From a virus: DNA of 25,716 nt. The stretch spans positions 1 to 25,716 of the IMG/VR virus record IMGVR_UViG_3300012919_000034. The stretch is one strand, 5' to 3'. Made by a program: the position numbers and the translations under genes. Under the pieces are notes generated by a model. The model was not told the origin of the DNA. It was given only the letters and a program-made list of their open reading frames with translations, and made no database searches. Shown here one piece after another: positions 1-25,716 of this stretch (position 1 is its first letter; every line of letters starts with the position of its first letter).

Positions 1-156
1 CAATATACTGAAGATGGTATCATGTATTGGGATCAGGGACACAATGCCCAACCGATAGCAGACGGCAGATGTTGTGATTCATGTAACAAGAATGTTGTTC
101 TCCCACAGAGAATAACAGATATGAAAATGTCAATAATACATGGAGGTAAAGTATAA
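1..156 (+). CDS. Partial small zinc-ribbon-like phage protein (C-terminus)
   Basis: The frame is open from the left edge and its last 51 codons are visible. The readable part contains GRCCDSCNKNVV followed by LPQRI. This resembles the second half of small phage proteins I recall that carry a Cys-x2-Cys knuckle and end in a 'vvlPxRi' stretch. The other half of a four-Cys zinc site would lie before the window, so metal binding is inference. The stop codon TAA shares one base with the ATG of the next gene (TAATG), which suggests translational coupling. Function is unknown. Confidence 0.6.
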   Translation, partial: QYTEDGIMYWDQGHNAQPIADGRCCDSCNKNVVLPQRITDMKMSIIHGGKV

Positions 157-554
157 TGGGTAGATATTATCACGGAGATATTGATGGCAAGTTTTGGTTT
201 GCCGTGCAAAGTTCAACAGATGCAGACTTTTTCGGAGTAGAGGGTTATGCAACACATCTTAACTATGGGTTTGGAAAAGAAGATCAACCCAAAGTTAAGG
301 AGGGACTTAAGAACTGCGAAAACACATTAGGCAAGTACAAAAAACTTTTAGATGAGTTTTTTGAAACTGACGGAAAAGACGGCTATAATGATGACATGAT
401 AATTAAGTTCTTAGATAAAAAAGAACACCCTCATAGGCATACTGAATGGAGTGTTAAGTATTACCTAGAATGGTATGCACGATATGATTTAGGTAAACAA
501 ATAGATAATTGTATCGATAAAGAGGGTTATTGTAATTTTGAGGCAGAACTATGA
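156..554 (+). CDS. Conserved hypothetical phage protein (132 aa)
   Basis: The protein opens MGRYYHGDIDGKFWFAVQSS and is acidic and rich in aromatic residues. A central helical stretch around residues 48-70 (KEGLKNCENTLGKYKKLLDE) could form a short coiled coil, and the chain ends CNFEAEL. I recognise this N- and C-terminal pattern from small early proteins of marine phages, but I know of no assigned function. An AGGAGG-like signal is absent, but GGAGGT lies just before the ATG at about 142-147. The start ATG overlaps the upstream stop by one base and its own stop overlaps the next ATG (ATGA). The gene therefore belongs to a tightly coupled early operon. No signal peptide or membrane segment is visible. 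Confidence 0.8.
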   Translation: MGRYYHGDIDGKFWFAVQSSTDADFFGVEGYATHLNYGFGKEDQPKVKEGLKNCENTLGKYKKLLDEFFETDGKDGYNDDMIIKFLDKKEHPHRHTEWSVKYYLEWYARYDLGKQIDNCIDKEGYCNFEAEL

Positions 555-781
555 CAACAAGCTATAGCAAAATAAAAGGTAGATCAAAAGGGTATCGATA
601 TAGGAACTCTATTGTTGAACTACAAAGAGATCTTCAAAGAGCAAATGCCAAAAAAACTCCACAAGAGTTGGGAGAAGATGAGAGATTTGAAGATGATCCT
701 CGTGCTTTAAAAGAAATAGAGTATGGTCGAGTGGTAAGAAAACCTACGTCAGGACTTCATGACAGAAAAATGGGGGACTAA
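551..781 (+). CDS. Small basic hypothetical protein (76 aa)
   Basis: This short Arg/Lys-rich protein has a basic N-terminal third (KIKGRSKGYRYRNSIVELQR) and an acidic middle (ELGEDERFEDDPRALKEIE). The composition would suit nucleic-acid or protein contact, but no domain is recognisable. It starts at an ATG that overlaps the previous stop by four bases and ends directly against the start of the methyltransferase gene. The GGGGGA run near its end (about 773-778) probably serves as the ribosome binding site of that gene. Support for it being real is the gap-free operon context and lack of a competing frame. I do not recognise the family. Confidence 0.6.
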   Translation: MTTSYSKIKGRSKGYRYRNSIVELQRDLQRANAKKTPQELGEDERFEDDPRALKEIEYGRVVRKPTSGLHDRKMGD

Positions 782-1813
782 ATGAACCGAGATCACATAG
801 ACCTTTGTTCGGGGATCGGTGGCTTTGCTTTAGGTTTCTCGTGGAGTAGTTTAAATACTACTCCCAAACTTTTCTGTGATACTGAAGAGTGGTGTAGAAA
901 AGTAATAGCCAAGAATTTTCCGAAAGTACCAATAGCAAATGACGTTAAGGAGGTAGCAAATGACCCAAAAAGATTTATTCGAAGAAGACCATTCATCCTC
1001 ACAAGTGGATATCCATGTCAACCATTTTCAGTCGCAGGTCGTAGAGGAGGCGAAGAAGACCCTCGCCACATCTATCCGTACATCCAAAGAATTGTTGAAC
1101 AAGTCAGACCCTCTTGGACAGTTTACGAAAATGTTTATGGACACTTCTCAATGGGACTTGACGAGGTTCTCTTTCAAATGGAAAGCATTGGTTACGCAAC
1201 GAGGACGTTTGTGTTTCCGTCTAGTGCAATCGGAGCATTGCACAAAAGGGACAGAGTTTGGATTGTTGGGAAACACATGGGCGACACCGAACACGATGGA
1301 TCATCTTCCACCGAGATCGGAGGAGGCAACGAAGAAACTACAGAACGGACACAGAAAGGGAAGAAAGCGACCAAGCAATCTAAGGGAGCAAGTAGATCCA
1401 AACACAATAAAACTGTATCCGACTCCGAGAGCCTCAGACGTAGAGGGGGGAATGGCGAGCAATGTGGAGATCAACAACGGAAGATTCTCGAGGAAGAACA
1501 AAGACGGAGTTCGGTGGGGAGTGAAGTTGAGGGATGCCGTGAATCACATGGAAACCTTTCCGACACCTCGAGCGAGCGAGTACAAAGATTGTGGAGCAGT
1601 TGGGAGCAAGAGTCAGATTCACATGGACAATCGGTCATATCTGTGTGCCAAAGTCAAAGATCCCCAACAACCATCTGGAAAGCTGAACCCTGTGTGGACA
1701 GAGTGGTTGATGGGTTACCCAAAAGGGTGGACAGAATTAAAGGACTAGGTAATGCCATTGTTCCTCAAAATGCCATGATAATAGCGAATGCAATAGAAAA
1801 GAGTTTGTGGTAG
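782..1813 (+). CDS. C5-cytosine DNA methyltransferase (Dcm-type)
   Basis: The product transfers a methyl group from S-adenosylmethionine to carbon 5 of cytosine in DNA. Most of the ordered family motifs are visible: motif I DLCSGIGGF (residues 7-15, SAM binding), motif IV SGYPCQPFS with the catalytic Cys79, motif VI ENV (116-118), motif VIII HKRDRVWIV (154-162) and the C-terminal RVDRIKGLGNA (315-325). The length of 343 residues is usual for phage enzymes. Residues about 164-310, where the target-recognition domain should lie, are unusually polar and rich in Ser, Arg, Glu and Gly. That part, together with the catalytic core from residue 60 onward, is also read in another frame by a nested ORF at 960-1748. 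No restriction endonuclease is adjacent, so it is probably an orphan enzyme that protects phage DNA from host restriction. It starts at an ATG directly after the previous stop, behind GGGGGA. Confidence 0.93.
   Translation: MNRDHIDLCSGIGGFALGFSWSSLNTTPKLFCDTEEWCRKVIAKNFPKVPIANDVKEVANDPKRFIRRRPFILTSGYPCQPFSVAGRRGGEEDPRHIYPYIQRIVEQVRPSWTVYENVYGHFSMGLDEVLFQMESIGYATRTFVFPSSAIGALHKRDRVWIVGKHMGDTEHDGSSSTEIGGGNEETTERTQKGKKATKQSKGASRSKHNKTVSDSESLRRRGGNGEQCGDQQRKILEEEQRRSSVGSEVEGCRESHGNLSDTSSERVQRLWSSWEQESDSHGQSVISVCQSQRSPTTIWKAEPCVDRVVDGLPKRVDRIKGLGNAIVPQNAMIIANAIEKSLW
947..954 (+). promoter_or_regulatory. Perfect internal Shine-Dalgarno site for the nested ORF
   Basis: AAGGAGGT stands inside the methyltransferase coding sequence, five bases before the ATG at 960. 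It is a stronger match to the 16S anti-Shine-Dalgarno sequence than the signal of the methyltransferase itself. In the methyltransferase frame these bases encode ordinary residues near position 57 that belong to no catalytic motif. Confidence 0.7.
960..1748 (+). CDS. Nested overlapping ORF inside the methyltransferase gene (262 aa)
   Basis: This frame lies wholly inside the methyltransferase gene, shifted by one base, and stays open for 262 codons. The start ATG has a perfect Shine-Dalgarno sequence, AAGGAGGT at 947-954, with five bases between it and the start. The protein has features of a real sequence: TSQWDLTRFSFKWKALV, TWATPNTMDHLPPRSEEA, a second YPTPRASD and third FPTPRASE repeat of the same type, and the C-terminal KLNPVWTEWLMGYPKGW. 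I recall proteins with these repeated (W/Y/F)-x-T-P boxes and a terminal LNPxWxEWLMGxPxGW from many phages, often annotated as hypothetical or methyltransferase-associated. From memory alone I cannot exclude that some of those are shadow frames of methyltransferases. Function is unknown. A role with the methyltransferase is inference. Confidence 0.65.
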   Translation: MTQKDLFEEDHSSSQVDIHVNHFQSQVVEEAKKTLATSIRTSKELLNKSDPLGQFTKMFMDTSQWDLTRFSFKWKALVTQRGRLCFRLVQSEHCTKGTEFGLLGNTWATPNTMDHLPPRSEEATKKLQNGHRKGRKRPSNLREQVDPNTIKLYPTPRASDVEGGMASNVEINNGRFSRKNKDGVRWGVKLRDAVNHMETFPTPRASEYKDCGAVGSKSQIHMDNRSYLCAKVKDPQQPSGKLNPVWTEWLMGYPKGWTELKD

Positions 1814-2017
1814 GCATCACCTCCTTTGAGTGCGATGGTGGAATATCGTGTCTTCAATGTCGTAGATGTCTTGTTAGCATATGCCCACTAAGGGGTTTTA
1901 CATAATTTTCCCCTAATTATCCATATCTAACAAGGGAAATGCAGGATGCCGTAATTATAACTGGGCAAAATCTACGAAAATCCACCACTTTACATACGAT
2001 AAGAAAGGAAAATTATT
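1814..2017 (+). other. Intergenic region, 204 bases, with a long hairpin and no clear gene
   Basis: No conventional ORF with a good start fills this gap. The main structure is the imperfect inverted repeat at 1870-1934. A Cys-rich frame starting at GTG 1807 and ending at 1905 codes 32 residues, but it has no obvious ribosome binding site. Just before the next gene AAGGAAAA (about 2005-2012) acts as ribosome binding site. I see no tRNA and no convincing sigma-70 promoter. Confidence 0.6.
1870..1934 (+). repeat. Long inverted repeat / RNA hairpin
   Basis: CTTGTTAG at 1870-1877 pairs with CTAACAAG at 1927-1934, and ATATG at 1879-1883 pairs with CATAT at 1922-1926. Only C1878 is bulged, giving 13 base pairs. 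A smaller inner stem, AGGGG (1891-1895) with CCCCT (1910-1914), fits in the 38-base loop. No T-run follows, so it does not look like an intrinsic terminator. A structured 5' leader, processing site or regulator of the downstream gene are all possible. Confidence 0.6.
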
Positions 2018-3337
2018 ATGAATACAGATAAACCGATGATGGCGAGTGAGATTGTTTCTGCGTTATCAAATCCATCAAGAGGTATTTATGGTTATCAAAA
2101 CGGAAAATATGCCAAAGCAATGGCTAGGTCTGTTCAATCAGATCTTGCATCCTCGCAGAAATTTATCATCTCAAATAATTTAATTGATCACATTGTTGCC
2201 ATGTCTTTTTCAACACCCGAGGCAATGGTTGGTCAAATAAAAACTGGCATACCACCATTTACAAATATGTTTATTGAGTGGGACGATGAATATTTACAAA
2301 AAGCCGTTATTAAATATTTAGCAAAAAATTACAACAAAAAACTAGCCTCTGCACCAACAGTTAATAAGGATAATTATTTCAATTATGACAATACAGAGAA
2401 ACCATTTAAAGCTAGAACGGGTTATCATATTCATCAAGTCAACGATAATTGGTTGTATGAACTTTGGTGGAAAGATAAAGAGAATGAACAAAAATTTACT
2501 TGTACACCTAAATCAATCTCGATTAGTCACGATGCTGTTTACAATTGGCAAAAATATTACGAAGGCTATCACAAAGAAAAAAAGTGGATGCCTGTAGAAT
2601 TAAATGGTCTCTCTGAAGAAAATCTTAGGATAGCAATGTATTCAACAGGAAGTATACTTTGGGGGAATCATTATCATATAATACAAAGTTATGGAGAAAG
2701 ATTTAGAAGGTTAGTACGTTCAAGCACACACAGAGACAAAACACCGAGTATATCTCAAAATAAATATTATCGTAAAAAATTAAAAACTTATTTTAAAACA
2801 GAAGAAAGCACATCTAAATTCTTTGATCCATATTTTACTGAATTGTGTTGTAGAGTTACTTTAGCACAAGGATCTGCTATGCACTGGATGGTTCCACAAG
2901 AGAAATTTAAACTCGGTTGGACTGCACAAGAAATGACTGAACTTACTTCAACTTGTATGAAAATTTATACAGGTGATGTAAGATTCTTAGTCTCTACATT
3001 GGCTATTCTTAACTACGAACACATTATTACTGAAAAGAAAAAACCAGATTCAACAAAAGTAAAACACATTGCTTTTGGTAGAAGAGTTCCAGCAAACGAA
3101 TATTCTTTGCTTGAGATTGATTTACCAAAGCCTAGAGGTAAGATTTTTTATGAAAGAGAATTTACAGGACATGGCACACCTAAAAGGTGGCACATGAGAA
3201 GAGGACATTGGAGAAGGTATCGTGATGCCAAAGGTAATATTACAAAAAAAGTTTGGATTGATCAGTGTGAAGCAGGTAATAAGAACTTAGGCACTAAGAT
3301 TAACGATTACAACTTACAAAAAGCTAGGGGGGAGTAA
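2018..3337 (+). CDS. Conserved hypothetical phage protein with C-terminal RGHWR motif (439 aa)
   Basis: I cannot assign a function. The C-terminal part carries a basic, aromatic-rich segment: GTPKRWHMRRGHWRRYRDAK near residues 386-405, then KVWIDQCEAGNKNLGTK and a final DYNL. I recall this 'RRGHWR...WV..C..G....G....dY' signature at the end of phage and phage-like proteins of unknown role, and it may bind nucleic acid. The middle is rich in Trp and Tyr (YELWWKDKENEQKFTC). No membrane segment or signal peptide is visible. The ATG at 2018 follows AAGGAAAA and the structured 204-base gap, so this gene probably opens a new expression unit. The next gene starts two bases after its stop. Confidence 0.75.
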   Translation: MNTDKPMMASEIVSALSNPSRGIYGYQNGKYAKAMARSVQSDLASSQKFIISNNLIDHIVAMSFSTPEAMVGQIKTGIPPFTNMFIEWDDEYLQKAVIKYLAKNYNKKLASAPTVNKDNYFNYDNTEKPFKARTGYHIHQVNDNWLYELWWKDKENEQKFTCTPKSISISHDAVYNWQKYYEGYHKEKKWMPVELNGLSEENLRIAMYSTGSILWGNHYHIIQSYGERFRRLVRSSTHRDKTPSISQNKYYRKKLKTYFKTEESTSKFFDPYFTELCCRVTLAQGSAMHWMVPQEKFKLGWTAQEMTELTSTCMKIYTGDVRFLVSTLAILNYEHIITEKKKPDSTKVKHIAFGRRVPANEYSLLEIDLPKPRGKIFYEREFTGHGTPKRWHMRRGHWRRYRDAKGNITKKVWIDQCEAGNKNLGTKINDYNLQKARGE

Positions 3338-3338
3338 A

Positions 3339-3626
3339 ATGAAACCAAGCACAATTAAAATGTTAAAAAAAGCAACTAGAAAAAGATACGATACGGAGTT
3401 TATTAATTATAAAAATGCAGACTCGTACTACATAGAGATCTTTACGAATGTAAGAAGAGTTATAAAAATTGAAGCAACAACAGAAAAACAAGCGATAGAT
3501 AGAGCCTTGAAAAAAGAAGAAAGAAGATTGTGGAATAATCTTGGCTATAAGTTTATTGATTGTGATTACAATATAGTTGAGGAAAAAGATTATGAGACTC
3601 ATAGACAGAATCATAAAAAAGCTTGA
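3339..3626 (+). CDS. Small hypothetical protein (95 aa)
   Basis: The protein is very basic and helical, with an N-terminal KMLKKATRKRYD and a middle segment that looks like alternating strand and helix (SYYIEIFTNVRRVIKIEATT, then EKQAIDRALKKEERR). The last 35 bases overlap the start of the next small ORF. GGGGGAG at about 3329-3335 before the ATG is a strong ribosome binding site. I do not recognise the family. Position between the 439-residue protein and the helicase suggests a replication- or early-region accessory role, which is inference. Confidence 0.6.
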   Translation: MKPSTIKMLKKATRKRYDTEFINYKNADSYYIEIFTNVRRVIKIEATTEKQAIDRALKKEERRLWNNLGYKFIDCDYNIVEEKDYETHRQNHKKA

Positions 3627-3765
3627 AGACGATGCAGTTATGTATTCATCGATTGGTATGGAACAAGAGGCAAAAGAATCTAGGAGACTTGCGTCTAAGT
3701 ATACAGAGATGAAGTACAGAGGAGATATAGATATAATCAAAAAGGAGAAAGATAAGAATGAGTAA
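3592..3765 (+). CDS. Small hypothetical helical protein (57 aa)
   Basis: I chose the ATG at 3592 over an in-frame TTG at 3577, because GAGG at 3579-3582 is placed correctly for the ATG and would otherwise lie inside the TTG start. The product begins MRLIDRIIKKLEDDAVMYSS and is a charged, probably all-helical peptide ending in KKEKDKNE. It overlaps the upstream gene by 35 bases and the next gene by 8 bases. These overlaps are typical of tightly packed phage early genes. No domain is recognised. Confidence 0.5.
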   Translation: MRLIDRIIKKLEDDAVMYSSIGMEQEAKESRRLASKYTEMKYRGDIDIIKKEKDKNE

Positions 3766-3985
3766 TGTCATACCATTTCCACATAGAATGAAGAGAACAG
3801 AAAAACCTGTGCCTAAAGTATGTGAGTTGGCTGCGGATCAATTTGAAAAAATTATTATTCTTGGAACGCACAAGAACGACAGTTTAATTCAGATGATTAC
3901 AACAATAAAAGATCCTGCCGAAATTCTTTGGCATCTTGAATCTGCAAAGATTACAGTTCTGCATGGTTTTGAGGAGGACGAATAA
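3758..3985 (+). CDS. Small hypothetical protein (75 aa)
   Basis: The protein starts MSNVIPFPHRMK and ends in an acidic FEEDE tail. A central segment (KIIILGTHKNDSLIQMITTI) looks like a pair of beta strands, followed by DPAEILWHLESAKITVL, a helix. Short phage proteins opening with 'NVIPFP' are familiar to me, but none with a known function. AAGGAGA at 3742-3748 is its ribosome binding site. The stop TAA shares its last base with the ATG of the helicase gene (TAATG), so expression of the two is probably coupled. Confidence 0.6.
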   Translation: MSNVIPFPHRMKRTEKPVPKVCELAADQFEKIIILGTHKNDSLIQMITTIKDPAEILWHLESAKITVLHGFEEDE

Positions 3986-5436
3986 TGCCATTTAAATATA
4001 AAACAAAACCATACAAGCATCAAGAAGAGGCTTTGTTTAAAAGTTTTGCTAGAGATAATTATGCTTATTTTATGGAGATGGGTTGTGGTAAATCAAAAGT
4101 TTTGATTGATAACATGACCTGGTTATACGAAAACAAACACATAGATACTGCCATAATTATTGCACCAAAAGGTGTGTATATGAATTGGAAGAACTCGGAG
4201 ATTCCAACACATTTGCCTGACGATGTACCAAACAATGTATATGTATGGAAGTCAGGAGCAAATAAAAGTGAAAAGATTGTATTGGAAGAAGGTGTTAGAA
4301 CTAGAGATAAATTAAGAATACTACTAGTTAATGTTGAAGCTTTTGCTACGGCAAAAGTTAAAAAATATTTACAAGCATTTATACATCGAAGTAATTTTCT
4401 ATTGGCAGTTGATGAATCTACAACAATAAAAAATATCAAAGCCAAAAGAACAAAAGAGATTTTAAAACTAGGACAATCAGCTAAATACAAAAGAATACTA
4501 ACAGGTTCTCCTATTACACAATCTCCTATGGATTTATATTCACAGTGTTATTTCTTGGACAAAAACCTGTTAGGGTTTGATAGCTATTGGTCTTTCCAAG
4601 GTCGGTATGCCATAATCAGACAAACCAGGATAGGTAATCACAGTTTTCAACAGATAGTTGGTTTCAGAAACTTATCTGAATTAACAGACAAACTACATAG
4701 ATTTTCATACAGAATAACAAAGGAGCAAGCTTTGGATCTACCCGAGAAGATATACACAACAAGAGAAGTTAATTTAACATCAGATCAAATCAAACATTAC
4801 AACAGTATGAAAGACAGTGCCGTGGCTCTTCTTGATGGTGGCGACATGGTTACTGCACCCGAGGTCATGACTCGATTACTTAGATTACAACAACTTTTAT
4901 GTGGCTATCTTGTAACAGATGATGGAGAAACTGTTGAGATAGCAAACCACAGAATAGATGCCATGCTTGATACGATAGAGGAGATGGATGGTAAAGTTAT
5001 TATATGGTCTAGGTTTCGTCATGACATCAAGAAGATTAAAAAAGCTTTGGAAAAAGACTATGGATCGGGAACCGTGGTCACATATTATGGCGACACCTCA
5101 CAAGAAGACAGAGACAAAGCCATAGATAAATTTCAAAATGACGAGGGTACAAAGTTCTTTGTTGGTAATGCTCAAACGGCAGGTCGAGGTTTGACACTTA
5201 CCGCAGCCACAAATGTAATTTATTATTCAAATGATTTTAATCTTGAAACTAGGATACAATCAGAGGACAGATGTCATAGGATCGGACAAAAGAACAATGT
5301 GTTGTACGTTGACTTGGTTGTTCCTGATAGTATCGATATTCATATAGTAAAAGTCTTACAATCAAAAATTACATTGGCAGGAAAGACATTAGGAGAGGAG
5401 GCTAGAAAATGGTTGAAAGTTTCACCCAAAAAATAA
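3985..5436 (+). CDS. SNF2-type superfamily 2 helicase/ATPase
   Basis: The product is an ATP-driven DNA translocase or helicase of the SNF2 branch, 483 residues, the size of small phage versions. Visible motifs in order are the Q-like KPYKHQEEAL (8-17), Walker A MGCGKSK (32-38), motif II VDEST (142-146, with Ser-Thr in place of the more common Ala/Gly-His), motif III TGSPI (173-177), motif IV VIIWSRF (338-344), motif V TAGRGLTLT (398-406) and motif VI QSEDRCHRIGQ (425-435). The RCHRIGQ box with NVIYYSNDFN before it is diagnostic for SNF2 proteins. It likely remodels DNA at the fork or in recombination, acting with the polymerase and primase encoded downstream. It ends the first part of the operon. 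A structured gap follows. Confidence 0.92.
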   Translation: MPFKYKTKPYKHQEEALFKSFARDNYAYFMEMGCGKSKVLIDNMTWLYENKHIDTAIIIAPKGVYMNWKNSEIPTHLPDDVPNNVYVWKSGANKSEKIVLEEGVRTRDKLRILLVNVEAFATAKVKKYLQAFIHRSNFLLAVDESTTIKNIKAKRTKEILKLGQSAKYKRILTGSPITQSPMDLYSQCYFLDKNLLGFDSYWSFQGRYAIIRQTRIGNHSFQQIVGFRNLSELTDKLHRFSYRITKEQALDLPEKIYTTREVNLTSDQIKHYNSMKDSAVALLDGGDMVTAPEVMTRLLRLQQLLCGYLVTDDGETVEIANHRIDAMLDTIEEMDGKVIIWSRFRHDIKKIKKALEKDYGSGTVVTYYGDTSQEDRDKAIDKFQNDEGTKFFVGNAQTAGRGLTLTAATNVIYYSNDFNLETRIQSEDRCHRIGQKNNVLYVDLVVPDSIDIHIVKVLQSKITLAGKTLGEEARKWLKVSPKK

Positions 5437-5649
5437 ATAAGATATTATTTGACATTATGGAATTTTATGGGTTAAAATAGGATTTGAAGGTGTATGGTTT
5501 GCAGTGGTACATCTTCAAAACTCCGCGGCAAGTTTTCGTTATTCTTGCCGTAATAATGTTGAACATGGAGGGAGTGAGGTGGTGTTAAAAATCCTTTCTT
5601 GCGAAGCCTCACTTCCAAAGTGTTTCACTAAATAGAGTAGGAATTTAAA
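5437..5649 (+). other. Structured 213-base gap: three successive hairpins, candidate leader RNA or ncRNA
   Basis: No gene with a plausible length is present. Hairpin 1 pairs TTTGAAGGTGTA (5483-5494) with TACATCTTCAAA (5508-5519): 12 pairs with one G-T wobble and a 13-base loop. Hairpin 2 pairs CGGCAAG (5526-5532) with CTTGCCG (5544-5550) around an 11-base loop. Hairpin 3 pairs GGGAGTGAGG (5570-5579) with CCTCACTTCC (5607-5616), 10 pairs with one wobble and a 27-base loop. None is followed by a T-run. A promoter-like pair precedes them. A ten-codon frame (ATG 5556 to TAA 5588) could be a leader peptide but may be chance. Confidence 0.55.
5449..5478 (+). promoter_or_regulatory. Candidate sigma-70-type promoter
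   Basis: A consensus -35 box TTGACA at 5449-5454 is followed by an 18-base spacer and TAAAAT at 5473-5478 (five of six matches to TATAAT). It stands 12 bases after the helicase stop and points towards the hairpin-rich leader and the ribbon-helix-helix gene. This is the best promoter match I noticed in the window. Transcription from it is inference. Confidence 0.55.
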
Positions 5650-5832
5650 ATGGATCCAGATAAATGGAAATCAGTAGCCGTATCCAAGAAAACATGGAGT
5701 AGGCTAAAGGAACTGTCGGAAGACAGTGAGAGGTCAATAGGTGGCGAGATATCTTTTCTTGCAAAACAAGAGTATCTTTCTAAGAAGATGGATCGAAAGT
5801 ATCCTATTGACAAAGAGAAAGCTGAAGTTTAA
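5650..5832 (+). CDS. Small ribbon-helix-helix-like protein (60 aa), probable transcription regulator
   Basis: The pattern fits a single ribbon-helix-helix (Arc/CopG-type) domain: a short strand KSVAVS (residues 7-12), then helix A KKTWSRLKELSEDSE, a turn at RSIGG, and helix B EISFLAKQEYLSKK. Proteins of this fold bind DNA as dimers, usually at palindromic operators, and often repress their own operon. A charged tail KYPIDKEKAEV follows. The assignment is from the pattern 'VxVSxxTWxRLKELsEdxxRSIxGEIsFL', not from a search. The gene is preceded by the hairpin-rich gap and carries an 18-base palindrome across its stop codon. The ribosome binding site is weak (AGGAA at 5639-5643). Confidence 0.65.
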   Translation: MDPDKWKSVAVSKKTWSRLKELSEDSERSIGGEISFLAKQEYLSKKMDRKYPIDKEKAEV

Positions 5833-5839
5833 ACTTCAG
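5822..5839. promoter_or_regulatory. 18-base perfect palindrome over a stop codon, candidate operator
   Basis: CTGAAGTTTAAACTTCAG is a perfect dyad with no spacer. It extends outward by a G-T wobble and an A-T pair to 5820-5841. It covers the stop codon of the ribbon-helix-helix gene and lies 45 bases before the next start. Candidate operator for that regulator, or a small RNA hairpin between the two genes. No T-run follows, so it is not a typical terminator. Confidence 0.45.
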
Positions 5840-5884
5840 TTCCAATACCGAAGGGTATAAACTTTAACGTAGAAGGAGAGAACG

Positions 5885-6454
5885 ATGAGTGATGTGTTTT
5901 CACTATTCGAAGAAGAGGCAGCTGACCCTCAAGCATTTAATAAAGTTAGCGAAGGAGAGACTTCAAAACTCTCTTCATTAATTAGGCAATCAATCGATCT
6001 TGGTAAAGAGGTCGAGCTTGCTGAAAAACATCTAAAAGACTTACAACAAAGAAAAAGAACTGTTGATGAGGAAGATATTCCATCATTAATGGATCAACTC
6101 GGTGTTGAAAGTTTAACTGTTGATGGCAACAAAGTTTCCATAGATAAATATGTATCGGCTAGGATTCCTGACGATAGAAGGGAAGAAGCATTTAGCTTTA
6201 TTCGTTCTATTGGCGAAGGCGATATTATTAAGAACGAAGTTGTTGTCGGATTTGGTATGGGTCAAGATAATATAGCAGGATCCGTGGTTGATGATTTACG
6301 CAACAAGGGATTAGAACCTGCACAAAAGACACATATCCACCCAATGACATTGAGGACTTGGGCGAAGAACCGAATAGAAAAAGGCGATACAATAGACTTT
6401 GATCTGTTTGGTATTTATGTTGGTAACCGTGCAAAAATAAGGGGAGCAAAATAA
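5885..6454 (+). CDS. Conserved phage coiled-coil protein (189 aa)
   Basis: The N-terminus is acidic (SLFEEEAADPQ). Residues about 25-60 (SSLIRQSIDLGKEVELAEKH and onward) form a likely coiled coil that runs into EEDIPSLMDQLGVESL. The C-terminal half contains ARIPDDRREEAFSFIR and HIHPMTLRTWAKNRIEKGD, then LFGIYVGNRAKI. I recognise this order from marine phage proteins commonly labelled only as 'coil-containing'. They sit next to the gene for the SSB-like protein, as here. A perfect ribosome binding site AAGGAG (5873-5878) precedes the ATG, so strong expression is likely. Its stop shares one base with the next ATG (TAATG). A replication accessory role is inferred from context only. Confidence 0.75.
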   Translation: MSDVFSLFEEEAADPQAFNKVSEGETSKLSSLIRQSIDLGKEVELAEKHLKDLQQRKRTVDEEDIPSLMDQLGVESLTVDGNKVSIDKYVSARIPDDRREEAFSFIRSIGEGDIIKNEVVVGFGMGQDNIAGSVVDDLRNKGLEPAQKTHIHPMTLRTWAKNRIEKGDTIDFDLFGIYVGNRAKIRGAK

Positions 6455-7245
6455 TGAAAAGTGCAGTTGCGTCAAAGAAAGCTACAGATGTAGCAGTTCC
6501 TGATCTTTCATCTTTGTTAGAGGAAGAGGCAGGAGCAGGACTTGAGAGCTTTACAACAGAGGACATGCAGATACCTTTTATAAGGATACTGCAAGCTTTG
6601 TCTCCACAGTTGAACAAACAAGATAGTTTGTATATCAAAGGTGCTGAACAAGGCGATATCTTCAATACTGTATCACAACAAGTGTACAAGGCAGACGAAG
6701 GTATTACTGTAGTTCCTTGTTTCTTTGAGAAAAAGTTCTTGGAGTTTGCTTTAAGATCTACAGGTGGTGGTTTTATAAAAGAACTAGCATTTGACGATAA
6801 GGACATAACATTAGCAACAAGAGATGGTGCAGCCGAAATTTTACCTTCGGGTAACGAGTTGGTTAGAACCCATCAACATGTTGTTATGGCTATGGATAAT
6901 GAAACCAAGCTAGGTGCTCCTGCTATTCTTGATATGAAAAAGACACAACTAAAAGTGTCTCGTAGATGGAATACATTAAAGAATGGTATCAGATTACCTT
7001 CGGGTAAACCAATGCCGTTGTATGGAACTGCTTGGAATATTCAAACTATAGCAGAAAGTAATGACCAAGGTAGTTGGTATAACTACAAGGTTGAACGAGT
7101 CTATGATATCACGAAAGAAATAGAAGCGATGATGTTAGAGGCTAGAACTATGTATCAAAGCTTCAGAAAAGGGGAGATTAAAACGGCTTCTGCACCTGCT
7201 GATGAAATGCAGAGTGCACAGAAGGATGACGAAATACCGTTTTAA
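6454..7245 (+). CDS. Conserved phage protein with SSB-like acidic C-terminal tail (263 aa)
   Basis: The core segments MQIPFIRILQALSPQLNKQD (about 31-50) and EGITVVPCFFEKKFLEF, together with GAPAILDMKKTQLKVSRRWN, are familiar from phage proteins next to replication genes. The last eight residues, QKDDEIPF, copy the acidic, Phe-ended tip that bacterial SSB proteins use to recruit replication and repair enzymes (typically DDDIPF). This makes a single-stranded-DNA-binding or recombination-mediator role plausible, but I see no certain OB-fold signature. It overlaps the coiled-coil gene by one base, has GGGGAG (6441-6446) before its start, and is closed by a strong terminator. These facts suggest the two are produced together in quantity. 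Confidence 0.65.
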   Translation: MKSAVASKKATDVAVPDLSSLLEEEAGAGLESFTTEDMQIPFIRILQALSPQLNKQDSLYIKGAEQGDIFNTVSQQVYKADEGITVVPCFFEKKFLEFALRSTGGGFIKELAFDDKDITLATRDGAAEILPSGNELVRTHQHVVMAMDNETKLGAPAILDMKKTQLKVSRRWNTLKNGIRLPSGKPMPLYGTAWNIQTIAESNDQGSWYNYKVERVYDITKEIEAMMLEARTMYQSFRKGEIKTASAPADEMQSAQKDDEIPF

Positions 7246-7255
7246 TTGAAACAAA

Positions 7256-7293
7256 GTCGTGGCTGGTCCTCCAAGCCACGGCTCTTTTTTTTT
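7256..7293 (+). terminator. Strong intrinsic terminator
   Basis: GTCGTGGCT (7256-7264) pairs with AGCCACGGC (7274-7282) with one wobble, around a nine-base loop. It is followed at once by TCT and a run of eight further T (to 7293). It sits ten bases after the stop of the SSB-like gene, in the right place to separate that highly translated pair from the primase gene. Confidence 0.92.
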
Positions 7294-7303
7294 GGAGTGA
7301 AGA

Positions 7304-8842
7304 GTGAATTTAGCAGAAGAATTATTAGAAGCATTTAGTGGATTTAGTACGGCTCATGGGCAGACAGAAGTATCTCAAGAACGTACAGCAGGAAAACAGA
7401 AAGCAAAATCATTTATAGTAAGAAACCCTCTTACTTTAGAATTGATAGAAGGACACATCAACGGCAAAAAAGGTGTTGGTGCGATCCCAATAAACGAAGA
7501 AAACAAATGCAAGTTTGGTGCATTGGATATAGATCAATATCCGTTAGATCACAATAAACTAGTTGATAAACTAGCAGAACTCAAAGTACCATGTATCGTG
7601 TGCCGTAGTAAATCAGGTGGTGCACATATTTTTTTCTTTTTTAAGGATTGGATGAATGCTGGGGATTTTAGGGACAAGGCTGCTGAAATATCTTCTGCTC
7701 TTGGGCATGGTCGGTGTGAAATATTCCCGAAGCAGGAACAGATTCTTGTCGAGAGGGGGGATGTGGGTAACTTCATTAATCTGCCGTATTTTGACTCGAA
7801 TCAAACACTCCGTTATGCGATCCTCAAAAAAAGAACAAGCTATGTCGAGGCATCGCTCTCAGAGTTCATCAAGCAAATCCACAAAGTCAAAACGAGTCCC
7901 AAAGATTTTTTAAAATTACCGATAGGTGGACCTGTTGATTTGTTACCTAATTACATACCTTGTCTTAGAACCAAACTATCAATAGGTGTATTCGAGGGCG
8001 AAAGAAACAGAACTTTGTTTCATTTAGGTGTGTTTCTACAAAGACTTGATCCTGGTAATTGGAAAACAAAACTTGAAGAACATAACGTAAAAGATTTTAA
8101 TCCACCACTATCTGCATCAGAAGTTGTAGCCATTCAAAACACATTAGAGAAAAAAGAATATCAGTATCTTTGTAAAGAAGAGCCTATGTCTTCACATTGC
8201 AATCAGGGTGTATGTCGAACTATGAAATTAGGTATAGGTGCTACATCGATGCCAACAATAAGTGGCTTGTCTGTTATATTATCCGAGCCTAGATTGTGGT
8301 TTGTAGACATAGGTGGTCAGAGATTAGAGATAACCACAGAAGAATTACAAGCACCTCGTTTGTTCCAGCGAGCATGTATGGAACAATTAAAAGTCATGCC
8401 TCCTAAATTAAAAGATGCAGATTGGGAAACAACAGTTAATGGTTTGATGGAAAAGTGTAATGAAATACAAGTTCCCGAAGAGTTAACATACAAAGGTCAG
8501 TTTGTATCCATACTTGAATCTTACTGTACAGGTCGAGTTCAAGCACAGACTTTTGAAGAAGTTATGTTGGGTAAACCATATACTGAAGTAGAAGAAGGCA
8601 GAACATATTTTAGATTAGACTCATTGATGGAGTTCATGCGACAGAAAAAATTTGATAGTTATACGAGAGCACAAGTACAAGAAAGGCTCAAAGAGATAAA
8701 CAACGAAGAAAGTTCTATCGTAAAAAAATTTAAAACATCAGCAGGTAAATGGAAGTCAGTTAGAGTTTGGTGGATACCAGAGTTTGTTTCTGAAGTAGAA
8801 ATCGCAGACGTAAATATTGAAACAGAGGAGGCTCCGTTCTAA
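7304..8842 (+). CDS. Archaeo-eukaryotic-type primase (TOTE-like AEP)
   Basis: The protein likely makes the primers for phage DNA synthesis. The catalytic core is visible as FGALDIDQY with the metal-binding pair Asp75 and Asp77, then CRSKSGGAHIFFFF with His108, then EIFPKQ (139-144) and GNFINLPYF (155-163). This order matches the primase domain of TOTE-type archaeo-eukaryotic primases. After it comes FEGERNRTLFHLGVFLQRL (about 230-248) and a Cys cluster with Cys290, Cys299 and Cys304, plus Cys220 upstream. This cluster could hold zinc or an iron-sulfur centre. The start is GTG at 7304, chosen because GGAG (7294-7297) lies six bases before it and no ATG is near. The stop overlaps the next ATG by one base. 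Confidence 0.85.
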   Translation: MNLAEELLEAFSGFSTAHGQTEVSQERTAGKQKAKSFIVRNPLTLELIEGHINGKKGVGAIPINEENKCKFGALDIDQYPLDHNKLVDKLAELKVPCIVCRSKSGGAHIFFFFKDWMNAGDFRDKAAEISSALGHGRCEIFPKQEQILVERGDVGNFINLPYFDSNQTLRYAILKKRTSYVEASLSEFIKQIHKVKTSPKDFLKLPIGGPVDLLPNYIPCLRTKLSIGVFEGERNRTLFHLGVFLQRLDPGNWKTKLEEHNVKDFNPPLSASEVVAIQNTLEKKEYQYLCKEEPMSSHCNQGVCRTMKLGIGATSMPTISGLSVILSEPRLWFVDIGGQRLEITTEELQAPRLFQRACMEQLKVMPPKLKDADWETTVNGLMEKCNEIQVPEELTYKGQFVSILESYCTGRVQAQTFEEVMLGKPYTEVEEGRTYFRLDSLMEFMRQKKFDSYTRAQVQERLKEINNEESSIVKKFKTSAGKWKSVRVWWIPEFVSEVEIADVNIETEEAPF

Positions 8843-9108
8843 TGGAAATGTTAGTGGCTTTTTGTGTAATTTTTGTCGAACAGTGCAGATACAGAGGTGG
8901 AGATGCCTTGTGTAGCTTTTGGGAACCAGGAGTTGTGTATAAAACAAGGCAAGAATGTGTCGAAGGTAAAAAATTAATCGAAGAATATTTGGAAGAAGAA
9001 CTGTGGAGATTGTACCCAGAGGCAGTAAAGATAGATGCAAAAGGTGTATGTCCATTTGAAGTTAAAGATCCAACAGGTAGAAACAAGGGACAAGGTAATA
9101 GAAAGTGA
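8842..9108 (+). CDS. Small Cys-containing hypothetical protein (88 aa)
   Basis: The protein begins with a short hydrophobic stretch, MEMLVAFCVIFVEQC, too short and too early interrupted for a clear transmembrane helix but possibly a beta strand or weak signal. Five Cys residues are spread along it, including CVEGKKLIEEYL and KGVCPFEV near the end. The body is acidic and helical. Its start ATG overlaps the primase stop and its own stop overlaps the GTG of the helicase gene (GTGA). I recall small marine-phage proteins with a hydrophobic strand at the start and a 'vCPF/YCKP'-type ending, of unknown role. Confidence 0.6.
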   Translation: MEMLVAFCVIFVEQCRYRGGDALCSFWEPGVVYKTRQECVEGKKLIEEYLEEELWRLYPEAVKIDAKGVCPFEVKDPTGRNKGQGNRK

Positions 9109-10646
9109 CAAAAGAGATTACAATTTTTGGGCCACCAGGCACAGGAAAAACAACAACTTTAATTGATTTAGTCAAGAATAGAATAAAACTTGGTGGAGAT
9201 CCAAACAAGATAGCATTCATGTCTTTCAGTCGTAAAGCTGCAACAGAGGCAAGAGATCGTGCTATGGGAGAGTTAAATTTAAATGCAGATCAAATGTCGT
9301 ATTTTAGAACATTACACTCACTAGCATTCACTTGGATGGGTTTGACTACGAGACAAGTTTTCAAGGGATCTGATTATAACGAATTAGGAAAACTAGTTGG
9401 GTTGGAGTTTAGGACTAATCCTACTGTTGGTTTAGAAGATGGACCTTTGTTTCAGATAGGTGCAGGTGGCGACAGATATATGTCTATTATTCAGATGGCT
9501 CGTGTTAGAGAGGTCACACTAGAACAACAATTCAATGATACTTGGGATCATACTTTACATTGGCAACAGCTTAAAATTTTAGACAAAGCTTATACCGATT
9601 ACAAAACAGCAAAAGATAAATTAGATTTTGTTGATATGATAGAAAAATTTATACGAGAAGGATCTAGTCCAAAGTTTGATTTATTAATTATAGATGAAGC
9701 ACAAGACTTAGCACCTCTGCAATGGAGAATGGTAAAAGAAGTTTTAGTGCCAAACTCAGAGTCTGTGTATTATGCAGGAGATGACGATCAAGCTATATAC
9801 TCTTGGATGGGTGTTAGGATAGAAGATTTTTTAGGTTCAAGTAAAAATAAAATGATTTTAGAAGAATCGTACAGAGTTCCAAATGTTGTTCATGAATTTT
9901 CACAAAACTTAATAAAGAAACTTTCTCTTAGACAACTTAAAAAGTGGAAACCCACTAGTAAAGACGGCACGATAACTTGGCATAGAGATATTTTAGACGT
10001 TGATATGACTAATGGCGAATGGCTGATACTTGCAAGAACAAATTACATAGCAAACAAAGTTTGTGTTCGTATGAAAGAAGAAGGCTATCTTTATTGGAGA
10101 GAAGGCACAGGTTGGTCTATATCTCCAAATGTATTAAATGCTATAGAGTTGTGGCTTAAGTTACAACGAGGAGCATCAGTTCCTGCTGATTTGTTAAAAC
10201 CTTTTTCAAAATTAATTAATCCTAAATATATAACAAAAGCAGGTAGAAAGTTGATGTATTCTTTAGCAGACGTTAACAGCGAAAGACCCCCAGACGAGGG
10301 ATACTCATTAGGAAACTTAGAAAGATTATGTGAGTTTACGGCAAATAATTTTGTGCCGTGGCAGAAAGTTTTAAGTGTATCAGATCAAGAAACAGCATAT
10401 ATCATGTCTGTTAGAAGACGAGGAGAAAAGATATTAACAGGTAGTCCAAGGATTAGAATATCTACAATACACAAAGCAAAAGGTGGAGAGGCAGATAATG
10501 TAGCCGTTTTATTAGATTCCACAAAGGCTTGCGTAGAAAGTTTAGACCAGGACTCCGAGATCAGAACTTTCTATGTGGGCATAACTCGTGCTAAAAAAAC
10601 ACTGCATCTAATAGAATCAACAACAAAATACAGGTTTGAAATATGA
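9105..10646 (+). CDS. UvrD/Dda-like superfamily 1 DNA helicase
   Basis: The product is an ATP-dependent helicase of superfamily 1, 513 residues, shorter than bacterial UvrD (about 720). Motifs appear in order: Walker A GPPGTGKTT (9-17), motif Ia MSFSRKAATEARDR (39-52), motif II IIDEAQD (195-201), motif III AGDDDQAIYSW (224-234), motif IV EESYRVPNVV, motif V ISTIHKAKGGEADNV (about 457-471) and motif VI YVGITRAKKTLHLI near the C-terminus. The motif II-III pair is typical of the UvrD/Rep and phage Dda groups. It probably unwinds DNA ahead of the family A polymerase encoded two genes later. The start is GTG at 9105, overlapping the previous stop by four bases. Its own stop overlaps the next ATG. 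Confidence 0.92.
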   Translation: MTKEITIFGPPGTGKTTTLIDLVKNRIKLGGDPNKIAFMSFSRKAATEARDRAMGELNLNADQMSYFRTLHSLAFTWMGLTTRQVFKGSDYNELGKLVGLEFRTNPTVGLEDGPLFQIGAGGDRYMSIIQMARVREVTLEQQFNDTWDHTLHWQQLKILDKAYTDYKTAKDKLDFVDMIEKFIREGSSPKFDLLIIDEAQDLAPLQWRMVKEVLVPNSESVYYAGDDDQAIYSWMGVRIEDFLGSSKNKMILEESYRVPNVVHEFSQNLIKKLSLRQLKKWKPTSKDGTITWHRDILDVDMTNGEWLILARTNYIANKVCVRMKEEGYLYWREGTGWSISPNVLNAIELWLKLQRGASVPADLLKPFSKLINPKYITKAGRKLMYSLADVNSERPPDEGYSLGNLERLCEFTANNFVPWQKVLSVSDQETAYIMSVRRRGEKILTGSPRIRISTIHKAKGGEADNVAVLLDSTKACVESLDQDSEIRTFYVGITRAKKTLHLIESTTKYRFEI

Positions 10647-10915
10647 AAAAGAATAGAAAATACTTTTTAGATGAGGCAGAGAAACTAATCAATGGACCGA
10701 GAGCCAAAGAATATGGGCCTGCTAAATTTAATCACGAAAGAATAGCAAAGATATGGTCTGTTATACTCGCTAGAGATGTGACAGCACAAGAAGTTGTAGC
10801 TTGTATGGTTGGTGTAAAATTAGCTAGACTAGCAGAAACAATAGAACATGATGATAGCTGGGTTGATATCATCGGATATGCTGCGTTAGGCGGAGAAATT
10901 ATAAATGACAAATGA
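10643..10915 (+). CDS. DUF6378-like small protein (90 aa)
   Basis: The protein contains EKLINGPRAKEYGPAKFNHE near residues 12-31 and ends in VACMVGVKLARLAETIEHDDSWVDIIGYAAL. This is the usual layout of the DUF6378 family of phage proteins, which combine an 'R..dYG...dnf.ria..w' start with a 'K.aRl......D...DiagYa' end. The all-alpha pattern with conserved Glu, Lys and Asp is reminiscent of the MazG-like nucleotide pyrophosphohydrolases, and a role in nucleotide clean-up beside the DNA polymerase is possible. That is inference. It overlaps the upstream helicase gene by four bases and the polymerase gene by eleven. Confidence 0.75.
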   Translation: MKKNRKYFLDEAEKLINGPRAKEYGPAKFNHERIAKIWSVILARDVTAQEVVACMVGVKLARLAETIEHDDSWVDIIGYAALGGEIINDK

Positions 10916-12815
10916 TCAATATCATTTTTTAGATCAAGATATAAAAGATATGTCTTGGGGTAACGTGGACTCTGATTGGACACCTCCTCAAAGTTTTCCT
11001 GATCTATCTCAATACGAAACAGTTTCTATAGACTTAGAAACTAAAGATCCCAAACTACTGACTCTCGGTCCTGGTTGGACAAGAAAAGATGGACACATCA
11101 TAGGAGTGGCTGTGGCTGCGGGAGAAAGTTCTTGGTATTTTCCTGTTGGTCATCAGTCTGGTAATTTACCAAAGAAGACAGTTTACAAATGGCTACAAAA
11201 ATTATGTGACAATGTGAACATAACAAAGATATTTCACAATGCTTTGTACGATTTAGGTTGGCTGCGAGCCGAAGGAATAGAAGTCAAGGGCAAGATAATA
11301 GATACCATGATTGCTGCACCTTTGTTGGATGAAAACAGAAGATGGTATAATTTAAACTCACTTGCTCGTGATTATCTTGGAGAATACAAAGATGAAAAGC
11401 TATTGAAGTCCGCAGCAGATGAGTTTGGTGTAGATCCAAAGTCTGGTATGTGGAAGTTACCACCTAGATATGTTGGTAAGTATGCTGAACAAGATGCTTT
11501 GATAACTTTAAAACTTTGGGATCTTTTGAAAAAGAAAATAACTCAAGATGAATGTTCTAGTATCTTTGAGTTAGAAACAAGTCTATTACCTGTTCTTTTT
11601 GAAATGAAAACAAAAGGTGTTCTTGTTGACATTGATAAAGCACAACAGACTAAAAAAGAATTAGTGAAGATAGAAGAATCACTTATACAAGAGATAGTCA
11701 AAGAAACTGGAGTTACGGTTGAGCCTTGGGTCGCCACATCTGTAGCAAAAGTCTTTGATGCTGTAGGTCTTCCTTATTCTCGCACAGAAAAGTCCGGGTC
11801 GCCCATGTTTACAAAACAATTTTTGTCTAATCAAACGCACCCTATTGCAAAGAAGATTATAAAAATTAGAGAGATAAACAAAGCCAATACGACTTTTGTT
11901 GATACTATTCTTGAACATTCTCATCAAGGCAGAATACATTGTGACTTTCACTCTCTTAGATCCGATGGTGGTGGAACTGTTACAGGTCGTTTTAGCTCAA
12001 GTAATCCTAACTTACAACAAATACCTGCGAGAGATCCAGAAATTAAAAAATTAATTCGTGGTTTGTTTGTACCAGAAAAAGGACACAAGTGGGGTTCTTT
12101 TGACTACGCATCGCAAGAACCAAGATGGTTGGTTCACTATTGTGCCACTCTGACGGGTATAGATAGACACCCACAGATAGATGATGTTGTTAAGATGTAT
12201 CATGAGGGCAATGCTGACTTTCATCAGATGGTGGCTGACATGGCAAATATACCTAGAAAACAAGCCAAGACAGTTAATCTTGGAATTATGTATGGTATGG
12301 GCAAGGCTAAACTTGCTAACGTCATGGACATAGATACAGACGAAGCCTCCAAACTTTTAGAAACATATAATGAAAGAGTGCCTTTTTTGAGATCGCTATC
12401 TGACAAAGCCATGAACCGTGCTTCGAGTACAGGTATTATTAGAACTTGGTTGGGCCGTAAATGTAGATTTGATATGTACGAGCCTGTGTCTTATGGATAC
12501 AACAAAGCTTTGCCAATGGAAGAAGCCATTGATGAGTATGGTGGTAAAGGTAGAGTCAGAAGAGCATTTACATACAAGGCTCTGAATAGATTGATACAAG
12601 GCTCGAGTGCTGACCAAACTAAGAAAGCAATGGTTGAATGTTACAAAGAAGGATTGTGTCCTATGTTGACCGTACATGATGAACTATGCTTCAACATCAA
12701 AAAACAAGAAGAAGTAGAAAAAATTAAGGACATTATGTGTAATTGTGTCCCAAATCTAAAAATACCCTTTGAAGTGGACGCAGAATTAGGCGAAAACTGG
12801 GGAGAAGTCGGCTAA
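10905..12815 (+). CDS. polA: Family A DNA polymerase with 3'-5' exonuclease domain
   Basis: The enzyme replicates the phage genome. The exonuclease domain shows Exo I SIDLETKD (Asp43, Glu45), Exo II HNALYDLGWL (Asn112, Asp116) and Exo III YAEQDALITL (Tyr193, Asp197), so proofreading should be active. The polymerase domain shows TGRFSSSNPNLQQIPARD (360-377), motif A SFDYASQEPR with Asp400, motif B RKQAKTVNLGIMYG (451-464) and motif C VHDEL (590-594). At 636 residues it lacks the 5'-3' exonuclease of bacterial Pol I. The residue equal to E. coli Phe762 is Leu459. No extra zinc-finger insertion, as described for the HMO-2011 type marine phages, is visible. The ATG at 10905 overlaps the upstream gene by eleven bases. 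Confidence 0.95.
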   Translation: MTNDQYHFLDQDIKDMSWGNVDSDWTPPQSFPDLSQYETVSIDLETKDPKLLTLGPGWTRKDGHIIGVAVAAGESSWYFPVGHQSGNLPKKTVYKWLQKLCDNVNITKIFHNALYDLGWLRAEGIEVKGKIIDTMIAAPLLDENRRWYNLNSLARDYLGEYKDEKLLKSAADEFGVDPKSGMWKLPPRYVGKYAEQDALITLKLWDLLKKKITQDECSSIFELETSLLPVLFEMKTKGVLVDIDKAQQTKKELVKIEESLIQEIVKETGVTVEPWVATSVAKVFDAVGLPYSRTEKSGSPMFTKQFLSNQTHPIAKKIIKIREINKANTTFVDTILEHSHQGRIHCDFHSLRSDGGGTVTGRFSSSNPNLQQIPARDPEIKKLIRGLFVPEKGHKWGSFDYASQEPRWLVHYCATLTGIDRHPQIDDVVKMYHEGNADFHQMVADMANIPRKQAKTVNLGIMYGMGKAKLANVMDIDTDEASKLLETYNERVPFLRSLSDKAMNRASSTGIIRTWLGRKCRFDMYEPVSYGYNKALPMEEAIDEYGGKGRVRRAFTYKALNRLIQGSSADQTKKAMVECYKEGLCPMLTVHDELCFNIKKQEEVEKIKDIMCNCVPNLKIPFEVDAELGENWGEVG

Positions 12816-12884
12816 CCTACCTATTATAATCGTGGAAAAACAAAGGTATTTCTAAGGTATAATCACACACGGACATATCGTTTC

Positions 12885-12918
12885 GGCTCTGTGTGGCGAT
12901 CTGAGAGCCTAATTTTTT
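12885..12918 (+). terminator. Intrinsic terminator at the convergence of the two gene blocks
   Basis: GGCTCT (12885-12890) pairs with AGAGCC (12904-12909) around a 13-base loop, followed by TAATTTTTT (12910-12918). It can end the + strand replication transcript after the polymerase gene. An alternative pairing of CACACA (12864-12869) with TGTGTG (12890-12895) would compete with it. The hairpin overlaps the stop codon of the - strand gene at 12909. On that strand no T-run follows, so it should work mainly in the + direction. Confidence 0.6.
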
Positions 12919-13091
12919 CGAACAGGCTTACAATATGCAGTAATTTTAGCTGTTTTGCCATCTAGCAGTGGAACATCGGGTTGATTGTTCAAACGTCTAG
13001 CAAAATACAAACAAGTATTAATATTTTCAAATCTTTGTGTCTGATCTACCACTCTTTCGTTGAGCATAAAGATCAGAAGAAACTCTATCAT
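12909..13091 (-). CDS. Small conserved phage protein (60 aa)
   Basis: The product begins with a hydrophobic stretch, MIEFLLIFMLNERVVDQTQR, followed by FENINTCLYFARRLN and ends GKTAKITAYCKPV. I recall 60-70-residue proteins with this layout at the end of late operons in marine podovirus-like phages, none with a known function. The hydrophobic part is only about ten residues long, which is too short for a standard membrane helix and makes a holin unlikely but not excluded. The start overlaps the stop of the upstream 213-residue gene by four bases (ATGA). The stop lies within the terminator of the opposing block. Confidence 0.65.
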   Translation of the reverse strand: MIEFLLIFMLNERVVDQTQRFENINTCLYFARRLNNQPDVPLLDGKTAKITAYCKPVRKN

Positions 13092-13729
13092 TCATCTTTT
13101 GCCTTCCAAAAGTATTCATCTGTATCTCCGAGTCTGAACTTTTGTCCATTCTCAACTTGATATATTTCTGTGCTAACTTTGAAATCTGGTTGCAATGGTT
13201 TATCTGGCGTAAGTGAATTATCGTAAACACGCATTCTATTGTTTGGATACAAACAAAATTGTCCGTTTTCTAATTCTATTATATTATGTGATTTATGTTC
13301 GGCTGGTTTTTCACTCGTAGAATAATCTATTGCATTTATATCTTCGTGATAATTATCAAGAGTGCATACATACGATCCTTTTAAAATACCATGATCCCTT
13401 GTATAAACTTCGAAGTCCATAGTTCCTATGAACTGTTTGCTAACTGCCACCACCCCATAATCCATGCAATTCCAAAACTGGAGATTATAAAGATCCATAT
13501 CTGGAGTTGGGGTCTGTGGTTTAACAGTAAAAGCACTAATAGGTAGTTTATCGTAAAGAGCACCATAGTCAGGCAGATAAGTTTCAAAATAAAAAGCTCT
13601 ACCTGGAATAGACTTTGCTGTAATCCAAACACCTTTTACAAACTCCCCATGACCATCTGCTCCATCTCTTAAATATTCTTTTCGCACCCATACATCTATG
13701 GAAGGTAAATTAACAACTAATGTAGACAT
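13088..13729 (-). CDS. Conserved marine-phage protein of unknown function (213 aa)
   Basis: The protein starts MSTLVVNLPSIDVWVRKEYL and contains PGRAFYFETYLPDYGALYDK, PDMDLYNLQFWNCMDYGVV, an acidic YTRDHGILKG segment and NGQFCLYPNNRMRVYDNSLT. These long conserved blocks match a protein I know from many marine podovirus-like genomes, where it sits near the endolysin and late structural genes and has no assigned role. Beta-rich composition with many Tyr and Phe residues suggests a folded globular domain. No membrane or signal segment is visible. It begins one base inside the stop of the HNH-like gene (TAATG), so it is part of the late transcript. Confidence 0.8.
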   Translation of the reverse strand: MSTLVVNLPSIDVWVRKEYLRDGADGHGEFVKGVWITAKSIPGRAFYFETYLPDYGALYDKLPISAFTVKPQTPTPDMDLYNLQFWNCMDYGVVAVSKQFIGTMDFEVYTRDHGILKGSYVCTLDNYHEDINAIDYSTSEKPAEHKSHNIIELENGQFCLYPNNRMRVYDNSLTPDKPLQPDFKVSTEIYQVENGQKFRLGDTDEYFWKAKDE

Positions 13730-13983
13730 TATGACTTTGGATTCTTCTTTCTTGCTTTTTTGGTTCTTGGATATGATCTGTTCTTGGAAGCAGATACGAC
13801 TTTTAATTTACTTTTTTTGTTTAAAGCATTACCACCAACATGATGTACATCTTTACCATCGCCCTTTTTAACTTTACCCTGACGCATCATTTTTCTACGA
13901 GCTAAGTTTCTATTTGCTCGTTTCTTTCTGCGAGATTTGGGTTCAATTTCATATTCTCGTTGATAGTTTCTTTTGTATGACAC
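13729..13983 (-). CDS. HNH-like small basic protein (84 aa)
   Basis: The sequence is extremely rich in Lys and Arg. Its centre, KVKKGDGKDVHHVGGNALNK (residues 37-56), followed by SKLKVVSASKNRS, has the beta-beta-alpha spacing of HNH nucleases: a His pair (47-48), Asn55, a Leu-Val strand and a terminal Asn-Arg. Phage HNH proteins of this compact kind may nick DNA during packaging or may be inactive relatives. I cannot tell which. The start is GTG at 13983, overlapping the TAG stop of the endolysin gene by one base, with AAAAGG placed correctly before it. Assignment rests on pattern only. Confidence 0.6.
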   Translation of the reverse strand: MSYKRNYQREYEIEPKSRRKKRANRNLARRKMMRQGKVKKGDGKDVHHVGGNALNKKSKLKVVSASKNRSYPRTKKARKKNPKS

Positions 13984-14438
13984 TACTCTATACCTTTTGA
14001 GTATCCACCTGCTCTAGTGTATGTTAACACACTTTTTCTATTTGCAATATCGTTAACGTAAGAAACATGCACCCATCCAGAGTTTGGCTCTTTACCATCC
14101 CAACACTCTAAAATTAGCTGATCAAAATTTAAATTTTTCTCAATATACTTTGCTAAATCATAGTTACTAACACCAAATATTTCTATATCTGCCGCTTCTC
14201 CATCACAATGTTGCGAGGTAGGTTTTGAGCCAATCGCCTCACACAGGGCAGGACTGCGATACCCAGAGTTAATCATAATTGGTTTACCAAAAGCAGATCT
14301 GACTCTTTCTAATACATTAGAACACAAAGATTCCATAGCTTTGATATGGATTTCATTTGGATTGTTTTCTATACCTTTTCTTTCTGCTGTTTGTGATTTG
14401 GTAAATTCTGTTAATGAAAAATTATCTGATAGTTTCAT
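13983..14438 (-). CDS. M15-family peptidase, probable endolysin
   Basis: The product should cut peptide cross-links of peptidoglycan (D-Ala-D-Ala or L-Ala-D-Glu type) at the end of infection. The zinc site of the M15_3 group is visible: SQHCDGEAADIEI with His77 and Asp84, and GWVHVS with His124, plus INSGYRSPALC (56-66) and FDQLILEC with Glu111. The length of 151 residues is usual for single-domain phage endolysins. There is no signal peptide, so export would need a holin, and none is obvious in the window. A virion-associated role during entry is also possible given the neighbouring ejection protein. The start overlaps the stop of the 1637-residue gene by four bases. Confidence 0.88.
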   Translation of the reverse strand: MKLSDNFSLTEFTKSQTAERKGIENNPNEIHIKAMESLCSNVLERVRSAFGKPIMINSGYRSPALCEAIGSKPTSQHCDGEAADIEIFGVSNYDLAKYIEKNLNFDQLILECWDGKEPNSGWVHVSYVNDIANRKSVLTYTRAGGYSKGIE

Positions 14439-17400
14439 CCTATGTTCCTTTGTTGTCTTTCTGCAATGATTCGATCATTGGGATTTAGTAGTGTAGCCAG
14501 TCTTGTATTTATATCTCTTGCCACAGGAGATACTTGAGGAGTGCTTACAACAGGGGATGAAGGCACATTAGTTGTCACAGGTTCTGATTTCTGAACAGGC
14601 TCTTGTGTTGTTAGTTCTGAAACTTCCTCTGTTTCTTCTATGGGATCTATTGGTATGCCATCAAAAGAATTGTAAAGTTCCTCTAATTCATCCACTGGCA
14701 TATTGTGACCTTTTTCTTCAGCTTCTAAAAAAGCATCTCGACTAGGAAAGAAAGGTATATACCTGTTTTCTATAATAGATCCAATCTCTCTATTTCCCAC
14801 ACCCTCTTTTTTAAATCTTTCTATAACTTCTTCTTGTGTCGCACCTAATGCTTGTAGTCCCAAGAAGTCTTTTCTTGCTTTTCTAAAAGATCTTAATCTA
14901 GCTCTGTTGGCATTAGTCCATGCCTCTATAAATTCTTCTGAAGTAACAACGGCTCTGTTATTTACTCTATTAAACAATGTAGCAGCCGTGGATCGATTTG
15001 CTTTGAATTCTTGTGCTTTGAATATTCCTAATCTATCTGGATCAAATATCTGTGTGTTTACACCGAGAGTTGCTCTAACCATCTCTCCAAGGCGTGTAAA
15101 TTGTCTGCCAGTGCTTGGTTCTTTTGATTCTGGGTCTGTTATTCCACGGAGAAATCTACCCATTTCAATATCATCCAACTCTGCACCTGTTGGTACACGG
15201 AAAGGTGAAGCACCTGGTGTCATGCCTTCTAATACATGTATGAAACTTTTTTGAAATCTACTTCCTAAAGAATCTCCGCCCTCACCTGTTTTATATATTC
15301 GTGCACCTGTTTCAGTTGCACCACCTCTACCACCGGGTACGCTTTTAGGTGCAATGTCTAATATTTTTGCCGTAATTATTGATTCATCAAAGAAAGGTTG
15401 AAAAATTTCACCGAAACTTTCTTCTGCTGCATTGAAAACTGTTTCAATCCCATCTCTTTCAAGCTTACCATCTCTGTTTAAACTTCTAATAAGTGCAGTA
15501 AAAGGTCTAATTAAAGAATCATATGGATTAGTATGGCTGAAATCGTATATCTCTAAATTACCATTCTTGTCTCTGCCAACAGGCACTAAGGTAGAATTCT
15601 TTTGGAAGGGTGCAGCCAAGTCTTGAACAGCTTGCATTTCTTCTTCGCTGGTTCCTGATAGACTCATTCCTATTTCTCTGACAGCTACTGGCAACGCAAC
15701 GAAAGTTGTTAACGCTCCCATTAATCGTCTCATACCTATTTCTCTGACTTCTGGTATGTTACTGCTCAATTCTTTTACGGCTGTTTCTAATGTGTTGAAA
15801 CCTGTTCTAATTATTTCAGCAGGAAAAGATACGAAGTTTCCAACGGGTAATTGTCTAAATGATTTTATAGCTTCTGATGTCAGATCGTAGTTAGGGACAT
15901 GGTTTCTTACAATATCTCCTGCAAAATCTTCCATGCTTTTGCCTTGTAGATGAACTTCATCAAACTCCTTTACAAAAGCTTTAGCTTCATTGGCATCTTT
16001 GGCACTGGCTATATATCTAGCTCGTGCTGTTTTTAATTTATTTAATTCAAACTGATAATTATATATTTTCCAAAGATCATCCTCACCTTTGTATGCGTCT
16101 TCCATCTTTTTTAAAAATTTACCACCTGCTCTGGTAAATTTACCACCGATATTAAAAACCATATTAGAAGAGTTTAAACTACTTCCAAGATTAGAGTCAC
16201 CTGTTTTTGGATTCTCGTATCCGACACCCTTACGCAAGTTGGCTTGTAGTTCTCTAAGTTCAGCCTGACTACCTATTATTCCTCGTCTTTGTAAATCAGC
16301 AAGAAAAGCAACCTGCTCTTCATCAGATCTTCCTGCTAAATCATTAAAAACATATTTTAAAGACTCACCAAGATTTGCACCACGACCTACATTACCTTGT
16401 GCCATAGCAAATAAAGAGGCAGATGTTACGTTACGAACATGTGTTATTGGAGATAAAATAGTTTTTGAGTATTGTGAAAAACCTTTTAACCATAAGAACT
16501 TACCATATAACTGTCTTCCAATGTGACTGATATTATTTGTATCGTTTAAAACATTTTGTGACATACTTTTCCACATACTAGTTGGAACAGCTATGCCGTG
16601 CATTGCACCAAAAGGTGTTTCACTAAGAGTTAATTCATCTGGTCTTCCAGAAGTCCCTTGTCTTCCGAGAATATAAGAGTTTTTACCACGATCTGATTGC
16701 ATAAACTGTTGTAGTTCATTTTTATTCATTAAGTTTGTGTCTTTAAAAATAGAATTTTCACCATTTCTTGCTATGTCATCATCAGCTATTTTTCTCAAAG
16801 AAGTGTAAAAATTATCTGTTGCATCAAATTGAGCAAATTTTGCTATTGTGCCAACATAAGATTCTTTTAAATCTTTCACTTCTCCATAGATAGCTTTGAG
16901 AGATGGTAAGTCCAGTTTCTTTGTGTTTATCAAAGTTGTTGGTATTTTTGCTATTGCTGTTTGTGTGAAAAAAGAATTTGCGTTAGTTCTAGCTATTTCT
17001 TGTTTTGCTTTCTGTTGATTAAAAGCCATGTCTATATATCGTTTTAACTGTTTCGCTTTTGGTGGCTCAAAATTTTTACCTACAGCATCGTAACTCAAAA
17101 GTTCTTTTTCTTCTAATAAACTTCTAGGCACTGGTTGATTGTTAAATGTAAGTTTGTTTATTTGTTTATCAATCTCTTTTCTTCTCGGACTAAAAGTCTT
17201 AGCTATATTTTTATACATGTTTTGCATGGTTTTTTCATCAAACATATCTTTTCTTCTTGTTTTTATGAAATCTCCTCTTGCATTTTTTGCAAAACCAAAC
17301 ATGCCCATTACATTATCAATAGTGTCTTCAGTTAATTTATATTTATTATCTTCCATTATTCTATAACGAGTCACAAAAAAGCCACCTTTGTGAGTACCGT

Positions 17401-19348
17401 CTGGTTTGATCATACTATCTTCAATGGCTCTAACAATATCTTCTTTTACAGGAACACCTTGTTTTCTTTTAAATTCAAGAAACTTTTGGTCTTCCCACTC
17501 TTCAACTGTGCCTTTCCAGTTTTTAGGTGGACTGCCTCCACCTGTGTAAGCATTTTTATTAGGTGGACGAGGAACTTTTGCTATTATGTCCTCTGCTGAC
17601 ATTAAATTTTTTATAGCTCCAGACTTTAATATTCTTTCAGCTAAATTGTTTTTTAATTTAACCATGTTTTGAATAGGAATTTTAAGTTCTCTTGGTATTC
17701 CTATTTCTCTAAATAAATTTTCTTCAGATACTATTGTTTTACCTGTAAAATAATCATACAGATTGTTTAGTATTTTTTCTTTTGAAAGATTACTTTGATT
17801 AATATATTCAGGTTTTGCTAAAGCTTTATCTATCGCTTTTTCTAATCTTCTAAATTGATCTGCTGCTACCTTAAAACCAGCCTCTTGAGTAGGTCCAATA
17901 AGTGAAAACAGTTTAGCACTGTCAATAGTCTCTTCTGTACCTGCCACTCCTTTTGATACATCCATCGTTATCGCTTTAGTTTTTTGTTCACGACCAAGAT
18001 AGTATTGTTGAGTTATTTCTTTTCGAGCATCTTCAAGTTCTTTGTTAACCATTCTTTGTTGCTTATCAATTAAATCTGAATCTATGTTAGGATCGTCAGC
18101 ATTTCTCATTCTTTGATACTGAAGATCTTTGTATTCTGGAGATTCTTTTGTGCTTCTAACAATAGACTCTTCGATGCTTTTAAATTCTGGTAATTGTTTT
18201 ACTTCCTCGTCAGATAATGCTTTTAAATGAGCATATGCCTCTTGTTCAGAACTAAAAGACCTTTTTTCTCCATTGAATAGTATTTCTTTGTCTGTGGTTT
18301 TATCGAAAAGTTTTATTTGTCTTGTTGTTTCTTGTTGTTGAATACCTGTTCTAGCTCCTAACAAAGCTCCTCTGCTCCTAAGATTTCTCGCTAAGAAAAA
18401 ATTAAAGTTTTCAAAAGCAGTCAGTTTTCTTATAGGTTCACCTGTTACTTCATCTTTTAAACCTTGTCTCATGTCAAGGTCATCAAGTTTTGCAAGGTAT
18501 TTAGTGGCTTTTTCTGCACCTGCACGGATAACTTTTGTACCTCCAAGAGTAACAACATCTGCACCTGTGATCGTGGTTCCTGGAACTCTAGCAGCACCAA
18601 CTTTTACTGCTCCTTTTGCTAGTCCTGACAACACTGGAGGTATTGTACCAGCTAAAAAACCACCTTCTATTAACATAGAAAATCTATTACCTATTCTACG
18701 AGCAGCGTCCTCGGATCCTGAATCGGCAACATTATAAACATCTGTTCCTGTAAAGCCACCATCGAAGAAATCACCAATGGTCTGTGTACCATCAGTCGTG
18801 ACCACAGCATCAGCAACACCTGCAGCCACAGCTTTTTGTGTAGCCAGTGCAACTTTTTGTGTTTTAGTTAGACCAAAACCAAAATTTTTACCTTGGGCGT
18901 ATCCTTTTTGTAATTTACCTAATTTTGAAAGACCACCTACAACTTTAAATGCAACCACACCAGGAACAGCAAACTGTGCTAAACCAGAAGCAATAGTTCC
19001 TACAGCACCTTCGGGGTCAATACCAAAGTCTTTTCTTGTTTTATCTGCCCATAGATTAAACTGTCTAGCGTGTTGTGTATCTGCAACATAATCAACACCT
19101 TCAAGGATCAATTCTCCAATACCTTGTGGAATCTTGGTTAGTCCCTCAACAACACCTTCGCCCAGTTCTTTTGCCCAACCTTCATCGGTGCTTGGTTCGT
19201 TGAGATCTTCATCTATAACTTTGGCACTAGATATATCAAACTGAACCGCATCGTCTGTAACAACAGGTTCTTCTATTATTTTAGCACTAGACGCATCAAA
19301 GTCAGGTTCTTCTACAAGTTTAGCTGTAAAGGGATCAAATTCAGCCAT
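14435..19348 (-). CDS. Very large internal virion / DNA-ejection-type protein (1637 aa)
   Basis: By size, position and composition this resembles the internal proteins that podovirus-like phages inject to carry DNA across the cell envelope. The N-terminus holds three copies of FDxxxAK(L/I/V)(V/I)(E/D)E (residues 4-14, 17-27, 37-47). Next come Gly/Ala-rich, possibly membrane-active segments around 100-260, such as GLAQFAVPGVVAFKVVGGL and VAAGVADAVV. Long charged helical parts follow. Around residues 945-985 lies KTILSPITHVRNVTSASLFA, and around 1250-1290 lies NSTLVPVGRDKNGNLEIYDF, both of which I recall from large proteins of marine phages. The C-terminus is Pro/Thr/Val-rich. No lysozyme or transglycosylase motif is visible. 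AAGGAAAAA precedes its ATG. Confidence 0.75.
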   Translation of the reverse strand: MAEFDPFTAKLVEEPDFDASSAKIIEEPVVTDDAVQFDISSAKVIDEDLNEPSTDEGWAKELGEGVVEGLTKIPQGIGELILEGVDYVADTQHARQFNLWADKTRKDFGIDPEGAVGTIASGLAQFAVPGVVAFKVVGGLSKLGKLQKGYAQGKNFGFGLTKTQKVALATQKAVAAGVADAVVTTDGTQTIGDFFDGGFTGTDVYNVADSGSEDAARRIGNRFSMLIEGGFLAGTIPPVLSGLAKGAVKVGAARVPGTTITGADVVTLGGTKVIRAGAEKATKYLAKLDDLDMRQGLKDEVTGEPIRKLTAFENFNFFLARNLRSRGALLGARTGIQQQETTRQIKLFDKTTDKEILFNGEKRSFSSEQEAYAHLKALSDEEVKQLPEFKSIEESIVRSTKESPEYKDLQYQRMRNADDPNIDSDLIDKQQRMVNKELEDARKEITQQYYLGREQKTKAITMDVSKGVAGTEETIDSAKLFSLIGPTQEAGFKVAADQFRRLEKAIDKALAKPEYINQSNLSKEKILNNLYDYFTGKTIVSEENLFREIGIPRELKIPIQNMVKLKNNLAERILKSGAIKNLMSAEDIIAKVPRPPNKNAYTGGGSPPKNWKGTVEEWEDQKFLEFKRKQGVPVKEDIVRAIEDSMIKPDGTHKGGFFVTRYRIMEDNKYKLTEDTIDNVMGMFGFAKNARGDFIKTRRKDMFDEKTMQNMYKNIAKTFSPRRKEIDKQINKLTFNNQPVPRSLLEEKELLSYDAVGKNFEPPKAKQLKRYIDMAFNQQKAKQEIARTNANSFFTQTAIAKIPTTLINTKKLDLPSLKAIYGEVKDLKESYVGTIAKFAQFDATDNFYTSLRKIADDDIARNGENSIFKDTNLMNKNELQQFMQSDRGKNSYILGRQGTSGRPDELTLSETPFGAMHGIAVPTSMWKSMSQNVLNDTNNISHIGRQLYGKFLWLKGFSQYSKTILSPITHVRNVTSASLFAMAQGNVGRGANLGESLKYVFNDLAGRSDEEQVAFLADLQRRGIIGSQAELRELQANLRKGVGYENPKTGDSNLGSSLNSSNMVFNIGGKFTRAGGKFLKKMEDAYKGEDDLWKIYNYQFELNKLKTARARYIASAKDANEAKAFVKEFDEVHLQGKSMEDFAGDIVRNHVPNYDLTSEAIKSFRQLPVGNFVSFPAEIIRTGFNTLETAVKELSSNIPEVREIGMRRLMGALTTFVALPVAVREIGMSLSGTSEEEMQAVQDLAAPFQKNSTLVPVGRDKNGNLEIYDFSHTNPYDSLIRPFTALIRSLNRDGKLERDGIETVFNAAEESFGEIFQPFFDESIITAKILDIAPKSVPGGRGGATETGARIYKTGEGGDSLGSRFQKSFIHVLEGMTPGASPFRVPTGAELDDIEMGRFLRGITDPESKEPSTGRQFTRLGEMVRATLGVNTQIFDPDRLGIFKAQEFKANRSTAATLFNRVNNRAVVTSEEFIEAWTNANRARLRSFRKARKDFLGLQALGATQEEVIERFKKEGVGNREIGSIIENRYIPFFPSRDAFLEAEEKGHNMPVDELEELYNSFDGIPIDPIEETEEVSELTTQEPVQKSEPVTTNVPSSPVVSTPQVSPVARDINTRLATLLNPNDRIIAERQQRNIG

Positions 19349-19360
19349 ATTTTTTCCTTT

Positions 19361-21139
19361 TTACGGATCGACAAATTTACCATTTGTATATCTTTTCTTG
19401 ACACCGTTTTTATCTATATAAATTTTACCTTCTTGATAACTGGTGCTACCATCACCCTCAAGAACACCACCAGTATCTTTTGCAAATTGTTCTAATATAA
19501 TTTTTTCTTGTTTTCTGTATTCATCGTTATCAATACCACCTAATCTATCTTTAGTAGTTTTAACCAAAGCTTCAAGTGCTGGTTTAGTAATACCTTCGTA
19601 ATAATAGTAAGCATCCTCTGCTTTATCTACAGTATCATAGCTATAACCTTTAATTTTTTTATTAGCCGCAACTGCTTTAGCAGTTGTTACTAGATCAGTA
19701 AATTTAGTTTTATTTGTTGTTGCAGCAATCAACATGGCTCTACCTTTTTTAGTAAACTTAAACTCGCCATCTTCGTATGTTGCATAGTCAGAACCCAAAG
19801 CATAAATATTCTTAATCTCTTTTGTTGATGCTTTATCTCTTAATTGTGCACTAAGTTGTTTTTCTGTAAGTCTTACATAATCGTCTTGTTTTCTCTTATT
19901 TAATGCAAGCTCTTCAACCTTTAGATCAAAGGTCTTACCTGCTAATTCCATTGATTGTAGAGTTTGAGCGGCAGTTAAATCTAACTTAGCAAACGCTAAC
20001 TCATCTAAAACTTTATTTCTTGCTGTTTTATATTCTAGTTCTGTTTTAAATTGAAACTTGTTTTCTTCTAATTTTGCAAGTTCTCCGTATGCTTGTATTT
20101 TTAAGGTTCTTTCTGCTATTTTTGCAGCTTTCTCATCTTTCATGAGATCATATCTTATTTTAGCAAGACTTTTTCTGTCTTCTCTTTCTTGTTGATTGAT
20201 TTGATTTAAGTCTTTACCAAAAGATTCAACACCAAAAAGTAAACCTTTTGATATGTTTGTAAGAGCATTCTCGCTCTCTCCTGCCGCTGTAGCTAAACCA
20301 CCTTTGATCATGGACATCCAAAAGGCTGTTACCCTATCATCGTCATACTGTCCTTCTTTCAAGTCTAAAACTTCTCTAGCTTTTTTATCTACATCTTCAA
20401 GGCTTATTTCGTCTTCTTCTTCTTCCATTAAAGATTCTATTTTTTGCATATAATCTGTTCGTTTAGCATCATCTGCTTCATATCGTCTATCTATTTTTGC
20501 CAATTTACTTTTGAAAGCTTCATAGCTACTCGCTACGTCAGTGACAAAACTAGATTTTTTTGTGTCTTTGGTTTTATCATCCGCTGGTTTTTTATCATCT
20601 GGTTTTAATATATTTTCAGTTGTTTGATTAATTTTACCCGGTGCATCGTCTAATTGTGCTTCTGGTGCAACAAATTTAGGCTGTGTATCTGATTGAAAAT
20701 CATCAACTTGCATTACATTTTCTTTAGCAGATCCAAACTCTCCTTGTTGTTTAATTATTTTTTTATCTTTATCTTCTTGTGTTATCTCTTTGTCCATTTC
20801 TGTTTCGGCAGGTAAATCAAGATTACTTGGAATAGTATTGTCTATTTTAGTAATTCTATCTCTACTCATCTGACCACCTGTAAGAGTAGAAGCACCAGCA
20901 GGATTTATAAAAATATCAGAAAGACTAAAGTTAGCTCCGACTGGATTATTTTTTATTCTTTGTTGTCGTCTACCTTCTACACCACCAAGTTGATAGCCTT
21001 TAACAGCACCACCACCAGCATAATTCTGTACTGCACCCATTAATTCTGGAGATGATGCAAGAATACCCATAGGTTGTCTGCTGTTATACATATTCATAAC
21101 TTGTTGTGCGAACATTCTTCTTTTTAGTGGATCATCCAT
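19361..21139 (-). CDS. Coiled-coil structural or accessory virion protein (592 aa)
   Basis: The N-terminus MDDPLKRRMFAQQVMNMYNS, then PMGILASSPELMGAVQNYAG and GGGAVKGYQLGG, matches an opening I know from marine phage proteins placed between the tail and ejection genes. The middle (about residues 190-420) is a long stretch of charged heptad-like helix with an acidic cluster EEEEDE near 228-235. The C-terminus ends YIDKNGVKKRYTNGKFVDP, a small beta unit. No enzymatic motif is visible. It lies 12 bases upstream of the ejection protein gene and its start shares one base with the stop of the preceding gene. A role in the internal core or tail is inferred from position. Confidence 0.65.
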   Translation of the reverse strand: MDDPLKRRMFAQQVMNMYNSRQPMGILASSPELMGAVQNYAGGGAVKGYQLGGVEGRRQQRIKNNPVGANFSLSDIFINPAGASTLTGGQMSRDRITKIDNTIPSNLDLPAETEMDKEITQEDKDKKIIKQQGEFGSAKENVMQVDDFQSDTQPKFVAPEAQLDDAPGKINQTTENILKPDDKKPADDKTKDTKKSSFVTDVASSYEAFKSKLAKIDRRYEADDAKRTDYMQKIESLMEEEEDEISLEDVDKKAREVLDLKEGQYDDDRVTAFWMSMIKGGLATAAGESENALTNISKGLLFGVESFGKDLNQINQQEREDRKSLAKIRYDLMKDEKAAKIAERTLKIQAYGELAKLEENKFQFKTELEYKTARNKVLDELAFAKLDLTAAQTLQSMELAGKTFDLKVEELALNKRKQDDYVRLTEKQLSAQLRDKASTKEIKNIYALGSDYATYEDGEFKFTKKGRAMLIAATTNKTKFTDLVTTAKAVAANKKIKGYSYDTVDKAEDAYYYYEGITKPALEALVKTTKDRLGGIDNDEYRKQEKIILEQFAKDTGGVLEGDGSTSYQEGKIYIDKNGVKKRYTNGKFVDP

Positions 21140-22086
21140 TAAGCTCTCCCGAAACCTGGAAAACCTTTTCCTTGATTCATTAAACCAAAAGCACCAATAC
21201 CTGCTTGTGCAAGACCAAGCAATTGTGAGCTTGTGCTAGGAGGTGGTGTTGTAGTTCTTGAAAAGGTTTGTTGTAATGCTGGTACACCTCTAAATATATC
21301 AGACATGAATCCAATCTGTTGGAAAGGTAATGCTTGTTCTGCAAGTATGTTTGCTCTGTTGATGTCTCTTTGTCTCTGTCCTTGTTGTTGTTGCAGACTA
21401 CCAATACCTAAAAGTGTATTAACATCTTGAACACCCATCTGTTGTCCTAATTGTCCTAAACCAGCAGTTTGAACACCCAGACCTGCAACTGTTTGACCTA
21501 ACTGACCTGTAAGTTGTGCCTGTCTTAACTGTTGTTGTGCCGCTTGTTGTGCTAAATTTTGTGCTTGTTGAAAACCAGCAGATCTTAACTGTGCACCAGT
21601 TCTTGCTTGTTGATCCATAACATCGGCAGCTATTTGTCCTTGTAATACTGCTTGTCTTGATCCACCAAACGCACCTGATCCAACAGCTTGTGCTTGTGCT
21701 TGCAATTGTTGTTGTGCACCCTTATCTGCAATATCTTGTTGAGTCGCTGCAATTACATCCTCTGTAAACGGATTCATAAACTGTTGATAACTAGTTGGGT
21801 CTATTCCTGCCGCCGCAACTCTTTGTTGTGCAGTTCCTAATTGTCCTATGCCTTGACCAACAGCCTCTGCTCCTTGTTGTAGAAAAGGTGCAAAAGAACC
21901 AACTCCTGTTAACGCATTGGCTATTGCGGCTTTTTGTCCCTCTGATAATCCTTCTAGTTCTTGTCTAGCAAAAGGCATCTGTGAACCAGGTCCCGTTAAT
22001 CCTTTTGCACTGGCGAATATATCTGCTAAAAACTCCTCTTGAAAAGGAGCTAGTCTTACTATCTGTTCTTGTGTTGCTGTAGCCAT
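21139..22086 (-). CDS. Gln/Ala-rich virion accessory protein (315 aa)
   Basis: The central half (about residues 120-245) is dominated by Gln, Ala, Gly and Leu, with segments such as GAFGGSRQAVLQGQIA and QAQLTGQLGQTVAGLGVQ. This composition is typical of small ejection or internal-core proteins in podovirus-like phages. The N-terminus contains RLAPFQEEFLADIFASAKG, and PYxxF-like FMNPFTEDVI occurs near residue 108. The C-terminus is Pro/Ser/Thr-rich and then hydrophobic (LLGLAQAGIGAFGLM). Both ends overlap the neighbouring genes by one base, which implies coupled translation. Identification as a virion protein is by composition and position. Confidence 0.65.
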   Translation of the reverse strand: MATATQEQIVRLAPFQEEFLADIFASAKGLTGPGSQMPFARQELEGLSEGQKAAIANALTGVGSFAPFLQQGAEAVGQGIGQLGTAQQRVAAAGIDPTSYQQFMNPFTEDVIAATQQDIADKGAQQQLQAQAQAVGSGAFGGSRQAVLQGQIAADVMDQQARTGAQLRSAGFQQAQNLAQQAAQQQLRQAQLTGQLGQTVAGLGVQTAGLGQLGQQMGVQDVNTLLGIGSLQQQQGQRQRDINRANILAEQALPFQQIGFMSDIFRGVPALQQTFSRTTTPPPSTSSQLLGLAQAGIGAFGLMNQGKGFPGFGRA

Positions 22087-22850
22087 TATGCGGCTCCTTC
22101 TAGTTGTGACATCATATCATACATTCTAGCAGCACCGATATTTCTATCGCCACCACCTGCACCACGGACAGCTTTTGCAGTTAATACAAATTCACCGTCT
22201 GATAGTCTAGCAGGAACTGAATCGCTGGTTCCTGTACCGGGGCCTTTTACTTCACCACCTGCGGCTGCTTCTAGTGGATCTATTGAAAATATACCCCTAT
22301 TTCTGTTATCCTCAAAATATTTCTTGCGTTCTTCTTCATTATCTAAATTATACAGTTTATCTCCAATTCGTCCATACCCTAATCTTGTTTCACCTTTAGA
22401 GAAAGGACGCATTTTTTTCTCTTCTTGTTTTTCTTCCCCACCTAATGCTCCTAGTAAACCCAATCCAGCACCACCTAATGCTATTTTACCAGCAGTAGAT
22501 TCTGGAATCATGCTTTTTAAGAATGATCCAATACCACTTGTGTCTGCTGTTTTTACAGATGCGATTGGATTACCTGTTATAGCACTAGTTGTTGACGGAG
22601 AGGCAAAAGGAGAACCAGAGGTATCAAAATTAAAACCTTTTCCGAAATCTTTACCACCCATTGCGTATGTCGTTGCTCCTGCAAGTGCTGCATTTTGTAA
22701 GGCTTCTTCTGCACTTCTACCTGCCGCAAGAGACCCTATACCAGATCCTATGGATGCACCTAATGGACCACCAAAATACATACCAATAGCACTACCAATC
22801 AATGGTGCGGCTTTTTTTAATGATCTAGTGATGTTTTTAAAAATGCCCAT
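22086..22850 (-). CDS. Virion-associated protein with conserved GPGTGTSDS C-terminal module (254 aa)
   Basis: The N-terminal region (about 12-65) is Gly/Ala-rich and could be membrane-active: AAPLIGSAIGMYFGGPLGA and GASIGSGIGSLAAG. A second hydrophobic stretch lies at 121-137. The C-terminal module (198-249) reads GGEVKGPGTGTSDSVPARLS and continues DGEFVLTAKAVRG, then ends in ARMYDMMSQLEG. I recall this module at the end of proteins in many unrelated tailed phages, always of unclear function. No good Shine-Dalgarno sequence is visible before the ATG at 22850. The 36-base gap upstream is the only spacer in this stretch of the late operon and is too short and AT-rich to judge. Confidence 0.7.
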   Translation of the reverse strand: MGIFKNITRSLKKAAPLIGSAIGMYFGGPLGASIGSGIGSLAAGRSAEEALQNAALAGATTYAMGGKDFGKGFNFDTSGSPFASPSTTSAITGNPIASVKTADTSGIGSFLKSMIPESTAGKIALGGAGLGLLGALGGEEKQEEKKMRPFSKGETRLGYGRIGDKLYNLDNEEERKKYFEDNRNRGIFSIDPLEAAAGGEVKGPGTGTSDSVPARLSDGEFVLTAKAVRGAGGGDRNIGAARMYDMMSQLEGAA

Positions 22851-22886
22851 AGTTCATACTACCAATAATTTGTTGTTTCTACAATC

Positions 22887-23279
22887 CTATATTCTAGTTA
22901 TCGCACTCGTTGTTACTCTTGTTTTAGATAATTCTTGAATACTAGCTACAACATGAAGTCTGTTTGCAGTTGCAGCCTGTGCTTTTAATATTTCTCCACT
23001 TTCCAATATTAAATCTTTTGTTAGTAGTTCTACAGTCGTGTTAGCTCCTACAGATTTAAGGTTAAAGAGACTAAAGACAGCACCCGCCGTATCGGTTAAA
23101 TTCACTGTTATGGTATCTGCGTTAGGAGATTGATTTGATACTATTATAGAATTAACAACGGCTGCATTAAAGTCGGCATCACTAGGAACTGTAAACAAAG
23201 TTGTAAGATTGGTTGTGGTAAGATCTAACTTTGCGTTTGTAACACCTTGAATATATTGAGGAATACTGGTTATAAGCAT
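22887..23279 (-). CDS. Small beta-rich structural protein (130 aa)
   Basis: The protein alternates short polar and hydrophobic strands, with TVNLTDTAGAVFSLFNL in the centre and the ending LILESGEILKAQAATANRLH then VVASIQEL. This 'sLesGe.L.a.a...n.l.vv.si.E' ending is common in small phage virion proteins built as a beta sandwich, including head-tail and tail decoration proteins. The location directly after the gp10-like gene, with which it shares one base (TAATG), fits a tail or neck accessory component. I cannot name it more precisely. Confidence 0.65.
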   Translation of the reverse strand: MLITSIPQYIQGVTNAKLDLTTTNLTTLFTVPSDADFNAAVVNSIIVSNQSPNADTITVNLTDTAGAVFSLFNLKSVGANTTVELLTKDLILESGEILKAQAATANRLHVVASIQELSKTRVTTSAITRI

Positions 23280-25420
23280 TAGCGTCTACCATCCTCTCTT
23301 ATATCTACTCTAGGTGTGCCTAATTTATATTTTGTTCCCAGTGATGTGGAATCAATTCTTAAAGCAAAAGATCTACCTCGTAAACGATAATTTAACTTTT
23401 CTGTAAATTGCTCTACTGGACTAGTTGCAGTTCTTTGTGTAGTGGCTTGAGTTGTTTCATTAAAATTAGCACCAGGATTGTTTCTTGACTTCATTGTAAA
23501 CGCAACATCTGGATTAAGACTTGTTGATCCATTGAATGTAATGTCTGGAATAACTTGTTTTAAAAACAAGAACTTATCACCATCCCCTATATCAATGGCT
23601 GAAGATTCTATAAATGATGTCATGGCAGATCCATCGTCATCAAAACCTACCTCATGGTTGTAAAGATACTGATTGCCAGTAGCTTGTGGCAAATTTCTTA
23701 TACCTCTGTCAATCCATGCGTCTCTTGCCAATGTTCCATAATACCAAACTTTTTCTAAATAATTAAAAGCAACATACTTATCTATCTGTGTTCCAGCAGA
23801 CGATGGATAAAACCATAATATCTCACTAAATTCTGAGTTAACACCAACATGAACTTTATCACGCTCTGCAAAATTAAAATCTAGAAATACTTTATCTTTT
23901 ACTGTGCATGGTAGTTGTACTGTTTGACCACCAGAATAAACATAGAACGTATCAACACCCATCCAATACACTGCATCTTCAACGGCAACAGCAGAAAAAG
24001 GACTCATAATAGTTATATTCTTTGATAGTTCTTGAAGACCAAACGTAAATGGTGGACCTATAAACTTCATAGCATGTAGTGTTTTATTAGTGAAGACGAG
24101 TATCTGTTGTTTTGTTTCAACAGCTTGTACAAAGGTAGATCCACCACCTAACCTTAAATCACCTGCTGTATTTGTAGCAGTTGGGAAAAAATCTACTGGG
24201 TTTTCTTGTGAAGAGAAACGTATCAACAATGGATCTTGTACCCCATTGCCTTGTGTAGCAGAAGAGTTTGCACCTAATCCATCACAACCAAACACGATAA
24301 CATGTCGGTCTTGGTCTGATACAAGAACTTGTTTAGCGATAGTAGGCACACTTGTTTCTCCAGAATATGTGCTTGTCGCACTAAGTTCTACGGCTCTATT
24401 GCCTAAACCATTTGTTTTGTCCCAGTAAAACAATCCACCATCTCTTGGATTAATAATTATATCTTCACCAAAATTATCATGTGACCATAATCTAATCTGT
24501 GCTCCAGGGGTCGTGACACTTGCTGCATTACCCCAACCAACAAAGTCATTAGCAGAATCTGCATTACCAGCCCTTAATCTTATGAGGCTGTTGTCTGCAT
24601 GTGTAGTTGCAGTAGTGCCTCCTTGAGCACGAGTCACTGTCATTGTATTATCATCAGAAGTTGGTGATATAGCCATTAACTCTTCATTTATTAATATTAT
24701 ATCATTGAGACTATTCATACCTGTCTCATCATCTACACTAAAGGAAGTATCAGTAGCATTTAAACTTTGAGCAAGTTGTGTAGCTAAAGCACCTGATGTT
24801 GTACCACTCCATTGTCCTGCACCCCATCCTGTACCACCAACTGTTACGTCTAATCCAACATTTAACTGATATGTACCAACAACACTACCACCACCATTTC
24901 CTGTATCAGATGAATTAGCCGCAACACTAGATGTTATTGTATAAGCATTAGAACTTATTAATGATGTTATTTGAAACTCTGCATTTAATATTGTAGCTGT
25001 GATTGTTCCACCTAAACTAGATGCACCAGAAAATGTTACAAAGTCTTTTTCATTTGCACCATGTGCTGGATCAGTAACAGTTATAGTTGTTGATCCGTTA
25101 GTCGCAGAAAAAGTTACATCACCAGCACCTGTAGTGCTTCTTATGGGTGTTATATCATTAAATGTCTGCCCTTCTTCTATGTAGTATTTTAAATGTGTGC
25201 CAATACCCATGAAATCAGAGCCATCAAGAGCTACCCAGTTGTGTAGTCTTCTAGCACTACCTAGATATTGATTAGAACTATATTTTTCCCAACCACCAAA
25301 TTTTTCTGGAAAACCAAACCTAAATCTTACTTTATCACCATCAACGAATCCACCTTCGTTACTGTAAGATGTAATATCAGATACAATACCAGGTTTAAAT
25401 TTTAAAGCTGTCATAGGCAT
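23279..25420 (-). CDS. P22 gp10-like tail / packaged-DNA stabilisation protein (713 aa)
   Basis: The N-terminus has the pattern of the P22 gp10-like family: LKFKPGIVSDITSYSNEGGF (about 5-24), RFGFPEKFGGWEKY (34-47), ARRLHNWVALDGSDFMGIGT (56-75), then an LKYYIEEG strand. Inserted after about residue 95 are Ser/Thr/Gly-rich beta repeats (TFSATNGSTTITVTDPAHGA, and later SLNATDTSFSVDDETGM with RAQGGTTATTHADN) that look like Ig- or fibre-like decorations. The second half contains VYWMGVDTFYVYSGGQTVQL and returns to the gp10-like pattern, ending RLRGRSFALRIDS. Such proteins plug and extend the tail below the portal. The gene overlaps its upstream neighbour by one base. Confidence 0.8.
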   Translation of the reverse strand: MPMTALKFKPGIVSDITSYSNEGGFVDGDKVRFRFGFPEKFGGWEKYSSNQYLGSARRLHNWVALDGSDFMGIGTHLKYYIEEGQTFNDITPIRSTTGAGDVTFSATNGSTTITVTDPAHGANEKDFVTFSGASSLGGTITATILNAEFQITSLISSNAYTITSSVAANSSDTGNGGGSVVGTYQLNVGLDVTVGGTGWGAGQWSGTTSGALATQLAQSLNATDTSFSVDDETGMNSLNDIILINEELMAISPTSDDNTMTVTRAQGGTTATTHADNSLIRLRAGNADSANDFVGWGNAASVTTPGAQIRLWSHDNFGEDIIINPRDGGLFYWDKTNGLGNRAVELSATSTYSGETSVPTIAKQVLVSDQDRHVIVFGCDGLGANSSATQGNGVQDPLLIRFSSQENPVDFFPTATNTAGDLRLGGGSTFVQAVETKQQILVFTNKTLHAMKFIGPPFTFGLQELSKNITIMSPFSAVAVEDAVYWMGVDTFYVYSGGQTVQLPCTVKDKVFLDFNFAERDKVHVGVNSEFSEILWFYPSSAGTQIDKYVAFNYLEKVWYYGTLARDAWIDRGIRNLPQATGNQYLYNHEVGFDDDGSAMTSFIESSAIDIGDGDKFLFLKQVIPDITFNGSTSLNPDVAFTMKSRNNPGANFNETTQATTQRTATSPVEQFTEKLNYRLRGRSFALRIDSTSLGTKYKLGTPRVDIREDGRR

Positions 25421-25716
25421 TACGCTGTACCTCCAGTCAAAGATCCACTACCACTTGATGTTACATTACTTACACCTTGTATTGATTTACCAGATGCTCC
25501 ACCAGCACTACCACTTGATCCATTTGTTGGTGCAGTAGCTGGGAAACTTACTGATGATCCACTACCATTACTGCCTGTTGATCCAGTTGATCCAGATGCA
25601 CCAAATGCTCCACCAGCCCCTCCTGTTCCACCAGCACCCGAATTGTTAGACCCAGAACCACCACTAGATCCAGATGCAGCAGATTGATTGTATCCTTGTC
25701 CAACACCACCTGCTCC
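25420..25716 (-). CDS. Partial Gly/Ser-rich tail fibre or adhesin C-terminus
   Basis: The frame is open from the right edge to a TAA at 25420-25422 and gives the last 98 residues. Almost half are Gly or Ser. Typical stretches are SGSSGGSGSNNSGAGGTGGA and NGSSGSAGGASGKSIQGV, ending SGSGSLTGGTA. The 'AGGASGKSIxGxSNVT...G.l.GG' ending resembles the glycine-rich distal domains of phage adhesins, which form stacked polyglycine-II-like helices and contact the host receptor. If this is right, the missing N-terminus should attach to the tail. The stop shares one base with the ATG of the gp10-like gene. The N-terminal part and true length cannot be seen. Confidence 0.65.
   Translation of the reverse strand, partial: GAGGVGQGYNQSAASGSSGGSGSNNSGAGGTGGAGGAFGASGSTGSTGSNGSGSSVSFPATAPTNGSSGSAGGASGKSIQGVSNVTSSGSGSLTGGTA

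Follow-up and report, generated by a model that had tools for sequence, protein, structure and literature searches.

Leaders with a 5′-terminal stem-loop are known in bacterial and phage messages, those of the ompA type and the early leaders of T7 among them, and T7 also carries RNase III processing sites between its early genes. A different role is played by the put antiterminator RNA, which works through the zinc-binding domain of the RNA polymerase β′ subunit. In phage HK022, putL is a pair of stem-loops that closely follows PL (PMC9378689).

Here we describe a block of three hairpins in a 25.7-kb virus record, which was analysed over its whole length of 25,716 nucleotides (the window). The block resembles the ompA and T7 early leaders in that a stable hairpin lies at the transcript start, 5′ of the first gene and with no terminator, but it has three hairpins and is lineage-specific. 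Like putL, it has two stem-loops right after an early phage promoter (PMC9378689), and differs from it in possessing a third hairpin and in having no known sequence similarity. In our estimation the chance is about even that this block serves the regulator/replication operon as a structured 5′ leader acting in cis.

The promoter, the hairpins and the genes around them

The + strand genes of the window encode a methyltransferase, a helicase, a 60-aa regulator, a DUF7307 (gp33-like) protein, a gp34-like protein, a primase, a helicase and a DNA polymerase. The gp33-gp34-primase order is common to HTVC023P-type pelagiphages and the window, at low identity. Most relatives (L005, L025 and others) have a gene of about 150 aa in the gap between the helicase and promoter P1, which, as judged by eye, looks like a PD-(D/E)XK-type nuclease; the window is without it. 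The GC skew changes sign near 12.8 kb, at the site where gene direction switches, and the late half includes a ferredoxin-like auxiliary gene on the − strand (13088-13729; phrog_3704, E = 4e-107). The features of the regulator region are as follows.

5449-5478, + strand: promoter P1, TTGACA, an 18-base spacer and TAAAAT (11 of 12 consensus matches), with transcription expected to start near 5485
5480-5524, + strand: hairpin 1 by folding, 16 pairs and 1 isolated pair, beginning about where transcription is expected to start
5525-5551, + strand: hairpin 2 by folding, 8 pairs and 1 isolated pair, adjoining hairpin 1, with a loop that varies among copies
5558-5628, + strand: hairpin 3 by folding, outer helices of 2 and 6 pairs, a main stem of 11 pairs (5570-5580/5606-5616) and an inner helix of 3
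5639-5642, + strand: Shine-Dalgarno AGGA of the regulator gene, 10 bases past the outer helix of hairpin 3
5650-5832, + strand: Arc-like (ribbon-helix-helix) regulator gene, 60 aa, the first gene 3′ of the leader
5885-6454, + strand: gp33-like gene

The promoter proposed in the preliminary description is borne out: with TTGACA at 5449 and TAAAAT ending at 5478, P1 matches a sigma-70-like promoter better than any other site in its region, and many relatives have the same TTGACA element 5′ of the regulator operon. The same description identified the first gene as a ribbon-helix-helix regulator, which is probably right, as the family of this 60-aa protein matches Arc structures by profile (E = 1.6e-4 for 1u9p); a predicted model of the regulator (single-sequence, pLDDT 74) gave no match in a fold search.

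The three consecutive hairpins previously noticed after the promoter are confirmed as structure beyond that of shuffled sequences. The 146 bases from 5480 to 5625 fold at −55.1 kcal/mol (z = −6.04), none of 200 shuffles being equally stable, and the block takes the second rank for unusual folding among 704 windows on both strands, the first being 7155-7300, which contains a terminator. The stem sizes first given, 12, 7 and 10 pairs, were slightly too low, and hairpin 3 runs beyond 5616. As had been stated, no hairpin is followed by a T-run, and no terminator-like site is present there on the + strand, so that promoter and start codon flank the block without an intervening terminator. The gap is also gene-free in the window, as described.

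A strong promoter and a strong structure in a gap could be expected of a free-standing small RNA or a riboswitch, both of which the preliminary description had entertained. We consider this very unlikely, because the block has no terminator of its own, no conserved core is shared with other phages, and an Rfam scan found no family at the gathering score, either for the block or in 12 related loci. The closest entry, DUF805b (RF02914), matches weakly just 5′ of the regulator RBS (5618-5643; 19.5 bits, E = 0.0023), below the gathering score of 35.6, and this match does not cover the hairpins.

Three copies of the block

Syntenic loci (L numbers) were retrieved via the helicase and the gp33 protein, and their gaps were then compared; all close relatives compared are metagenome contigs. 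The block was found in three phage records only, the window, L001 and L083. The sister phage L002, whose gp33 is 98% identical, has the same promoter followed by a short leader with an RBS and no block. For this reason the block appears to have been gained recently, or lost recently in L002, and its absence there means that it is either dispensable or very recent. Past these three records, no homologue was found by translated search, DNA patterns or covariance model: the covariance model of the block revealed no additional copy among 44 related records, the DNA patterns of hairpins 1 and 3 had no true copies elsewhere in IMG/VR, and annotated phages and plasmids contained no match to the block. 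Two extra pattern hits were rejected as copies, both lying in unrelated sequence, and a genome search with the block pattern returned 20 hits from diverse bacteria. The pattern GGGAGTGAGG...CCTCACTTCC is repeated in Paludibacteraceae contigs (L183, L185, L186, L188 (MAG RGIG7483), also L179 and L181), where it is probably an unrelated dispersed hairpin repeat.

Three copies only, absence from L002 and the lack of homologues in the searches would all fit a neutral or hitch-hiking insertion, that is, structured DNA tolerated between a promoter and a gene. We nevertheless regard such an insertion as unlikely, since the pairs are kept in every copy and the changes are concentrated outside the stems. 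All 43 pairs are intact in the three copies; there are two stem changes, both in hairpin 1 and both leading to G-U, and outside the stems there are 8 substitutions and a 2-base indel (stem versus non-stem, p = 0.045). This retention of pairs weakly favours an RNA, the copies being few, and among these near-identical copies there is no double compensatory change.

The space could also be filled by a small protein gene. In L001 and L083, an intact frame of 47-49 aa, with an ATG and an upstream AGGA, spans the block, but in the window the start codon is altered to GTG and a 2-base insertion shifts the frame. When L001 is compared with L083, 6 of the changes in the frame are non-synonymous and 2 are synonymous, versus 2 and 10 in the flanking genes, and the frame matches no family. 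With the frame broken in the window and the changes mostly non-synonymous, this reading was rejected as extremely improbable.

In L083, an 86-aa gene of unassigned function, which has homologues in L019 and L027, is inserted 5′ of the regulator gene, and the block stays with P1 although the next gene there is the 86-aa one. That gene was considered as the carrier of the block and rejected, as its homologue in L019 follows a short leader. The block is thus tied to P1 rather than to any particular following gene, which suggests that it acts at the message's 5′ end.

Structured leaders have at least three origins at the regulator site

Other relatives hold different multi-hairpin leaders immediately 5′ of the regulator start, with no recognisable sequence in common with the block. 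Two hairpins are found in the L133-L147 leaders, three in those of L149-L153 and L154/L194/L195/L159, and one or two in L251 and L278-L335, while L027 has a 15-bp hairpin ahead of its homologue of the 86-aa gene. For the last hairpin, most p values for stability against shuffles were 0.003-0.05 (0.11 in L329); in two relatives with a short leader the fold was not beyond shuffles. In L133-L147 the hairpin pairs are kept and three of them are changed on both sides, as expected of compensatory change; the one pair changed on both sides in the L319-L303 group is not above shuffles. A cross-group count of stems was left out as proof because the helix was picked separately in each sequence.

On a gp33 tree of 101 rows, where some leader types were assigned by hand from folds, leader type needs four changes. 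The structured leaders fall into a 26-row clade composed entirely of hairpin leaders (support 100/99), L027, and the window trio, which has L002 among it. Structured leaders at the regulator site therefore have at least three separate origins, and the hairpin of L027 was gained independently of the 26-row clade. The block is best read as a replaceable leader confined to one lineage, not as a conserved RNA gene. That related phages independently carry structured leaders at the same place further argues against a neutral insertion.

The shape of these hairpins bears on two other explanations. Cleavage of hairpin 3 by RNase III, releasing the downstream message, would be consistent with its approximately 17 pairs interrupted by internal loops and with the asymmetric internal loop in the last hairpins of L133-L159. 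The L278-L335 leaders, with only about 9 pairs and a large loop, speak against a processing site, and we hold it to be quite improbable. In L149-L159 and L133-L147, this asymmetric loop has a conserved TTTCTCC on its 3′ side while both flanking stems change, the pattern expected of a protein-binding site, for which it is a candidate.

Alternatively, the nascent hairpins could bind RNA polymerase in the manner of put and allow read-through of terminators such as that at 7255-7293. In geometry only, a pair of adjoining hairpins right where the transcript would begin recalls putL, and a strong terminator does lie 1.6 kb downstream of the block. The same terminator, however, is present in near relatives that have a short leader and no block, a further difference from HK022, so the block is probably not needed for read-through; we consider a put-like role distinctly unlikely.

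Returning to the cis-acting leader, three observations speak for it: the fold is far above shuffles, all pairs are kept, and no terminator precedes the gene. Comparison with relatives adds support that we take as suggestive, namely the structured leaders at the same place in the 26-row clade and L027 and the compensatory pairs in L133-L147. Against it count that the three near-identical copies are the only ones and include no doubly compensated pair, that L002 is without the block, that the analogous leaders do not resemble it in sequence, and that loop-RBS pairing does not exceed chance. The covariation or conservation of stems in related phages, on which the preliminary description made its reading depend, is thus found in part: the block's own copies have no double compensatory change and L002 is without the block, but compensatory changes do occur in the analogous hairpins of one related subgroup. 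Of the roles first put forward, the regulatory leader is favoured, since the block is preceded by a conserved promoter and followed by a start codon, no terminator is present and analogous leaders occupy the same site; neither the small RNA nor the riboswitch-like element gains support.

As such a leader, the block would be transcribed in a message that starts at P1 and runs into the Arc-like regulator gene and then the gp33-like and gp34-like genes. The transcript would begin with hairpin 1 or close to it, and hairpin 3 would end about 10 bases 5′ of the RBS. The block would then act in cis on the fate of its own message. Most likely it would protect the 5′ end against decay and determine how well ribosomes reach the regulator gene, and a bound protein may be involved. 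The last loops of the leaders are pyrimidine-rich (TCCTTTC, TTTCTCC; in hairpin 3 of the window the pyrimidine-rich loop segment is TCCTTTCTT), which suggested masking of the RBS. When this was tested, pairing of the last-hairpin loop with the regulator RBS proved no better than that of shuffled loops or with other RBSs, and it was rejected.

Hairpins downstream in the replication operon

Two further RNA elements lie downstream of the block, the first of them shortly after a second promoter.

5807-5835, + strand: promoter P2 of the gp33-like gene (TTGACA, a 17-base spacer and TAAACT), within the 3′ end of the regulator gene and conserved in relatives
5845-5864, + strand: conserved leader hairpin ATACC-GAAG-GGTAT followed by AAACTT, 5′ of the gp33-like gene
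7255-7297, + strand: terminator-like hairpin before the primase gene, by folding and stem covariation (stem 7255-7264/7274-7283, T-run 7285-7293)

The GAAG hairpin lies about 10 bases 3′ of the −10 box of P2. More than 230 loci, repeated contigs included in the count, each have a single CYGAAGRGnnnAAACTT motif in this position. Its GAAG loop is invariant and its four-pair stem covaries, with 95% of cells paired and 39 cells changed on both sides (covariation score 0.54 versus 0.14 in shuffles).

The gp34-primase gap holds a hairpin and T-run, with TCCTCC in the loop of most relatives. In HTVC023P this gap is 5 bases long, and HTVC027P, a distant relative for which RNA-seq of infection exists (PMC12753301), may lack the elements described here. 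For seven pairs of the stem, all 147 cells remain paired, and in 25 of these both sides have changed. In the window, CTCCA in the loop (7269-7273) is the complement of TGGAG in the primase RBS (7293-7297), and in L278, L286, L287, L310 and L330 the loop ACCACACTC and the RBS GAGTGT are complementary over 6 bases. The loop is thus a putative anti-Shine-Dalgarno element. The joint change of loop and RBS in one subclade is the main evidence, because shuffled-loop tests per sequence were marginal (best p about 0.02) and five rows (L133, L144, L147, L159 and L320) require G-U pairs. The GAAG and primase hairpins have stronger support as RNA elements than the three-hairpin block.

For this uncultured phage group, the literature searched appears to contain no description of control at the RNA level, and we found no pelagiphage paper on such elements in it. 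It is conceivable, though rather unlikely, that the replication operon is run by a chain of leader RNAs, in which a replaceable array precedes the Arc-like regulator gene, the covarying and almost universal GAAG hairpin precedes the gp33-like gene and a terminator hairpin with an anti-Shine-Dalgarno loop precedes the primase gene. One phage or host factor might read all three, and the proportions of the replication proteins would thereby be set by RNA structure. The leaders offer defined RNA targets that can be tested, and for the GAAG and primase hairpins the covariation is sufficient to warrant experimental work and new entries for RNA families.
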